Source: Idiomarina loihiensis (GTDB lineage Bacteria > Pseudomonadota > Gammaproteobacteria > Enterobacterales > Alteromonadaceae). Taken from it: a DNA stretch of 64,000 nt. This document shows positions 1-64,000 of this stretch, piece by piece (the stretch's first letter is position 1; the number at the start of each line of letters is the position of its first letter). Made by a program: the position numbers and the translations under genes. The DNA lies in assembly GCF_024584785.1 (NCBI RefSeq), contig NZ_CP074112.1, positions 620,001-684,000 on the forward strand, read 5' to 3'. The notes below the pieces were generated by a model. The model saw only the letters and a program-made list of their open reading frames with translations. It was not told the origin of the DNA and did not search any database.

Positions 1-848
1 AGGTGTTCAAAGGCGATGAAGAGTGGCGTGCCATTCCTATTGGTGAGGGCGAAACTTATCAATGGAGCGATGATTCAACTTACGTGAAAAATCCGCCGTA
101 CTTTACTGCGATTGACCAGCCGTTGGCGGCTATTACGGACATCAACAAAGCGCGAGTTCTCGCTTTGTTTGGTGACTCAATTACTACGGACCATATTTCA
201 CCCGCGGGTTCAATTAAAGCTGACTCGCCGGCAGGTAAGTATCTACAAGAGCATGGCGTAAAACCAGCAGACTTTAACTCCTATGGCTCACGCCGCGGTA
301 ACCATGAGGTGATGATGCGCGGTACTTTTGCAAATATCCGCATTAAAAACCGTATGCTAGATGGCGTGGAAGGCGGATATACCCGTCATATTCCATCGGG
401 TGAGCAATTATCGATTTATGATGCCGCTATGCGTTATCAACAAGAACAAACACCTTTGGTGGTATTGGCTGGCAAGGAATATGGAACCGGCTCTAGCCGT
501 GACTGGGCAGCTAAAGGTACCACCTTGCTGGGCGTCAAAGCCGTTATTGCTGAGAGCTTTGAGCGTATTCATCGCTCTAACTTGGTGGGGATGGGCGTGT
601 TACCACTACAGTTTGTGGATGGTGAAGGAGCGCAAGCTCACGGATTGGATGGTACTGAGCAAATCAGCATCTTGGGCCTGAGCGATGAGCTAAAAGCCGG
701 ACAAATGCTTACTGTGCAGGCAGCAAAAGAAGATGGCAGCACGGTTGAGTTTAAGGTGAAATGTCGCATCGATACCAGTAACGAGCTGCAATACTATCGC
801 AGTGGCGGTATTTTGCATTATGTCCTACGGCAGATGCTAGCGGCATAA
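1..848 (+). CDS. acnA: Aconitate hydratase AcnA, C-terminal part (5' end outside window)
   Basis: Interconverts citrate and isocitrate in the TCA cycle. The open frame enters from the left edge and 281 or so residues are visible, about a third of a typical AcnA of roughly 900 residues, so the [4Fe-4S] cysteines and the true start lie outside. Visible are [12 protein letters not shown] near residue 55, [14 protein letters not shown] near 97, [16 protein letters not shown] near 160 (swivel-domain substrate contacts S-R-D) and GMGVLPLQF near 200, all typical of the AcnA/IRP branch and not AcnB. The first in-frame GTG at position 3 is internal and not a start. No clear terminator follows before the convergent folM-like gene. 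Confidence 0.95.
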
Positions 849-888
849 TAGCTAGCACCTGCAGTTAAGAAAGACGGTGGTAAGCGGC

Positions 889-1623
889 TTAAATATTGAG
901 CGCGCGACCGCCGTCTACTTTTATGGATTCGCCAGTAACATAGGGGTTATCGCGTAAAAAACGTACCGCCGCAAGCATGGGCTCAAGGCCTCCTTCAACT
1001 TTCAAAGGCGTTTGCGCTAATACTTTACGACGATGTTCTGAATCATGCTCGGGTAAAAATAAAATAGGCCCAGGCTGAATAGCATTGACTCGTATGTGCG
1101 GGGCTAAGTGCTTGGCGAATGCCTGCGTGAGGCTGGCTAAACCCGCTTTCGCCGCACAGTAAGCGATGTAGTCGGTGGCTGGGCTATCCACATAGATGTC
1201 GGTGATATTCAGCACCATAGCTTGCTGATTTTGGCTTTGTCGTAATAATGGTGCCAGTTCACGTATGAGCAAATAGGGCGCTGCCGTGTGTACATTTAAC
1301 ACCGCCGTTAAATGATCTAGCTGGTCATCCACAGTGGCGTTGTTGAAAAAGCACGACGCATTATTGACGAGCAAATCAAGTCGCTGGGTGTGTTGCTTAA
1401 GTTGCTCAGCTAACGCTAACACTTGGTTTAAGTCTGCTAAGTTGGCGGCCAAACCAACAGCTCCTAATTGTTCGAGCTCGGCAATACCGTCGCGCGAGGT
1501 ATGATAGTGGGCGAACACTTGGTAGCCCTCGGCTAGTAGTGCTTTGGCTAAGGTAAAACCAAAGCGCCGGCCGGCCCCGGTAATCAAAGCAACGGGTGCT
1601 TGAGGAGGAGAGTTAGCTGGCAT
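889..1623 (-). CDS. folM: FolM-like dihydromonapterin/pteridine reductase (SDR)
   Basis: A short-chain dehydrogenase of 244 residues. The TGAGRR nucleotide-binding motif near residue 14 is the TGxxRR form of pteridine reductases. The motif NITD stands where classical SDRs carry the catalytic serine, and YCAAK supplies the Tyr and Lys; the stretch ILFLPEHDSEHR also resembles E. coli FolM as I recall it. FolM reduces dihydromonapterin and, weakly, dihydrofolate. ATG 1623 was chosen because AAGGA lies about 7 nt upstream; an in-frame ATG at 1638 is the alternative. It overlaps the 3' end of folK by 11 nt, so the two are probably co-transcribed, which supports a pterin role. A general SDR function cannot be excluded. 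Confidence 0.75.
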   Translation of the reverse strand: MPANSPPQAPVALITGAGRRFGFTLAKALLAEGYQVFAHYHTSRDGIAELEQLGAVGLAANLADLNQVLALAEQLKQHTQRLDLLVNNASCFFNNATVDDQLDHLTAVLNVHTAAPYLLIRELAPLLRQSQNQQAMVLNITDIYVDSPATDYIAYCAAKAGLASLTQAFAKHLAPHIRVNAIQPGPILFLPEHDSEHRRKVLAQTPLKVEGGLEPMLAAVRFLRDNPYVTGESIKVDGGRALNI

Positions 1624-2044
1624 GGCGTTTTCCTTCATATAATTGCTGCCATTGGCGTTGTAAGTCTGGCACCACATCGGCTAGATAAGCCGGCACTTGT
1701 TGCCATACTTGCTGATGCGTTGCTGTGGTTGGTGCTTGCAGTTCACCTAATATATCTAAATCCATCGGCCGATCTTTATGGCTACAGTTTGGGTCGGTGC
1801 GGTCTCGACCTAAACTGGTTTCAATCGCATTAAACTGCTGCTTAAGTTGTTCGGGGTTATAACTGGTGCGTAATAGCAGCAACGCATTTAAGAATTCATG
1901 GTCGGTTTCAATCGCCACCGGCTGGGTATACAAGGCTGCCGAATACCAAGCCTCGCCTAGGGTGGTTAGCTGCTGCTTGGCTAATTTAAAATTCTGCTCA
2001 GGAGCTAAATTGGCCCCCATACTACAAAGATAGATTCGATTCAT
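1613..2044 (-). CDS. folK: 2-amino-4-hydroxy-6-hydroxymethyldihydropteridine pyrophosphokinase
   Basis: HPPK transfers pyrophosphate from ATP to 6-hydroxymethyl-7,8-dihydropterin in folate synthesis. The N-terminus has the family pattern (YLCSMGANL, near residue 5) and the signature RPMDLDIL, with the two metal-binding aspartates, lies near residue 95. At 143 residues it is a little shorter than the roughly 160 of E. coli FolK. ATG 2044 was chosen because the N-terminal beta strand starts there and AAGGAT lies 6-7 nt upstream; upstream extension of the frame lacks family similarity. It is the first gene of a folK-folM pair and diverges from the gene at 2140. Confidence 0.88.
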   Translation of the reverse strand: MNRIYLCSMGANLAPEQNFKLAKQQLTTLGEAWYSAALYTQPVAIETDHEFLNALLLLRTSYNPEQLKQQFNAIETSLGRDRTDPNCSHKDRPMDLDILGELQAPTTATHQQVWQQVPAYLADVVPDLQRQWQQLYEGKRHAS

Positions 2045-2139
2045 GCTAATCCTTACGTCACGATTGCTGTGAGCATACCCCAAGTTGCAATGATTTTCTG
2101 CACTTGCTAGCCTGTAACAAAGAGCTACGGGAAGGACGA

Positions 2140-2667
2140 GTGCCGCAACCAACAACCAAGCGCTTTATTATTGAGTTATTTTTCTCTATCACGCTGCTAG
2201 CGCTACTATTGTCGCTGATGCAGGCGGGACCCGCCAGTGCTAACTCCAAAGCTAGCCTGCTCGCTGAACCTAACGCCCTTGAGCTCACCAGTGTAGAGAT
2301 GAGCAAAGAAGGTTATTTTGTGTTGCGTAGTAATACCGCTCCTGCAGCCACAACCTGGCAGTTAGAGCGGTGGTCCGCAGCACCTACCGCTACCCAGTTA
2401 AACAACCAGCAACCGCTAACACTTTACCCTTGGCCGGCTAACACCCAACAACTGACCTTGTCTGGCTTTGCCAACGGCACTTACTATTTTCGCTTGCGAG
2501 CTAGCAATAACAACTACAGTAACGTGGTGAAGGTACAAGTAGATCACTATCCGTTATGGCAAGCCCTGAGCTTATTCAGCTTGGGATTAGGTCTGTTTGT
2601 GATAGTGGTGGTGGTGATTGCAAAGGGAGCCTATCGCTCCGCTAACGCTACCGAGGAGCCTTTATGA
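2140..2667 (+). CDS. Hypothetical membrane-anchored extracytoplasmic protein (beta-rich, FN3-like)
   Basis: I do not recognise a named family. The 175-residue product has an N-terminal signal or anchor (about residues 8-34, ending ASA), an extracytoplasmic segment of about 105 residues, and a C-terminal membrane helix (about 140-162, rich in V and I) followed by a short charged tail. The stretch ending GTYYFRLRASNN looks like the last strands of a fibronectin-type-III-like sandwich. GTG 2140 is favoured, with GGGAAGGA just upstream although the spacing is short; an in-frame TTG at 2104 is the alternative. Its stop overlaps the symporter start by 4 nt (ATGA), so the two are translationally coupled and the protein may assist that transporter. 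Confidence 0.6.
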   Translation: MPQPTTKRFIIELFFSITLLALLLSLMQAGPASANSKASLLAEPNALELTSVEMSKEGYFVLRSNTAPAATTWQLERWSAAPTATQLNNQQPLTLYPWPANTQQLTLSGFANGTYYFRLRASNNNYSNVVKVQVDHYPLWQALSLFSLGLGLFVIVVVVIAKGAYRSANATEEPL

Positions 2668-4088
2668 GCAGTGCCTATGCACTAACTCCGCAACTCGGCT
2701 TAACGCTGGTGGTGCTATTTGGTGCAGGTTGGATAGCTTTCGGCTATTGGTTGGGGCGCAGCAACCGTAGCCATGAAGATTTTGCCTTGGCTGGGCGACA
2801 AGTAGGGCTGGCCTTGGCTGCTGCTACCGCCATGGCTACTTGGGTGACCAGTAACACTACTCTGGTAGCACCGCAGTTAACCTATCAGTTTGGGGTGTGG
2901 GGCATGGTTGGCTATTCTTTTGCAGCGCTCGGCCTGTTGCTGTTTGCGCCCTTAGCAAAACGGATAAAGCAACTCATGCCCGGTGGTTATACCGCTGGTG
3001 ATTTTGTTCGCAGCCGCTACGGCAAACCGGCCTGGTATCTATTCTTAGTCATTTCTGCGGTTTATGCCCTTGCCTGGTTGGTCAGTTTGGGCATGGCCGG
3101 TGGCATCCTCCTGCAGGCACTCAGCGGTCTTGATTACCATCTGGGGATGACAGCTATTTTGGTGATCTGCGTCGGTTACACCCTGTTTGGCGGTTTTAAA
3201 GCGGTGATAGCTACAGATTTTGTGCAAGCAGTCATCATTATTATCGGTGTGGTGGTGGTAGCAGGGCTATTGCTAACCCAAGTGAGCGTTACGAGCGTGC
3301 ACGAACAGTTAACGCAGCAGCACCCGCAATTATTAGATCTGCTGTTCCCCGCAGCAATCATGTTTTTGTTTAATAATATTTTTTTCGGTTTGGGCGAGAT
3401 TTTTCACTCAAACGTGTGGTGGACACGGGCACTATCATTCAAGAGTCAGGTTGGCGCTAAGGCGTTCGTATTGGGTGGCTTGTTGTGGCTACCGATCCCC
3501 ATAGTCACCGGCTTTATTGCCTTAGCGGCGCCACAGCTCGGCATTTTCCCGCCATCGGCAGACATGGTTGGCCCAATGGTAGCAGCGGCAGTATTGGGCA
3601 AAGTAGGGGCCGTGGTGGTATTTGTGGTGGTCTTTTCAGCCCTGGCCTCGAGCTTAGACTCCTTGCTTGCCGCTAGCGCAGATTTACTTACTCGTGATGT
3701 CTATCAACAGCAACTGCGGCCACAAGCCAATGATCAGCAATTATTAAAGGTTAATCGCTACAGTATTGTGGCCTTGGGTATTTTAACTTGGCTGCTTTGC
3801 TTACCTCAGCTAGCTACGTTGGGAGCACTGCTTAATTTTGCTGGCGCTTTTGTTGCCAGCACCATCATGCCGATTATTCTAGGGCTATATCAACCCAAAT
3901 TAACGGGCAGCTACGCTACTGCGGCCATGCTACTTGGCACCTGTGCTGGTTTAGTAGGTTACCTGCTGATTGGTTTCTATGTAGCTGCGTTACTATCCTG
4001 TTTGATATCTAGCAGTATTTGTATGATTGGCGTGATACGCAGCCGCAGCCGATTTGATTGGCAGTTATTACAACAACGACAGGACTAA
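2664..4088 (+). CDS. Sodium:solute symporter (SSS) family transporter
   Basis: A 474-residue polytopic inner-membrane protein with about 12-13 hydrophobic segments. Features of the SSS (SLC5-like) fold include an N-terminal helix followed by FALAGRQVGLALAAATAMATWV, then GGYTAGDFVRSRYG near residue 111, GGFKAVIATDFVQA near 174, and a serine-rich ALASSLDSLLAASADL segment near 325 that corresponds to the conserved sodium-site region of the family. The substrate cannot be read from sequence; relatives take up amino acids, proline, pantothenate, acetate or urea. It overlaps the preceding gene by 4 nt and is followed after 6 nt by a 40-codon membrane peptide gene, then by a carbamoyltransferase and an amidotransferase, so a solute related to those enzymes is a reasonable guess. 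Confidence 0.85.
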   Translation: MSSAYALTPQLGLTLVVLFGAGWIAFGYWLGRSNRSHEDFALAGRQVGLALAAATAMATWVTSNTTLVAPQLTYQFGVWGMVGYSFAALGLLLFAPLAKRIKQLMPGGYTAGDFVRSRYGKPAWYLFLVISAVYALAWLVSLGMAGGILLQALSGLDYHLGMTAILVICVGYTLFGGFKAVIATDFVQAVIIIIGVVVVAGLLLTQVSVTSVHEQLTQQHPQLLDLLFPAAIMFLFNNIFFGLGEIFHSNVWWTRALSFKSQVGAKAFVLGGLLWLPIPIVTGFIALAAPQLGIFPPSADMVGPMVAAAVLGKVGAVVVFVVVFSALASSLDSLLAASADLLTRDVYQQQLRPQANDQQLLKVNRYSIVALGILTWLLCLPQLATLGALLNFAGAFVASTIMPIILGLYQPKLTGSYATAAMLLGTCAGLVGYLLIGFYVAALLSCLISSSICMIGVIRSRSRFDWQLLQQRQD

Positions 4089-4094
4089 AGCATC

Positions 4095-4217
4095 ATGTTG
4101 ATAAGCGCAGAATGGTTACAAGGACTCATTTTAAGTTGCTTGGTGTTAGCCGCCGTAGCGCCCCTAGTACTCTTGTTGCTGTGGGTGCGCGATTGGCGTC
4201 AGCAAGGCTTGTGGTAG
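4095..4217 (+). CDS. Small (40 aa) single-span membrane peptide downstream of SSS transporter
   Basis: An ATG-initiated frame of 40 codons, 6 nt after the symporter stop, with AGGA about 10 nt upstream. The peptide has one hydrophobic helix (about residues 10-30, leucine/valine/alanine rich) and a basic, tryptophan-containing C-terminus (WVRDWRQQGLW), as expected for a single-span protein with a cytoplasmic tail. Several SSS transporters are known to be encoded with a small partner protein (PanF with YhdT, ActP with YjcH), which makes a subunit or stabiliser role plausible. No similarity to those partners was recognised. The next gene starts 33 nt downstream. Confidence 0.6.
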   Translation: MLISAEWLQGLILSCLVLAAVAPLVLLLLWVRDWRQQGLW

Positions 4218-4250
4218 CCCCAGATTATCTTAAGTTAGGAAGCTAAATTT

Positions 4251-5315
4251 ATGAATACAAATGATATTTCGTTTGAACGTAAGCGGCCGGATGTGTACGG
4301 AGATGCTCATCCCAAGGCCTTGCTGAGGGCGATTCAAGAAGATGGCGATTATCTCTTGCAACTGGCCAACCAACATATAGTAGCGGGCGATCAGCTCGAT
4401 CAGAACACCATGAAGCAACTGTTTCGGCTAGCGGCTAAAATAGAAAGTAATCCGAAGCGGTTTAGCTCTCCTTTGCAAAATAAGATCTTGATTAGTGCCT
4501 TTTATGAGCCTAGTACTCGTACGCGGTTAAGCTTTGAAAGCGCTTGGCACCGATTAGGTGGCGATATCATGTCGATTACCGATCGTTCTACAACGGGTAT
4601 CGCCAAAGGTGAGGCTTTAGCAGACGTGGCCGAGATGTTTAATAACTACGGGGATTGTGTGGTGCTTAGAGATAACCAGCAATCGTCCTTGTATGAAATG
4701 ATGGATTCGCTGCGCATCCCCATTATTAACGCTGGCAATGGCTTAGATGAACATCCCACCCAAGCATTGGCTGATTTGTATGCCATCTTCAAGTGGCGCC
4801 CCGAGCTGTTGGATGCTAATTCGGGTGCCCAAATTAAGATCGGTGTGATTGGGGTTCCTAATAAAATGCGCACGGTGCGTAGTTTGCTTAAAGGCCTCTC
4901 CGTATTTGCCCATGCGGTGAGTGAGTTGGTGATTATTCATGATGCCGCCAGCAGCGCTGAGCTTTTTGCGCCGGGGCAACGAGAGCAATTATCGCAACGT
5001 GGCATCAAGGTGACCACGAGTACCGAGCTCAACGATTGTTTACCTAGTCTCGATGTGGTTTACATCAATGCTATCTCGTGGGAGGGCGATACTTTTCATA
5101 CCTACGGTGATGCTTTTCATTTACATGCTAAGTCGCCACTTAAAGCAGATGCGATTATTTTACATCCGTTAGCCCGCGGCGAAGAGCTTTCAACAGAGTT
5201 GGATCATACCCCGCACAATTGGTACTTTAGCCAAGCTCGAGGGGCGGTATTTTTACGTATGGCGTTGCTGACCTGTATGGTAGAGCGTGCTGAGCGAGTG
5301 ATTGATGTTGTCTAA
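4251..5315 (+). CDS. Aspartate/ornithine carbamoyltransferase superfamily enzyme, non-canonical acceptor site
   Basis: The 354-residue protein has the full carbamoyl-phosphate site of the ATCase/OTCase family: STRTR at 88-92, AKGE with Lys119, Arg140 (VLRD), and HPTQ at 168-171. The later part resembles PyrB (HPLARGEEL, then TPHNWYF). Aligned by eye to E. coli PyrB, Arg167 is kept as Arg207, but the region of Arg229/Gln231 (TRVQKER) reads NAISWEG, giving Ala274 and Ser276. In ATCase those two residues hold the beta-carboxylate of aspartate, so the acceptor here is probably an alpha-amino acid other than aspartate. The start at 4251 has AGGA upstream. A 15-nt gap to an asparagine-synthase-type gene points to a two-step pathway. 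It is unlikely to be housekeeping PyrB, and no pyrI lies nearby. Confidence 0.82.
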   Translation: MNTNDISFERKRPDVYGDAHPKALLRAIQEDGDYLLQLANQHIVAGDQLDQNTMKQLFRLAAKIESNPKRFSSPLQNKILISAFYEPSTRTRLSFESAWHRLGGDIMSITDRSTTGIAKGEALADVAEMFNNYGDCVVLRDNQQSSLYEMMDSLRIPIINAGNGLDEHPTQALADLYAIFKWRPELLDANSGAQIKIGVIGVPNKMRTVRSLLKGLSVFAHAVSELVIIHDAASSAELFAPGQREQLSQRGIKVTTSTELNDCLPSLDVVYINAISWEGDTFHTYGDAFHLHAKSPLKADAIILHPLARGEELSTELDHTPHNWYFSQARGAVFLRMALLTCMVERAERVIDVV

Positions 5316-5330
5316 CGCAAGGAGAGTTGT

Positions 5331-7343
5331 ATGTGTGGAATAGCCGGAATTTTTAATCAGCATGGCCAAGCACCACAGCCGCAAACCTTGGTCAATATGG
5401 CCGCCATCATGCACCATCGTGGTCCTGATGGCTTTGGTTACCAAATTTTAAAAGATACGGGCGTAGGTTTTAGCCATGCGCGGTTGTCTATTATCGACCT
5501 CAATGAACAGCGTGGGCGCCAGCCATTTGTCTCTACAGACGGTAACTTGCTATTAGCTCATAATGGTGAATTCTATGATTTTAAAAGAATTCGAGCGGAA
5601 TTAACTGCAGCAGGGGCTCGTTTTCAGAGTAAAAGTGATTCAGAAATTGTACTGCATCTCTACCAAGCCTATGGTTTAGCTGAAACGCTGACGCACTTGC
5701 GGGGCGAGTTTGCTTTTAGTTTGTACGATCAAACCGAAGATTGTCTCTATCTTGTGCGCGACCGCTTTGGCATCAAACCCTTGTATTACACCATGACAGA
5801 AACGGGTGTAGTGTTTGGATCTGAGTTAAAAGTGCTGTTTGCCCATCCTGAAGTAACTCGAGAGTTTTCCGACGAAGGCCTGTATCACCAGTTAATCCAA
5901 GTGATGGTGCCAGGCACTACGGCCTTTCAAGGGGTCTATCAAGTGCCTCCGGGGCATGTGGTAAAAATCAAACGACGCCATGGGCAACTGGATATTTCTT
6001 CGCACTGCTATTGGGATGTGAATTTTCCGCTAGAGAGTGATTATCCGGGCGCTGAGGTGAACGAACAAGAATACATTGATGGGGTTCGCAAGCACTTGCT
6101 CGAGGCGGTTCAGCATCGTTTAACGGCAGATGTGCCGGTGGGATGCTATTTGTCGGGCGGGATTGATAGCTGTGCTATTTTAGGCTTATCAGCAGCCGCC
6201 AGTCAGCATCCGATCAAGGCTTTTACCATTGGGTTTGACGCCGACGCTTACGATGAAACGCCTATTGCCGAAGAAATGGCCGCCGCCACCGGTGCCGAAC
6301 ATCATATTATGCGGCTAAATAGCGATGATTTGTATGACCATTTTGTCGCCACCATCTGGCATACCGAACGAACCATTTATAACACCCTTGGGGTGGCTAA
6401 GTACCTTATGAGCCAGCAAGTTAATCAGGTGGGCTATAAGGTGGTGTTAACAGGTGAGGGCTCTGATGAGTTGTTTGCCGGCTATCCTGCGTTTCGTAAG
6501 GATATGTTCTTGCACGGGCTCGATCACCTCCCTGAGTCGGAGCGGCAAGCCTGGCAGCAGTTGTTAGAGAAAAATAATCAACTCTTTAAAGGCGCCATGT
6601 TAGCGCGTGAAGAATTCATTAGCCCAGCCTTCAACGCTAAAATGGGCTTTACTCCGAGTTGTGTGCAGCCTTGGTTGAGTTGTGGTGAACAAGCTTTGCC
6701 ATTAATTGCGGCAGCTAGAAGGCAGCATTTAGAAGATTATGATGCTGGTAAAGCTATTGCTGAGACCTTAGATGAAACCATGTTACAAGGTCGTCATCCA
6801 CTGGATAGAGCACAATATGTGTGGATCAAGACCATGTTAGAAGGGCAAATTTTAACTTGGGGCGGAGACCGAGTTGATATGGCTCACTCGATGGAAGCAC
6901 GGCCAGCGTTCTTAGACCATCATTTGGCGGAGTATGCATTCAAGGTACCGCCGCACTTGCGTATCAAAGGCAATAAAGAAAAGTATGTGTTGCGTGAAGC
7001 AATGAAGGGACTCTTGCCCGAGGTATTGTATAAGCGCGAGAAATTTGCCTTTATGGCGCCGCCGGCGCACACAGATCCAGCTAAATGGCAGGCGGTATTA
7101 AAGCTGGCGCAGCACTATTTATCAGCTGAAGCTATTGCGGAAGCGGGGTTACTGGATTATCAACAGGTACAAGAAGTGTTTCAGCGACACGAATCAGAGC
7201 AGGTGCCTATCGATGAAAAAGTACAGTTAGATGCCCTTATTAATCATCTGCTCGGGGTGCAGATCATGCATCATCACTTTATAAAAACTGATGTGCCAGC
7301 CCTAGCTCAGCAACGGGCAGATGAGCTAGGCTGGCATGCTTAA
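5331..7343 (+). CDS. Asparagine-synthase-type glutamine-dependent amidotransferase
   Basis: A 670-residue protein beginning MCGIAG, with Cys2 as the N-terminal nucleophile of a class II glutaminase domain (about 2-215; RGPDG, SHARLSIID and SDSEIVLHLY are visible). A synthetase domain follows, with the ATP-pyrophosphatase loop SGGIDS at 275-280 and GEGSDELFAGY near 377. It activates a carboxylate with ATP and amidates it with ammonia from glutamine. It is longer than E. coli AsnB (554) and closer in size to AsnB-like enzymes that act on special substrates. AAGGAGAG precedes the start, 15 nt after the carbamoyltransferase, so the two are surely co-transcribed. The substrate is unknown; plain asparagine synthesis is the conservative call, and amidation of the carbamoyltransferase product is my inference. 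Confidence 0.85.
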   Translation: MCGIAGIFNQHGQAPQPQTLVNMAAIMHHRGPDGFGYQILKDTGVGFSHARLSIIDLNEQRGRQPFVSTDGNLLLAHNGEFYDFKRIRAELTAAGARFQSKSDSEIVLHLYQAYGLAETLTHLRGEFAFSLYDQTEDCLYLVRDRFGIKPLYYTMTETGVVFGSELKVLFAHPEVTREFSDEGLYHQLIQVMVPGTTAFQGVYQVPPGHVVKIKRRHGQLDISSHCYWDVNFPLESDYPGAEVNEQEYIDGVRKHLLEAVQHRLTADVPVGCYLSGGIDSCAILGLSAAASQHPIKAFTIGFDADAYDETPIAEEMAAATGAEHHIMRLNSDDLYDHFVATIWHTERTIYNTLGVAKYLMSQQVNQVGYKVVLTGEGSDELFAGYPAFRKDMFLHGLDHLPESERQAWQQLLEKNNQLFKGAMLAREEFISPAFNAKMGFTPSCVQPWLSCGEQALPLIAAARRQHLEDYDAGKAIAETLDETMLQGRHPLDRAQYVWIKTMLEGQILTWGGDRVDMAHSMEARPAFLDHHLAEYAFKVPPHLRIKGNKEKYVLREAMKGLLPEVLYKREKFAFMAPPAHTDPAKWQAVLKLAQHYLSAEAIAEAGLLDYQQVQEVFQRHESEQVPIDEKVQLDALINHLLGVQIMHHHFIKTDVPALAQQRADELGWHA

Positions 7344-7352
7344 GCAGTTAGG

Positions 7353-8750
7353 TTAGCGTACCAGCTGCAGCAATGCTTGAGCTAACTCGGTGTTGTCTAA
7401 ATAGCCACGGAAGGCATCGGCACCAGGGCCGGTTGCCATCACCGGAACATCAACCGCGGTGTGACCGGTGGTGGTCCAGCCGGTGCGAGTGTGTTCGCTA
7501 ATGATTTGCACCAATACCTTACCTAGCGGATATTGCCGATCGCGGCCACGCAATGAGTCGTCAATCTGCACTTGCTCTAGCTGCTGCCATTGTTGTTCCG
7601 TTACCGGTAAGTTCAGGATTGGGGCTAGATAATCGCGCCATTGCTCACGCGGTAGTTGCAATAATTGTTTGGTCATTTGCTCTAACGAAGCAGTAATGCC
7701 CATAACCTGTTCTGAATGCCACGCGTATTCACCGCCTTGGCCTAGGGTTAAACCACCGGTTGAATGGTCGGCAGTAATCACTAATAGGGTATTTGGGTGC
7801 TGCGCCAGGTACTCACGAACAACCTCTACTGCGGCAGCAAAATCGGCCATCTCATGCACCGCACAAGCGATATCGTTGGCATGCCCACACCAGTCGATCA
7901 TGCTGCCTTCTACCATCAAGGCAAACGGCTTGTTGGTTTGCTGGCTTTGCTCGGTGAGTAAGCGTAAGGCTTGGCTGGTCATGTGAGCAAGGCGGCCAGG
8001 CTTATCATCGATGGCGAAAGGTAAGGCTTTGTCAGCAAACAAGCCTAATACCGGCAGTTGCTGTTGTTGATCCAGTTCAGAGGCATCGGTAAGGATACTC
8101 AAACCTTGCTGCTGCAACTGCGGCAGCCAGTTTTTATCATCCCGATGAAAATACTGATAGCCGCCACCTAACAACACATCAAAGCTCCAGCCACCGTTGG
8201 TGACTTGGCTGGCATAGCTATCGGCAATCTCGTTATATTGATTTCGTGAAGGGTGATGGGTAAAAAAGCTTGCTGGTGTGGCATGGTTGACTTGAACGGT
8301 AGCGACAGCACCTGTGCCCCAGCCATGTTCACGAGCTTTTTCCATCAGCGTTTGTTGTGGATTTTTTTGCGCATCAATCCCAATCGCACCATTGTAGCTT
8401 TTCACACCTGTAGCAAGGGCAGTTGCGCTGGCAGCTGAGTCGGTTACCCAAGTATCGTCATCAGGATAGGTGGTTGCGGCGCCGGTTAACAGATCATCAA
8501 AAGGAGTTGCTGCTAGCTCGCCGGCACCAAGTTCACTCATGGCATAGCGATAGGCTGAAATGTATTCAAACCCCATACCGTCACCAATCATGAAAATAAT
8601 ATTAGGTGCACCGGAGCTTGTAGCCGTTACATTAGCTGCTGCGCTATTGCCGTCAGTTGCTGGCTGGTTAGCACATGCGCTGAGTACCAGGGCGGCGGCA
8701 ATACTACTGGCAAGGCGACCAAATTTAACCGCGGGGGCCGAAAACTTCAT
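7353..8750 (-). CDS. phoA: Alkaline phosphatase, PhoA family, lipoprotein
   Basis: A 465-residue phosphomonoesterase. The metal- and phosphate-site motifs are in order: MIGDGMG (Asp ligand, near 55), VTDSAASATA with the nucleophile serine (near 105), MIDWCGHAND (Asp and His ligands, near 280), ITADHSTGG (Asp-His, near 323), and a C-terminal TTGHTAVDVPV histidine. The N-terminus has a lipobox LSAC with Cys26 and Ala at +2, predicting outer-membrane anchoring instead of free periplasmic export. AGGAG lies upstream of ATG 8750. A strong Pho box is found 52-69 nt upstream of the start, so the gene should be induced by phosphate starvation through PhoB. It is convergent with the amidotransferase gene, 9 nt away. 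Confidence 0.93.
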   Translation of the reverse strand: MKFSAPAVKFGRLASSIAAALVLSACANQPATDGNSAAANVTATSSGAPNIIFMIGDGMGFEYISAYRYAMSELGAGELAATPFDDLLTGAATTYPDDDTWVTDSAASATALATGVKSYNGAIGIDAQKNPQQTLMEKAREHGWGTGAVATVQVNHATPASFFTHHPSRNQYNEIADSYASQVTNGGWSFDVLLGGGYQYFHRDDKNWLPQLQQQGLSILTDASELDQQQQLPVLGLFADKALPFAIDDKPGRLAHMTSQALRLLTEQSQQTNKPFALMVEGSMIDWCGHANDIACAVHEMADFAAAVEVVREYLAQHPNTLLVITADHSTGGLTLGQGGEYAWHSEQVMGITASLEQMTKQLLQLPREQWRDYLAPILNLPVTEQQWQQLEQVQIDDSLRGRDRQYPLGKVLVQIISEHTRTGWTTTGHTAVDVPVMATGPGADAFRGYLDNTELAQALLQLVR

Positions 8751-8801
8751 AACAACTCCTAAAAATAAAGCAGGTTTAATAGTAAAGCTTAAAACTTAGC
8801 T

Positions 8802-8819
8802 ATGACAGCTTAATGACAA
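8802..8819 (-). promoter_or_regulatory. Pho box (PhoB site) upstream of alkaline phosphatase
   Basis: Read on the minus strand: TTGTCAT-TAAG-CTGTCAT, two direct 7-mers with a 4-nt spacer. The second matches the PhoB consensus 7-mer CTGTCAT exactly and the first differs at one base. In E. coli phoA the -10 follows the box by 10 nt; here that position reads TAAGCT (8786-8791), a weak -10, as expected of an activator-dependent promoter. A predicted transcript would have a leader of about 30 nt. Confidence 0.82.
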
Positions 8820-8831
8820 GCTAAGGTTCAG

Positions 8832-9689
8832 TTACTGGGCGGTGCATTGGCGCTGCGTTCGCTTCCACACTTTGGGTAGCCAATCGTGGCTGTTATCATC
8901 GATCACAGCTAACGGATACTGCGCACCAAGATGGTACGTGGTATTGGCAGCCACCTCTAAACTAAAGGTCTGCGTGCGTGGTTGTTGCCTATAACGACGA
9001 AAGTCTTTGCTGGCAATTAATTCCATCAGCTCGATTTGATAGGTGCCAGGACTTAATTGCACCACTGCCGTTTGTGCATCAATGCTACGGTTATTAATAC
9101 GAGTAATTAGCACAGCATACAAGTCGTGTGCGGCTGGTGGTTGTTGAAATACGCTAATGCGTCCACACACCTTGCTTTGGTTAGTGGTAAGGTTGAGCTC
9201 ATTAAACTGATGATCAACAATCAACCGCCAGCCGGGTATCAAGGTAGCTTGGGCTGGACCCGAGAGGGTGATACTTTGTTGTTGGCGCAGCACTTGTAGG
9301 GTGACCTGCTGCTGATGCTCCAAACTTTCGAGATAACCTAACACTGCGTCTAAACCAACCTCCGTCAACACTAAATCATCGACCTGTTGTACGACATCGC
9401 CTTGTTGCAATCCTAATTGAGCGGCCATGCTGTTGCTACGCACCACCAAAACGCTACCGTTGGTGCGCAACACCGCACCCCAATCAATATAGCTACGCGG
9501 CGGCTCCTGCAATAATACGGCTGGCTGTGAACCATAGAGTTTACTAGCGGCAATAGCGGTATCACGTGCCTGCTGGCGGATCTGTTCTTCGCTTTGCTGG
9601 GCCGGTGCCGCGGTCACAGCTGCAGCGCTAAAGTAAACTGGAAATAGCAAAGTAAGGGTAACAACAACCCAGCGATAATAAGCAGTCAT
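8832..9689 (-). CDS. Secreted PDZ-domain protein
   Basis: A 285-residue protein with an N-terminal signal peptide (hydrophobic residues about 7-27). A PDZ-like domain lies at about 70-140: GSVLVVRSNSMAAQLGLQQGDVVQQVDD is the typical carboxylate loop and helix region, interrupted by no protease domain. The C-terminal half (about 150-285) is of unknown fold and includes two cysteines that could form a disulfide. It is the third gene after an ECF sigma factor and a putative anti-sigma factor, with 1 nt between it and the latter, so it may sense or transmit an envelope signal. No catalytic residues were recognised. Confidence 0.7.
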   Translation of the reverse strand: MTAYYRWVVVTLTLLFPVYFSAAAVTAAPAQQSEEQIRQQARDTAIAASKLYGSQPAVLLQEPPRSYIDWGAVLRTNGSVLVVRSNSMAAQLGLQQGDVVQQVDDLVLTEVGLDAVLGYLESLEHQQQVTLQVLRQQQSITLSGPAQATLIPGWRLIVDHQFNELNLTTNQSKVCGRISVFQQPPAAHDLYAVLITRINNRSIDAQTAVVQLSPGTYQIELMELIASKDFRRYRQQPRTQTFSLEVAANTTYHLGAQYPLAVIDDNSHDWLPKVWKRTQRQCTAQ

Positions 9690-9690
9690 C

Positions 9691-10059
9691 TTACCAAGCG
9701 TCCCTAGTCAACATGCTGTTGCGAGCAGCTAAAAGTTGCTCAATGGTGGCGCTGTCGGCCTCTGCCAACACCGCTTGTTGAATTTGCCGATCCATGGTTT
9801 CTAGTTGATAGTCGGCAGCCAGCAGCATCGGTTGTTGTGAGCTTGCTGGAGCGGTCGCGGGGATCATTTGTTGATGGTAGGGTCCGGCTAACCAAAACCA
9901 GGCCAGTGTGGCCGCAGTCGGCAACAATAACCAGGGCCAGCGAGCTAAGGTAAGTTGGCGCCGGCGTGGCTTAGGCCAAGTCAGGTGCAAATCAGCGGTT
10001 TGCTGGGCCGACCATTGGCGTAGTTGTTGCTTCAGCTGTTGCTCTTCACGAGACGTCAT
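9691..10059 (-). CDS. Putative anti-sigma factor (single-span membrane protein)
   Basis: A 122-residue protein with a charged, glutamine-rich N-terminal cytoplasmic segment, one membrane helix (about 45-60, WPWLLLPTAATLAWFWLAG) and a short periplasmic C-terminus. Size, topology and position directly after an ECF sigma gene are those of an anti-sigma factor; no zinc HxxxCxxC motif is present. ATG 10059 was chosen over an upstream in-frame ATG (10080) because AGGAGG lies 5-6 nt before it. It overlaps the sigma gene by 14 nt. The function rests on context and topology, not on a recognised family. Confidence 0.65.
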   Translation of the reverse strand: MTSREEQQLKQQLRQWSAQQTADLHLTWPKPRRRQLTLARWPWLLLPTAATLAWFWLAGPYHQQMIPATAPASSQQPMLLAADYQLETMDRQIQQAVLAEADSATIEQLLAARNSMLTRDAW

Positions 10060-10627
10060 TGGGGCCTCCTGTGGGTGCATCGAATTGCTGTGCTTGGCGC
10101 AATTTTTCTAGGGCGCGTTGATACCTTTTTCGCACGGTAGCAGCATTGGTATCAAACATGGCAGCTAACTCATTATGATTATAGTCTTCTACTAAGTATA
10201 ACCATACTAAGCTGCGTTCGGCAGCAGTTAATACTGGCAGAATGTTTTCTAACTCACCAAAACTGTGCCAGTCGGTGGTTTGGCTGGGGTCTGCGTTAGT
10301 ATCAAGCAGTTGCTGATAGTCGCTGTCGAGGTCTAGATCAAGATGCTGCTTTCTAAGTTGTGCGAGGGCATAATTTATTGCAGACTTTTTCAACCAGCCG
10401 CCAAAAGCTTGTGGCTCACGTAGTTGGGGTAGCTTTGCAAAGGCTTGCAGAAAGACTTCTTGCGCCCAATCTTTGGCTTGCTCACGGTCATGACACAAGC
10501 CAAACAGGGTTTGCAGTACGGGCCGTTGAAATTGCTCAAATAACTGCCGCTGGGCGGTGTTTTGGCCACGCTGAGCAGCTTGCACCAGCGTGACACTAAC
10601 CGGTTGACCAAACCCTGTTGCGCTCAT
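10046..10627 (-). CDS. ECF RNA polymerase sigma factor
   Basis: A 193-residue sigma-70 family protein of the extracytoplasmic-function type. Region 2 is visible at about 25-95 (LFEQFQRPVLQTLF, then AKDWAQEVFLQAF and GGWLKKSAINYALAQLRK), and region 4 at about 130-180 (LTAAERSLVWLYLVEDYNHNELAAMF, then TVRKRYQRALEKLR, the helix-turn-helix). It is followed by an overlapping putative anti-sigma gene and a PDZ protein, the standard layout of an envelope stress or signal circuit. Its own promoter was not identified; the gap to the upstream nuclease gene is only 9 nt, so it may be partly transcribed from there. Confidence 0.88.
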   Translation of the reverse strand: MSATGFGQPVSVTLVQAAQRGQNTAQRQLFEQFQRPVLQTLFGLCHDREQAKDWAQEVFLQAFAKLPQLREPQAFGGWLKKSAINYALAQLRKQHLDLDLDSDYQQLLDTNADPSQTTDWHSFGELENILPVLTAAERSLVWLYLVEDYNHNELAAMFDTNAATVRKRYQRALEKLRQAQQFDAPTGGPNDVS

Positions 10628-10636
10628 GGTTGTTAC

Positions 10637-12460
10637 TTAAAATTGAATATCAGCATACACAGGGTCATGGTCAGAAGCTCGATACGCGGATGGCGCATAC
10701 CAATGGGCTTGGGTATCAGCGTAACTGTACTGTAGTGCAGTTGGCTCATCAGCGTTGATCGACCAGATACCTTGCATAACTACCCGCGGGTTCAATGCTG
10801 CTGATACCAGCAAATGATCAAGACTGCCTGCTTGAGCGTCATACACATAGCTGTATGCTGCTGCGTCAAAGCTATCCAAACGATTGTAGTAACCTTTGCC
10901 AAGCAGGGTAGTGATAGGGTCTTCTTTGGCGTACGCGTTAAAATCACCAAGCAGCACTCGTAAGCTATGCCGGCTCAGCTCGGGGTGCTGGTCTAACGTA
11001 TCAGCTAAGAGTTCAGCCGATTGGGTGCGCGTGGCATTCCAGCAGGCTTGGCCATCGTCTTGATTCGCATCCGGGTGGCTACTATCTTTCGGGCAACTGC
11101 CCTTAGATTTAAAGTGGTTAACGGCAACTACTAGATTTTCGACCGTATTAAGTGGTGCAAAACGTTGAATCAGTGGTAACCGGCTACGGCTATCAAACGG
11201 AGCCTGATTGATGCTGACAACGGCTCCTTGAGGCTCTACTTTGTCGCTGCGGTAAAGCAAGCCATTGGTGATAGTATCGCTACCAAAACGCTCGTCACCT
11301 GCCTGAATAAAACGCCAAGGCTGACCTGTTTTAACTGCTAGCGCCTGGGTTAACTCAACAATAGCGCTGTGCTCAGTGTAGCCATCATTCTCAATTTCCA
11401 TCAAACCTATGATGTCAGCATTCATCGCTGCCAAGGCGGTCACAATTTTATCGTGTTGGCGTTTAAATTGCGCGGCAGTTTTAGCACCACGTTGAGTAGG
11501 GAAAGTTTTCGCGTCGCCTTCGCCGTTAAAATAATTAAGGACGTTAAAAGCCGCCACTCGAATCGTGTTTTGGGCCGGTTGTGGCAGTGCCGCTGGGCGC
11601 GGATTACTAGCCTCAAACGTTAACTGAGTGGTTGGTTGCAAGCGGTACTGACGCTGATATTGGCTCATAATACCTACGGCGCCCTGCAGGGTATCGCCAC
11701 TGCGCAAGGTGTTATCCGCACTTAACTCAGGCGCAGGGTAAGGCACTTGAGCAGGGTTTGGCGCCCGATTGTCATCAATTAGTAATTTCGCCAGTTGGTT
11801 TTGCTGTGCAAGTTGCTGGGCATCGGCTCCAGGAGCAACCACTTGGGTTGGGGTATAGAGGCGTTCATGGGCAACTTCAAATTGGCCATGGCGCGCTAAC
11901 TGATAGTGTCCGTTAACTACTAAATCTTGGGCAAAGGCAACTAACATGCCCTCGTATTGCTCAAAACTATTCGCCTCAGCCTGAGGCAGCTGCAGAGCGA
12001 TCGGTTCAGGTAACGTTTGTGGCGTACTACAGATGCTGACGTTGCTAACTTGCTGCAGTTGCGTTAATTGTTGCGCTTCAGCAACCACCCCGGTCACATA
12101 AACGAAACTACCTGCTGCAGCCGTTGCCGGTAACTCTTCAGTGGCAATAAAAAGTCCTTCAGCAGTAGCTGGGTCTTGATCTTGGTCGGCACTGGTACTT
12201 TGGATAAAAAAACCGCCCAGTTGCTCTGTTGCAGTCCAATCAGCGGTAATAATGCCCCGCGTGGTAACCATTTGACCAACCAGCGTAGATCTGTCGCTGG
12301 CCCCCTGAATGGTCGCAATGGCGGTGGTGTCAGCAAGACAGGCAGGATTGGTTTCAGTATTAGCACAACTCGCCAGCATCAAGGCTAGTGGCGCAAGTGC
12401 AACCGCACGGATTAACTTCTTGGTTGGAATGTTAGCGCGAATTGAATTTTTGTTGTTCAT
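10637..12460 (-). CDS. ExeM/NucH-like extracellular nuclease lipoprotein
   Basis: A 607-residue protein with a lipoprotein signal (lipobox LASC, Cys32). An N-terminal OB-fold-like region (about 40-270) precedes an endonuclease/exonuclease/phosphatase domain (about 295-607). In that domain RVAAFNVLNYF, GLMEIENDG, VNHFKSKG, LGDFNAY and ASDHDPV are the metal-binding and catalytic motifs of DNase-I-like nucleases, in order. The segment FKSKGSCP through GQACWNATR, with two cysteines, is typical of ExeM/NucH enzymes, which degrade extracellular DNA. AGGAAG precedes ATG 12460. The start overlaps the upstream marR-like gene by 29 nt. Together with the Pho-box phosphatase it suggests release of phosphate and nucleosides from environmental DNA. 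Confidence 0.85.
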   Translation of the reverse strand: MNNKNSIRANIPTKKLIRAVALAPLALMLASCANTETNPACLADTTAIATIQGASDRSTLVGQMVTTRGIITADWTATEQLGGFFIQSTSADQDQDPATAEGLFIATEELPATAAAGSFVYVTGVVAEAQQLTQLQQVSNVSICSTPQTLPEPIALQLPQAEANSFEQYEGMLVAFAQDLVVNGHYQLARHGQFEVAHERLYTPTQVVAPGADAQQLAQQNQLAKLLIDDNRAPNPAQVPYPAPELSADNTLRSGDTLQGAVGIMSQYQRQYRLQPTTQLTFEASNPRPAALPQPAQNTIRVAAFNVLNYFNGEGDAKTFPTQRGAKTAAQFKRQHDKIVTALAAMNADIIGLMEIENDGYTEHSAIVELTQALAVKTGQPWRFIQAGDERFGSDTITNGLLYRSDKVEPQGAVVSINQAPFDSRSRLPLIQRFAPLNTVENLVVAVNHFKSKGSCPKDSSHPDANQDDGQACWNATRTQSAELLADTLDQHPELSRHSLRVLLGDFNAYAKEDPITTLLGKGYYNRLDSFDAAAYSYVYDAQAGSLDHLLVSAALNPRVVMQGIWSINADEPTALQYSYADTQAHWYAPSAYRASDHDPVYADIQF

Positions 12461-12923
12461 AGCTTCCTACTTCAAGTATCTCGGCTGCATCTAGTTTTTC
12501 TGCATCCATCATGGTGGCAATTCGTTGCATCGCTGCCACCAATTGGGATTGTTCCCAATCAGCGAGCGCTTGAAACTTACCGATAAAGTTTTCTTGCAAA
12601 GGTCGCGGGGCATCAGCTAAACGGGCCTGACCTGCCGCTGTTAATGTTAATACCACGCGACGTTTATCTAACGTACTGCGTTCGCGGTGAATCAACTGCC
12701 GGTGTTCAAGACGGTCAATTACGTTACTTACGGTGGCTGGGCTTAAGGTAATATTCTGTGCAACTGAGCTGGCAGTTATCCCGGCGGGGCAGGCTGCTAT
12801 CTCACGTAAAATCAGCAGTTGTGGAGCGGTCAGCCCGGTTGTTTTATTCAACTGCTTTGAATACAAATCAGTCGCGCGAATCACCTTGCGCAAAGCTAAT
12901 AATAATTCTTCGTATTTTTCCAT
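12432..12923 (-). CDS. MarR-family transcriptional regulator
   Basis: A 163-residue winged-helix regulator. The helix-turn-helix is at about 55-75 (ITASSVAQNITLSPATVSNVIDRLE) and the wing follows with RERSTLDKRRVVLTLTAAGQ, the classic MarR DxRxxxxxLT pattern. MarR proteins bind palindromic operators as dimers and are usually released by small ligands. Its 3' end overlaps the nuclease gene start by 29 nt, so it is likely co-expressed with that gene. Upstream, the csiV-like gene ends 16 nt before its start, leaving little room for its own promoter. The regulated genes are not evident. Confidence 0.88.
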   Translation of the reverse strand: MEKYEELLLALRKVIRATDLYSKQLNKTTGLTAPQLLILREIAACPAGITASSVAQNITLSPATVSNVIDRLEHRQLIHRERSTLDKRRVVLTLTAAGQARLADAPRPLQENFIGKFQALADWEQSQLVAAMQRIATMMDAEKLDAAEILEVGSYEQQKFNSR

Positions 12924-12939
12924 AGATATCTCTCCCTGA

Positions 12940-14166
12940 CTAGCGTCTAGCGGAGCGATCGGTCCGTCTAATTTGTACCACTAAGCCTAATTTAGGATGA
13001 TCAAAGTAATGGGTTTCGTGACTAATCACTCGGCGTAACTGTTCTAAGCGGTAACTTCGTAAGAACCAATCACTAGTACTTTCAGTTGCTGTTAGCTGTT
13101 GCAGTGCCTGCTCAACTTGCGCACTCAATTGACGTTGATTGAAGCGCACTGCTTGCGGTTCGCGCAGCTCTAACTGGCTGTCGATATGCAAATAGTTGCC
13201 TACCAAATAAATATGAAGCAAGCCATCAAGTTCCCACACCGCCTCAGTGCGTTGGTTATCTGGCCGGGGCTGGCGCAATGGTGGTGGATTCGGCGTACCC
13301 GTATCGCTGTAATTTAATTGTAATTGTTGCTGGTTGGCTTGTTCTAGTAACCAGTTAAGTTCGGTGAATAATTGCTCGCTCGCCGGCGCAGTTGCTTCGC
13401 TGCCAGTCAGCGCAGCTTCAGGTTGCGATGGTAGGTCAGTAGCACTGACTATCGGTGGTAGTTGATAGCCCGAAGGTGCATACTCATGTCCGTAATTTTT
13501 GCCACCAAACAGGCGTAGGCTGTAATTCTGATTACGAGTAAAGACCGGGGTGCGGTAGGTAACATGGAGTAAAGGTGTTCCCACCCGCCGACGTTCTAGT
13601 TGCTCACGCATCTCAGTTAACTGGTGTTGGCCTGCATCGAGCAAAAAGGGTCGCGTTGCCGTATTGATATCGCCGTTATAACCGCTGACCACCTTGGTTG
13701 GTGCTTGCGCTAAGCTCCGGAGCATCAGCTCGGGCTGATACCAGGGCCGGCGCTGCTCTAAATCTAATTCAGCTTGCTGCGCACACCAGAGGCTTGGAGT
13801 GCGAATCGCAGGGCTTTCAGCTTCAGTTTCAGCTTCAGGGCAAACGGGTAAATCGAACAAGAGCGCCCAAAAATTAGGTGCGTAGTAGCTGCTCAACAAG
13901 TCATGCTTGGGGCGCAATTGGCGTGGTGCTAGCCACGGGAAGTTTTCACTGGTATCAGCATCGAGGTGTTTAAAAACTAAAACTTCGACTTCAAACCAGC
14001 GCCAGCTTTCGGGGTCACTTAGTTTACTTTGGGCAACCGCAGTGGGAGCCAACATGCTACTGGTGATAATTACCGCTAACGGCACCAACCATACTGCTAG
14101 TGAGCCTAAGGGTTTTGCTAGGGGACGAAGTGAATGGCTGTTACTTAGCCTAGTTAAAAGCCTCAT
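12940..14166 (-). CDS. csiV: CsiV-like periplasmic protein (peptidoglycan-binding family)
   Basis: A 408-residue secreted protein: the signal peptide is about residues 18-45, ending AVAQS. The motif WRWFEVEVLVFKH just after it and the C-terminal LLHIYLVGNYLHIDSQLEL are characteristic of CsiV, a protein described in Vibrio cholerae as needed for PBP1A-dependent peptidoglycan synthesis. The middle part is proline/glutamine-rich and poorly conserved. It follows mfd with a 4-nt overlap (start 14166, mfd stop 14163). I recall the same placement next to mfd in related genomes. The assignment rests on remembered family features, not on an alignment. Confidence 0.7.
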   Translation of the reverse strand: MRLLTRLSNSHSLRPLAKPLGSLAVWLVPLAVIITSSMLAPTAVAQSKLSDPESWRWFEVEVLVFKHLDADTSENFPWLAPRQLRPKHDLLSSYYAPNFWALLFDLPVCPEAETEAESPAIRTPSLWCAQQAELDLEQRRPWYQPELMLRSLAQAPTKVVSGYNGDINTATRPFLLDAGQHQLTEMREQLERRRVGTPLLHVTYRTPVFTRNQNYSLRLFGGKNYGHEYAPSGYQLPPIVSATDLPSQPEAALTGSEATAPASEQLFTELNWLLEQANQQQLQLNYSDTGTPNPPPLRQPRPDNQRTEAVWELDGLLHIYLVGNYLHIDSQLELREPQAVRFNQRQLSAQVEQALQQLTATESTSDWFLRSYRLEQLRRVISHETHYFDHPKLGLVVQIRRTDRSARR

Positions 14167-17100
14167 TCTGTGCCTCGTAATAATTGCTCCAACAGAGACT
14201 CTACCAGTTTCAACCGTGCTTGAGTATCTTCAGTTTTCATAAGAATGCGTAAACGATTAGGACCGTCTAGTTTATAGACATTCGGTTGGCTTTGGATAAG
14301 CTCAATCAGTTGTGCTGGTTGTACCTTGTTATCTGGACCAAACTCTAAACTAATTCCCTGTTGACTGCCTTCTATTCTGCGCAGTCCCAGCAACGCAGCT
14401 TGGTGACGAATAGCGGTTACTCGTACTAAGTTTTTAACGGGTTCTGGCAGCAGACCAAAGCGGTCAATTAACTCAACTTGAATCTCATCTAACTCGCGTG
14501 GGCCGTTGGCGCTGGCAATACGCTTGTACAGGCTTAATCGAATATTCACATCGCCGATATAATCTTCCGGCAGCAACGCAGGAACACGTAACTCAACCTC
14601 TGCTTGGGCTTTTAACAATTGCTCAAGTGCTGGTTCTTTACCATCACGCATGGCTTGCACGGCCTGCTCGAGCATCTCCATGTATAAGGTAAAGCCGATG
14701 CTTTCAATTTGGCCACTTTGCTCGTCACCTAATAGTTCACCAGCGCCACGAATTTCCAAATCATGAGTAGCTAGCATAAAGCCAGCACCAAGATCTTCAA
14801 GCTGCGAAATAGCCTCTAAGCGTTTCAAGGCATCTTTGGTCATGCGTTTTGGATGCGGCGTTAACAAATAGGCATAAGCTTGATGATGGGAGCGCCCGAC
14901 GCGGCCACGTAACTGGTGCATCTGCGCCAAGCCCAAATGATCAGCGCGGTCCATAATGATGGTATTGGCCGTAGGCACATCAATGCCTGTTTCAACAATG
15001 GTGGTACAAACCAAGACATTGAAACGCTGATGATAAAAATCAGACATGATACGTTCAAGTTCACGTTCTCGCATCTGTCCATGCGCCACAGTGATGCGTG
15101 CTTCGGGCACTAATTCTGCCAATTCGCGCGCAGTTTTTTCAATGGTTTCAACATTATTGTGGAGGAAATACACTTGTCCTCCGCGCAAAATTTCGCGTAA
15201 CACAGCTTCGCGAATAGTGGGTTCATCATATTCGCGCACGAAGGTCTTAACAGCCAAACGTTTGGCGGGTGGGGTCGCAATAATGGATAAATCTCGCACC
15301 CCATGCATGGCCATATTTAAAGTTCTTGGGATGGGCGTTGCGGTTAAGGTCAGAATATCAACATCAGCGCGTAAACGCTTAATCGCTTCTTTTTGGCGAA
15401 CGCCGAAGCGATGTTCTTCATCGACAATCAGCAAACCAAGATCGTGAAAGGCCACATCGGCGCTCAGTAATTTGTGGGTGCCAATCACCAAATCAATCTT
15501 ACCAGCGGCGAGGTCTGCTAGGATTTGTTTGGTTTGTTTGCTGGTTTTAAAACGTGACAGTACTTCTACGCGGATGGGCCAATCGGCAAAGCGGTCTTTA
15601 AAGTTCTCAAAATGTTGTTGTGCCAATAGGGTCGTAGGCACTAATACTGCCACTTGTTTGCCATCGTTTACCGCAACAAAAGCAGCGCGCATGGCTACTT
15701 CTGTTTTACCGAAACCTACATCGCCACACACCAGCCTATCCATAGCTCGGTTACTTTGCATGTCATCGAGCACGCCAGCGATGGCTTGTTGTTGATCGTC
15801 CGTTTCTTCAAATGGAAAGCTCGCCGCAAACCGGCGATAATCGTCTTGGTTAAGCTGAAAAGCATAGCCTGGCTTGGCTTCGCGTTTAGCATAAACATCC
15901 AGTAACTCAGCGGCCACATCACGAATTTTTTCTGCCGCTTTGCGTTTGGCTTTTTCCCACTGGTCGTTGCCTAATTTGTGCAGTGGAGCTGACGCTTCTT
16001 CACCGCCGCTGTACCGGCTCAGAACATGGAGTGAGGCTACCGGAACATATAAAATGCTTTGTTGGGCATACTCAATAGTCACAAACTCGGTTGTGATACC
16101 ACCAGCCTCGAGGGTTTTCAGCCCCTGATAACGACCTACACCATGATCAATGTGCACCACCGGTTGGCCGATACGTAACTCAGCTAAGTTACGCACCATA
16201 TTTTCGGCGTTGATGCCAGTTTGTGACTCTTTGCGGCGACGCTGGCTAATGCGGTGCCCTAGCAACTCAGTTTCAGTAATAATGGCAAGTTGTTGGGCTG
16301 GGAGGAGAAACGAGTGCACGACCGGAGCAATGCTAATGGCTGTACGCGCGCTGCCATCGACAAATTGTTGCAGATCATCTACTTCGGCGAGCGCCAACTT
16401 AAGTGGTGCCAATAGTTCTCGTAAGCTTTCACGGCGACCTGCAGATTCAACTAAAAATAGCACGCGGTACTGTTGCTGTTGTAGCTGGGTGAGCTTGTTG
16501 CGTAAGTTTTGCAGCGGATCTTTGAGCTGGTGATTAACTGCGATATCGGCAAGGGCTTCGGTAGCAAAGTGCTGTGGCCCCGGCTGAGCTTTATCGCTGG
16601 GTACCATGGCACGCACCCGCGGCAATTGCTTAAAGCCGGCATGTAGTTGATCGACCGTCATGAACACCTGATGCGGAGCCAACAGTGGACGCAAAGGATC
16701 ATAGCGGCGTTGTTCATAACGTTGCTGAATGTCATGCCAGAGGCTGTCTAAACTGCCTTGGATATCACCAAAAGTGACCAGCAGGGCATTGTCCGGTAGA
16801 TAATCAAATAAGGTCGCCATCTGCTCAAAAAACAGCGGTTGGTAATACTCGATACCGCCCGGGAATTGTTTATTAGAGACCTGGTAATACACTGAATCGC
16901 GCTCATTTGAGGCATTAAACAAGTCGCGGTAGCGAGCCCGAAACCCCTCAATTGCGGTCTCGTTAGTAGGAAACTCGTGAGCCGGCAGTAAATTGATTGC
17001 GTCTATTTCGGTTGCCGACAGTTGGGTATCTGGATCAAACAGTCGAATAGAGTCTAATTCGTCGTCAAAAAAATCAAGCCGGTAGGGCTCATCACAGCCC

Positions 17101-17636
17101 ATCGGGAATAAATCAAGGAGCGAGCCGCGCACGCAAAACTCACCATGCTCCATGACTTGCGCCACGTGGCGGTACCCAGCCCGCTCTAGGCGTTGTCGTA
17201 GCTGGTGAATATCTAGCTGCTGCCCTTTGCTCAACTGCAATGTTTGACCGCTGACAAAATCTTTCGGTGCCACCCGGTGCAGCAAGGTATTGAGTGATAC
17301 AATCAAAGCTCCGCGTTTGAGATCTGGCAATTGCGCGAGCACTTTGAGACGCTCAGAAATAATATCTTGGTGCGGTGAAAAGCTATCGTAAGGTAAGGTT
17401 TCCCAATCAGGAAACACCCACAAGTGATCACGCCAAGTTGGCGTAAAGTAGGCTATTTCTTGCTCGAGACGGTGCGCTTGTGGCGCATCAGGCGTCACTA
17501 TCAAGACTGGACCGGGATGATTTTCAATGGTTTGGCCTAGGGCCATAGCAACGCTACTGCCATGTAACTCTTGCCAGGTAAGATCAATACTTGCTGAAGT
17601 TGGAGTAGGAGGGCTGAAAATTGATACCTGAGTCAT
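14163..17636 (-). CDS. mfd: Transcription-repair coupling factor Mfd
   Basis: A 1157-residue, full-length Mfd. In order: UvrB-like N-terminal module (DAPQAHRLEQEIAYF, PDWETLPYDSFSPH), the RNA-polymerase-interacting domain near 480-545 (LRIGQPVVHIDHGVGRYQGL), the RecG-like translocase with Walker A GDVGFGKTEVAMRAAF near 635, DEEHRFG, TATPIPRTL, and LRGRVGRSHHQAYAYLL, followed by the C-terminal TRCF domain. Mfd removes RNA polymerase stalled at DNA lesions and recruits UvrA. The ATG at 17636 is 120 nt from divergent lolC. It is the first gene of a long minus-strand run. Confidence 0.97.
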   Translation of the reverse strand: MTQVSIFSPPTPTSASIDLTWQELHGSSVAMALGQTIENHPGPVLIVTPDAPQAHRLEQEIAYFTPTWRDHLWVFPDWETLPYDSFSPHQDIISERLKVLAQLPDLKRGALIVSLNTLLHRVAPKDFVSGQTLQLSKGQQLDIHQLRQRLERAGYRHVAQVMEHGEFCVRGSLLDLFPMGCDEPYRLDFFDDELDSIRLFDPDTQLSATEIDAINLLPAHEFPTNETAIEGFRARYRDLFNASNERDSVYYQVSNKQFPGGIEYYQPLFFEQMATLFDYLPDNALLVTFGDIQGSLDSLWHDIQQRYEQRRYDPLRPLLAPHQVFMTVDQLHAGFKQLPRVRAMVPSDKAQPGPQHFATEALADIAVNHQLKDPLQNLRNKLTQLQQQQYRVLFLVESAGRRESLRELLAPLKLALAEVDDLQQFVDGSARTAISIAPVVHSFLLPAQQLAIITETELLGHRISQRRRKESQTGINAENMVRNLAELRIGQPVVHIDHGVGRYQGLKTLEAGGITTEFVTIEYAQQSILYVPVASLHVLSRYSGGEEASAPLHKLGNDQWEKAKRKAAEKIRDVAAELLDVYAKREAKPGYAFQLNQDDYRRFAASFPFEETDDQQQAIAGVLDDMQSNRAMDRLVCGDVGFGKTEVAMRAAFVAVNDGKQVAVLVPTTLLAQQHFENFKDRFADWPIRVEVLSRFKTSKQTKQILADLAAGKIDLVIGTHKLLSADVAFHDLGLLIVDEEHRFGVRQKEAIKRLRADVDILTLTATPIPRTLNMAMHGVRDLSIIATPPAKRLAVKTFVREYDEPTIREAVLREILRGGQVYFLHNNVETIEKTARELAELVPEARITVAHGQMRERELERIMSDFYHQRFNVLVCTTIVETGIDVPTANTIIMDRADHLGLAQMHQLRGRVGRSHHQAYAYLLTPHPKRMTKDALKRLEAISQLEDLGAGFMLATHDLEIRGAGELLGDEQSGQIESIGFTLYMEMLEQAVQAMRDGKEPALEQLLKAQAEVELRVPALLPEDYIGDVNIRLSLYKRIASANGPRELDEIQVELIDRFGLLPEPVKNLVRVTAIRHQAALLGLRRIEGSQQGISLEFGPDNKVQPAQLIELIQSQPNVYKLDGPNRLRILMKTEDTQARLKLVESLLEQLLRGTE

Positions 17637-17756
17637 GAATAAAATACGTCCGGATAGCCAACAATATAGGTTGTGATGAAGTATACCTGAACTTGCCGCT
17701 TGGATCAGTGGCGAGTTTTCTTTATGCTTGCAGCGCGTTAATTTTTAGGAACATGC

Positions 17757-18998
17757 ATGGGCCAGTCAGCAGCAATATACCTTGGGCTTCGTTATAGTCG
17801 TGCCAAGCACGGCAGTAAGTTCACTCGTTTTATTAATCGGTTTGCGTTTGCCGGGATTGTCGTGGGCGTCGCGGCACTCATCGTGGTGAGCTCGGTCATG
17901 AATGGTTTTGAACAGCAACTGAAACAACGTATTTTAGGTGTGGTGCCGCAACTCACAGTGAGCAGTGCTAATACTGCCGGCATCAGCGCAACCGACACTT
18001 TTATTCGGCAATTGCCAGCATTACCGGGCGAGCGCGCGAAAGTGCCCCAGGTAAGTAGTGCCGGGGTGGTGCAAAGTGGCGGTCAGCTGCGTCCGGTACT
18101 TATTCAAGGGTTATTTCCTGAGGTGGCTGGCGCCGCCGTGCAATGGCAACCGCTGCAACAGCACCTACAGTTTGGCGAGATAGAACGCCTGCAAGCAGGC
18201 GGTTATGGCGTTCTGATTGGTCAAGCCTTAGCGCAACAATTGGATGTCTGGCCCGGTGATAGTATCCGCGTGATTGCAGCCGCCGGCGGGGTTTACACAC
18301 CCCTAGGCTTAATGCCAGCGCAACGGCAATTTACCATTGTTGGCATTGTAGCCATGCAATCAGAAGCCGATGGTCAGCTACTGGTGATGCACGGTAGCGA
18401 TGCCGCACGGCTACTGCGTTTACCTGATTCACAGGTATCTAATGTGCGTTATTATTTCACCGATCCGTTTCAGGCGATTAGCGCTGCCGAATACTTGCAG
18501 CAGCAGTTGGGGCCGGACTTTAATGTGCGAAGCTGGCGCTCTCAATACGGTGAACTGTTTGATGCCGTAAACATGGAAAAACGCATGGTCGGCTTGATGC
18601 TTGGGCTGATTATCGCCGTCGCTGCGTTTAATATTGTGTCAGCGCTGATGATGCTCATTCAAGATAAGCAGACCGATATCGCTATTCTGCAAACCATGGG
18701 CATGCGCAAAAGTGGTATCTATCAGATGTTCCTCATGCAGGGCCTTACCAATGGCGTGATTGGCAGCCTGCTGGGGCTTACAGCGGGGGTATTGCTGGCT
18801 GGTAATTTAAACCAAGTGTTGAGTTTATTACAGGTAGATTTGAGTTTTACCGGGCAAGCCGGCTTACCTGTGCTAATGCAACCGGAGCAAATTGTCACGA
18901 TAGTGCTGGCAGCGTTGTTATTGACCTTGTTAGCAACGTTATATCCAGCTTGGCGCGCTAGCCAAACTCAACCAGCACGGGCGTTAACCTATGAATAA
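17757..18998 (+). CDS. lolC: Lipoprotein-releasing ABC transporter permease LolC
   Basis: A 413-residue permease of the LolCDE complex, which extracts mature lipoproteins from the inner membrane and hands them to LolA. Topology is one N-terminal helix (about 28-50), a large periplasmic domain, then three C-terminal helices (about 270-300, 320-345, 375-400), as in FtsX/MacB-type proteins. The N-terminal YLGLRYSRAKHGSKFTRFI and the MNGFEQQLKQRILG segment are typical of LolC/E. It is placed first in lolC-lolD-lolE order and overlaps lolD by 8 nt. Confidence 0.92.
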   Translation: MGQSAAIYLGLRYSRAKHGSKFTRFINRFAFAGIVVGVAALIVVSSVMNGFEQQLKQRILGVVPQLTVSSANTAGISATDTFIRQLPALPGERAKVPQVSSAGVVQSGGQLRPVLIQGLFPEVAGAAVQWQPLQQHLQFGEIERLQAGGYGVLIGQALAQQLDVWPGDSIRVIAAAGGVYTPLGLMPAQRQFTIVGIVAMQSEADGQLLVMHGSDAARLLRLPDSQVSNVRYYFTDPFQAISAAEYLQQQLGPDFNVRSWRSQYGELFDAVNMEKRMVGLMLGLIIAVAAFNIVSALMMLIQDKQTDIAILQTMGMRKSGIYQMFLMQGLTNGVIGSLLGLTAGVLLAGNLNQVLSLLQVDLSFTGQAGLPVLMQPEQIVTIVLAALLLTLLATLYPAWRASQTQPARALTYE

Positions 18999-19746
18999 CC
19001 AAGCAGATACCGCAGCTGCGGCGCTTAGAGAGGAAGTACAGATGTTAATGGAATGCCGTCAAGTAAGTCGCCATTATCAAGATGGAGACCGGCAATTACA
19101 GGTGTTGCAAGAGGTAGACTTAAAGATAGCTGCCGGTGATATGCTGGCCATTGTGGGTAGCTCAGGGTCTGGTAAATCTACCTTATTGCATTGTATGGGC
19201 GGCCTCGATCAAGTGAGTTCGGGCGAGATCCTCTATAAAAACCAAACCATTCAGCAGTGGTCGAGTGCGCAACTAGCCGATTGGCGCAATCAGCAATTGG
19301 GCTTTATTTACCAATTTCATCATTTGTTGCCAGAGTTTAATGCCCAAGAAAATGTGGCGATGCCACTGTTTATTGCTGGGGTGAAACGCGCAGAGGCACT
19401 CAAACAGGCTGCAGAATTGCTCGAACGAGTAGGGCTGCAGGCCCGTGCACGCCATCGTCCTAGCGAGCTATCGGGCGGTGAACGCCAGCGGGTGGCCATC
19501 GCACGGGCGTTGGTGAATCGACCCCAATTAGTCCTCGCTGATGAGCCCACAGGTAATTTGGATGATGCTACTGCAGCGAGTGTTTTTGCTTTGCTGCAAC
19601 AGCTTAATCAAGAGCTAGCAACGGCTTTTGTGTTGGTTACACATGATCAAAGTTTGGCGGCACAACTGCCGCGCACTCTCCATTTGCAGCATGGTAAATT
19701 GGTCACGGCTAGCGCTTATGCTGCAGCGCAGCGAGAGACAAACTGA
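18991..19746 (+). CDS. lolD: Lipoprotein-releasing ABC transporter ATPase LolD
   Basis: A 251-residue cytoplasmic ATPase with Walker [11 protein letters not shown]-loop region [14 protein letters not shown] (the FHHLLPEF stretch is a LolD hallmark), signature LSGGERQR, Walker [13 protein letters not shown] and the H-loop VTHD. The annotated ATG 18991 overlaps lolC by 8 nt; an internal ATG (MLMECRQ, residue 19 onward) would shorten it to the usual 230-235 residues, so the first 18-20 residues may not be translated. It ends on the first base of lolE's ATG (1-nt overlap). Confidence 0.94.
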
Positions 19747-20975
19747 TGCGAGCTTGGCAGTTATCTTGGTTATTGGCGCGACGTTTTCGTGGTAAGCGTG
19801 AGCGCAGTGGCTTCGTTAGTTTTATCTCGGCGTCTTCGACGTTAGGGATAGCCCTTGGCTGTATGGTGTTTATCACTGGTCTAAGCGTGATGAACGGCTT
19901 TGAAGAGGTGTTACAGAAGCGTTTTTTGAGCTTGGTACCGCAAGTTGAATTTAGTGCGGTTAAGGGACAGCTTAAAGACCCTCAAGGGATTATTGAGTTG
20001 GCGCTAGCTCACCCTCAGGTAGCAAGTGCGCGAGCCGTTATTCGTAGCCAAGCATTGATCCAGCAAGGCACCGAATTTGTCGGCGTGCAACTAGAAGGTA
20101 TCGCTACGGAACAGCCCCATGCCATTGCGGATTACATGCCAGCTGCAACCTGGCAACAATTACAACAACAACCTCGTGGCGTCGTATTAGGTAGTCAACT
20201 AGCAGCTCGTTTAGACGTCCAAACAGGAGATAAATTAGCCTTGATGGTGGCTCAACAGGGCAGTTTCAAACAGCCTAAACGCCAAGCTTTAACCGTGGTG
20301 GGTACTTTTACCTTCGGTGGCCAAGTGGATCATCAATACGCCTATGTTGATTTAACTACTGCGCAAGCCCTGATGGGCTTCAGTGAGGGTGCGCAAGCGG
20401 TTGAATTAGCAGTGACGGATATTTTTGCGGTGCAGCAAATCGCCACGCAGTTAGGCTATCAGATTGATGATTATGTGTATCTTGACCACTGGATGCGCTC
20501 GCAAGGGCATTTGTATCGCGATATTCAATTGGTGCGCTTGGTGATGTATTTGGTGTTGGTGTTAGTGTTAGCGGTGGCCTGCTTTAATATCGTCTCAACT
20601 CTGGTGATGACGGTGCAAGAAAAACAGCGCCACATAGGTATTTTAAGGACCATGGGATTGCGCCGCGTACGCATCATGCAGGTATTCATTTGGCAAGGCC
20701 TACAAAATGGGGTGTTGGGGATTAGTCTGGGCGTGCTGGCAGGAATTGTTCTGACGAGTTCGTTGCCCTACGTGCTGCAGTGGTTTCAGCAGCTAACGGG
20801 GGATACCTTGCTGGCAAGTGACGTTTATTTTGTCACTAGTATTCCCGTGCAACTGCAAGGGTTAGATATTGTCCTCGTGGCCTTGGTTGCTTTGCTGATG
20901 AGTGGTTTAGCAACGCTTTATCCGGCTTGGCAAGCATCGCGCACAGACATCGTTAAAGCTATTAGCGCAACTTAG
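19746..20975 (+). CDS. lolE: Lipoprotein-releasing ABC transporter permease LolE
   Basis: The second permease of LolCDE, 409 residues, with the same layout as LolC: an N-terminal helix (about 27-50, FVSFISASSTLGIALGCMVFI), the MNGFEEVLQKRFLSLVP motif, a periplasmic domain, and three C-terminal helices. The RQHIGILRTMG-like loop (RHIGILRTMGLRR near 298) is the coupling region that contacts LolD. Start overlaps the lolD stop by one base. It is the last gene of the lol operon; the next gene is convergent 22 nt away and no strong terminator is visible. Confidence 0.92.
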   Translation: MRAWQLSWLLARRFRGKRERSGFVSFISASSTLGIALGCMVFITGLSVMNGFEEVLQKRFLSLVPQVEFSAVKGQLKDPQGIIELALAHPQVASARAVIRSQALIQQGTEFVGVQLEGIATEQPHAIADYMPAATWQQLQQQPRGVVLGSQLAARLDVQTGDKLALMVAQQGSFKQPKRQALTVVGTFTFGGQVDHQYAYVDLTTAQALMGFSEGAQAVELAVTDIFAVQQIATQLGYQIDDYVYLDHWMRSQGHLYRDIQLVRLVMYLVLVLVLAVACFNIVSTLVMTVQEKQRHIGILRTMGLRRVRIMQVFIWQGLQNGVLGISLGVLAGIVLTSSLPYVLQWFQQLTGDTLLASDVYFVTSIPVQLQGLDIVLVALVALLMSGLATLYPAWQASRTDIVKAISAT

Positions 20976-20997
20976 TCTTCGCGCTAAGGCAAACAAG

Positions 20998-21615
20998 TTA
21001 ATCAGGATCGTTGGAATGATTCCGTTTGTCTTGTTTGTGCGTGCGCTCATGGGGACGCTGTGCGTGCGGTAAATGCTCAATTGCCCGCTCTTTGGCTGCC
21101 GCTAACATGCGTGCAGCTCTGGCGCGCCAAGCATTTACCACAGACTGTCGCCAGAGCAAACTGATACTGATATAACCGATAATACTGACCAACACAGCCA
21201 CAATAAAGCAGCCCAACAAAAAGGCCGGACCAATTGTTCCTATGCTTTGCGCCAGCCAACCCCAGGATAATTCAAACGCAAACGGCTGATTGCCTTGATC
21301 CAAAACCCAAGCCCCAAGCAAGTAGCAAAAGTAAAACAGCACCGGCATGGTGATTGGATTCGACACCCACACCAAAGCTACTGAAAGTGGTAAATTAACT
21401 CGCAATGGAATGGCCGCAGCAGCAGCTAGCAGCATTTGAAACGGCACCGGGATAAAGGCAAAGAATAAGCCCACTGCAAAAGCCCCGGCGGCGGAGCGTC
21501 GGTTTAAGTGCCAGAGGTTGGCATCATGCAGCAGACTTCCAAATATCTTCAAGCTACGACTATTACGAATAGACTCATGGCTTGGCATGATGCGTTGAAT
21601 AAATTTCTTCGGCAT
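20998..21615 (-). CDS. DUF2062 family membrane protein
   Basis: A 205-residue protein with about three hydrophobic segments. The sequence SAAGAFAVGLFFAFIPVPFQ near 42, and VSNPITMPVLFYFCYLLG near 85, are the DUF2062 hallmark. The C-terminus is basic and histidine-rich. DUF2062 proteins have no firmly established function; some occur fused to glycosyltransferases. No strong ribosome-binding site precedes ATG 21615. It sits between lolE (convergent) and comEC (divergent, 47 nt). Confidence 0.8.
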   Translation of the reverse strand: MPKKFIQRIMPSHESIRNSRSLKIFGSLLHDANLWHLNRRSAAGAFAVGLFFAFIPVPFQMLLAAAAAIPLRVNLPLSVALVWVSNPITMPVLFYFCYLLGAWVLDQGNQPFAFELSWGWLAQSIGTIGPAFLLGCFIVAVLVSIIGYISISLLWRQSVVNAWRARAARMLAAAKERAIEHLPHAQRPHERTHKQDKRNHSNDPD

Positions 21616-21662
21616 TTTTTCTCGTTCAGACCTGTTGGGTCACCAACTAAGGTACAACATCC

Positions 21663-23945
21663 ATGGATAGGTGGTTGTGCGCCGGGCTGTTTGGGTTTGC
21701 GTTAAGCTTTACTCTAGGCAAACCGATAGCATTCTGGCAATGGCTATTAGCCTCAACTTTAGTCGTAGTGGCTACATTCTATTGGCCTGCACAGCGCCGG
21801 CATAGCATCTTGTTAGGGTGTCTATTGTGCGGTATTGGGTGGGGCTCTGGCAATGCCTATTTCAGTCAAAACTGGCAAATACCCCCAAAGTGGCAGGGGC
21901 AACATGTAACCATAAACTTAGTGATTGAAGAGCTCCCACAACATGCTGAGGATTATTGGCGTTTGGCTGGAACGCTGACCGCGATTGATGGTGAAGCAGT
22001 ACCATCAGCATGGCTACAACCGAGTGTAAAAGTGCGTTTGAATTGGTATGAACCTACTGCAGAGCGTCTGCCTCAAGCTGGAGAAACTTGGCAATTGCAA
22101 GTCAAGCTGAGGGCCCCGCAAGGAGTTCGCAATGAAGGTGGTTTTCTTTACCATCGTTATTTACTGAGCCAAGGTATTGTGGCGCTTGGCAGCATCAAGC
22201 AAGGCCACTATGTAGCTGGTAGAGCAAATTTACGACAACGCCTCTTTAATCGAATCGCACAGTTAGAGTTAAGCCAAGGGGGCATTTTAGCTGCATTGTT
22301 GGTAGGCGAGCGGCAACTTATTCCTACCGAGCAGTGGCATGCTTATCAGCGCACCGGGTTAGCGCACTTGATTGCTATCTCAGGATTACATCTAAGTTTA
22401 GTTGCCGGTTTTGTGCTGCTTAGTGCCAAGCAACTGGGGCGGCGGCTGGGGCAGCAGCGCAGTAGGCGTGAACGCTTGAGCTTGGTGCTACCGAGTGCTT
22501 GGTTGGCCTTGTTAGTGGCGTTAGGCTATGCCTATTTGGCGGGGTTTGCTACCGCTACTACGCGCGCCTTTGCGATGTTGCTGGTGGTGTTATTGCACAA
22601 ACAAGCTGGCCTTTACACGCCGCCCTCGCGAGTGCTGCTGCGCGCTGTGGCGCTGGTATGTTTGGTGGAGCCATTAGCACCGTTGCAGCCTGGCTTTTGG
22701 TTATCGGTGCTGGCTGTTGCGAGTATTCTATTCATGCAGTGGCGCTGGCTGCCGGCTCAAGGTAAAGGTCGGGCAATCAGAATGCTCTGGCGGTTAGAGT
22801 GGGTGTTAACCTTGTTACTATGGCCCCTTACATTAGTATGGTTTGGTGGCTTGCCGCTATTAGCTCCAGTAACAAACTTACTTTTGGTGCCTGTGTTCTC
22901 CTTGTGGGTGTTACCGTTAGCTTTACTGGCTCTGTTGGCGATGTTGCTACAACTTAGTTGGCTGAGCGAGTTGCTGTTGCGAATTGCGCAGTGGCCGATA
23001 GAGCTGGTTGAACCTGTACTCCTGTGGCTAGCACAGCAACCATGGCAATGGTTAGCAGCCGAACATTCCGCACCCCTGGAACTCTTGTTAGTGGGGTTAG
23101 TCTGTTGGTTTTTACCGTTAGCTTGGTATTGGCGTTTAACCAGTCTAGCCGCACTGCTATTGGTGTTAGCTATCCAACAGCAGTTGGTGCAGTACCAACT
23201 GCATTTGTGGGTGCATGTGTTGGATGTAGAGCAAGGCAGCGCTGTGGTTATCGAACGCCAAGGTTTTGCGCTCTTGGTGGACGTGGGCGCGCGCTGGCCT
23301 AGTGGTGGTGATATGGCAGAGCGGGTGCTACTGCCTTTTTTACAGCAGCGTAGATTAACCCCCGAACTGGCTTTTATCAGTCACACGGATAGTGATCATC
23401 GCGGCGGCAGCGCTACTGTCAAAGCTCGTTATCCGCAGGTGCGTTGGTTCGGCAGCAATGAAGGCAGTGCTTGTGTGGCTGGCCAACAGGGCGATTGGCG
23501 CGGTGTGCATTGGCAAGTACTGCACCCGCGCCAACTGTCGGATAATCAACACAACGATCAGTCCTGCGTGTTGAAAATATCCTACGGCGCATTACAGATG
23601 TTACTCCCTGGGGATATCTCCACCCGTGCCGAACGCCAATTGCTAGCCCAGCTAGCACCGGTAGAAGCCGAGGTACTGGTGTTGGCCCATCATGGCAGCA
23701 ATAGCTCCAGTGAGAGCTACTTTTTGCAGGCGGTTAAACCAAGTATCAGTATCGCCAGTAGAGGCCGAAATAACGCCTATGGGATGGTTAGCCCAGCGGT
23801 AAAAGAGCGGTTACAGCAGTTACAGATCCCGTTGCTAGATACGGCCATGGGTGGGCAGATAAGCATCTATGCAGATAGTCAGCAGTGGTATGTACAACAG
23901 CCCTATGCCGCAGCTGTCAGGCCATGGTTTGACGCAGACAACTAG
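21663..23945 (+). CDS. comEC: DNA internalization channel ComEC/Rec2
   Basis: A 760-residue polytopic protein. An N-terminal helix pair and an OB-like periplasmic domain (about 60-180) are followed by the competence region with GLAHLIAISGLHLSLVAGF near 230 and GFATATTRAFAM near 295. A C-terminal metallo-beta-lactamase-like domain (about 520-745) shows LDVEQGSAVVIE, SHTDSDHRGG and LAHHGSNSSS. ComEC carries single-stranded DNA across the inner membrane during natural transformation. All domains are complete, so uptake is possible if the pilus genes exist elsewhere. It diverges from the DUF2062 gene and precedes msbA by 69 nt. Confidence 0.93.
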   Translation: MDRWLCAGLFGFALSFTLGKPIAFWQWLLASTLVVVATFYWPAQRRHSILLGCLLCGIGWGSGNAYFSQNWQIPPKWQGQHVTINLVIEELPQHAEDYWRLAGTLTAIDGEAVPSAWLQPSVKVRLNWYEPTAERLPQAGETWQLQVKLRAPQGVRNEGGFLYHRYLLSQGIVALGSIKQGHYVAGRANLRQRLFNRIAQLELSQGGILAALLVGERQLIPTEQWHAYQRTGLAHLIAISGLHLSLVAGFVLLSAKQLGRRLGQQRSRRERLSLVLPSAWLALLVALGYAYLAGFATATTRAFAMLLVVLLHKQAGLYTPPSRVLLRAVALVCLVEPLAPLQPGFWLSVLAVASILFMQWRWLPAQGKGRAIRMLWRLEWVLTLLLWPLTLVWFGGLPLLAPVTNLLLVPVFSLWVLPLALLALLAMLLQLSWLSELLLRIAQWPIELVEPVLLWLAQQPWQWLAAEHSAPLELLLVGLVCWFLPLAWYWRLTSLAALLLVLAIQQQLVQYQLHLWVHVLDVEQGSAVVIERQGFALLVDVGARWPSGGDMAERVLLPFLQQRRLTPELAFISHTDSDHRGGSATVKARYPQVRWFGSNEGSACVAGQQGDWRGVHWQVLHPRQLSDNQHNDQSCVLKISYGALQMLLPGDISTRAERQLLAQLAPVEAEVLVLAHHGSNSSSESYFLQAVKPSISIASRGRNNAYGMVSPAVKERLQQLQIPLLDTAMGGQISIYADSQQWYVQQPYAAAVRPWFDADN

Positions 23946-24014
23946 CCAGTTACTAGGTAAAACGGTTAGAATGGCGCTAATCTATGGCTAAATGATGGCT
24001 AAACAGCATATTAC

Positions 24015-25778
24015 ATGAGCACAGAAACTATCCCAGACGCTGTTAAACAGCGCACTTTTAAGCGCTTGTTAGCGTACATAAAACCTTATCGTGCAGCCTT
24101 TGCACTGTCGATTTTTGGCATGTTAGGTTACGCGGCAGTTGATACTTTTTTCTTCTCCCAGATAGAAACCCTGATTGATGATGGTTTAACCGAACATAAC
24201 CCTAAAATTTTGCTTTACGGTGCAATTTTTGTACCTTTGGTTTTTATAGGTCGTGGCTTATTTAACTTTATTTCGACCTACTTCTTGAATTGGGTAGGTT
24301 TTCGGGTTGTGACAACCATGCGGCAACAGCTGTTTGACCACATGGTGAAGTTACCCGTTAGCTTTCACGACAACCACTCAACCGGCGAACTGCTGTCCAA
24401 AATTACTTACACCTCACAACAAGTCGCTGAGGCTAGTAGCCGTGCGGTGCTTGTCTTGATCCGTGAAGGTGCCTTTGTGATCGGCTTGTTGAGCTTGATG
24501 TTCTATCATAGCTGGCAGCTTAGTTTAGTATTTTTGGTGGTGGGACCGCTTATTGCTAAAGTGGTGTCCGTGGTTTCTAAACGTTTTCGGCAAGTATCGC
24601 GCCGTATTCAAACGGCGATGGGCAATGTCACCACCACGGCAGAACAGATGCTAAATGGGCATAAAGTGGTGGTGATGTACGAAGGCCAAAAACGCGAATC
24701 TAAACGCTTCAGTGATATTAATAATGTCACTCGTAATCAAAATATGAAGCTGGTCACCTCGCAATCTCTAAGCACCTCGGTGATTCAGCTGATCGCCTCT
24801 TTTAGTTTGTCGATGGTGTTGGTGTTGGCCAGCTTTCCAGAGATGCTCACAGAGCTCTCGGCAGGTGCCTTTACTACTTTGTTAACGTCGATGATCATGC
24901 TACTGCGTCCGCTCAAACAATTAACCACTGTCAATAGTGATTTTCAACGAGGCATTGCTGCGGCGCAGAGTATCTTTGAAGTATTAGATGAGCGTCCAGA
25001 GCAAGATACCGGCAAGTTGGTGATAGAGCGAGCGCAAGGCAATATTCGTTTTGACGATGTACAGTTTGCATATGGCGATAGCGATGCGCCGGCCTTGGAT
25101 CACGTTAGCTTTGAAGTGACGGCGGGTAAAACCTTGGCCCTGGTAGGGCGTTCGGGCAGTGGTAAATCGACCATCTCGAACTTGCTGACACGTTTCTATA
25201 CCCCGCAAGGGGGTAGGATCTTGCTTGATGGCGTGGATATTTACGACTACAAACTCAAATGTTTGCGGCGTCAGTTTGCGTTGGTATCTCAGCATGTGAC
25301 TTTGTTTAACGATACCATCGCCAATAACATTGCCTATGGTGCGCGTAGTGAAGTAACCCCAGAACGTATCCGCGAAGTAGCAGAACAAGCCTTTATCACC
25401 GAATTTACGGATAACTTGCCACTTGGGTTAGATACCATGGTTGGTGAGAATGGGGTGATGTTATCTGGTGGTCAGCGTCAACGGATCGCTATAGCCCGCG
25501 CTTTGTTGCGTGATGCTCCGATTTTAATTTTAGATGAGGCGACATCGGCGTTGGATACTGAATCAGAACGACACATCCAAAAAGCACTGAGCCGGTTACA
25601 GCAGAATCGTACCTCGATCGTGATTGCACATCGGCTATCAACCATCGAAAATGCCGATGAGATTTTAGTGATGGAAGACGGCAAAGTTCTAGAGCGTGGC
25701 AGCCATGCCGAGCTTATTGAACGTCAAGGCGCTTATTATCAATTGCACAGCCTGCAGTTTAATGGAGGCGAGTTGTAA
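24015..25778 (+). CDS. msbA: Lipid A export ATP-binding/permease protein MsbA
   Basis: A 587-residue ABC half-transporter that flips lipid A-core across the inner membrane. Six membrane helices occupy about residues 20-310; the nucleotide-binding domain follows with Walker A GRSGSGKST near 378, QHVTLFNDTIANNIAYG, signature LSGGQRQRIAIARALL and Walker B ILILDEATSALD, then the H-loop IAHRLST. Length and identity of motifs match MsbA, and the downstream lpxK (1-nt overlap) is the standard partner, so assignment as MsbA over other ABC exporters is secure. Confidence 0.95.
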   Translation: MSTETIPDAVKQRTFKRLLAYIKPYRAAFALSIFGMLGYAAVDTFFFSQIETLIDDGLTEHNPKILLYGAIFVPLVFIGRGLFNFISTYFLNWVGFRVVTTMRQQLFDHMVKLPVSFHDNHSTGELLSKITYTSQQVAEASSRAVLVLIREGAFVIGLLSLMFYHSWQLSLVFLVVGPLIAKVVSVVSKRFRQVSRRIQTAMGNVTTTAEQMLNGHKVVVMYEGQKRESKRFSDINNVTRNQNMKLVTSQSLSTSVIQLIASFSLSMVLVLASFPEMLTELSAGAFTTLLTSMIMLLRPLKQLTTVNSDFQRGIAAAQSIFEVLDERPEQDTGKLVIERAQGNIRFDDVQFAYGDSDAPALDHVSFEVTAGKTLALVGRSGSGKSTISNLLTRFYTPQGGRILLDGVDIYDYKLKCLRRQFALVSQHVTLFNDTIANNIAYGARSEVTPERIREVAEQAFITEFTDNLPLGLDTMVGENGVMLSGGQRQRIAIARALLRDAPILILDEATSALDTESERHIQKALSRLQQNRTSIVIAHRLSTIENADEILVMEDGKVLERGSHAELIERQGAYYQLHSLQFNGGEL

Positions 25779-26806
25779 TGGCGTTGCAGCGGGCCTGGTA
25801 CCGGCCCCGCTTAACTTGGTGGCTCGTTTTGCTGCTGCCGTTACAGGCCTTATTTGTGCTTCTGAGTAACCTGCGCCGGTGGAGTTATAAAATTGGCTTA
25901 AAGCGCGCTTATCGAGCGCCAGTTCCAGTCATTGTGGTAGGTAATATTAGTGTCGGTGGCACGGGTAAAACGCCCGTCACCCAAGCGCTAATTGCCTGGC
26001 TAAAAGCCCAAGGCTGGCAGCCCGCTATCATTTCACGCGGGTACGGCGGGCAGGGGCCGTTTCCCTTATTGCTCGATAGCACTATCGACCCCGCCATTAA
26101 CGCGCGTCATAGTGGTGATGAGCCTTGGTTATTAGCGCAGCGCTGCCAGGTACCGGTAGCCGTTGGCAGCAACCGTGAGCAGAGTATCAAGCTGTTACTT
26201 CAACAGCATCCCCAGATTAATCTTATTGTCAGCGATGATGGCTTGCAGCATTACGCCTTAGCTCGTGATCTTGAGCTGGCTGTGATTGATGCTGAGCGCG
26301 GCCTTGGCAATGGTTGGCGCTTACCCATGGGGCCGTTACGGGAGCCGCAGCACCGCTTACAACAGGTAGATTTAGTGGTGCAGAATGGCACGGGTGAACG
26401 CAGTTGGGGCTGGCAGTTTAGCTTGCAAGCTGGCAGGTGGCATCAAGTAGCAAGTCAGCAGCCGATGCCATTACCTCCCCCGCCTTATGTGGCTGTGGCT
26501 GGTATTGGTCATCCGCAACGCTTTTTTGCCACTTTAAAGCAGCTTCGTATCGAGCCGGCAGCTTGCTATCCTTTTGCCGACCATTATGCTTATCAAGCCA
26601 GCGACTTTGCGTCCATGCCAGCTGACCATACGGTTTTAATGACGGAAAAAGATGCCGCTAAATGCCGCTCTTTCGCCCCTGAGAACTGGTATTATTTGCC
26701 GGTGCAAGCGCACTTTGAACAAGATTTTTGGCTGCAATTGCAACAGCTGCTAGCGCCTCTAGCAGCCCAACAGCAAGTCGCCCTATCAACGGAAGCGAAT
26801 GGATAG
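25778..26806 (+). CDS. lpxK: Tetraacyldisaccharide 4'-kinase LpxK
   Basis: Phosphorylates the 4' position of the lipid A disaccharide at the inner membrane. The 342-residue protein has an N-terminal hydrophobic helix (about 14-30) followed by the P-loop GNISVGGTGKTPVT near 51, SRGYGG near 86, GDEPWLLA near 110, and SDDGLQHYAL near 151, all LpxK signatures. Its ATG overlaps the msbA stop. It is followed by trm112 (25 nt) and kdsB, an arrangement common in gammaproteobacteria. Confidence 0.95.
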   Translation: MALQRAWYRPRLTWWLVLLLPLQALFVLLSNLRRWSYKIGLKRAYRAPVPVIVVGNISVGGTGKTPVTQALIAWLKAQGWQPAIISRGYGGQGPFPLLLDSTIDPAINARHSGDEPWLLAQRCQVPVAVGSNREQSIKLLLQQHPQINLIVSDDGLQHYALARDLELAVIDAERGLGNGWRLPMGPLREPQHRLQQVDLVVQNGTGERSWGWQFSLQAGRWHQVASQQPMPLPPPPYVAVAGIGHPQRFFATLKQLRIEPAACYPFADHYAYQASDFASMPADHTVLMTEKDAAKCRSFAPENWYYLPVQAHFEQDFWLQLQQLLAPLAAQQQVALSTEANG

Positions 26807-26831
26807 TTTGCAGGTTTTTGAGGAGTAGAGA

Positions 26832-27029
26832 ATGGCTGTAGATAATAAAACATTAGCAATCTTGGCTTGCCCCTTATGTAAGGGGCGCTTGGTTTGGCAT
26901 GCGCCAAGCCGAGAATTGATTTGCCGTGGTGATAAATTAGCATTTCCTATTCGTAACGATATTCCCATGCTGTTGACGACCGCAGCACGTGAATTAACAG
27001 CGACTGATTTGGAGCAACTTCCCTCATGA
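26832..27029 (+). CDS. Trm112 family (YcaR-like) small protein
   Basis: A 65-residue protein with [11 protein letters not shown] at 9-19 giving one Cys pair and a further cysteine at [12 protein letters not shown], followed by NDIPMLL. This is the bacterial Trm112/YcaR pattern, which in E. coli lies between lpxK and kdsB just as here. Eukaryotic Trm112 activates methyltransferases; the bacterial role is less clear. AGGAG precedes the ATG, and the stop overlaps the kdsB start by 4 nt. Confidence 0.9.
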
Positions 27030-27778
27030 GCTTTACAGTGATTATTCCGGCGCGGTATGCCTCCACTAGGTTACCGGGTAAGCCGTTGGCGATGATTGGT
27101 AATAAATCGATGATTCAGCGGGTGTATGAGCGCGCTGCAGCAGCCGGTGCTGCGGAAGTGATTGTTGCCACCGATGATCAGCGTATCGTGGATGCGGTTG
27201 AGGCATTTGGTGGGCGCGCTATGTTAACCTCAAGTGCCCACAATTCGGGCACTGAGCGCATTGCTGAAGTGATCGAATATTTAGCGATTGCGGATGATCA
27301 TGTGGTGGTTAATGTGCAAGGTGATGAGCCTTTTATACCGCCTGAGATAATCCGCCAAGTAGCAGACAATCTAGCCAATCAAAAGCAAGCACAGATGGCG
27401 ACGTTAGCCGTGCCTATTCATAATTTAGAAGAAGTCACCAGCTCTCATGCAGTAAAGGTGGTCACTGATGTGAACGGCTATGCCTTGTACTTTAGTCGGG
27501 CGCCAATTCCTTACGAGCGCGATGGTTTATGCCGCGCACGCTTAGGTGAGCTTGCCGACTATCGTCGCCATATTGGCATTTATGCCTACCGGGCAGGTTT
27601 TGTTTGGCGTTATGTTGAGTGGGAGCCAAGCCCGCTTGAGCAAATCGAGTCGTTAGAGCAATTACGAGTGCTTTGGTACGGTGAACGCATTCATGTTGCG
27701 GAAGCCATTGCGTCGCCGCCGGCTGGTATTGATACACCAGCCGACCTAGCACGAGCTAATCAGGAAGTAACTGACTAA
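27026..27778 (+). CDS. kdsB: 3-deoxy-manno-octulosonate cytidylyltransferase KdsB
   Basis: Activates Kdo as CMP-Kdo for lipopolysaccharide inner core synthesis. The 250-residue protein begins with [17 protein letters not shown], the nucleotide-binding signature of CMP-Kdo synthetases, and has [12 protein letters not shown] near 93, [13 protein letters not shown] near 152 and the [11 protein letters not shown] motif near 179. Start overlaps trm112 by 4 nt. Its last 23 nt overlap the 3' end of the convergent RND remnant. Confidence 0.96.
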
Positions 27779-28475
27779 CTTTTATCTGCGCGTGCTGGCA
27801 CAAACGTTGCCAGCGCGCTCGCATACCTATCAAACGGGCATAGGCGTAAGGTACCAAGAACAAACTGGTGAGAGTCGAGAACACCAAACCACCTATTATG
27901 GCAATCGCCATAGGTGCATAAGGAGGACCATCGCCACCAATTTGAGTGGTGCCGAAGGCTAACGGCAACAAACCTAATACCGTGGTTGAAACCGTCATTA
28001 ATATGGGCCGCAAGCGGCTGACACTTCCCTCAATGATGGCTTCTTGCAGGCTTGCTCCGCTAGCCAGTAATTGGTTGATGCGGTCGACTAAGACAATGCC
28101 ATTATTCACCACAATTCCCATCAGGATCAAAATCCCGATCATGGCCATCACGGAAATCGACTGTCCGGTGATGAGTAGCGCCCAAAACACCCCAACAATA
28201 GAGAATAAGAGCGAGGTTATGACCGCTGTCGGGAGCAGGATTGACTCGAACAACGCAGCCATAACAATGTAGATCAGAGCCACGGCAAGTAGGGTATTCA
28301 CCAGCATAACGCTTTCGTTTTCACGTTGCCGTTCAAAGCTACCATCTAAACTCCACAAATACCCCTGCGGTAACTGCAACTGACTCAGAGCCGCGGTGAT
28401 TTCATCACGTGCTTCGTTGGTGGTAAGGTCGGTTAGGTTAGCATCAATCGTTAATGACGTACTAGGTTGCCGGGT
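27756..28475 (-). pseudogene. RND efflux permease remnant (C-terminal fragment)
   Basis: About 240 codons of the last part of an AcrB-type RND permease, open from just after a TAA at 28476-28478. It shows the end of the periplasmic domain (TSLTIDANL, then PQGYLWSLDGSF), and five to six membrane helices with ALFESILLPTAVI, GILILMGIVVNNGIVLVDRIN and RLRPILMTVSTTVLGLLPL, typical of helices 8-12. A complete pump has about 1,030 residues, so roughly 800 are missing. No start codon with a ribosome-binding site exists; the first in-frame start-type codon is a TTG (28379) inside a conserved region. It abuts a truncated membrane-fusion protein in another frame. Hence a deletion relic, not a small gene. 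Confidence 0.85.
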
Positions 28476-29032
28476 TTAACGTAACGAAAAGCAATGTAGC
28501 CACTGATAGGTGCTCGAATCTCGGTTTCTGCGAGATTTAATGCTGCCATGTCGTATTTCGCTTGTAATATCTCGGCTTGAAAGCGCAATTTGTCATACGC
28601 ATCGGCGCTGATCATGTCGCGCTCAGCCATATCCTTTACGCGTTTTAATTCTTGTTTGATGGAGTTTAGCTCGGCGCGAGCTTGGGCTACCTGAATTCGA
28701 TATTCATCGTCACGCATGTGAGCGAGTAATTGTCCAGCTTCAACATAATCACCTTCCTCAACCAAAATCGTTTCAATAATGCCCGTGGCTTTACTGGTGA
28801 CATCAGCTTCATCGCGCGCTTCAAGAGTTGCTGTCGATTTAAAACTTGAGGTTATTTCACCCGCCATAACCGTCTGAGTGGCCACTGGAATACGTGCCAC
28901 CTGAGTTTGTTGTATGTCTACAGCGCTTTCGTTATTAGCGCCGGCATCGCTACAGGCACTGATAGGTAGTGCTAGCATTGAGAGCAAGGCTACTGCGGCA
29001 AATCGATTAGTATTTCTGTAGGTGTTCATCAT
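28451..29032 (-). pseudogene. Truncated RND membrane-fusion protein (N-terminal fragment)
   Basis: The first 193 codons of a HlyD/AcrA-type periplasmic adaptor. It has a lipoprotein signal (lipobox ISAC, Cys27), a lipoyl-like beta hairpin (DVTSKATGIIETILVEEGDYVEAGQLLA), an alpha-helical hairpin (about 105-155) and the return lipoyl strand (ETEIRAPISGYIAFRYVKPGN). It then stops three codons later. Family members have 350-400 residues, so the beta-barrel and membrane-proximal domains are missing. ATG 29032 was chosen; a GTG at 29059 is also in frame. The break coincides with the start of an RND permease fragment, which indicates one deletion through both genes. Confidence 0.82.
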
Positions 29033-29249
29033 CTTGTCCCGATTGAATGCGTTAATCACTCGTTATTATTAGATATTGGTTTTCGGTCAGTAGGTGTTGG
29101 TGTAACGACCAGGTACGAAGACAGATGCATAGAACGTGCCAATTTTATCACTAGCGTTTAAAAAATTGGCTTAACCCTTTGTTTTAACGGTTTTATACAG
29201 GTGCCTCGATGGTTTAGATGAAGACGAGACAGAAAAGGTTTATTGAAGA

Positions 29250-29283
29250 GAAAACAAAAAAAAGCACTCCGAAGAGTGCTTTT
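29250..29283 (-). terminator. Rho-independent terminator of gltA
   Basis: A 10-bp perfect stem AAAAGCACTC/GAGTGCTTTT at 29260-29283 with a 4-nt loop. On the minus strand it is followed by eight Ts, 31 nt after the gltA stop. Confidence 0.9.
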
Positions 29284-29313
29284 CACTAAAAAATGGCGAG
29301 TTCCACTGCGATG

Positions 29314-30594
29314 TTAGCGTTTCAGTGGTTTAAAATCGCGTTGTGCTGAACCTGTGTATAATTGACGTGGACGTCCAATCTTCTGATTCGCTTCACCCAT
29401 CATTTCGTGCCAGTGTGAAATCCAACCGACAGTTCGCGATAAGGCAAAAATAACCGTAAACATATTAGTAGGAATACCAATAGCTTTCAGGATGATACCT
29501 GAGTAGAAGTCTACGTTCGGGTACAGTTTCTTCTCAACAAAGTACGGGTCTTCAAGAGCAATACGCTCAAGTTCCATAGCGACATCTAACAATGGATCTT
29601 GGATGTTTAACTCTTTGAGTACTTCGTGGGCACTTTCACGCATGACGGTAGCACGTGGGTCAAAGTTCTTGTAAACGCGGTGACCAAAGCCCATCAGACG
29701 GAACGGATCGTTCTTATCTTTGGCCTTTTCAACGTACTTAGGAATGTTTTCAACAGAACCAATCTCACTCAACATACGCAAGCAAGCTTCGTTGGCACCA
29801 CCATGAGCTGGTCCCCACAAAGATGCGACACCCGCGGCAATACAAGCGTACGGGTTAGCGCCTGAAGAGCCGGCTAAACGTACGGTTGAGGTTGAAGCGT
29901 TTTGCTCATGATCCGCATGCAAAGTGAAAATGCGATCCATAGCTTTGGCGATGGTCGGGCTGATTTTGTAATCTTCAGCCGGTACTGAGAACATCATATT
30001 CAAGAAGTTTTCAGCATAGCTCAGGTCGTTACGAGGGTACACGAACGGTTGGCCGATGCTAAATTTATAGGCCATCGCAGCAATCGTCGGCATTTTAGCG
30101 ACCAAGCGATAGCCACTACGTAAGCGCGCTTGCTCGTCGTGAATATCGAGATCAGCATGATAAAACGAAGATAAAGCTCCGGTAACGGCACATAGCATAG
30201 CCATAGGGTGCGCATCACGACGGAAGCCGTTAAAGAAATTATGCAAACCTTGGTGAACCATGGTGTGCTTGGTGATGGTTTGCTTAAACGCATCATATTC
30301 TTCACGCGTTGGTGCTTCACCGTGCAGCAACATGTAACACACTTCGAGATAGTCCGCTTGAGTCGCTAGCTGATCAATAGGATATCCGCGATGCAGAAGA
30401 ATGCCTTGCTCACCATCAATGTAGGTGATCTTTGATTCACAAGATCCTGTTGCTAGGAAGCCCGGGTCGAAGGTGAAAAAACCATGCTTGCCTAAAGTAC
30501 GCACGTCAATTACATCATAGCCGGCTGTACCAGATAAAACTGGCAATTCAATGGATTGGCCGTCAATCTGCAGGGTGGCTTTACGATCAGCCAT
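29314..30594 (-). CDS. gltA: Citrate synthase (type II)
   Basis: Condenses acetyl-CoA with oxaloacetate. The 426-residue length is that of the hexameric, NADH-sensitive gammaproteobacterial enzyme. Visible are FTFDPGF and [11 protein letters not shown] in the N-terminal domain, [45 protein letters not shown] (split here by its His and Ser catalytic positions) near 262-305, [14 protein letters not shown] near 317 and DFYSGI near 365, with the catalytic His, His and Asp. AGGAG lies upstream of ATG 30594. It is divergent from sdhC, with a 563-bp shared control region and its own terminator, so it is monocistronic. Confidence 0.97.
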
Positions 30595-30643
30595 AAGGAA
30601 ATCTCCTTGTTTAAGTCTGCTTCATCACTAAAAAGGGCGATAG

Positions 30644-30673
30644 AATTTACTAGATCTTAACCCTCCGTGTCAA
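30644..30673 (-). promoter_or_regulatory. Candidate sigma-70 promoter of gltA
   Basis: On the minus strand, a perfect -35 TTGACA (30668-30673), an 18-nt spacer and a -10 TAAATT (30644-30649, 4 of 6). The predicted start lies about 40-45 nt before the gltA ATG. Found by eye and not scored. Confidence 0.45.
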
Positions 30674-30691
30674 TTCAAACAGTTGTTTGAA
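30674..30691. promoter_or_regulatory. PsrA-type operator palindrome at gltA promoter
   Basis: TTCAAAC-AGTT-GTTTGAA: a perfect inverted repeat with 7-bp arms and a 4-bp spacer. It matches the CAAAC-N4-GTTTG form of the TetR-family fatty-acid regulator PsrA box. It touches the upstream edge of the candidate gltA -35 element. Confidence 0.55.
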
Positions 30692-31028
30692 CCACATCTT
30701 TGTATTGATTTAGGTCAACACTGAGTGTCTTGCTAGGCAACACAACCGAGTATGATTACGCAACTGTGTGACAGTTAGATTATCGCCCATTAACTTTTTC
30801 GGTGCTAGCGGTGATCGATGCACCGGGTTTGTTCGTTTGCTTGCAGTTGGCAAGAGCGTCAACTGGGATCAGCCAAACGATGACAAAAAGATCCAACTGC
30901 TGTTATACGCTCATCCCTGTGCGAGCGGTATACTACTAAGGTCGGATTGTCATTTAGTGCTGGATTTTATTGTCTTGATCTAATCTGAATTAATTTGCGT
31001 TTTTAAGCAGAAAGCCGCTGTTTGATAA

Positions 31029-31057
31029 TTGTAATTAAGTGTTATGGCTTATATACT
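31029..31057 (+). promoter_or_regulatory. Candidate sigma-70 promoter of sdhCDAB
   Basis: -35 TTGTAA (31029-31034), a 17-nt spacer and -10 TATACT (31052-31057, 5 of 6). This gives a leader of roughly 95 nt before the sdhC GTG. The -35 lies inside the ArcA-like site. Confidence 0.5.
31030..31044 (+). promoter_or_regulatory. Candidate ArcA-binding site upstream of sdhC
   Basis: TGTAATTAAGTGTTA matches 12 of 15 positions of the ArcA-P consensus GTTAATTAAATGTTA. Overlap with the -35 of the candidate sdhC promoter would fit anaerobic repression of succinate dehydrogenase by ArcA, as known in E. coli. Confidence 0.42.
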
Positions 31058-31157
31058 TTGGCGGCGATCTCACAGGGTCCTCTAGTCAATGCTCGATTAT
31101 GAGGATGTTTGAAGTTCCGAGCATGTTATCAATGCTTTTCTGTAAGGCACAACAATC

Positions 31158-31532
31158 GTGAAAAAACAAAGACCTGTAAATTTAGAACTAAGTACTATTA
31201 GATTTCCTGCTGCGGCAATCAGTTCCATTCTCCATCGCGTGTCTGGTGTTATCATGCTAGGCGGTGTTGGCTTTTTGGTCTGGGCGCTAGCTACATCATT
31301 GCAATCAGCTGAAGGCTTTGCGCTCGTGCAAGACCTGCTTACCGGCTTCGTTGCTAAGTTTATTGCTTGGGGTATTTTAACCGCCTTGGGGTATCACTTG
31401 TTAGCAGGTGTACGTCACATGGTTATGGACCTTGGTCACTGGGAAGAGCTTGATTCAGGCCGCATCAGTGCACAAGCCGTATTCGTTTTAGCAATCCTTG
31501 TTTCAATACTGGTAGGGGTGTGGTTATGGTAA
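31158..31532 (+). CDS. sdhC: Succinate dehydrogenase cytochrome b556 subunit SdhC
   Basis: A 124-residue membrane anchor of complex II with three helices. SILHRVSGVIM near 22 carries the ubiquinone-site Ser and Arg, and HLLAGVRHMVMDLGH near 83 carries the haem-ligand His. It starts with GTG at 31158; the N-terminus KKQRPVNLELSTIRFP is conserved in the family, which fixes the start. It overlaps sdhD by 7 nt. Confidence 0.94.
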   Translation: MKKQRPVNLELSTIRFPAAAISSILHRVSGVIMLGGVGFLVWALATSLQSAEGFALVQDLLTGFVAKFIAWGILTALGYHLLAGVRHMVMDLGHWEELDSGRISAQAVFVLAILVSILVGVWLW

Positions 31533-31882
31533 AAGCAGCTTCAACCTTCGGCCGTTCAGGCAGCCACGATTTTATTTTAATTCGTGCATCCGCCATCATC
31601 ATGGCGTTATACACCATCTTTATGGTGAGCTTCCTGGTGTCAGCCGACACGTTAACGTATGCAACTTGGACTAACTTATTCGCTAACCTAGGTATGAAGA
31701 TCTTTACCATGTTGGCCTTAACCGCGGTGTTAATTCACGGCTGGATTGGGATATTCCAAGTTTTAACTGACTACGTTAAAAACACCGGCTTACGAGCTTT
31801 TCTTCAATATGTGGTATGTGTTGCACTTATCGTTTACTGGTTAGCCGGTTTATTGGTAGTGTGGCCAGTGGAGGGTGTCTAA
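31526..31882 (+). CDS. sdhD: Succinate dehydrogenase membrane anchor SdhD
   Basis: A 118-residue three-helix subunit. ALIHGWIGIFQVLTDYVK near 70 contains the second haem His region and the Asp-Tyr pair near the quinone site. ATG 31526 was chosen; a GTG two codons earlier (31520) is also in frame. It overlaps sdhC by 7 nt and ends directly before the sdhA GTG. Confidence 0.93.
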   Translation: MVKAASTFGRSGSHDFILIRASAIIMALYTIFMVSFLVSADTLTYATWTNLFANLGMKIFTMLALTAVLIHGWIGIFQVLTDYVKNTGLRAFLQYVVCVALIVYWLAGLLVVWPVEGV

Positions 31883-33649
31883 GTGAGCGTACAAACACTC
31901 GAATTTGATGCCGTAGTAATCGGCGCTGGCGGCGCAGGTATGCGCGCTGCTTTACAAATTTCTCAAGCGGGCATGACCTGTGCCTTGATGTCTAAAGTAT
32001 TCCCAACTCGTTCGCACACAGTTTCAGCGCAAGGTGGTATCACCGTAGCGTTAGGAAATGCGCACGAAGATAACTGGGAATGGCACATGTTTGATACCGT
32101 GAAAGGCTCAGACTATATTGGTGACCAAGACGCGATCGAATACATGTGTAAAACAGGTCCGGAAGCCATTTTGGAACTAGAAAACATGGGCTTGCCTTTC
32201 TCACGTTTCGAGAATGGTAAAGTTTATCAGCGTCCATTCGGTGGTCAATCAAAAGCCTTTGGTGGCGAGCAGGCAGCGCGTACTGCAGCTGCTGCCGACC
32301 GTACCGGTCACGCCTTATTGCATTTGCTTTATCAGCAAAACGTCAAAAATAAAACCACCGTTTTTTCTGAGTGGTATGCACTAGATTTAGTTAAAAACGA
32401 AGACGGTGCCATTGTTGGGGTGACCACCCTGAACATCGAAACTGGCGAAATCTTCTACGTTAAAGCGAAAGCTGTCGTGTTAGCAACGGGTGGTGCGGGT
32501 CGTATTTACGCATCAACCACCAATGCTCACATCAATACCGGTGACGGTGTAGGTATGGCATTACGCGCTGGCGTACCAGTGCAAGATATGGAAATGTGGC
32601 AGTTCCACCCAACTGGTATTGCCGGTGCCGGTACCTTAGTAACTGAAGGTTGCCGTGGTGAAGGTGGTTACTTGTTGAACAAAGATGGCGAGCGCTTTAT
32701 GGAGCGTTATGCTCCGAATGCTAAAGATTTAGCATCGCGTGACGTGGTAGCTCGTTCAATGATGACGGAAATTCGCGAAGGCCGTGGTTGCGATGGTCCA
32801 TTAGGGCCACACTTGAAACTGAAACTAGACCACTTAGGTCGTGATGTTTTAGAAAGCCGCTTACCAGGCGTGTGCGATTTGGCTAAAACCTTTGCTCACG
32901 TTGATCCAGCCGAAGAGCCGATTCCAGTTATCCCAACCTGTCATTACATGATGGGCGGTATTCCTACCGATGTTAACGGTCAAGCATTGCAGATCGACGA
33001 CCAAGGCAACCCTACGCCAATTCACGGCTTATTTGCCTGTGGTGAGATTGCGTGCGTATCGGTGCACGGTGCTAACCGTCTTGGTGGTAACTCGTTGTTA
33101 GACTTGGTGGTATTTGGTCGTGCAACAGGCTTACATTTGGCCGAGGCAATGGCATCATTGGGCGATGCGAAAGAAGCTCGTCAGGATGATATCGATGCTG
33201 CGTTGGCACGTGTTCGTCGTTGGGAAAATAACAAAGATGGCGAAGATCCGGTTCAAATTAAGAAAGATTTGCAGCGTTGCATGCAGTTAAACTTCTCGGT
33301 ATTCCGTGAAGGGAAAGCGATGGCTGAAGGCTTAGAAGAGTTGAAACAGATTCGTGAGCGGCTGAAAAATGCACGTCTTGACGATACCAGTAAAGAATTC
33401 AACACCCAGCGCATTGAGTGCTTAGAGTTGGATAACTTAATGGAAACTGCCTATTCAACCGCAGTAGCAGCTAACTTCCGTACGGAAAGCCGTGGTGCGC
33501 ATAGCCGTGCTGACTTCCCAGATCGCGATGATGACAACTGGTTGGTACATACCGTGTATCGCCCACAAGATGAATCTATTGTGAAGCGCGAAGTTAACAT
33601 GCAGCCTAAGCTGCGCGAAGCATTCCCGCCGAAAGCGCGGACTTACTAA
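31883..33649 (+). CDS. sdhA: Succinate dehydrogenase flavoprotein subunit SdhA
   Basis: The 588-residue catalytic subunit, oxidising succinate to fumarate. [14 protein letters not shown] is the FAD dinucleotide fold near residue 11; [10 protein letters not shown] near 45 holds the histidine that binds FAD covalently. [21 protein letters not shown] near 243 and [11 protein letters not shown] near 354 form the active site, and [16 protein letters not shown] lies near 393. GTG start at 31883 immediately follows the sdhD stop with GGAGG upstream. Confidence 0.97.
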
Positions 33650-33663
33650 GGTTAGGTGAAACG

Positions 33664-34383
33664 ATGAAGACGTTGAATATTTCAGTGTATCGTTACAACC
33701 CGGACGTTGATAACGCCCCGTACATGAAGGATTACTCCATTGAAGTGGAAGCTAATCGCGACATGATGGTGTTGGATTTATTATTGTTGCTGAAAGAGCA
33801 AGATCCAACGTTGGCGTTCCGTCGTTCATGCCGTGAAGGTGTATGTGGTTCTGACGGCCTCAACATGAATGGTAAAAACGGATTGGCTTGTATCACGCCA
33901 TTGTCAGCTCTTAAAGGTGGCAACAAGAAAATCGTGATTCGTCCATTACCGGGCTTGCCAGTGATTCGTGACTTGATTGTAGATATGAGCCAGTTCTACG
34001 CTCAATATGAGAAGATTAAGCCTTATCTGATCAATGATGACAAAACTCCACCAGCGCGTGAGCGTCTGCAAACGATTGAAGAACGTGCGAAATTAGACGG
34101 TCTGTACGAGTGCATCTTGTGTGCATGTTGCTCAACCTCTTGTCCGTCGTTCTGGTGGAATCCAGATAAGTTTATCGGTCCTGCTGGCTTGTTACATGCC
34201 TATCGGTTCTTGATTGATAGTCGTGATACTGCCACCGAGCAGCGTCTTGATGACTTAGATGATGCCTTCAGCGTATTCCGCTGCCATGGCATTATGAACT
34301 GTGTCAATGTATGCCCGAAAGGGTTGAACCCAACCAAGGCTATTGGACACATCAAATCCATGCTATTGAATCGTGCGATTTAA
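33664..34383 (+). CDS. sdhB: Succinate dehydrogenase iron-sulfur subunit SdhB
   Basis: A 239-residue subunit carrying three clusters. The [2Fe-2S] cysteines lie in SCREGVCGSDGLNMNG and the following LAC, and the [4Fe-4S] and [3Fe-4S] ligands lie in CILCACCSTSCPSFWW and CHGIMNCVNVCPKGLNP. It passes electrons from SdhA flavin to quinone. It starts 14 nt after sdhA and is followed by a terminator hairpin before sucA. Confidence 0.97.
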   Translation: MKTLNISVYRYNPDVDNAPYMKDYSIEVEANRDMMVLDLLLLLKEQDPTLAFRRSCREGVCGSDGLNMNGKNGLACITPLSALKGGNKKIVIRPLPGLPVIRDLIVDMSQFYAQYEKIKPYLINDDKTPPARERLQTIEERAKLDGLYECILCACCSTSCPSFWWNPDKFIGPAGLLHAYRFLIDSRDTATEQRLDDLDDAFSVFRCHGIMNCVNVCPKGLNPTKAIGHIKSMLLNRAI

Positions 34384-34428
34384 CCATTTCGCATAGATTT
34401 GCTATAGTTGTGGCCGAGCTGTATCGAA

Positions 34429-34459
34429 ATAGCCATCCAGCTTGGGTGGCTATTTTTTT
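34429..34459 (+). terminator. Terminator or attenuator between sdhB and sucA
   Basis: Stem ATAGCCATCC/GGGTGGCTAT (10 bp with one G-U pair), 5-nt loop, followed by a run of seven Ts. It lies 45 nt after sdhB and 26 nt before sucA. With so little room for a sucA promoter, partial read-through is likely. Confidence 0.82.
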
Positions 34460-34484
34460 GTAAAACGAGTGTGAAGGAACAGCG

Positions 34485-37292
34485 ATGCAAGATGGCGTAA
34501 TGCAAGCCTGGCTAGAATCCTCCCACCTAGCCGGTGGTAACATGGCGTATGTCGAAGAGTTGTTTGAGTTATATCTCGACGACCCGACGTCGGTGGGTGA
34601 CGAGTGGCGCACTTTCTTTGATCAGCTGCCGCGTGAAGGCAGTGCTCAAGATACTAAGCACAGTACCATTCGTGACCAATTTCGTACCCTTGCCAAGAAT
34701 AAATTGAAGCAAGCAGGCACTGCTGCCGCAGGGGCTCCTGATCAAAAGCAAGTGAAGGTCTTGCAGCTGATTAATGCGTATCGTTTTCGTGGCCATCAGC
34801 ACGCCAACCTAGACCCGCTTGATTTGTGGAAACAAGAGCCGGTTGCGGACTTGTCGTTAGAGCACCACGAGCTTAGCAAAGACGATTTTGACAAAGAATT
34901 TAATGTAGGTTCGCTAGCCGTTGGTCAAGAGACCATGAAGTTGGGCGAAATCTACCAAGTGTTGAACGATATTTATTGTGGCTCAGTGGGTGCTGAGTAC
35001 ATGCATATCGTGTCAACCGAAGAAAAACGTTGGATTCAGCAACGTCTAGAAGGCGTGCGTGGCCGTCCTAAATTTGAGCAACAGCAGCAACGTAAACTGT
35101 TACAAGAGTTAACTGCGGCTGATGGCCTGGAAAAATACTTAGGCTCAAAATTCCCAGGCGCAAAACGCTTCTCGTTAGAGGGTGGCGATGCTCTGGTACC
35201 TATGCTTAAAGAGTTGATTCATCGCAGTGGCGAGCACGGTGGCAAAGAAGTTGTTATCGGTATGGCGCACCGCGGTCGTTTAAACGTGCTGGTGAACGTC
35301 TTAGGTAAAAAGCCCCAAGATCTATTTGATGAATTTGCTGGCAAGCATGCCATCAGCAAAGGCTCTGGTGACGTGAAATACCATTCAGGCTTTTCGTCAG
35401 ACTTTGCTACTAAAGGCGGTGATGTGCACTTAGCCTTAGCATTTAACCCATCGCATTTAGAAATCGTTAACCCGGTGGTGATGGGCTCAGTGCGGGCACG
35501 GATGGATCGGTTAGGCGATAAAGATGGTGCCAAAGTGCTACCTATTACCATCCATGGTGACTCTGCCATCGCTGGCCAAGGTATCGTGCAAGAAACCTTC
35601 AATATGTCTCAAACCCGCGCCTACCAGGTGGGTGGTTCGATTCGTATTGTGGTGAACAACCAAGTAGGTTTCACCACTTCTAAGCGTGAAGACACTCGTT
35701 CAACTCAGTATTGTACTGATATTGCGAAAATGGTGCAGGCGCCAATCTTCCACGTTAATTCAGATGATCCTGAAGCCGTAATTTTTGTATCTCAGCTAGC
35801 GCTTGATTTCCGTAATACGTTCAAACGCGATGTGATGATCGATTTAGTTTGTTATCGCCGCCATGGCCACAATGAGGCCGATGAACCTAGTGCAACGCAA
35901 CCGCTAATGTATAGCAAGGTGAAGAAGCACCCAGTGCCTCGTGCCATCTATGCTGAGCGTTTGGTCAATGCAGGTATTGTGGCAGCGGATGAAGCAGAAA
36001 GTTTGATCAATAACTACCGTGACTTACTTGATAAAGGTGAGATCGTCGTAGACGAATGGCGTGACATGAAGAGTCACTCGTCAGATTGGAAGCCATATAT
36101 TGGTAACGAGTGGGATGTTGATTACGACGCAAAAATTAGTCGCGAACAGCTAACTAAGCTTGGCGAGGCGATGAGTACTGTGCCAACAGCTCACAAGCTG
36201 CATTCACGAGTTCAAAAGGTTTACGAAGAACGCGCTAAAATGGCTGCCGGTGAAAAACCAGCAGATTGGGGTTTTGCTGAAACCTTAGCTTATGCCAGCT
36301 TGGTGGACCAAGGGGTGCATATCCGTCTTACTGGGCAAGACTCAGGCCGCGGAACCTTCTTCCATCGGCATGCCGTATTGCATAACCAAAAAGACGCAAG
36401 CACCTTTATGCCGCTAAATAATATTCGTGAAGGCCAAGGCCAAATCGAAATTTATGACTCGGTATTATCAGAAGCAGCGGTGGTGGCGTTTGAATACGGT
36501 TATGCTACCGCAGAGCCCAAATCGTTGGTGATGTGGGAAGCTCAGTTTGGTGATTTCGCTAACGGCGCACAAGTAGTTATCGACCAGTTCTTAAGCTCAG
36601 GTGAACAAAAGTGGGGCCGCTTGTGTGGTTTGACTCTATTGTTACCTCATGGCTATGAAGGACAAGGGCCAGAGCATAGTTCGGCGCGGTTAGAACGTTT
36701 CTTGCAACTGTCAGCAGATCATAACTGGTCGGTGTGTGTTCCTACCACACCTGCTCAGGTGTTCCATATGATTCGTCGACAGCAGTTACGTCCCGTGCGT
36801 CGTCCATTGATCGTGATGACGCCGAAGTCGCTGTTACGGCATCCGCTAGCGGTATCTGATCTTGAGGATATGACCAGTGGCGTGTTCCAAAATGCGATTG
36901 CTGAAATCGATTCTTTAGATCCGAAAAAAGTGAAACGCGTGGTACTCTGTTCCGGTAAGGTTTACTACGACTTGTTACAAGAGCGTCGTAAACGCGAGCA
37001 AACCGATGTAGCAATTATTCGGGTTGAGCAATTGTATCCGTTCCCAGCGGAAGAAATGGCTGAAATCATGAAAGATTATCAGCATGTAAAAGATTTTGTC
37101 TGGTGTCAGGAAGAGCCTCAGAACCAAGGTGCATGGTACAGTAGCCAGCACAATTTCTGGGCCGCAATTCCGAAGGGCGCTCAGTTAACGTATGCCGGTC
37201 GTGCTGCATCTGCTGCACCAGCGGTAGGCTATTTGTCTGAGCACAATAAACAGCAGCAACAATTAGTCGATGACGCGCTAACCATTAAATAG
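34485..37292 (+). CDS. sucA: 2-oxoglutarate dehydrogenase E1 component SucA
   Basis: A 935-residue thiamine-diphosphate enzyme that decarboxylates 2-oxoglutarate. The N-terminal SHLAGGNMAYVEELFELYLDD-type region binds E2; GMAHRGRLNVLVNVLGK near 258 and the ThDP/Mg motif (GDSAI through NNQVGFTT, near 355-395) follow, with RRHGHNEADEPS near 460 and SGRGTFFHRHAVLHNQ near 622. AAGGAAC precedes ATG 34485. It is followed after 13 nt by sucB, its E2 partner. Confidence 0.97.
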   Translation: MQDGVMQAWLESSHLAGGNMAYVEELFELYLDDPTSVGDEWRTFFDQLPREGSAQDTKHSTIRDQFRTLAKNKLKQAGTAAAGAPDQKQVKVLQLINAYRFRGHQHANLDPLDLWKQEPVADLSLEHHELSKDDFDKEFNVGSLAVGQETMKLGEIYQVLNDIYCGSVGAEYMHIVSTEEKRWIQQRLEGVRGRPKFEQQQQRKLLQELTAADGLEKYLGSKFPGAKRFSLEGGDALVPMLKELIHRSGEHGGKEVVIGMAHRGRLNVLVNVLGKKPQDLFDEFAGKHAISKGSGDVKYHSGFSSDFATKGGDVHLALAFNPSHLEIVNPVVMGSVRARMDRLGDKDGAKVLPITIHGDSAIAGQGIVQETFNMSQTRAYQVGGSIRIVVNNQVGFTTSKREDTRSTQYCTDIAKMVQAPIFHVNSDDPEAVIFVSQLALDFRNTFKRDVMIDLVCYRRHGHNEADEPSATQPLMYSKVKKHPVPRAIYAERLVNAGIVAADEAESLINNYRDLLDKGEIVVDEWRDMKSHSSDWKPYIGNEWDVDYDAKISREQLTKLGEAMSTVPTAHKLHSRVQKVYEERAKMAAGEKPADWGFAETLAYASLVDQGVHIRLTGQDSGRGTFFHRHAVLHNQKDASTFMPLNNIREGQGQIEIYDSVLSEAAVVAFEYGYATAEPKSLVMWEAQFGDFANGAQVVIDQFLSSGEQKWGRLCGLTLLLPHGYEGQGPEHSSARLERFLQLSADHNWSVCVPTTPAQVFHMIRRQQLRPVRRPLIVMTPKSLLRHPLAVSDLEDMTSGVFQNAIAEIDSLDPKKVKRVVLCSGKVYYDLLQERRKREQTDVAIIRVEQLYPFPAEEMAEIMKDYQHVKDFVWCQEEPQNQGAWYSSQHNFWAAIPKGAQLTYAGRAASAAPAVGYLSEHNKQQQQLVDDALTIK

Positions 37293-37305
37293 GTGATAAT
37301 TGACC

Positions 37306-38835
37306 ATGGCTATAGATATTAAAGTTCCACAATTACCAGAATCAGTTGCTGATGCAACTGTTGCTACTTGGCATGTTAAGCCAGGTGACAAAGTTTCACG
37401 TGACCAAAACCTTGTCGACATCGAAACCGACAAAGTGGTGTTAGAAGTCGTAGCAACGGATGACGGCGTGATGGGTGACATCATTGCTGAAGAAGGCACC
37501 ACTGTAGGTGCTGACGAGGTTATCGGTAAGCTAGAAAAAGCTGATGGCAGCGCCGCTAAAGCAGAAAGTAAAGACGACAGCAAAGCTGATAAAGCTGAAG
37601 CTAAGGCCGACCAGCCAGCTGCTAAACAAGCATCAGGTTCTGGTGAAAAGCTAGAAGTTAAAGTTCCTCAGTTGCCAGAGTCAGTTGCTGATGCGACCAT
37701 CGCTACTTGGCACGTTAAGGCTGGTGATGCAGTAACTCGTGACCAAAACTTAGTGGATATCGAGACCGACAAAGTGGTGCTAGAAGTAGTAGCTCCTGCT
37801 GACGGGGTTCTGGCTGAAATTAAGTTTGACGAAGGTGCCACTGTAGGCGCTGATGACGTGATCGGTATTGTTGAAGCAGGCGCAAGCGCAGCTGCAGATT
37901 CAAGCAAAGCAGACGACGCTAAAGAAGAAGCGACTGACGAAGGTGATAGTGAAGTGGCTGGCCCAGCAGTACGTCGTATGCTAGCTGAAAATGGCTTGCA
38001 AGTAGCTGATGTTAAAGGCACTGGTAAAGGCGGTCGTGTCACTAAAGAAGATGTTGAAAAGCATCTGAAAGACGGCAGCAAAAAGGCTGAGCCAGCGAAA
38101 GCAGCAAGCACCCCAACTGCGGTAGCAACCGGTGAGCGTGAACAAAAACGTGTGCCTATGACGCGTTTGCGTAAAACCATCGCTAAGCGTTTGCTAGAAG
38201 CAAAAAATGCAACCGCCATGTTAACCACTTTCAACGAAGTTAACATGAAGCCAATCATGGACTTACGTTCAAAGTACAAAGATGAATTTGAGAAGCGCCA
38301 TGATACCCGTTTAGGTTTTATGGGTTTCTATGTCAAAGCTGTTACTGAAGCGTTGAAGCGTTTCCCTGAAGTGAATGCATCGATTGATGGTGATGACATT
38401 GTTTATCACAATTATTTTGATATTAGCATCGCTGTCTCTACGCCACGTGGTCTGGTAACTCCAGTATTACGTGATACTGATAAGATGAGTATTGCTGATA
38501 TTGAAAATGGCATTCGTGATCTGGCACTTAAAGGTCGTGATGGCAAACTAACCATGGAAGATATGCAAGGCGGTAATTTCACCATCACGAACGGTGGCGT
38601 ATTCGGCTCATTGCTTTCAACTCCAATCTTGAACCCGCCGCAAAGCGCTATCTTGGGTATGCACAAAATCCAAGATCGTCCGATGGCGGTTGATGGTAAG
38701 GTAGAAATTCTACCTATGATGTACTTGGCGTTATCATACGACCACCGCATCATTGATGGTAAAGAATCCGTTGGCTTCTTAGTAACCATCAAAGAATTGT
38801 TAGAAGATCCACAACGTCTATTGTTGGATATTTAA
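37306..38835 (+). CDS. sucB: Dihydrolipoamide succinyltransferase E2 SucB with two lipoyl domains
   Basis: A 509-residue E2 that transfers succinyl groups to CoA. Unlike E. coli SucB (about 405 residues, one lipoyl domain), it has two: residues 7-74 with lipoyl Lys43 (ETDKVV) and 120-187 with Lys156, joined by an Ala/Lys-rich linker. A subunit-binding domain follows at about 212-252 ([28 protein letters not shown]), then the catalytic domain with [15 protein letters not shown] near 480. ATG 37306 with AGGTGA upstream is preferred over a TTG two codons earlier. It ends at a strong terminator, so E3 is encoded elsewhere. Confidence 0.96.
37324..37866 (+). repeat. Tandem lipoyl-domain duplication inside sucB
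   Basis: Two 204-nt coding units, 37324-37527 and 37663-37866, encode 68-residue lipoyl cores identical at 54 positions. The first 12 residues and the stretch [18 protein letters not shown] are unchanged. The 45-residue linker between them is rich in Ala, Lys and Asp. Confidence 0.92.
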
Positions 38836-38845
38836 CAAATAACAC

Positions 38846-38895
38846 AGCCGCTTGATGTCAGTTACATGACAATGACACAAGCGGCTATTATTTTT
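38846..38895 (+). terminator. Terminator downstream of sucB
   Basis: AGCCGCTTG pairs with CAAGCGGCT; the stem continues after a one-base bulge with TGTCA/TGACA, and ATTATTTTT follows. It begins 11 nt after the sucB stop, separating sucAB from sucCD. Confidence 0.85.
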
Positions 38896-38981
38896 CCGCA
38901 CAAAACGTTAAAATGTGTGCGAAATTTTCGGGTAAGCAGCATGACGCTGCTTTTGTTGTTCAAACGAATCGGAAGATCATC

Positions 38982-40148
38982 ATGAACTTGCATGAGTATC
39001 AGGCTAAACAACTCTTTAGAGAGTTCGGATTGCCAGTATCTGAAGGCTTTGCAGTAGACACTGCTGATGAAGCCGTAGAAGCTGCTAAAAAAATTGGTGG
39101 CGAGCGTTGGGTTGTTAAGGCGCAAGTACACGCAGGCGGCCGCGGTAAAGCGGGCGGCGTAAAATTGGTTTCTAGCTTAGACGAAGTACACGCATTTGCG
39201 AGTAACTGGTTAGGCAAAAACTTGGTGACTTATCAGACTGACGCAAACGGTCAGCCGGTCGCTAAAATTTTAGTAGAAAGCTTAACTGACATCGCCTCAG
39301 AACTTTACTTAGGTGCAGTTGTTGACCGTGCAACACGTAAAATTGTGTTCATGGCATCAACCGAAGGTGGCGTAGAAATCGAGAAAGTTGCAGAAGAAAC
39401 TCCAGAGAAGATTCTTAAAGCAATCATCGACCCAACGGTTGGCGCACAGCCATACCAAGGTCGTGAACTTGGTTTCAAACTAGGCCTAAATCCAGAGCAA
39501 GTGAAGCAATTCACTAAAATCTTCTTGGGCTTAGCGAAGATGTTTGAACAGTACGATTTCGCATTGTTAGAAATCAACCCGTTAGTGATTACCGACCAAG
39601 GCAACTTGCATTGCTTAGACGGCAAAATCAACATCGATAGTAACGCCCTGTATCGTCAACCAAAAATCCGTGAAATGCACGATCCTTCACAAGAAGACGA
39701 GCGTGAAGCCCAAGCAGCTAAGTGGGAATTAAACTACGTAGCTCTAGATGGCAACATCGGCTGTATGGTGAACGGTGCTGGTTTGGCGATGGGTACGATG
39801 GACATCGTTAAACTTGCCGGCGGTCAGCCAGCAAACTTCTTGGATGTTGGTGGCGGCGCAACCAAAGAGCGCGTTACTGAAGCATTCAAAATCATCTTGT
39901 CTGACAACGCTGTTAAGGCTGTTTTAGTTAACATCTTCGGCGGTATCGTTCGTTGTGACATGATTGCTGAAGGCATCATGGGCGCAGTTGAAGAAGTTGG
40001 CGTGAAAGTACCTGTAGTAGTGCGTTTAGAAGGTAACAACGCAGAACTAGGTCGGCAGAAATTAGCAGAAAGTGGCCTCAACATCATTGCAGCAGAAAGT
40101 TTATCTGATGCAGCTGATAAAGTGGTTGCAGCGGCAGGAGGTCAATAA
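38982..40148 (+). CDS. sucC: Succinyl-CoA synthetase beta subunit SucC
   Basis: A 388-residue ATP-grasp subunit, the same length as E. coli SucC, making ATP or GTP from succinyl-CoA. [12 protein letters not shown] is the exact family N-terminus, which fixes the start; [18 protein letters not shown] near 45 and LEINPLVIT near 196 are nucleotide-site motifs, and [16 protein letters not shown] near 321 lies in the CoA-ligase domain. The sucC stop overlaps the sucD start by one base. Confidence 0.97.
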
Positions 40149-41020
40149 TGTCTATCTTGATCGATAAAAACACCAAAGTCATCTGCCAGGGTTTTACTGG
40201 CGGTCAGGGTACATTCCACTCTGAGCAAGCTATTGCCTATGGTACGCAAATGGTTGGCGGTGTAACTCCAGGTAAAGGCGGTCAAACGCACTTGGGTTTA
40301 CCAGTATTCAACACGGTACGCGAAGCTGTAGAAGCAACTGGCGCAACTGCTTCAGTTATCTACGTACCAGCTCCTTTCTGTAAAGATTCAATTGTTGAAG
40401 CTGCAGATGCTGGTATCGAGCTGATTGTATGTATCACCGAAGGTATTCCAACCATCGATATGCTGTACGTTAAAGAATATTTGACGCACAAAGGCGTTCG
40501 CATGATTGGTCCAAACTGCCCAGGCGTGATCACTCCAGGCGAATGTAAGATCGGTATTATGCCAGGTCACATTCACAAGCCAGGTAAAGTAGGTATCGTA
40601 TCTCGTTCAGGTACCTTAACCTATGAAGCTGTTAAGCAAACAACTGACGAAGGTTTCGGCCAATCTACTTGCGTAGGTATTGGTGGTGACCCAATCCCAG
40701 GCTCAAACTTTATCGATATCTTAGCGATGTTCGAAAAAGATCCAGCAACTGAAGCTATCGTTATGATCGGTGAGATCGGCGGTACTGCTGAAGAAGAAGC
40801 TGCAGAGTACATCAAGCATAACGTAACCAAGCCAGTAGTATCTTACATTGCTGGTGTTACTGCTCCTCCAGGTAAGCGCATGGGCCATGCTGGTGCGATT
40901 ATTTCTGGTGGTAAAGGTACTGCAGACGAGAAATTCGCAGCCTTAGAAGCAGCTGGTGTTAAAACCGTGCGTAGTCTTGCCGATATCGGTAAAGCTTTGC
41001 GTGAAAAAACGGGCTGGTAA
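40148..41020 (+). CDS. sucD: Succinyl-CoA synthetase alpha subunit SucD
   Basis: A 290-residue subunit with [15 protein letters not shown] near 17 (CoA-binding Rossmann fold), [19 protein letters not shown] near 122, [10 protein letters not shown] near 153 and [14 protein letters not shown] near 246 with the phosphorylated active-site histidine. It is translationally coupled to sucC and followed by a terminator. Confidence 0.97.
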
Positions 41021-41051
41021 GCTCTGCTTCGGCATCCTTGCTAACTTAAAT

Positions 41052-41079
41052 AAAAGCCGCTCTATGGAGCGGCTTTTTT
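41052..41079 (+). terminator. Terminator of sucCD
   Basis: An 11-bp perfect stem AAAAGCCGCTC/GAGCGGCTTTT with a TATG loop and a six-T tract, 31 nt after the sucD stop. Confidence 0.92.
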
Positions 41080-41197
41080 GTGCGTGCAAGATCATGGCTC
41101 TATCTACAAGGTCCATAAGGGTCGTGGTAAGGTGGGGGACAAGCTTACATCTCAATCTTTTCTCAACCGTCAAACCGCAGAGTTGCTGGAGCAGACT

Positions 41198-42058
41198 ATG
41201 GTAAACCGTCTCAAATTAGTTGTTCTTTTTGCAATGGCACTAGTAGCGTTTGCCGGAAATTCCATTCTTAATCGCTATGCATTACTTGAGCCTGCCATAG
41301 ATCCTGCTTCATTTCTTGTGATCAGAATAGTGAGTGGGGCTGTGATGTTGGTGCTGTTGGTGTGGTTACGTAGCTTCTTTCATCGGCCGCAAAAACAACC
41401 CTATAGTAAGGGCAGTTGGTGGGGTGCACTTACTCTAAGTTGGTATGCTATTGCTTTTTCTTATGCCTACGTGGAGTTGCAAACAGGATTTGGTGCGTTA
41501 GTGTTATTTACTGCGGTGCAGTTAAGTATGTTAGCTATAACCCTCTATCAAGGCACGCGGCTAAGCCGCCGAGAATGGTTGGGGGTGGTCATTGCCTTTG
41601 CCGGCTTTGTGTATTTGCTGGTGCCTAGCATGCAGCTACCATCGTCACTTTTAGCTGCTATGTTGATGGCTGGTGCCGGTGTGGCGTGGGGATTCTATTC
41701 AGTGCATGGACGCGGACGAGGTTTTCCGCTCGCCAATACTGCCTTTAATTTTGTCCGCGCTATTCCTTTTGTGTTAATCGCTTTCTGGTGGCAAGCCCCT
41801 GAGCTCATCGTATCCACCGATGGGGTGATGCTGGCCATGGTTTCTGGAGCTATTACTTCAGGCGTCGGTTACGCTATCTGGTATTTGGTGCTACCCCAAA
41901 TAACTGTGACGACCGCCGCTATTGGACAATTGTTAGTACCATTAATTGCTGCCCTAGGAGGGGTTTTGTTTGCTCATGAAGTACTTACCATGCATTTGCT
42001 GATTGCAGCAGTTGCAATTATAGGTGGCATCTTAGTGGTGGTGCTTAAACGTACTTAG
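41198..42058 (+). CDS. EamA/DMT superfamily transporter
   Basis: A 286-residue inner-membrane protein with about ten hydrophobic helices arranged as two EamA repeats. The first begins FAMALVAFAGNSILNRYAL with DPASFLVIRIVSGA, and the second begins near 145 with GAGVAWGFYSVHGR. Family members export or import amino acids and other small metabolites; the substrate here is unknown. ATG 41198 was chosen because hydrophobic sequence and GGAG lie just there; the frame is open for 40 codons upstream without similarity. It stands alone between the sucCD terminator and the azoR gene. Confidence 0.85.
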   Translation: MVNRLKLVVLFAMALVAFAGNSILNRYALLEPAIDPASFLVIRIVSGAVMLVLLVWLRSFFHRPQKQPYSKGSWWGALTLSWYAIAFSYAYVELQTGFGALVLFTAVQLSMLAITLYQGTRLSRREWLGVVIAFAGFVYLLVPSMQLPSSLLAAMLMAGAGVAWGFYSVHGRGRGFPLANTAFNFVRAIPFVLIAFWWQAPELIVSTDGVMLAMVSGAITSGVGYAIWYLVLPQITVTTAAIGQLLVPLIAALGGVLFAHEVLTMHLLIAAVAIIGGILVVVLKRT

Positions 42059-42090
42059 ATGTACTGAGATACACACAGCAACCCATAGAC

Positions 42091-42117
42091 AAAAAAAAGC
42101 GACTCGCTAGAGTCGCT
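42091..42117 (-). terminator. Terminator of azoR
   Basis: An 8-bp stem AGCGACTC/GAGTCGCT with a GCTA loop. On the minus strand a run of eight Ts follows, 29 nt after the azoR stop. The plus-strand side lacks a T-run, so it mainly serves azoR. Confidence 0.82.
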
Positions 42118-42145
42118 CAAGAGCTTAACACACAACAAATAGATA

Positions 42146-42709
42146 CTAGAGTGAGGCTACTGCGGTTGCCGCTGCTGCCAAGGCAGTTGTTCGCGGTTCT
42201 TCACCTAGGTTAACGCCTTCAGCACGAATGATGTGAACATCAGTAATACCAACAAAAGCTAACGCTTGTTTTAAATAGCTTTCTTGATGATCCATGGCTG
42301 CTGCCTCACCTTGGCTGTAGATACCACCGCGACCTGATGCTATGTAAACGGTTTTATTGTTAAGTAAGCCAACCGGACCCTGTTCGGTATACTTAAAGGT
42401 CACGCCAGCTTTTAAAATACGATCTAACCAAGCTTTCAGCTGAGTTGGGATAGTAAAGTTGTACATAGGAGCGCCGATGACTAACACGTCGGCCGCTTGT
42501 ACCTCAGCAATCAATTGCTGAGTAAGAGCGTTGTCGCCGTCTAATAATGTGCTTGCGTCTAAATGAGGCACAGGCTGCGTGACTAAGTCACGGTACACCA
42601 ACTGAGTAGGCGATTGCTTCGCACTCAGGTGCGCAACTATGTCGGCGCTTAGTTTACGGCTGACAGACTGATCAATAAAAATGCCTGAATCTATGTGTAG
42701 AATATTCAT
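42146..42709 (-). CDS. azoR: FMN-dependent NADH-azoreductase (AzoR-like)
   Basis: A 187-residue flavodoxin-like quinone/azo reductase. SVSRKLSADIVAHL at the N-terminus is the FMN phosphate loop, APMYNFTIPTQLKAWLDRI near 80 contacts the isoalloxazine ring, and ASGRGGIYS near 124 is conserved. Such enzymes reduce quinones in two-electron steps and protect from electrophile stress. It diverges from a lysR gene, and the shared region carries two copies of a GTTCCATATATG element, so induction by that regulator is likely. Confidence 0.9.
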   Translation of the reverse strand: MNILHIDSGIFIDQSVSRKLSADIVAHLSAKQSPTQLVYRDLVTQPVPHLDASTLLDGDNALTQQLIAEVQAADVLVIGAPMYNFTIPTQLKAWLDRILKAGVTFKYTEQGPVGLLNNKTVYIASGRGGIYSQGEAAAMDHQESYLKQALAFVGITDVHIIRAEGVNLGEEPRTTALAAAATAVASL

Positions 42710-42772
42710 AACAACCTCTTAAAATTTTGCGCTGTATGCTTGGGTATTAATTGATGATGGCTATTCTACACT

Positions 42773-42827
42773 GTTCCATATATGTCGGTAGCTAGGTATA
42801 TTGGAAAGCATCGTTCCATATATGGAA
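42773..42827. promoter_or_regulatory. Repeated operator elements between azoR and lysR
   Basis: GTTCCATATATG occurs at 42773-42784 and again at 42813-42824, exactly 40 bp apart. The second copy extends to a perfect 14-bp palindrome TTCCATATATGGAA (42814-42827). Four helical turns between sites suits a LysR tetramer bound to one face of the DNA. Confidence 0.6.
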
Positions 42828-42851
42828 TAGTTGAGTCGTTAAAGGAAACCT

Positions 42852-43787
42852 ATGGCATTACCTGATCTCACTAATTATTTAATCTTTGCCAAAGTGGTCG
42901 CAGCGGGCAGCGTCAGTGCCGGAGCCCGTGATCTGAAGATGCCAAAATCGACTGTCAGTCGACGCTTAACCGAGTTAGAAGAGCAGCAGGGGGTAAGACT
43001 GCTACATCGAAGTACGCGCGGCCTTAAGCTAACCGATGTGGGCCAGGCTTTTCTGGTGCATTGTGAAACGCTAGTGGCAGCGGCCGAAGCGGCGCAACAA
43101 GTGACGCAACTGGTGATGGATACACCGCGAGGGGATATTCATGTGAGCTCTCCCTATGCTATTAGCCAAAGCATGTTGGTGGCGTTATTACCCGAATTTA
43201 TGGCCTTGTATCCTGAAGTACGGGTGAATCTGATGGTGACGAATAAGCCTGTGAACCTGATTGATGAGGGCATTGATGTAGCGCTGCGGGTGCGCTCAAG
43301 TATTGAAGATTCATCGCTGATTGCAAGACCGCTGGCCGATGCTCCCTTGACCCTTTATCGAAGCCCTACGTGCGGCGACGTTGCTGCGATAGCTAAAGAG
43401 TTACAACATCCGTTAGATTTGGTGCATTTTCCACATTTAAGTTTGCACTACACCAGCGGTCAATATCGCTATGACTTAACCTCAGATACGGGCGATAAAT
43501 TAGCAGTGAGTTTCCGACCTCGGTTAATCACCGACGATATGATTGTTCTCAGAGAGGCTGCAATTGCTGGGTTGGGAATGGTGGCGCTGCCAAATTATTT
43601 GTGCCAACAGGCGGTAGCTGCCGGGCAATTAGAACGCGTGTTACCCGATTGGTCATTGCCACTAGGTATTATGCATATGGTGTACCCTTACCGCCGAGGC
43701 TTGCTGCCTGCGGTGCGGGTCTTTATAGATTTTTTGGCAGCCCGACTGCCGGTGATTGCGAAACGTTCGTTAACAAATATTGATTGA
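42852..43787 (+). CDS. LysR-family transcriptional regulator
   Basis: A 311-residue regulator. The N-terminal helix-turn-helix is at about 18-48 (AGSVSAGARDLKMPKSTVSRRLTELEEQQGVRLLHRSTRGLKLT), followed by a linker helix and a periplasmic-binding-protein-like effector domain (about 90-300; IDVALRVRSSIEDSSL is typical). It belongs to the branch that often governs a divergent quinone or azo reductase gene. It probably controls azoR and itself through the repeated element upstream. The effector is unknown. Confidence 0.9.
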   Translation: MALPDLTNYLIFAKVVAAGSVSAGARDLKMPKSTVSRRLTELEEQQGVRLLHRSTRGLKLTDVGQAFLVHCETLVAAAEAAQQVTQLVMDTPRGDIHVSSPYAISQSMLVALLPEFMALYPEVRVNLMVTNKPVNLIDEGIDVALRVRSSIEDSSLIARPLADAPLTLYRSPTCGDVAAIAKELQHPLDLVHFPHLSLHYTSGQYRYDLTSDTGDKLAVSFRPRLITDDMIVLREAAIAGLGMVALPNYLCQQAVAAGQLERVLPDWSLPLGIMHMVYPYRRGLLPAVRVFIDFLAARLPVIAKRSLTNID

Positions 43788-43814
43788 GTTTTAGCGCCGC
43801 TTCACTACAATCAT

Positions 43815-43830
43815 TTAAACAAGCGTTTAA
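43815..43830. promoter_or_regulatory. PsrA-type palindrome upstream of the acyl-CoA dehydrogenase operon
   Basis: TTAAAC-AAGC-GTTTAA: perfect 6-bp arms and a 4-bp spacer, sharing the AAAC-N4-GTTT core with the site at the gltA promoter. It lies 56 nt before the acyl-CoA dehydrogenase ATG. Confidence 0.5.
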
Positions 43831-43886
43831 GTTTTATCGAAAACGTACTACTAATAACGATTTCAGAACAACACAAGGCCCAGACG

Positions 43887-45113
43887 ATGGATTTTTCTCC
43901 GAGTGCCAAGACCCTGCAATATCGGCAGCGGTTAATTGACTTTATGCGCGAGCATATTGAACCAATAGAAGCCAATTACCACAAAGAAAATCGCCGCTTG
44001 AACCCAGATGGGCAATGGCGTGATTGGCAAGTCGCCCCGATGATTCATGAGCTTAAACAACGTGCCAAAGCAGCTGGGCTATGGAATCTATTTTTGCCCG
44101 ACGCGGAACTCGGGGCAGGATTAACGACCCTCGAGTATGCGCCGTTAGCCGAGGTGATGGGGCATAGTTTAATTGCACCGGAAATTTTCAACTGCAATGC
44201 ACCTGATACCGGCAACATGGAGGTGTTGTATCATTTTGGCAGTGCCGCGCAAAAGCAACAATGGCTAACGCCCTTGCTTGCCGGTGAGATTCGTTCGGTT
44301 TTTTGTATGACAGAACCGGATGTTGCTTCATCAGATGCAACTAACATGCAAACGCAAATTACTGCCGATGGTGATGATATCGTTATTCATGGGCGTAAAT
44401 GGTGGTCTACTGGGTTAGGTCATCCACAGGCGAAGTTTGCCATAGTGATGGGCCTCACTAACCCGGAAGCAGCTAAACATCAGCGCCATAGTATGGTCAT
44501 TGTGCCGCTTGATACCCCCGGCGTCACCGTGGAACGAATGCTCCCTGCTTTTGGTGAGTATGATGCACCGTACGGTCATGGCGAAGTGCTTTTTGATCAA
44601 GTTCGAGTACCTAAGGCAAACTTAATTAGCAACTTGGGTGACGGGTTTAAGATAGCTCAGGGGCGGTTGGGGCCAGGCCGTATTCATCATTGCATGCGCG
44701 CCTTAGGGGCCGCCGAGAAGGCCCTTCAGTTATTTATGCAGCGAGGGGCTGAACGTATTGCGTTTGGCAAGCCGCTGTTGCAGCTTGGTGGTAACTTAGA
44801 ACGGGTTGCCGATATGCGGATAGCTATTGATCAAGCGCGACTGCTGACCTTTTATGCAGCATGGAAAATAGATCAAGTTGGGGCGATGAAAGCCCTTGCT
44901 GAAATTTCTGCAATCAAGGTCGCGGCACCTAATGCCTTGCAGATGGTGGTAGATGAAACCATTCAATTATTTGGTGGCGCAGGTATGAGCCATGATGTGC
45001 CGCTAACTGCTTTGTTTGCCGTAGCGCGCGCCTTACGCATTGCTGATGGTCCAGATGCTGTGCATCGAGCAACCATTGCTAAAGTTGAATTAGCTAAGTA
45101 TCGGGAGCGCTAA
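43887..45113 (+). CDS. Acyl-CoA dehydrogenase, ACAD10/11-like
   Basis: A 408-residue FAD enzyme. MTEPDVASSDATNM near 140 is the FAD/acyl-CoA signature, KWWSTGLGHP near 171 follows, and the C-terminal QLFGGAGMSHDVPL and ADGPDAVHRATIAKVEL are close to human ACAD11, whose ADGPDEVH element I recognise. ACAD10/11 in mammals are fused to an APH-type kinase and, with it, convert 4-hydroxyacyl-CoA to enoyl-CoA by phosphorylation and elimination; here the kinase is the next gene, with no gap. A palindrome of PsrA type upstream suggests induction by fatty acids. A role in ordinary beta-oxidation is less likely. Confidence 0.87.
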   Translation: MDFSPSAKTLQYRQRLIDFMREHIEPIEANYHKENRRLNPDGQWRDWQVAPMIHELKQRAKAAGLWNLFLPDAELGAGLTTLEYAPLAEVMGHSLIAPEIFNCNAPDTGNMEVLYHFGSAAQKQQWLTPLLAGEIRSVFCMTEPDVASSDATNMQTQITADGDDIVIHGRKWWSTGLGHPQAKFAIVMGLTNPEAAKHQRHSMVIVPLDTPGVTVERMLPAFGEYDAPYGHGEVLFDQVRVPKANLISNLGDGFKIAQGRLGPGRIHHCMRALGAAEKALQLFMQRGAERIAFGKPLLQLGGNLERVADMRIAIDQARLLTFYAAWKIDQVGAMKALAEISAIKVAAPNALQMVVDETIQLFGGAGMSHDVPLTALFAVARALRIADGPDAVHRATIAKVELAKYRER

Positions 45114-46202
45114 GTGCAACAAGAGCAACATGTGCAACAAGAGCAAGCATTAGAAGATAAAGCCGGTCAGGTTCGTCCCGGTGAAGAGCTACCTGAAGCT
45201 GAGCTACTAGCTTATTTACAGCAACATTTAGAGGGCCTAACTGGGCCGATGCAGGTGACCCAGTTTAGTGGTGGGGCTTCAAACTGGACTTACCGTCTAG
45301 CTTGCGCCAATGCCGATTTAATTTTGCGGCGGCCACCGGCTGGCACGAAAGCTAAATCAGCTCATGACATGGGCCGCGAGTTTCGTATTCAGCAAGCGCT
45401 GAAACCGGTTTATCCCTATGTGCCTAAAATGCGCCATTATTGTGCAGATGAAAGCATTATTGGGGCCGATTTCTATATCATGGATCGGCTGCATGGCATT
45501 ATTCCACGCAAAAATATGCCGCGCAATTTAGATTTATCCACCGCGCAAACACGCACCTTATGCCAACGTGCGTTAGACTGCCTCATAGAATTACATCAAG
45601 TTGACATTCATGCGGCCGGCTTGACGGATCTTGCTAAAGGTGAAGGCTACACAGAGCGCCAAGTGAGTGGTTGGAGTGAGCGCTATCGCCGCGCTAAAAC
45701 CTGGAATGTGCCATCGGGTAAAGGCATCATGCGGTGGCTAGCTGAACACATGCCAACCACCGAAACCATTTGTATGACCCATAATGACTTCCGCTTTGAT
45801 AATTTGGTGCTAGATAGCCAAGAGCCCACCAACATCATTGGGGTGTTGGATTGGGAACTGGCGACTTTGGGTAATCCATTAATGGATATTGGCAACAGCT
45901 TAGCCTATTGGATTCAAGCCGATGACGATGCTATTGCCCGTTCTACCAGGCGTCAGCCAACGCATTTGCCGGGGATGTTTACCCGTCAGCAAGTGGTTGA
46001 TTACTACTGTGACAAAATGCAGCTTGATGCATCAGATTTCGCTTTTTACGAGGTGTTTGGGTTGTTTCGGTTAAGTGTGATAGCGCAACAAATCTATTAT
46101 CGCTATCACCATGGTCAGACTCGTAATCCAGCTTTCAAGAATTTCTGGTTTTTGGTGAATTATTTGCATTGGCGCTGCCGCAAACGAATGAAACAAGGAT
46201 AA
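45114..46202 (+). CDS. APH-type phosphotransferase (ACAD11 kinase-domain homologue)
   Basis: A 362-residue aminoglycoside-phosphotransferase-fold kinase. QFSGGASNWTYRL near 50 is the nucleotide loop, LRRPPAGTKAKSAHDMGREFR and DESIIGADFYIMDRL match the kinase half of mammalian ACAD10/11, and HNDFRFDN near 222 and VLDWELATLGNPLMDIG near 244 are the catalytic and metal motifs. Start codon is GTG 45114, directly after the dehydrogenase stop. A repeat of QQEQ in the first 12 residues suggests a flexible or uncertain N-terminus. Probable substrate: 4-hydroxyacyl-CoA. Antibiotic resistance is very unlikely. Confidence 0.85.
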   Translation: MQQEQHVQQEQALEDKAGQVRPGEELPEAELLAYLQQHLEGLTGPMQVTQFSGGASNWTYRLACANADLILRRPPAGTKAKSAHDMGREFRIQQALKPVYPYVPKMRHYCADESIIGADFYIMDRLHGIIPRKNMPRNLDLSTAQTRTLCQRALDCLIELHQVDIHAAGLTDLAKGEGYTERQVSGWSERYRRAKTWNVPSGKGIMRWLAEHMPTTETICMTHNDFRFDNLVLDSQEPTNIIGVLDWELATLGNPLMDIGNSLAYWIQADDDAIARSTRRQPTHLPGMFTRQQVVDYYCDKMQLDASDFAFYEVFGLFRLSVIAQQIYYRYHHGQTRNPAFKNFWFLVNYLHWRCRKRMKQG

Positions 46203-46205
46203 TGC

Positions 46206-46958
46206 ATGCGTAAAACAATATTGATAACCGGCGCAAGCTCTGGATTAGGTGAGGGCATGGCCCGCGAATACGCTAAACAGGGGCGTGACCTCGCCCTATG
46301 TGCCCGCCGTACGGAACGTTTAGAGCAACTTAAAAGCGAAATAGCGCAACAGTATCCGAGCGTGAAAGTGTCCGTAAAAGCCTTGGATGTAAACGATCAT
46401 GATGCAGTGTTTCAGGTGTTTAAAGAGTTTCAACAGGAATTTGGTAGCATCGATAGAGTGATCGTGAATGCAGGCATGGGCAAAGGTGCATCGCTAGGAA
46501 CTGGCTATTTCTATGCCAATGTGCAAACCGCACAAACTAATTTTGTAGCTGCCTTGGCCCAATGTGAGGCGGCCTTAGAGATTTTCTACCAACAACAGCA
46601 TGGCCATTTGGTGACCATCAGTTCGATTAGTGCGTTACGAGGTATGCCGCGCGCCATGACCGTTTATGCCGCTACTAAAGCTGGCTTATTGGCACTGACC
46701 GAAGGGATTCGCGCTGATTTAATTAGAACCAAATCAAAGGTTAAAGTAAGCGCTATTTTACCCGGGTTTATACGCTCTGAAATTAACGAAAAAGTTAAGA
46801 ACACGCCCTTTATGGTGGATACTGAAACGGGCTGTAAGGCATTGGTGAAGGCGATTGAGCGAGAGCCGGTACAAGCTTATGTGCCCGGCTGGCCATGGGC
46901 GTTGATTGGCTTTTTAATGAAGCGTCTGCCGTTAAAGTGGGTGATGAAGTTAGGTTAA
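46206..46958 (+). CDS. Short-chain dehydrogenase/reductase
   Basis: A 250-residue classical SDR: TGASSGLGEG at 8-17 for NAD(P), NAGMG near 92, the catalytic Ser in TISSISALRG near 138 and Tyr/Lys in VYAATKAG near 155. The arginines after the second strand (CARRTERL) favour NADP(H). It follows the kinase gene after 3 nt, forming a three-gene operon. It may oxidise or reduce hydroxy/keto groups of the same acyl substrates. The last helix-rich 40 residues (PWALIGFLMKRLPL) look membrane-associated, as in lipid-active SDRs. Confidence 0.85.
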   Translation: MRKTILITGASSGLGEGMAREYAKQGRDLALCARRTERLEQLKSEIAQQYPSVKVSVKALDVNDHDAVFQVFKEFQQEFGSIDRVIVNAGMGKGASLGTGYFYANVQTAQTNFVAALAQCEAALEIFYQQQHGHLVTISSISALRGMPRAMTVYAATKAGLLALTEGIRADLIRTKSKVKVSAILPGFIRSEINEKVKNTPFMVDTETGCKALVKAIEREPVQAYVPGWPWALIGFLMKRLPLKWVMKLG

Positions 46959-46970
46959 CTCGTGTTAGCC

Positions 46971-47456
46971 CTAAGGCAGCGGGCAGTCTTCAGTGCGCTC
47001 GCTGCTTACCGCTAGGGTGAAGGGTTGACCTTGTTCATTACGGTAAATCACAGAACTTTTTGCCAACTGTAGGTCACCACGGCTATGACTGTGATGAATG
47101 ATGAGTTGGCCATGTTTAGCTAAGCTCACAGTCAGGCATTGGCCTTGCTCGGCAGTCGCGATACGTTGCCAATCGTTACTGAGTGGTTGGCGTAGCCAGA
47201 CTTCAAAGCCTTGCCATTGCTCACGTTTACCGCGTTGGCACTGGTAGACTTGAATTTCAGCGGCTACGGCAGACTGGTCGTTGGCTTTGAGTGGTAACAC
47301 CTGCAAGGCTTCGCAGGCGGCCGCGGTTGGCGGCTCTGGCTCAAAGACCCACCATTTGTATAACAATACCGACACAAACAGCACGGCTAAAGTGATCACT
47401 GCAGCAATAACCCATAACATCAGTCGGTTTGCAGCAGAACGTAATTTAGCCAGCAT
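46971..47456 (-). CDS. Hypothetical single-span membrane protein
   Basis: No family recognised. The 161-residue protein has a short basic cytoplasmic N-terminus, one helix (about 13-33, LMLWVIAAVITLAVLFVSVLLY) and a periplasmic domain with four cysteines in the part after the helix (CEAL, YQCQ, GQCLT, EDCPLP), which may form two disulfides. GGATAAAC precedes ATG 47456. It follows the pirin gene by 17 nt and is convergent with the SDR gene. Confidence 0.6.
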   Translation of the reverse strand: MLAKLRSAANRLMLWVIAAVITLAVLFVSVLLYKWWVFEPEPPTAAACEALQVLPLKANDQSAVAAEIQVYQCQRGKREQWQGFEVWLRQPLSNDWQRIATAEQGQCLTVSLAKHGQLIIHHSHSRGDLQLAKSSVIYRNEQGQPFTLAVSSERTEDCPLP

Positions 47457-47473
47457 TGTTTATCCTTTTTTGC

Positions 47474-48397
47474 TCAATCAGTATTAACATCGCCAAATCT
47501 TGGGTGGCCATTATCCCAATCTTGTTGTGCTTGCTCAACCCGTGCAAGCTCGGTGCTGACAAAATTCCAGCGCATAAACAGATGTTGACCAAATGGCTCA
47601 CCACCTAATACCAGCACTCGAGTATCTGCGGCAAGCTCTATTTCTAAATGGTCACGTTCACTGCCTAGATCCAGTAATTGATGGGCAGTAATGGGCTGGG
47701 TTAGTTCACTGTCCACCAGATATAAGCTGCCACTCACGATATAGATAGCATGTTCAAACGAGGGGTTAAGTGACAAGCTTAGCACTGTGGTACGAGGGGT
47801 GGTTAGGCTTAATGCCAGGCTTGGATGAAAACTTAGCGCAGGTGATTGCCAGCGCTGCTTCAGTAAACGGTCGTAATAGTCGCCAACAATTAGGGTGGCA
47901 GTGCATTCGCCTAGGGCAAACTGTGGCAAATCGCGATAGTGATCAAAGCGTGGGTAAGTTAGCTCATCAGCTGGGGGTAAGGCGGACCATAATTGCAGCC
48001 CATGCAAAGGCTGGGTGGGATTATCTTGCGCTATTTCGGCATGACTGATACCGCGGCCTGAGGTCATTAGATTTAACTCACCTGGGCGCAAGGCTTGTTG
48101 ATAACCTAAGCTATCATAGTGCATGAGTTCGCCCGAATATAACCAAGTTATCGTCTGTAGCCCAATGTGCGGATGAGGCGGGATATTGAAATCCTGATAG
48201 GCGGGCGTTGTTAGAGGACCGAAATGGTCTAAAAAACACCAAGGACCAATCATTCTTAGCTCTGCTTGCGGCACCACCCGCTGCACTTGCAACTGAGCGG
48301 TTAATGGCTTGGTTTTGCTATGCAGGATCTTTAATACACCGCCGCCTGGATTAGAGTCACATTCTTGTAAGTGCTGATCGTTGGCGCTTCTACTCAT
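47474..48397 (-). CDS. Pirin-family protein (bicupin)
   Basis: A 307-residue bicupin. PPHPHIGLQTITWLYSGELMHYDSLG and TSGRGISHAE carry the three His and one Glu that bind the metal in pirins; the second cupin near 200-290 lacks them, as usual. Bacterial pirins include quercetin 2,3-dioxygenase-like enzymes and redox-sensitive regulators. ATG 48397 was chosen for length; the frame is open to 48478, and in-frame ATGs upstream exist, but a good ribosome-binding site is not visible for any. It is probably transcribed with the 161-residue membrane protein gene. Confidence 0.85.
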   Translation of the reverse strand: MSRSANDQHLQECDSNPGGGVLKILHSKTKPLTAQLQVQRVVPQAELRMIGPWCFLDHFGPLTTPAYQDFNIPPHPHIGLQTITWLYSGELMHYDSLGYQQALRPGELNLMTSGRGISHAEIAQDNPTQPLHGLQLWSALPPADELTYPRFDHYRDLPQFALGECTATLIVGDYYDRLLKQRWQSPALSFHPSLALSLTTPRTTVLSLSLNPSFEHAIYIVSGSLYLVDSELTQPITAHQLLDLGSERDHLEIELAADTRVLVLGGEPFGQHLFMRWNFVSTELARVEQAQQDWDNGHPRFGDVNTD

Positions 48398-48537
48398 GGG
48401 CTTTACTCGCAAAGGGTAGCTAATATCGATAGCCATCAGTATGGCATTGGCCACGACAATAGTCGAATATCCACCCAAGAGGCTTTATTCGGCATCCAAA
48501 TTTAAGTAAGGTGAGGTCCTAACCTAAGGAGATAATC

Positions 48538-48717
48538 ATGATTTATGCAATCTTGATTCTAGTCATCGGGTTTGCCGCTATGTTGAGCGGCGTATGGGAG
48601 CACAACCTGGTGACCATTATTATTGGTTTAGTCATGCAAGCAGGTGGTGCAATCGGATTTTTTATCAGTTGGCGCAAAGCCGCTAAGCAAGGACATATAA
48701 ACAACAATGACAACTAG
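48538..48717 (+). CDS. Small membrane protein, 59 aa
   Basis: A 59-codon frame with AAGGAGAT 6 nt before the ATG. The product has two hydrophobic helices (about 2-19 and 24-44) separated by VWEHN, and a basic then Asn/Asp-rich tail. Not a family I recognise. Its last 11 nt overlap the start of the next small membrane protein gene, so the two are co-translated. Confidence 0.65.
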   Translation: MIYAILILVIGFAAMLSGVWEHNLVTIIIGLVMQAGGAIGFFISWRKAAKQGHINNNDN

Positions 48718-48991
48718 TATTGCGAAGCGAATTGCCGCATTGGCTGTAATTATAGTGGGGCTGTTGTTACTGGTGCTAGCACCAGCAGGCGATGCCACCT
48801 CAAGTTATCGGATTGTTGGCCTGTTAGTGGCTGCTGCCGGTGGCGCTTGGCTAGGGGCGCAACGACGAGATACCAGTGAGGTGACTGATGAACCTTATCA
48901 GCAGCCCGTATTGCGTTGGTATCAAGCACCGATTGTGTTGTTTCCCATTATCTTAGTGATTGTGGCAGGCTTAGTTTATTTGGCCATGTAG
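48707..48991 (+). CDS. Small membrane protein, 94 aa
   Basis: A 94-residue protein with three hydrophobic segments (about 9-25, 34-50, 75-93) and a polar loop between the second and third. ATG 48707 overlaps the preceding 59-codon gene. No family was recognised. It may work with the upstream peptide. An inverted repeat GAGCCC-TAACA-GGGCTC at 49047-49063 lies downstream but lacks a good T-run, so the end of the transcript is uncertain. Confidence 0.65.
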   Translation: MTTSIAKRIAALAVIIVGLLLLVLAPAGDATSSYRIVGLLVAAAGGAWLGAQRRDTSEVTDEPYQQPVLRWYQAPIVLFPIILVIVAGLVYLAM

Positions 48992-49080
48992 TTGTGCTGC
49001 CCGAGCTAAACTTGAGTAAAACAAAGACCTTTTGATTATTACTTTAGAGCCCTAACAGGGCTCATTTCACAGGATGAATT

Positions 49081-49488
49081 ATGGCGTTAACAACCCGATT
49101 AGTCATTTTGGCTGGTTTAATTGGCCTGATGTTTTATAACCTCAGCGACCAGCGCCTTGCCGCACTTATTATTGATTACCAGTTAGGCTGGTACAAGCTG
49201 GGCGTGCCACTTGCTTGGGGCTTGGTGTTGGGAGCCTTGCTGCAGTTGCTTGGGCTGAAGCAACTGCATAAATTTTTAGAGCCTATTACCTTTATTGCCG
49301 TATGTGTGATGACCATCGGATTAACTGGTGCGGCTGCTATTTTCGGTGCTCACCAAACGGCGATCTTGATGTTGCCGGCACTACAAATAGCCACCATAGG
49401 TTTGGGCGTTTATCTATTTGCCTATAGCTATGCGCGCTTTGCCGGAGCACGAGAATCGTCATCAACTGCCACAGGCAAGGATGAGTGA
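49081..49488 (+). CDS. Hypothetical four-helix membrane protein coupled to pxpA
   Basis: No family recognised. The 135-residue protein has four hydrophobic segments (about 5-20, 38-58, 66-88, 95-120) and a polar, serine/threonine-rich tail. Its TGA stop overlaps the pxpA ATG by one base (TGATG), so the gene is translationally coupled to the 5-oxoprolinase genes. A role in 5-oxoproline or other solute movement is possible from context only. AGGAT precedes ATG 49081. Confidence 0.65.
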   Translation: MALTTRLVILAGLIGLMFYNLSDQRLAALIIDYQLGWYKLGVPLAWGLVLGALLQLLGLKQLHKFLEPITFIAVCVMTIGLTGAAAIFGAHQTAILMLPALQIATIGLGVYLFAYSYARFAGARESSSTATGKDE

Positions 49489-50291
49489 TGCTATTGAACT
49501 GCGATATGGGCGAAAGTTTTGGCGCCTGGCAGATGGGCAATGATGCGGCAGTGATGCCGTACATTGATATGGCCAATATCGCCTGTGGCTTTCATGCGGG
49601 TAGCCCGGCCATCATGGCTGAAACCGTAGCTTTGGCGAAACAGCACCAAGTATTGATTGGCGCGCATCCGGCGTATCCAGATTTAGAAGGGTTTGGGCGC
49701 CGTTCGATGAGTTTTCAGCAAAGCGAATTAGCCGCCATTTTAACCTATCAGATAGGGGCTATGGAGGCTATTTGTGCACAACAAGGGGAGACTTTAGCTT
49801 ATGTTAAACCCCATGGCGCCTTGTATAACGATAAGCAAAGTCAACCGCATTTGTTTGAGACGGTCGTGCAAGTGCTAGCGGAGCGTAATCGTCATCGTCA
49901 GCAACCCTTGCGCTTAATGACCCTAGCTCCGTTAGTTTCGGCCGCAAACACCGCCGTTACTTGGCAGCAACAACTTGCTCACCGCTACGGCGTGCCGTTA
50001 TGGTTTGAGGCTTTTGCTGACCGGCGTTATGAGGCCAACGGTCAGTTACGTGCGCGGCGCCATGCCGATGCAGTGTTACAGACCAGCGCTGAGATTCTCA
50101 GCCAAGCCCAAGCGCTAGCCCAGCAACACCCCATTAACGCCAGTGATGGCAGTAGCATTCAGTTGCAGGCCGACACCTTGTGTGTGCATGGCGATAATGC
50201 TGAGTCCATAGCTACGGTAGCGGCTATTCGTAAAGCCCTCACCGAGATCACGCGGTCAACCACAGGTACGACCGCAGTCAAGCCGCAATGA
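49488..50291 (+). CDS. pxpA: 5-oxoprolinase subunit PxpA (LamB/YcsF family)
   Basis: A 267-residue subunit of the three-part ATP-dependent 5-oxoprolinase, which opens 5-oxoproline to glutamate. LLNCDMGESFGAW at the N-terminus, ANIACGFHAGSP, IGAHPAYPDLEGFGRR and YVKPHGALYN are the family's metal and active-site motifs. ATG 49488 overlaps the stop of the preceding gene; a GTG just before it is in frame but lacks family sequence. It overlaps pxpB by 4 nt (ATGA). The last 15 residues are low-complexity threonine-rich. Confidence 0.94.
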   Translation: MLLNCDMGESFGAWQMGNDAAVMPYIDMANIACGFHAGSPAIMAETVALAKQHQVLIGAHPAYPDLEGFGRRSMSFQQSELAAILTYQIGAMEAICAQQGETLAYVKPHGALYNDKQSQPHLFETVVQVLAERNRHRQQPLRLMTLAPLVSAANTAVTWQQQLAHRYGVPLWFEAFADRRYEANGQLRARRHADAVLQTSAEILSQAQALAQQHPINASDGSSIQLQADTLCVHGDNAESIATVAAIRKALTEITRSTTGTTAVKPQ

Positions 50292-51031
50292 CAGCAAGGT
50301 TATCAGACTCCCAGCAGCCCCTAGCACAGGTGGAAATAGCTGCCGCAGATGCCTTGTTGGTTCGTTTTGCGAACCGAATTGATCGCAAGATTAATGCGCA
50401 AGTATTGGCTTTGCGAGACGTACTGCAACAGCGACAGCAGAGCGGCCAGTGGCCTTGGCTGTTGGAGCTAGCACCGGCCTATCATAGTCTGCTGGTGCAT
50501 TTAGATATTCGCCACATCTTGCCCGATGCCGCTCAACATCAGATCCAGCAGCTGTTAGCACAGCCCGAGCTGGTGCTGCAGTTGCAGGCCGCAATGCCAG
50601 CCAGTAAGCCTGATACAATCCACCAGATTGACGTGTGTTACCACCCCAAATTAGCGGCTGATTTGCAAGTTATTGCCAGCGCTGCGAATTTGTCAGTAGC
50701 CGAAGTGATAGCTTTGCATACCCAACCCACCTACCATGTGTATGCATTGGGGTTTGCGCCACAATTTGCTTATTTAGGAGATGTGCCTGAACCACTGCGG
50801 CTGCCGCGTTTAGCCACCCCTCGACAACAGGTTCCAGCCGGGAGCGTGGCTATTGCCAATCAGCAAACAGCGATTTATCCGCGCACCTCGCCAGGTGGAT
50901 GGCAATTGATTGGACGAGCCGTAAGCTGGCCTCAGTTGCAAGCAGGTGATCAAGTTCGCTTCAGGTCGATTAGTTTAAGCCACTATCAACAAGCGGCAGC
51001 AGCCATTCACTCGGCGAGCGCGCGCGAATGA
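50288..51031 (+). CDS. pxpB: 5-oxoprolinase subunit PxpB (KipI family)
   Basis: A 247-residue subunit. The C-terminal cyclophilin-like half carries ALGFAPQFAYLGDVPEPLRLPR and PRTSPGGWQLIGR, the KipI-family signature; the N-terminal half has LLVRFANRIDRKINAQVL. With PxpC it forms the carboxyltransferase/phosphotransferase part of 5-oxoprolinase. Older names link it to inhibition of sporulation kinases in Bacillus, which does not apply here. Overlaps pxpA and pxpC by 4 nt each. Confidence 0.93.
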   Translation: MTARLSDSQQPLAQVEIAAADALLVRFANRIDRKINAQVLALRDVLQQRQQSGQWPWLLELAPAYHSLLVHLDIRHILPDAAQHQIQQLLAQPELVLQLQAAMPASKPDTIHQIDVCYHPKLAADLQVIASAANLSVAEVIALHTQPTYHVYALGFAPQFAYLGDVPEPLRLPRLATPRQQVPAGSVAIANQQTAIYPRTSPGGWQLIGRAVSWPQLQAGDQVRFRSISLSHYQQAAAAIHSASARE

Positions 51032-51990
51032 GCTTACGCATACTGCAATCTGGGCCGCTAACCACCCTGCAAGATTTTGGCAGATTTGGCTATCTACACC
51101 AGGGTATCAGTGTGGGCGGGCCTCTTGATGAGCAAGCTTTTCTGTGGGCTAATAGGTTGTTAAATAACCACTTTAATGCGGCCCAGTTAGAAATTACCTT
51201 GGGTGGCTTTCGTGCAGAATTTACCGCGGCTACGGCGTGGGTTGTGACAGGGGCTGAGCTGCCTATGAGCCTGAACGGTCAACCAGTGCCGGCGCAGCAG
51301 GTTCAACTGGCAGCGGCTGGTGACGTCCTGACGGTCGCACCGGGCGGAGTTGGCTTACGCGCTTACTTAGCTGTTGCTGGCGGCTTACTCGCCACGCCCC
51401 TCTACGGCAGCGTTGCTACCGTGGTGCGTGATGGCTTAGGAGGATTGCAGCAGCAGGGACAAGCAGTGCAAAGTGGCGATCAGATCGCTTACGCAACAGT
51501 GCCTGGTTATCGCACTCTGCTGGGGCGCCGCCCCGGGCGCAGCGTGGCGCCGCAGTTACCAACCGCAGCCACAGGCGCTCGCGACAAACCTGTTATTCTA
51601 GAGGTGATAGCTAGCGGACAGTATGCGCAGTTTGAACCGGAGCAACAGCAACTCTTTACGGATCAGCTGTACCAAGTGACGCCAGCCCAAGACCGGATGG
51701 GGGTGCGTTTAGCCGCAGCCGAGCCTTTGCAGTGGCCTCATGCACAAATCATTTCTGAGCCACTACCGGTCGGAGCTGTCCAAATTCCCCCCAACGGGCA
51801 ACCGATTGTGATGCTCAAAGACCGGCAAACGCTGGGCGGTTATCCTAAACTAGCAACCCTAACGTGGCGAGCTCAGAATACGCTGGCGCAATTGCCAGCG
51901 GCTACTGAAATACAATTTCGCTGGGTTAGCGCAACCGCGGCAGCGCGCCACTTGCAGCAGGTTTATCAATTCTTTCAGGTGCAGCGTTAG
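51028..51990 (+). CDS. pxpC: 5-oxoprolinase subunit PxpC (KipA family)
   Basis: A 320-residue subunit with TLQDFGRFGYLHQGISVGGPLDEQAF-type start (near residue 13), VTGAELPMSLNGQPV near 72, LRAYLAVAGG near 111 and QDRMGVRL and SEPLPVGAVQIPPNGQPIVMLKDRQTLGGYPKLA near 225-280, the KipA signature. It completes pxpABC, a translationally coupled operon. After a 75-nt gap glnS follows, so separate transcription of glnS is likely. Confidence 0.93.
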   Translation: MSLRILQSGPLTTLQDFGRFGYLHQGISVGGPLDEQAFLWANRLLNNHFNAAQLEITLGGFRAEFTAATAWVVTGAELPMSLNGQPVPAQQVQLAAAGDVLTVAPGGVGLRAYLAVAGGLLATPLYGSVATVVRDGLGGLQQQGQAVQSGDQIAYATVPGYRTLLGRRPGRSVAPQLPTAATGARDKPVILEVIASGQYAQFEPEQQQLFTDQLYQVTPAQDRMGVRLAAAEPLQWPHAQIISEPLPVGAVQIPPNGQPIVMLKDRQTLGGYPKLATLTWRAQNTLAQLPAATEIQFRWVSATAAARHLQQVYQFFQVQR

Positions 51991-52065
51991 GCCTTGCACC
52001 TATGCTAAGAACCTGCGATCATAGCGGTCATTTTTTCAGGTCTATTTACTGGAGACAACGAATCC

Positions 52066-53730
52066 ATGGCAGCAGATGCGCCCCGTAGTAATTTCATTCG
52101 TCAAATTATCGATCAAGACCTAGCTTCAGGAAAGCATAACCAGGTACATACAAGGTTTCCGCCAGAGCCAAATGGTTTTTTACATATCGGTCATGCCAAA
52201 TCCATCGTGTTGAACTTTGGCATTGCTGAAGACTATCAAGGCACCTGTAACTTACGCTTTGATGACACCAATCCGTTGAAAGAAAAAGTGGATTATGTGC
52301 ACTCGATTCAAGCCGATGTGCAATGGCTGGGATACCACTGGAATGGTAAACCACGTTACTCATCTGATTATTTTGAGCAATTACACGGTTATGCGGTAGA
52401 GCTGATTGAAAAGGGCTTGGCTTATTGTGATTTTTCGAGCCAAGAACAAATGCGAGAAATGCGTGGCACCCTGAAGCAGCCGGGTAGCAATAGTCCTTAT
52501 CGAGATACTAGCGTTGCAGAAAACCTGCAAATTTTCGCGGACATGACAGCGGGTAAGTATCAAGAAGGCGAAGTTTGTCTGCGTGCCAAAATCGATATGA
52601 GCTCACCTTTTATGTGCATGCGCGATCCGGTGATTTATCGGGTTCGGTTTGCTCATCATCACCAAACGGGTGACACTTGGTGTGTGTATCCTATGTACGA
52701 TTTTACTCATTGTATTTCAGATGCTATTGAGGGGATCACCCATTCACTTTGTACCCTTGAGTTCCAAGATAACCGTCGCTTGTACGATTGGGTCTTGGAT
52801 AACATCAGCATTGAATGCCACCCCCAGCAGATTGAGTTTTCGCGCTTAAGCCTGCAATACACGGTGATGAGTAAACGTAAACTAAATCAATTGGTTGAAG
52901 AGCAACGAGTGAGTGGTTGGGATGACCCTCGTATGCCAACTATTGCTGGTATGCGTCGCCGCGGCTATACGCCGGCTTCTATCCGTGAGTTCTGTCACCG
53001 CATTGGTGTCACCAAAATGGATAATCAAGTAGAGATGAGCATGCTGGAGGCTTGTATTCGTGATGAGCTAAATCAGCATGCGCCTCGTGCGATGGCGGTA
53101 TTAGATCCGGTGCGTTTGGTGATTGAGAACTATCCGCAGGATCACGTTGAGCAACTGCAAGCGCCAAATCATCCGAATGATGACAGTATGGGCACTCGCA
53201 CGGTACCTTTTGCGCGCGAAATATTGATTGAAGCAGATGATTTTCGTGAAGAAGCCAACAAAAAATACAAGCGTCTGGTGCTTGGAAAAGAAGTGCGGTT
53301 ACGCAATGCCTATGTGATTAAAGCCGAGCGCGTTGAAAAAGACGAGCATGGCAATATCACCACTATTTTCTGTAGCTACGATGCTGATACTTTAGGCCAA
53401 GATCCTGCCGATGGACGTAAAGTAAAAGGCGTTATCCATTGGGTTGCAGCGGCTCATGCTAAACCAGCTGAGTTTAGGTTGTACGATCGCTTGTTCCAAG
53501 TGCCAAACCCAGCAGCAGAAGAAGATTTTGCGGCCACGCTTAACCCACAATCTTTAGTGGTTAAGCATGGCTTTGTGGAAGCTTCGTTAGCAGACGCTCA
53601 GGTAGAAAAAGCTTATCAGTTTGAACGTATTGGCTACTTCTGTGCCGATAGCAAAGACCACAATGCCGAGCATTTGGTCTTTAACCAAACGGTAGGTTTA
53701 CGTGATACTTGGTCCGATGAAGGCGAGTAA
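52066..53730 (+). CDS. glnS: Glutaminyl-tRNA synthetase
   Basis: A 554-residue class I synthetase, the same length as E. coli Gln[22 protein letters not shown] near 26 includes HIGH, FDDTNP near 65 binds substrate, [23 protein letters not shown] near 210 and VMSKRKL near 267 (the KMSKS loop) are present, and the C-terminal beta-barrel domains are complete. It charges tRNA-Gln. GGAG precedes the ATG. A strong hairpin follows 52 nt after the stop. Confidence 0.97.
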
Positions 53731-53782
53731 GCTAATTTAGCAAAAAGTTAAATAGATTTGCGTTACCGCAACTTTTAATGCC

Positions 53783-53819
53783 ACAATCCCTGCTAGTAAA
53801 ACAGCAGGGATTGTTTGTT
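53783..53819 (+). terminator. Terminator after glnS, overlapping leader of next gene
   Basis: A 12-bp perfect stem ACAATCCCTGCT/AGCAGGGATTGT with an 8-nt loop, then TTTGTT. It ends only a few nt before the ATG of the diguanylate cyclase gene at 53821, and its 3' arm contains that gene's only purine-rich ribosome-site candidate (GCAGGGA). Confidence 0.75.
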
Positions 53820-53820
53820 A

Positions 53821-55533
53821 ATGCCGTTACCGAAAAACCCATACCCCGATTTAAGTGATGCCCAAGTACGTGAGCAGTTGCAATGGCTTGAGACCATGAT
53901 GACGCGCTCAAAAGTAGCGACTTGGAAGTTACATCGTCCCAGCATGAAAATGTTCATCAACTCGGCCCTAGCTGAGTTGTTAGGCCAGTCATGGCAGCGA
54001 GAACAAAGCTATCCTTTTGAGTTGTTAGTGGAAGCGATGCATGCAGAGTGTCGTCATTCGGCTATGGCTGTGATGCAACAATTGTGGGCTGGCGATCTTG
54101 AGCATGCTGATGTGATCTTTCGGGTGACAGCAGCACATGGCCAAGCGCGTACCATTCGCGATACAGTATCGGTGATTAGTCACGATCGGCAAGGGCAAGC
54201 TGAATGGCTCACCGGAGTCTGGATTGATATGACAGACACAGTGATGGCCCATCATCGCTTGGAGCGAATAGCTAGTACTGTGCCTGGGGTTATCTATCAG
54301 TTCTCTATGTATCCTGATGGGCGTATGTGTTTTCCTTACGCCAGTGCGGGTATCAAAGCTATTTATGGTGTTGATGCGGACGTTGTTAGCACCGATGGCA
54401 GTGCCGTGTTTGATGCCATTCATCCGGCTGATCGTGAACGGGTACGCAGTAGCATTCAGCAATCAGCCGAAAGTCTACAGCCTTGGTTTTGCGAGTATCG
54501 TATTGTACGAGGAGAACAAACCCGTTGGGTGGCCGGTAACGCTATGCCAGAACTGGATGCCGAAGGCGTGTATCACTGGTTTGGTCAGATCGTGGATACC
54601 ACGTTAGATAAACAACGTGAGTTAGAGCTGGAAGAAAGCCGAATCACCTTAAAACGAGCCCAAGAAATAGCCGAGTTAGGTTACTGGAAAGCAAATTTTG
54701 CTACCGGCGAGCTCTATTGGTCAGATAAAATTTACGACATTTTCGGGCTCGATAAAGATACCGTAAAACCTAGTATTAGTTTGTTTCAGCAAGCTGTTCA
54801 CCCAGACGATTTAGCGTTGGTGTTAGCGAGTGAACAACAGGCAAAAAAATTCGGCACGCACGATGTCGTGCATCGGATTATTCGCCCGGATGGCAGTGTT
54901 CGTTGGGTGCACGAGTTAGCTGACTATAACCAGTATATCCATGAAGACATTCTGATCGGGACAGTGCGAGATATCACGGAACAAAAAATTTATGAGCAAG
55001 AGCTTGAACGCTTGTCCATTACTGATGAATTAACAGGGGTTTATAATCGGCGCTATTTTATGCAGCAACTTGAGCAGTTGGTAGTGCGCTTTACGCCTTC
55101 TACCCAAGCCGTTGTAGCTATCTTTGATATTGATTATTTTAAACAGATTAACGATAACTACGGGCACGCCGAAGGTGATGCGGTGTTACGTCGCTTAGCT
55201 CAATTCATGCAACAGCAATTACGCCCCGGTGATATCTTCGCTCGTACTGGCGGAGAGGAGTTTGGATTGTTACTGCACCGCACTAATGCGGCAGATGCCA
55301 AGCGTCGCCTTAATGCAATTCGCATCTTAGTCAATGAATTAGAATTTGTGCCTAGCACAGGGACAGAGCAGCCTTATCGAGTATCGGCAACCATTGGTTT
55401 AACCAACGTGCATGTGGATGACGACAAGGATAGTGTGTTGTATCGAGCCGATCACGCCCTTTATTTTGGTAAAAACAAAGGGCGTAATTGTGTTATTTGG
55501 GCTGACGACGAGGCTGATGCCGACGTTGTCTAG
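53821..55533 (+). CDS. Diguanylate cyclase with PAS sensor domains
   Basis: A 570-residue soluble protein making c-di-GMP. Two to three PAS-like segments (about 30-145, 150-270, 280-395, the latter with [22 protein letters not shown] and [13 protein letters not shown]) precede a GGDEF domain (about 400-560). In it the motif is GGEEF, preceded five residues earlier by RPGD, an inhibitory I-site, so product feedback is expected. [12 protein letters not shown] begins the domain. No membrane helix is seen. ATG 53821 is used; an in-frame TTG two codons before is less likely. No EAL domain. The 3' end overlaps the convergent helicase gene by 41 nt. Confidence 0.92.
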
Positions 55534-56710
55534 GTTGTTGGGCTGGCTTTTTAGGAGCCGGCCGACCTTTGTTTAAATCAACCGGTTGGTAGCCAGGCGC
55601 ACTGATACGTTCAAGTTTTTGATCAATCAACCGCTCAATTGCCTTGAGTTGTTTCACTTCTTCCGGGCTCACTAAGCTTAAGGCATGGCCACTAGCACCA
55701 GCACGTGCCGTACGGCCAATACGATGCACGTAGTCTTCAGCAACGTTAGGTAAGTCGTAGTTTACTACCAGTGGTAGTAAATCGATATCAATACCACGTG
55801 CAGCTATATCAGTAGCAACTAATACCTGTACTCGATTATTTTTGAAGTCATCCAGCGCTTTGGTACGGGCACCTTGGCTTTTATTGCCATGAATGGCGGC
55901 GGCCAAAAAACCATGCCCATCCAACTGCTTCACTAATCGATTAGCACCGTGCTTGGTACGAGTGAAGACCAACACTTGCGGTGTATTGCGTTCACGCAAG
56001 AGTTGCGCCAACAATTGCGTCTTCTGGTTTTGTTCAACACCATAGATGGATTGTTCGACTCGCTCAGCCGTAGTGTTTGGAGGGGCGACAGAAACTTCTA
56101 CAGGATCATTCACCAAACCTTTTGCTAGCGCTCTAATTTCGTCTGAAAACGTCGCTGAAAAAAGCAGGTTCTGGCGTTTCTTCGGTAAAATCCTTAAGAT
56201 TTTCTTGATGTCGTGAATGAAGCCCATGTCTAGCATACGGTCTGCTTCGTCTAACACCAAAATCTCAAGCTGATTAAATTTGACGGCATTTTGTTGAAAT
56301 AAATCTAATAACCGACCTGGGGTAGCAATGAGGATATCGACGCCTTTGCGAAGTTTCATCATCTGTGGGTTGATACCCACGCCGCCAAACACCACGGCAG
56401 AGGATAAACTCAGATTTCGACCGTAAGTAGCTACGCTTTCTGCCACTTGGGCAGCAAGTTCACGCGTAGGGGTCAGAATTAAAGCACGCACATGGTTTGA
56501 GCGTGCGCGCTCACCATCTTTGAGTAATTCTAAGATAGGTAAAGTAAAACCAGCGGTTTTGCCGGTTCCTGTTTGTGCTGCTGCCATCACATCTTTGCCT
56601 GCTAACACAGAAGGTATGGCTTGTTGTTGAATGGGGGTAGGGCTGGTATAACCTTGTTCGTTAAGAACACTTAAAACTTCTGGCGCTAGGCCTAAATCAG
56701 AAAAACTCAT
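55493..56710 (-). CDS. rhlE: DEAD-box RNA helicase, RhlE-like
   Basis: A 405-residue helicase. [16 protein letters not shown] and the Q motif ([14 protein letters not shown]) open the protein, followed by [63 protein letters not shown] and [10 protein letters not shown]. RhlE-type proteins help ribosome assembly and RNA turnover. The start at 56710 has a weak ribosome site; the frame is open to 56755. The C-terminal tail is short, basic and Arg/Gln-rich and is encoded antisense to the end of the diguanylate cyclase gene. Confidence 0.93.
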
Positions 56711-56782
56711 CAACGGCTGTGGTCTCTTTTTGCGTGAGGATGCTACCAGTATCACACTGGTAGCATCGGTATCTAGGTAGGA

Positions 56783-57226
56783 TTATTCGCTACTTTGATT
56801 GTTTTCGCAGGTATCTGGTGACTGACATTCACCATACAAATACAAGCTATGATTGGTCAGTTTAACGTTATGTGCGGTAGCAATATCACGTTGACGCTGT
56901 TCAATCATTTCATCTTCAAATTCAAAAACATGACCACAGGTTAAACAGACCAGATGGTCGTGGTGGTCTTTATTGCTTAGCTCAAACAGTGAGCGACCGC
57001 CTTCAAAATGGTGACGACTTACAATACCTGCATCATCAAATTGGTTGAGAACGCGATACACGGTAGCTAAACCTATCTCTTCGTTTTTCTCCAACAAGAT
57101 CTTATACACGTCTTCAGCACTTACGTGCTGATTAGCCGGGTTTTTGAGTATCTCCAGCACTTTAATCCGTGGTGAAGTTACTTTTAGTCCGGCTTTTTTC
57201 AGTTGTAATTCGTCTTTGCTGCTCAT
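56783..57226 (-). CDS. fur: Ferric uptake regulator Fur
   Basis: A 147-residue iron-responsive repressor, near E. coli Fur's 148. The winged helix covers about 8-80 (GLKVTSPRIKVLEIL, HVSAEDVYKILLE, GLATVYRVLNQFDDAGIV), and HHDHLVCLTCGHVFEFED near 88 holds the metal-binding His and Cys residues; a second cysteine pair is at GECQSPDTC near the C-terminus. ATG 57226 is preferred because the preceding residues lack similarity. It follows fldA by 17 nt, as in many relatives, so iron-linked regulation of both is plausible. Confidence 0.96.
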   Translation of the reverse strand: MSSKDELQLKKAGLKVTSPRIKVLEILKNPANQHVSAEDVYKILLEKNEEIGLATVYRVLNQFDDAGIVSRHHFEGGRSLFELSNKDHHDHLVCLTCGHVFEFEDEMIEQRQRDIATAHNVKLTNHSLYLYGECQSPDTCENNQSSE

Positions 57227-57243
57227 GTCTCTACATCGCTTAG

Positions 57244-57768
57244 TTAGGCGAGTTGGTCTAAGCCCATCTCTGTACGGATTTGCGCACACCATTGTTGCAC
57301 GCGCTCTTTAGTGAGTTCAGGCTGACGATCTTCGTCGATGCCTAACCCAACAAAGTGGTCATCATCAACTAAAGCACGTGAGGCGTCAAATTGATATCCT
57401 GCGGTCGACCAGTGGCCAATGATAATTCCGCCACGTGCCTCAACGATATCGCGCACGGTTCCCATGGCATCAAGAAAATACTCAGCGTAATCTTCTTGGT
57501 CGCCACAACCAAAAATAGCAATCAGTTTGTTGTTGAAATCAATTTCTTCTAATTCAGGGAAGAAATCGTCCCAATCACATTGGGCTTCGCCGTAGTACCA
57601 TGTTGGAATACCGAACATTAACAGGTCGTATGAGGCGATGTCTTCTTTGCTGGATTTGGCAATATCAAATACATCAATTAGGTTCTTACCTAATTCTTTT
57701 TGAATCATCTGTGCAACAGCTTCGGTGTTACCGGTGTCACTTCCAAAGAAAATACCAACACTAGCCAT
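57244..57768 (-). CDS. fldA: Flavodoxin FldA
   Basis: A 174-residue long-chain flavodoxin. FFGSDTGNTEAVAQ at 7-20 is the FMN phosphate loop, PTWYYGEAQCDWDDF near 55 and FGCGDQEDYAEYFLDAMG near 85 are the ring-binding loops, and the family-specific 20-residue insertion is present. It donates electrons to enzymes such as biotin synthase, IspG/H and reductive activators. It is upstream of fur on the same strand. Confidence 0.96.
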   Translation of the reverse strand: MASVGIFFGSDTGNTEAVAQMIQKELGKNLIDVFDIAKSSKEDIASYDLLMFGIPTWYYGEAQCDWDDFFPELEEIDFNNKLIAIFGCGDQEDYAEYFLDAMGTVRDIVEARGGIIIGHWSTAGYQFDASRALVDDDHFVGLGIDEDRQPELTKERVQQWCAQIRTEMGLDQLA

Positions 57769-57797
57769 AAATTCGTTACTACCTACTTAACTGTGTA

Positions 57798-58013
57798 TTA
57801 CATGCCCGCTTCCCAAAAGACTTGAATAATGCCTTTTGCGATAAAGCCAGCACAACCTAAAAATAAAACCAACCAAACGAACCAGCGGCCATACTTGGGT
57901 ACGTTGCCTTTATTTAAAACGTCTTGAATAGCTAAGCCGATCAGCAAAAACAACACAGCAATGGCAAAATTCGTCGCAAGCGTTTCAATTAATTCGTAAT
58001 GTTCTGACAACAT
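57798..58013 (-). CDS. DUF2788 small membrane protein
   Basis: A 71-residue protein with two helices (about 13-31 and 43-63). The motif QDVLNKGNVPKYGRWFVWLVLFLGCAGFIAKG (GNVPKYGR is the invariant core) identifies DUF2788. I recall it at this place, between a ybfF-like gene and fldA, in Alteromonadales. Function unknown. Confidence 0.85.
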   Translation of the reverse strand: MLSEHYELIETLATNFAIAVLFLLIGLAIQDVLNKGNVPKYGRWFVWLVLFLGCAGFIAKGIIQVFWEAGM

Positions 58014-58073
58014 AACAGCAACACCATTTCATTAGGCCGGAAAAATAAGCGCTGATTATAGCATGCAACCGGC

Positions 58074-58877
58074 TCAGGTGCGAGAATGTTGCTGGATAAA
58101 TGCAAGCGCCAGACGGTTGAAAATACGTGGCTTTTCAGCATGCAGCCAATGCCCAGTACCCTCAATGATTTTCATCTCTATGTTACTGAAACGAGAACGA
58201 ATTTCGTCCTCGTGTTGCGCTAATAAATAATCGGAATCGCCACCTTTGATAAACAAAATCGGGCCTTCATAGTGACCGTCGCGAACGGCGCCAGAAATCG
58301 CATCGTAACAGGTATCCAAGCGCGCTAACGGTAGCCGCCACTGATAGCCTGTGTCAGTGTGCCGCAGATTTTTCAGTAAAAACTGCCGCACGCCGCGGCT
58401 GTCAATACTTTTAGCCAGCTGGCGATCGGCATCTTGACGGTTAGTCACGGCGTCTAAATCCACGCTAATAAGAGCTTCCAGAATATGCCGATGGCGCGGG
58501 TCATAAGCTACAGGAGAGATGTCCGCCGCTATGACACTAAGGGTTCTATCGGGATAGGTTAGAGCGAACTCCATCGCAATCTTACCGCCCATCGAATGCC
58601 CGACCACATGTATTTGGTGTAATTGCAAATGGTCTAAAGTGGCAGCGAGGGCTGCTGCCATACTGGCATAATCCATCTTAGCAAATTCAGGAGAATCACC
58701 GTGGTTAGGAGCATCAACTAACAGCACTGGATAATGCTCGGCTAATTCTTTTGCTAAACTTTTTAAGTTATCTAAATCGCCGAACAAACCATGCAATAGC
58801 ACCACGGGGGCCTGCTGCTTAGCTGCATCTGGTGACGGGCCGAGCTGTTCAAAATTAAGAATCTGTGCGTTACTCAT
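58074..58877 (-). CDS. ybfF: Alpha/beta hydrolase, YbfF-like esterase
   Basis: A 267-residue alpha/beta hydrolase: the oxyanion-hole HGLFGDLDNLK near 31, nucleophile elbow GHSMGGKIA near 96 with the catalytic serine, and a C-terminal GTGHWLHAEKP histidine near 245. YbfF in E. coli hydrolyses short acyl and acyl-CoA esters. ATG 58877 was chosen with AGGAATTC upstream; the frame is open for 24 more codons without similarity. It diverges from seqA, 93 nt away, as in E. coli. Confidence 0.9.
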   Translation of the reverse strand: MSNAQILNFEQLGPSPDAAKQQAPVVLLHGLFGDLDNLKSLAKELAEHYPVLLVDAPNHGDSPEFAKMDYASMAAALAATLDHLQLHQIHVVGHSMGGKIAMEFALTYPDRTLSVIAADISPVAYDPRHRHILEALISVDLDAVTNRQDADRQLAKSIDSRGVRQFLLKNLRHTDTGYQWRLPLARLDTCYDAISGAVRDGHYEGPILFIKGGDSDYLLAQHEDEIRSRFSNIEMKIIEGTGHWLHAEKPRIFNRLALAFIQQHSRT

Positions 58878-58970
58878 GTTGAATTCCTGTACCCTTGGCG
58901 TTGCTTGGGTATAATAGCGTTTTGGTGAACCTTGTAAAACCACCCACAACTTAAAAGAAGCGAACGGGGA

Positions 58971-59558
58971 ATGACAAAACGCATTGAAATTGATGACGAA
59001 TTATACCGATTTATTGCCGGTCATACACTGCATATTGGCGAGAGTGCTTCGGCTATTTTACGCCGGCTGCTAAATTTACCTGCGGTAGTAGCTACCACCA
59101 GTACCACCGAGGCTGGTAGCGAACAGCCCACTGCTGCACCGGTAGTTGCTCAGCCACCAACCACACAACAAGCGATTGTGAACGCCAGTGAGCGCACGGA
59201 AAAGTTATCTACGCCAGCCGGTCGGCAGATTTTTGATGTGATGACCCGAGCCGATTTAGCCGGGCAACGCAGCGTTGTCGCACGCTTTCTCTATATTCTT
59301 AGTATGCTTTATAAATGCCACGCTAAGCAGTTTGACCAAGTGCTGCAGATTAGCGGTCGCGACCGCCAATATTTTGCGAAATCTGAAGCTGAATTAGCGG
59401 CCAGTGGCACCAGCACTAATCCCAAGCAGATTCCGGATGCACCTTATTACGTGGTGACTAATAATAACACCACCCGCAAGAAATCGATGTTAACGCAGGT
59501 GGCACTTGAGTTAGGTTACAGCGAGCAACAGGCAGAAAAAATCAGGGACTTTTTATAA
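58971..59558 (+). CDS. seqA: Negative modulator of replication initiation SeqA
   Basis: A 195-residue protein that binds hemimethylated GATC and sequesters oriC. The N-terminal oligomerisation segment MTKRIEIDDELYRFIAGHT and HIGESASAILRRLL is diagnostic; a variable Thr/Ala/Pro-rich linker (about 42-75) follows, and the C-terminal DNA-binding domain includes GRDRQYFAKSEAEL and NNNTTRKKSML with the Asn and Thr/Arg that read the methyl group. Presence of SeqA implies Dam methylation in this organism. The stop overlaps pgm by one base. Confidence 0.94.
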   Translation: MTKRIEIDDELYRFIAGHTLHIGESASAILRRLLNLPAVVATTSTTEAGSEQPTAAPVVAQPPTTQQAIVNASERTEKLSTPAGRQIFDVMTRADLAGQRSVVARFLYILSMLYKCHAKQFDQVLQISGRDRQYFAKSEAELAASGTSTNPKQIPDAPYYVVTNNNTTRKKSMLTQVALELGYSEQQAEKIRDFL

Positions 59559-61198
59559 TGGCGATACATGCACGGGCCGGACAGCCCGCACAAGCAGAAG
59601 ATTTGACCAATATTGCGCAGTTAGTTAGCGCATATTTTGTCAATGATGTGGACCCTCGCGATCCAGCGCAACAGGTAAAATTCGGTACTTCAGGGCATCG
59701 TGGTTGTGCCTTAGACTGCTCCTTTAATGAGGCACACATTCTAGCTATCAGCCAAGCCTTGGTGCGCTATCGTGAAGAGCAGGGGATTACTGGGCCATTA
59801 TTGGTGGGGCGGGATACCCATGCTTTGTCTGAAGCCGCATTTATGACGGCCCTAGAAGTTTTTATTGGTAATGGCATTGAAGTACAGGTTCAAGCCGATG
59901 ATGGCTACACGCCAACGCCGGTCATCAGTCATGCAATTTTGCGTTATAACCGCGGTCGTACTCGCGATCTAGCGGACGGAGTGGTGATTACACCTTCGCA
60001 CAATCCACCAACCGATGGCGGCTTCAAATACAATCCTCCACACGGTGGCCCTGCCGATACTGATGCTACCAAAGTCATTGAAAAATATGCGAATGCGTTA
60101 TTATCATCAGAGCTTTTGGGCGTAGAAGCCGTGTCCTATGCTGAGGTACGAGCTAGTCGCTTACTGCAGCAAGTGGATTGGCGCCAGGCGTACATAGATA
60201 GTCTGCCTGAAGTGATTGATATGGAAGCTATCGCCAAGCAAAAGATTCGGATTGGCGTGGATGCGATGGGCGGTGCTGGCGCAAGTTATTGGGCCCTAAT
60301 TGCAGAGCAATACGGCTTAGACATCGAGGTTCATAACGCCGCGGTAGATGCTAGTTTCCGGTTTATGAGCCTTGATAAAGACGGCAAAATTCGAATGGAC
60401 TGTTCGTCTCCTTATGCTATGGCGTCCTTATTAAAATACAAAGATAACTACGATATCGCCGTAGGTAACGACCCTGATTATGATCGTCACGGTATAGTAA
60501 CGCCTACCCATGGTTTGATGAATCCTAACCACTATTTAGCTGTTGCGATTGATTATTTGTGTTCACAGCGCCAATGGTCGTCAACTCTGGCTATTGGTAA
60601 AACCTTGGTATCTAGTGCAATGATTGATCGTGTCGTCGCTGCGCATCAACGTGAGCTGCGCGAGATGCCGGTTGGGTTTAAATGGTTTGCGCAAGAATTG
60701 CATCAGGGCATCACGGCGTTTGCCGGTGAAGAAAGTGCCGGTGCAACTTTTCTAGACAAGCAAGGGCAAGCTTGGACCACCGATAAAGACGGTATCATTT
60801 TAGCGCTATTGGCGGCTGAGATTTGTGCGGTAACAGGGCGTAACCCTAGCCAACATTACGATGATCTCTGTGCCAAGCATGGTACCAGTTATTATCAACG
60901 CGTGGATGTCAGTTCATCGAGCGAGCTGAATGCCGCTTTTGGTGATATTCGTGCCTATAAGCTAAAGATTGCTGAGCTAGCAGGTGACAGTGTGCTAGAT
61001 ATTACCACCAAAGCACCGGCCAACGGTGCCCTTATTGGCGGGGTTAAAGTCACCACAGCCAATGGGTGGTTTGCGGCTCGGCCATCAGGTACTGAGCCAG
61101 TGTATAAGATCTATTGTGAGAGCTTTGTCAGCGCTGAACATCTTGCTGAAATGACCAGCCAAGCTCAGCAACTGGTGCATATCTGGCTGCAGGGTTAA
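59558..61198 (+). CDS. pgm: Phosphoglucomutase (alpha-D-glucose)
   Basis: A 546-residue mutase interconverting glucose 1- and 6-phosphate, feeding glycogen and sugar nucleotide pools. TPSHNPPTDGGFKYNPPHGGPAD near 146 holds the phosphoserine, NDPDYDRHG near 308 binds metal, GEESAGATF near 388 binds sugar and RPSGTEPVYKIYCES near 508 binds phosphate. It is co-transcribed with seqA as in E. coli. It is convergent with the MFS gene and the two stop codons share the TTAA at 61195-61198. Confidence 0.96.
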   Translation: MAIHARAGQPAQAEDLTNIAQLVSAYFVNDVDPRDPAQQVKFGTSGHRGCALDCSFNEAHILAISQALVRYREEQGITGPLLVGRDTHALSEAAFMTALEVFIGNGIEVQVQADDGYTPTPVISHAILRYNRGRTRDLADGVVITPSHNPPTDGGFKYNPPHGGPADTDATKVIEKYANALLSSELLGVEAVSYAEVRASRLLQQVDWRQAYIDSLPEVIDMEAIAKQKIRIGVDAMGGAGASYWALIAEQYGLDIEVHNAAVDASFRFMSLDKDGKIRMDCSSPYAMASLLKYKDNYDIAVGNDPDYDRHGIVTPTHGLMNPNHYLAVAIDYLCSQRQWSSTLAIGKTLVSSAMIDRVVAAHQRELREMPVGFKWFAQELHQGITAFAGEESAGATFLDKQGQAWTTDKDGIILALLAAEICAVTGRNPSQHYDDLCAKHGTSYYQRVDVSSSSELNAAFGDIRAYKLKIAELAGDSVLDITTKAPANGALIGGVKVTTANGWFAARPSGTEPVYKIYCESFVSAEHLAEMTSQAQQLVHIWLQG

Positions 61199-62460
61199 CG
61201 CCCCGCAGCAGCTTCGTCGTCTTGATACTCTTGCTCATCAGCTAAGCTGGTGAGCAATTCATCGGAGGTTTGGGTCGGGGTTAACATCGCGTAAGCACTG
61301 TGACTTTGGTCTTCAGGTTTGGCACGGCGAGTCACACGATAGAGTGAGTAGCCGCAGACAATACTGGTGAGCACCATAATCAATAAAAAGAAGTAATCTA
61401 CCGCACCAAACTGCATCAATGCTGCCACCGATGGTGCGCCTATGATTGAACCCATGCCACCTACTTTTATGATGGCCCCAGTTGCACCAACCATTTGGTC
61501 TTTATCTAAAAAGTCGTTGGTGTGAGCCATGCCGAGAGAATAGAGTGGCAGGGCGCAAGCGCCAAACAAACCTACACATAAATAGATTAACCACACCGTT
61601 TCTGAACCCAATTGTGATAACACAAAGGCCATGATGGCGGCAGTACCAGCACAGGCAGCCATAATAAAGCGTCTATCGATGCGATCTGATAATAAACCTA
61701 TTGGCGCCTGTGCCAACATGCCGCCTAAAATAAAGGCGGCCATAAATAACGATACTTGCCCTACGCTTAAGCCGATATAGGTGGCGTACATCGGGCCGAT
61801 GCCATAGAACATGGCATAACAAGCCTGCATGATAAAGGCACTTACCATGCCCAAAGGCACTACCTTCAGCAATGAGCGAATGGGCACTTTCTTGGCTTCG
61901 TGGGTGGTTGGTTCAACAGTCACGCTGATTAAGATCGGAATCAACGCTAAGTTGATCAGCAGGGCAACAATCGCAAAGGCAAGGAACCCAGCCGGGTCAG
62001 CAACCCCGAGAATTAATTGCCCAGCCACTAAACCACCGTAAATAAGTACTAAATAGACCGACAACAAGGTGCCACGGTTTTTATTGTCAGCCATGGTGTT
62101 AAGCCAGCTTTCCACGATCACAAAGATGGCAGAGATAGCAAAACCGGTCAAAAAGCGCATTAGGAACCAGACTACCGGATTAACCCAAATGGCTTGAATT
62201 AGAATAGAGGCAGCGGCTAAGGCTGCTAAGCCACCGAAAGCGCGAATGTAGCCAACCCGCCGAATATCTTTCGGGGCCCGCGTGGTGCCAAATAAGAAGC
62301 CGATAAAATACGCTGACATGATCACCCCGGTGGTGAGGGTACCGAAGTCTTCAATGGTAGCGCGCAAACTCAACAAGGTGCTGGTCATGCCGGTACAAAT
62401 ACCAATCAGGGTAATGCTGGTCAGCAGAGAGCTAATAGCGCGCAGTTGTTGTTTTAACAT
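61195..62460 (-). CDS. MFS transporter, YcaD-like
   Basis: A 421-residue protein with twelve hydrophobic helices and a charged C-terminal tail rich in Glu/Asp. ESWLNTMADNKNRGTLLSVY near 120 is the loop typical of the YcaD/UMF group, and GLLSDRIDRRFIM near 255 is the second-half MFS motif A. The substrate is unknown. ATG 62460 has AAGGAT upstream; the frame extends 20 codons further without similarity. Confidence 0.88.
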   Translation of the reverse strand: MLKQQLRAISSLLTSITLIGICTGMTSTLLSLRATIEDFGTLTTGVIMSAYFIGFLFGTTRAPKDIRRVGYIRAFGGLAALAAASILIQAIWVNPVVWFLMRFLTGFAISAIFVIVESWLNTMADNKNRGTLLSVYLVLIYGGLVAGQLILGVADPAGFLAFAIVALLINLALIPILISVTVEPTTHEAKKVPIRSLLKVVPLGMVSAFIMQACYAMFYGIGPMYATYIGLSVGQVSLFMAAFILGGMLAQAPIGLLSDRIDRRFIMAACAGTAAIMAFVLSQLGSETVWLIYLCVGLFGACALPLYSLGMAHTNDFLDKDQMVGATGAIIKVGGMGSIIGAPSVAALMQFGAVDYFFLLIMVLTSIVCGYSLYRVTRRAKPEDQSHSAYAMLTPTQTSDELLTSLADEQEYQDDEAAAGR

Positions 62461-62624
62461 GGCGGCAATCCTTGTGCGTTGCGGTGTATTTTTGGGCGGC
62501 AATGATGGAAAGTTTACCACGTTGTGAAAAATTCGGAAACGTCAAGAGGTTATCCACAGCTTGTTACTTGCTCCTGGTTCGTAGGCTGTTTATGATGCAC
62601 CTATTGTTCTTATCTGAGGTTGCT

Positions 62625-63887
62625 ATGATCGCTGCAGTGATGAAACCCCTATGGCTGGCATTGACGCTAGCACTGGTCTTAGTGGCAGCTACGCCAGCGC
62701 CGGTCCAGGCGGCACTTGAGTTGACCCGCATGTATCAGGCGCAAATCGCCGTGAATGACCAATCGGTGGCACAACGTAACCAAGCGTTGCGTGAAGCACT
62801 CACCTATACCTTATTAAAAGTTTCTGGCGACGAGCAGGTGTTATCCCACGACTTAGTGCAATCGGCATTGCAAAATGTGAGTAAATTTGTGGTGCAGTAT
62901 GGTTATCGGCAAGCGCCTGCAGTAACCCAGCCAAAAAGCAACTCTAGTAACCTTAGTAATGATGATACAAGTCCAGCTCCAGTGCAGGAGTTACAGCTAT
63001 GGGTACAATTTGACCAACCGCAAATAGACCGTTTGTTACAAGAAGCGGGTTCTGGCGTCTGGAGTAATTTACGCCCGGAGTTGTTAATTTGGACTGTCTA
63101 TGAAGACCTCAACTTGCGGCGGCGGTTACTCGGTAGTGGTGATAATCACGAGGCTAGCGAGTTCATGCAGCAGTTGGTGACACATGCCAATGCCCGCGGT
63201 TTACCCATTAAGCTGCCCTTATTAGACCTAAATGACAGTATGTCATTAAGTGTGCTTGACGTGTGGGCGCGGTTTGAGGATACCTTAGCTTTTGCCAGTA
63301 GTCGTTATAGCCCAGACGGTGTTATTACGGCTCGTGTATACCAGGCCGAGCCAACCCCCAGCGATGCCGCAATAGAAGGTGCCGCCGAGTCAGCCCCGCA
63401 ATGGGTACTTGATTGGGTCTTACAATTAGGCGAGCTGCGTTGGCGGGGCGAGGTGAGTAGTTCCGAACAAGTGCAATTAGCTCAGCTTTTTATTAGTGAT
63501 GTAACGGCACAATTGGCACAAAGATACCGGATCAGTAGCCATGCCGGTAGCACTCAACAATGGCAACTGCAGGTACAAAATGTCACCTCGTTAACGCAGG
63601 CTATCGCAGCCGAGCAATTCTTGTTAGCCTTGCCGTCGGTGGCAAATGTGCAAATTGAGGCTTATGGCGAGCACACCGCACAATTTAATTTATTGCTGCA
63701 AACCAATCCCGGCCAAATTCTGCAAGCTATCGATCTATCCAAGCAGATGCGACCAGTCTCGGTGCCTGGGCACGAGACTGAGCCAGCGCAACCCAATTAT
63801 CGCGAACGCTTCTTGGCACCACAGACGCCAGAACAACCACCAAAAACACCGCCGATGCCGGTGTATCGTTGGGTTGGTAGCGAATGA
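62625..63887 (+). CDS. DUF2066 domain secreted protein
   Basis: A 420-residue protein with a signal peptide (about 6-30, ending VQAA), then the DUF2066 core: MYQAQIAVNDQSVAQRNQALREALTYTLLKVSGD near 37, followed by VQYGY and LWVQFDQPQIDRLLQEAG near 125. The C-terminal proline-rich tail is variable. Function unknown; the family sits next to hda in many gammaproteobacteria. GAGG lies 5-6 nt before ATG 62625; upstream in-frame ATGs are less convincing. The stop overlaps the hda start by 4 nt. Confidence 0.85.
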   Translation: MIAAVMKPLWLALTLALVLVAATPAPVQAALELTRMYQAQIAVNDQSVAQRNQALREALTYTLLKVSGDEQVLSHDLVQSALQNVSKFVVQYGYRQAPAVTQPKSNSSNLSNDDTSPAPVQELQLWVQFDQPQIDRLLQEAGSGVWSNLRPELLIWTVYEDLNLRRRLLGSGDNHEASEFMQQLVTHANARGLPIKLPLLDLNDSMSLSVLDVWARFEDTLAFASSRYSPDGVITARVYQAEPTPSDAAIEGAAESAPQWVLDWVLQLGELRWRGEVSSSEQVQLAQLFISDVTAQLAQRYRISSHAGSTQQWQLQVQNVTSLTQAIAAEQFLLALPSVANVQIEAYGEHTAQFNLLLQTNPGQILQAIDLSKQMRPVSVPGHETEPAQPNYRERFLAPQTPEQPPKTPPMPVYRWVGSE

Positions 63888-64000
63888 CGCAAGCCCAATT
63901 ACCTCTTGCTATTCAGCTTCCTGATGATGAAACTTTTGCGACCTTTGTGGTGGGGGACAATCAGGATGCGCTAGCGCTGGCGCTTACACACACCGACACC
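63884..64000 (+). CDS. hda: DnaA regulatory inactivator Hda (5' part; runs off window)
   Basis: The first 39 codons only. AQLPLAIQLPDDETFATFVVGDN matches the Hda/DnaA-like N-terminus (clamp-binding QLPLxI-like motif, then LPDDETF and GDN). Hda with the sliding clamp stimulates ATP hydrolysis by DnaA after initiation. The AAA+ domain lies beyond the window. Together with seqA in the same window, it gives two negative regulators of initiation. Confidence 0.85.
   Translation, partial: MTQAQLPLAIQLPDDETFATFVVGDNQDALALALTHTDT

Follow-up and report, generated by a model that had tools for sequence, protein, structure and literature searches.

We identified in Idiomarina loihiensis a five-gene block that, with a probability of roughly 0.6, is a compatible-solute operon in which a carbamoyltransferase (CT) would carbamoylate glutamine, an AsnB-type amidotransferase (AsnB) would amidate the product, and an SSS-family symporter (SSS) with a 40-amino-acid membrane peptide (P3) would recapture the resulting carbamoylglutamine amide (CGA). 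This reading is built on the conservation of the block, the families of its enzymes, an altered pocket in the CT, and the presence of the CT-AsnB pair in genomes that fit a CGA producer; the amino acid and the osmotic role we infer. As proposed, the CT would move the carbamoyl group of carbamoyl phosphate to the alpha-amino group of L-glutamine, and AsnB would convert the N-carbamoyl-glutamine so formed to its 1-amide, CGA, an uncharged protective molecule. The symporter and its 40-amino-acid partner, perhaps with the first protein of the block (P1), would take back leaked solute. To judge by family, its breakdown in other carriers may fall to an isochorismatase-fold amidase, an N-carbamoyl-L-amino-acid hydrolase, or both.

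CGA, whose chemical description dates from 1991 (as cited in PMC1224877), is reported as an osmolyte of Ectothiorhodospira marismortui (PMC1224877). A survey of genes for osmotic adaptation in phototrophs, published in 2020, mentions it in the available text as no more than a possible solute (PMC7824335). An earlier note on this DNA had been aware of no established gene set for CGA, and the literature searched, in the text available, likewise gave no gene assignment and knows CGA as a compound only.

Gene content and conservation of the block

Within the window (the whole 64,000-nucleotide stretch analyzed), positions 2140 to 7343 read as five plus-strand open reading frames in one orientation, separated by gaps of -4, 6, 33, and 15 nt (Table 1). 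They lie as the earlier note described them, and the families match. For P1, its middle region included, neither Pfam nor NCBIfam gave a family above its cut-off; it is probably a periplasmic, anchored protein, perhaps accessory to the SSS transporter, and recurs in 38 genus groups by neighbor clustering.

Table 1. Genes of the block, with positions counted from the first nucleotide of the window
Feature	Position	Strand	Domains and features
P1, 175 aa	2140-2667	+	GTG start at 2140; hydrophobic stretch at N-terminus and at C-terminus (hydropathy)
SSS-family sodium:solute symporter	2664-4088	+	PF00474 (SSF)
P3, 40-aa membrane peptide	4095-4217	+	One helix
Carbamoyltransferase, CT (P0004)	4251-5315	+	OTCace_N PF02729, OTCace PF00185
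AsnB-type glutamine-dependent amidotransferase (P0005)	5331-7343	+	GATase domains, Asn_synthase PF00733

We compared 109 related loci: 80 are the top-ranking ones among 187 relatives retrieved with the window's CT, 21 come from an even sampling of the class (369 genomes), and 8 further loci are from one genus. In raw counts, which carry no chance expectation, AsnB adjoins the CT in 106 of these loci and SSS is present in 97; at the remaining three loci (L056, L123, and L172), which lack a full AsnB, the sequence ends 634, 664, and 2 bases past the CT, and the start of AsnB is visible in two. A P3-like membrane reading frame occurs in every one of the 97 SSS-bearing loci (a count without chance control). 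Gene order is kept across many genera, the block is found in gamma-, beta-, and alphaproteobacteria, and blind neighbor clustering recovers its families, hydrolases included. A search for plasmid spread of the block gave zero matches at an E value of 1e-60, and there was no signal in predictions of promoters (6, versus 7.3 in shuffles) or terminators (8, versus 6.1 in shuffles, with a standard deviation of 2.0). The alkaline phosphatase at 7353 to 8750, which adjoins in 15 of the 80 named loci (14 from Pseudidiomarina plus the metagenome-assembled L059), was rejected as a member of the block.

Ectoine synthase was found in 1 of 28 carriers (28 of the 31, with G033, G312, and G337 left out), against a class background of 56 of 369 genomes (52 over cut-off), and in 2 of the 23 class carriers (G127 and the left-out G337). 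Avoidance of ectoine by carriers is not significant and was therefore dropped as evidence.

Occurrence in Ectothiorhodospira

The earlier note had named as fatal to its proposal a lack of the gene pair in Ectothiorhodospira strains that produce CGA. That is not what we found: in a phototrophic genus that we identify as Ectothiorhodospira by its HiPIP, identical to PDB accession number 1hpi, CT and AsnB lie side by side in 10 of 10 genomes, and one of these genomes (G322) fits E. marismortui DSM 4180. At these loci, two hydrolase genes precede the pair, one encoding an N-carbamoyl-amino-acid hydrolase and the other an isochorismatase-type amidase, and an SSS gene is present in 0 of 10.

Other neighbors were considered and set aside. 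In 5 of the 10 Ectothiorhodospira loci (two of the matches being weak, at 80 to 84 bits) and in L113, the pair is trailed by an MscS gene, and in L058 such a gene is reversed; a MarR gene lies near L044 and L077. Neither is counted as part of the block because too few genera are involved. A candidate channel at 3451 to 4590 of L069 is nearest to AI-2E/YtvI-like families, under cut-off.

Family and pocket of the carbamoyltransferase

The CT is a member of the carbamoyltransferase superfamily (PF02729, 134.1 bits; PF00185, 44.2 bits) that scores under all 17 NCBIfam cut-offs touched, reaching 200.5 bits against the cut-off of 236.95 for TIGR00670 (PyrB) and 92.3 against 280.85 for TIGR00658 (ArgF). 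Its nearest relatives in sequence are aspartate carbamoyltransferases, and its predicted fold is nearest to that of aspartate transcarbamoylases. Separate PyrB-like and ArgF-like genes are present elsewhere in the window's genome, and the D-x-W-x-S-M-G motif, which we take to be that of ornithine carbamoyltransferase (ArgF), is found in the ArgF-like protein and is missing from the CT, which is neither PyrB nor ArgF.

In an alignment of 110 CT sequences, the carbamoyl-phosphate site is kept (STRT in 109, with one gap; H168 and Q171 of HPxQ in all 110), as is R207, the alpha-carboxylate arginine. At the side-chain carboxylate site, nearly all of the 110 read N-(A/S)-I-(A/S)-W: position 274, the R229 site of PyrB, is A in 90, S in 19, and T in 1, and position 276, the Q231 site, is A in 72, S in 36, and V and T in 1 each. 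In Escherichia coli PyrB, R229 and Q231 are presumably the Arg and Gln that bind the side-chain carboxylate of aspartate; here and below, the roles of the pocket residues and the E. coli numbering (T228, R229, Q231, and K232) are as we assume them. With such a pocket, neither aspartate nor ornithine is a likely substrate, and we propose that the CT may be an L-glutamine N-alpha-carbamoyltransferase.

The pocket speaks more clearly against a side-chain carboxylate than for glutamine in particular, and the window's CT falls outside the Ectothiorhodospira clade, with 61% identity to the CT of G322. Both points would suit the same two-step chemistry with an acceptor other than glutamine in the window's lineage (e.g., asparagine or another neutral amino acid), yielding a CGA analogue. 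We regard this as unlikely, as a comparison of two groups (29 class-sample and Ectothiorhodospira sequences versus the other 81) shows no position from 80 to 344 at which each group is fixed, at 85%, for a different residue.

Hydrolases adjoining the block

Of the 73 loci outside the Idiomarinaceae, 67 have a carbamoylase next to the block and 29 have an isochorismatase-type amidase. Neither lies near the block in any of the 36 Idiomarinaceae-type loci, neither was matched in the 64-kb window, and a search of the window's genome, run without a positive control, found no carbamoylase. The carbamoylases score above the cut-off of a subfamily model that bears the name allantoate amidohydrolase (484 to 539 versus 399) and below that of the N-carbamoyl-glutamate hydrolase model (354 to 399 versus 520), and the amidase is nearest to biuret amidohydrolase, far under its cut-off (61 to 84 versus 370). 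By family, both are enzymes expected to undo a CGA-like compound. Their genes share the strand of the synthesis genes, which is compatible with turnover and also with accumulation.

Such an arrangement, with the two hydrolase genes overlapping by 4 nt in L114, could also serve an N-carbamoyl amino acid amide that acts not as an osmolyte but as a nitrogen store, a signal, or a metabolite of some other kind, from which the hydrolases would free nitrogen; CGA is nitrogen-rich by formula. This seems improbable, since the cultured named carriers are mostly marine or halophilic (judged by name), CGA itself is a reported osmolyte of E. marismortui (PMC1224877), and the NAGGN osmolyte operon, as the available text describes it, likewise includes a hydrolase (PMC8070244).

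The allantoate amidohydrolase and biuret amidohydrolase resemblances further recall a catabolic operon for ureides or carbamoyl compounds, with import by SSS, degradation by the hydrolases, and a reversed CT yielding carbamoyl phosphate. We consider this very unlikely, given that the most constant partner of the CT is an ATP-consuming AsnB-type enzyme and that CT and AsnB stay where SSS (12 of 109 loci) or the carbamoylase (42 of 109) is missing.

The amidotransferase and the transporter

AsnB matches PF00733 at 312.3 bits, its Cys2, SGGIDS, and GEGSDE motifs are invariant or nearly so, and its model has a pLDDT of 81. The sole NCBIfam cut-off that it passes is that of the TIGR01536 "asparagine synthase" equivalog (450.9 versus 267.1), a broad model that does not decide which acceptor the enzyme would use; it scores below the cut-offs of PRK09431 AsnB (286.5 versus 499), XrtA TIGR03108 (414.7 versus 816.9), and TIGR03104, the NAGGN amidotransferase (324.9 versus 570.1). 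We propose that it would amidate the alpha-carboxylate of N-carbamoyl-glutamine. The TIGR01536 match and the nearness of the CT to aspartate carbamoyltransferases in model and sequence would fit an extra aspartate carbamoyltransferase and asparagine synthetase brought together by chance, which is hardly credible for a CT that is under every cut-off touched and lacks the aspartate side-chain site, in a genome with its own PyrB-like and ArgF-like genes, and for a block kept in three proteobacterial classes.

SSS exceeds the gathering cut-off of PF00474 (111.1 versus 22.8 bits), falls below the superfamily cut-off of TIGR00813 (148.3 versus 184), and reaches no substrate-specific NCBIfam cut-off; recapture of leaked solute is its proposed role. 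No Pfam or NCBIfam family was found for P3, in whose alignment an Asp and a C-terminal Trp occur in all aligned sequences and a Pro in 97%, and which we propose as a putative small subunit of the symporter.

Discussion

The two-step route to CGA that had been guessed from the window is supported by the Ectothiorhodospira pair, the pocket residues, and the matching hydrolases; product and osmotic role are inferred. The odds somewhat favor the block holding the genes that CGA synthesis has lacked. They would encode a new enzyme type (a glutamine N-alpha-carbamoyltransferase of the aspartate carbamoyltransferase fold), an amidotransferase dedicated to the pathway, and a symporter with a conserved 40-amino-acid partner, joined in many species by matched hydrolases. 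If so, a compound known from a single purple sulfur bacterium would be a product of numerous marine and halophilic Proteobacteria, and CGA is predicted in Idiomarina, Pseudidiomarina, Kangiella, Pleionea, some Alteromonas and Pseudoalteromonas, Nitrosomonas halophila, and Kordiimonas. The compound would gain genes, the aspartate carbamoyltransferase family would gain a substrate specificity, and the "asparagine synthase" label of AsnB would be corrected.

Counted against the CGA reading are the models named asparagine synthase and allantoate amidohydrolase that AsnB and the carbamoylases pass, the shortfall of the carbamoylases against the N-carbamoyl-glutamate hydrolase model, and further the hydrolase-free Idiomarinaceae-type loci, the negative carbamoylase search of the window's genome (run without a positive control), the SSS-free Ectothiorhodospira loci, the 61% identity of the CT to that of G322 and its place outside that clade, the shared strand of hydrolase and synthesis genes, and the lack of significant ectoine avoidance.

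Among known systems, PyrB and the CT share the predicted fold, the carbamoyl-phosphate site, and the alpha-carboxylate arginine, but they are only about 30% identical, and T228, R229, Q231, and K232 of PyrB, in the numbering assumed above, are replaced by N, A/S, A/S, and W. Asparagine synthetase B and the XrtA-system amidotransferase have the same domain order and catalytic motifs as the AsnB of the block, which nevertheless scores under the cut-offs of both. The nearest parallel in layout is the operon to which the block had already been likened, that of NAGGN (asnO-ngg plus a peptidase; PA3459 to PA3461 in Pseudomonas aeruginosa), which, according to the available text, makes a glutamine-derived uncharged osmolyte and likewise unites AsnB-type alpha-carboxylate amidation, an alpha-amino capping enzyme, and a hydrolase (PMC8070244). 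There, however, the cap is an acetyl-dipeptide added by Ngg, whereas here it would be a carbamoyl group added by a carbamoyltransferase; no Ngg gene is found among the five genes and their immediate neighbors, and a symporter and its putative small subunit are present in addition. CGA of E. marismortui, finally, combines N-alpha-carbamoylation with 1-amidation, which is what the two enzymes of the block could make.

Composition and distribution of the block

The five genes that the earlier note had joined into one block are indeed adjacent on the plus strand, with gaps of -4, 6, 33, and 15 nt when the open reading frames (ORFs) are re-read, and the first of them starts with GTG at 2140. Pfam families recognized within the block are SSF in the SSS symporter, OTCace_N and OTCace in the candidate carbamoyltransferase (P0004, CT), and GATase and Asn_synthase in the AsnB-type amidotransferase (P0005, AsnB); the anchored protein P1 and the membrane peptide P3 contain no Pfam or NCBIfam family above cut-off. 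The genome in which the block lies is a single contig of 2.9 Mb, which the CT tree and the genes flanking the block assign to Pseudidiomarina or a near relative.

Coordinates of block genes and their neighbors in the window, and of the four-gene cluster at an Ectothiorhodospira locus
Feature	Location	Coordinates	Strand
Pteridine-reductase-like (dihydromonapterin/pteridine-reductase-like) SDR gene	window, upstream of block	889-1677	-
folK-like gene	window, upstream of block	1613-2155	-
P1, 175-aa anchored protein	window, block	2140-2667	+
SSS symporter	window, block	2664-4088	+
P3, 40-aa membrane peptide	window, block	4095-4217	+
CT	window, block	4251-5315	+
AsnB	window, block	5331-7343	+
Alkaline phosphatase, PF00245	window, directly downstream of block	7353-8750	-
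Carbamoylase	L114 (genome G322)	10262-9006	same as other three genes
Amidase	L114 (genome G322)	9009-8275	same as other three genes
CT	L114 (genome G322)	8218-7151	same as other three genes
AsnB	L114 (genome G322)	7103-5091	same as other three genes

A scan for relatives of P0004 found 187, and the best 80 of these (the named loci) come from Idiomarinaceae, Kangiella, Pleionea, Aliikangiella, Bowmanella, Alteromonas, Pseudoalteromonas, Nitrosomonas halophila, Kordiimonas, and Hyphomicrobiales, among others. CT is present in 23 of 369 genomes sampled evenly across the Gammaproteobacteria (the window's own genome counted), in 38 of 246 genomes of the window's family, and in 9 of 11 genomes of its genus, among those listed. 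Carriers do not differ significantly from the class sample in avoidance of ectoine synthase.

Of the 109 loci that we compared, 80 are the named ones, 19 come from the class sample outside a phototrophic genus, and 10 belong to that genus. By raw count, AsnB adjoins CT in 106 of them, the sequence of the other three being truncated behind CT, and the SSS gene is present at 97, every one of which also has a P3-like ORF. When neighboring ORFs were clustered blindly, eight clusters recurred in at least 20 genus groups. Six correspond to CT, AsnB, SSS, carbamoylase, P1, and amidase; the representatives of the other two are antisense ORFs within AsnB and SSS. P3 belongs to a conserved small family in which a P, a D, and a C-terminal W are nearly or fully invariant, and it is a candidate small subunit for the symporter. 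The folK-like and SDR genes (together 889-2155) overlap slightly and adjoin the block in Pseudidiomarina and Idiomarina, not in Aliidiomarina, loci; the alkaline phosphatase gene adjoins it in 15 of the 80 named loci, 14 of them from Pseudidiomarina and one from a MAG (L059).

Specificity of the two enzymes

Judged by sequence comparison, the CT/AsnB pair is very unlikely to be a housekeeping one. The window's genome has three OTCace_N genes, P0004 included; the other two, by length and motif, are PyrB-like (348 aa, 32% identical to P0004) and ArgF-like (302 aa, 27%). P0004 falls below all 17 NCBIfam cut-offs among the models it touches (200.5 versus 236.95 for TIGR00670), and P0005 exceeds the broad asparagine synthase model TIGR01536 (450.9 versus 267.1) while remaining below the XrtA (414.7 versus 816.9), N-acetylglutaminylglutamine amide (NAGGN) (324.9 versus 570.1), and AsnB (286.5 versus 499) models. 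A second Asn_synthase-domain protein, a 653-aa ORF, is encoded elsewhere in this genome (G000:C1:1787042-1788130, L086).

An alignment of 110 carbamoyltransferases shows STRT in 109 (the remaining one has a gap there), and K119, R140, H168, Q171, and R207 are kept in all; R207 aligns to what we take to be PyrB R167, the arginine for the alpha-carboxylate. At the presumed side-chain positions of PyrB, T228 is replaced by N273 and K232 by W277 in all 110, R229 by A (90), S (19), or T (1), and Q231 by A (72), S (36), V (1), or T (1). So altered, the pocket would be expected to accept an amino acid whose alpha-carboxylate is free and whose side chain carries no carboxylate; glutamine fits this description, although these residues do not single it out. 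The predicted CT structure (pLDDT 83) has aspartate transcarbamoylases as its best 50 listed matches.

Hydrolases beside the pair

The 36 loci of Idiomarinaceae type (35 bearing such a name, plus L059) have neither a carbamoylase nor an amidase near the block, and a carbamoylase search of the window's genome, run without a positive control, gave no match. Among the other 73 loci, raw counts place a carbamoylase near 67 (39 of 44 named, 18 of 19 class-sample, and 10 of 10 phototrophic-genus loci) and an isochorismatase-fold amidase near 29 (1, 18, and 10, respectively). Many carriers thus pair the putative synthesis of an N-carbamoyl amino acid amide with activities expected to degrade the product. 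All six carbamoylases scanned exceed TIGR01879 (hydantoinase/carbamoylase) and also a subfamily model, NF006771, named allantoate amidohydrolase (484 to 539 versus 399), the next model being ErtE, N-carbamyl-L-glutamate amidohydrolase, below cut-off (354 to 399 versus 520); for four amidases, the nearest model, biuret amidohydrolase, is far from reached (61 to 84 versus 370). A CT tree of 62 rows unites 24 of the 25 that have both hydrolases (support of 100/100) and leaves the window's CT outside. When the 29 class-sample and Ectothiorhodospira CTs are set against the other 81, none of the positions from 80 to 344 carries a different residue fixed at 85% within each group.

The pair in Ectothiorhodospira

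Photosynthetic reaction-center genes occur in 2 of 22 class carriers of CT, both of one genus, in which CT is present in 10 of 10 genomes. This genus is Ectothiorhodospira: a HiPIP from one member (G375) matches PDB 1hpi, which we take to be that of E. vacuolata, at each of 71 residues. Carbamoylglutamine amide (CGA) is known from E. marismortui according to a passage of PMC1224877, citing Galinski and Oren 1991, and also appears in PMC7824335 and PMC3857566. The G+C contents of G322 (68.8% and 67.0% in two stretches) and G373 (68.5% in one) fit the species rows of PMC8877833 for E. marismortui DSM 4180 (68.2%) and E. mobilis DSM 237 (68.3%), respectively; stretches from the other eight genomes have 55.2 to 65.1%. 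The search for the pair in this genus, as the earlier note proposed, finds CT with AsnB adjacent in all 10 genomes, including G322, the genome that fits the known producer.

The examined stretches around the 10 Ectothiorhodospira loci contain no SSS gene. All 10 (L112, L114, and L163 to L170) have a divergently oriented sucrose synthase gene upstream of the carbamoylase, and 9 have a gene for a PfkB-type kinase close to the opposite end; these may form another osmolyte or sugar module next to the first. The single-contig phototroph genome G106 (L112), grouped with Ectothiorhodospira, is smaller (2.0 Mb) and lower in local G+C (55.2%) than the species rows consulted in PMC8877833 and fits none of those.

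Proposed pathway

In the pathway that we propose, CT would transfer a carbamoyl group from carbamoyl phosphate to glutamine, and AsnB would convert the resulting N-carbamoylglutamine, with ATP and glutamine, to CGA. Where present, the carbamoylase and amidase would reverse this synthesis, and the symporter with P3, perhaps also P1, may take back leaked solute. The earlier note knew of no established gene set for CGA, and our search, mostly of literature outside subscription journals, likewise found no paper linking CGA to these genes, although an earlier description may exist elsewhere. In layout, the closest counterpart is the NAGGN operon of P. aeruginosa, which, according to PMC8070244, also has an AsnB-type enzyme, together with an acetyltransferase and an aminopeptidase.
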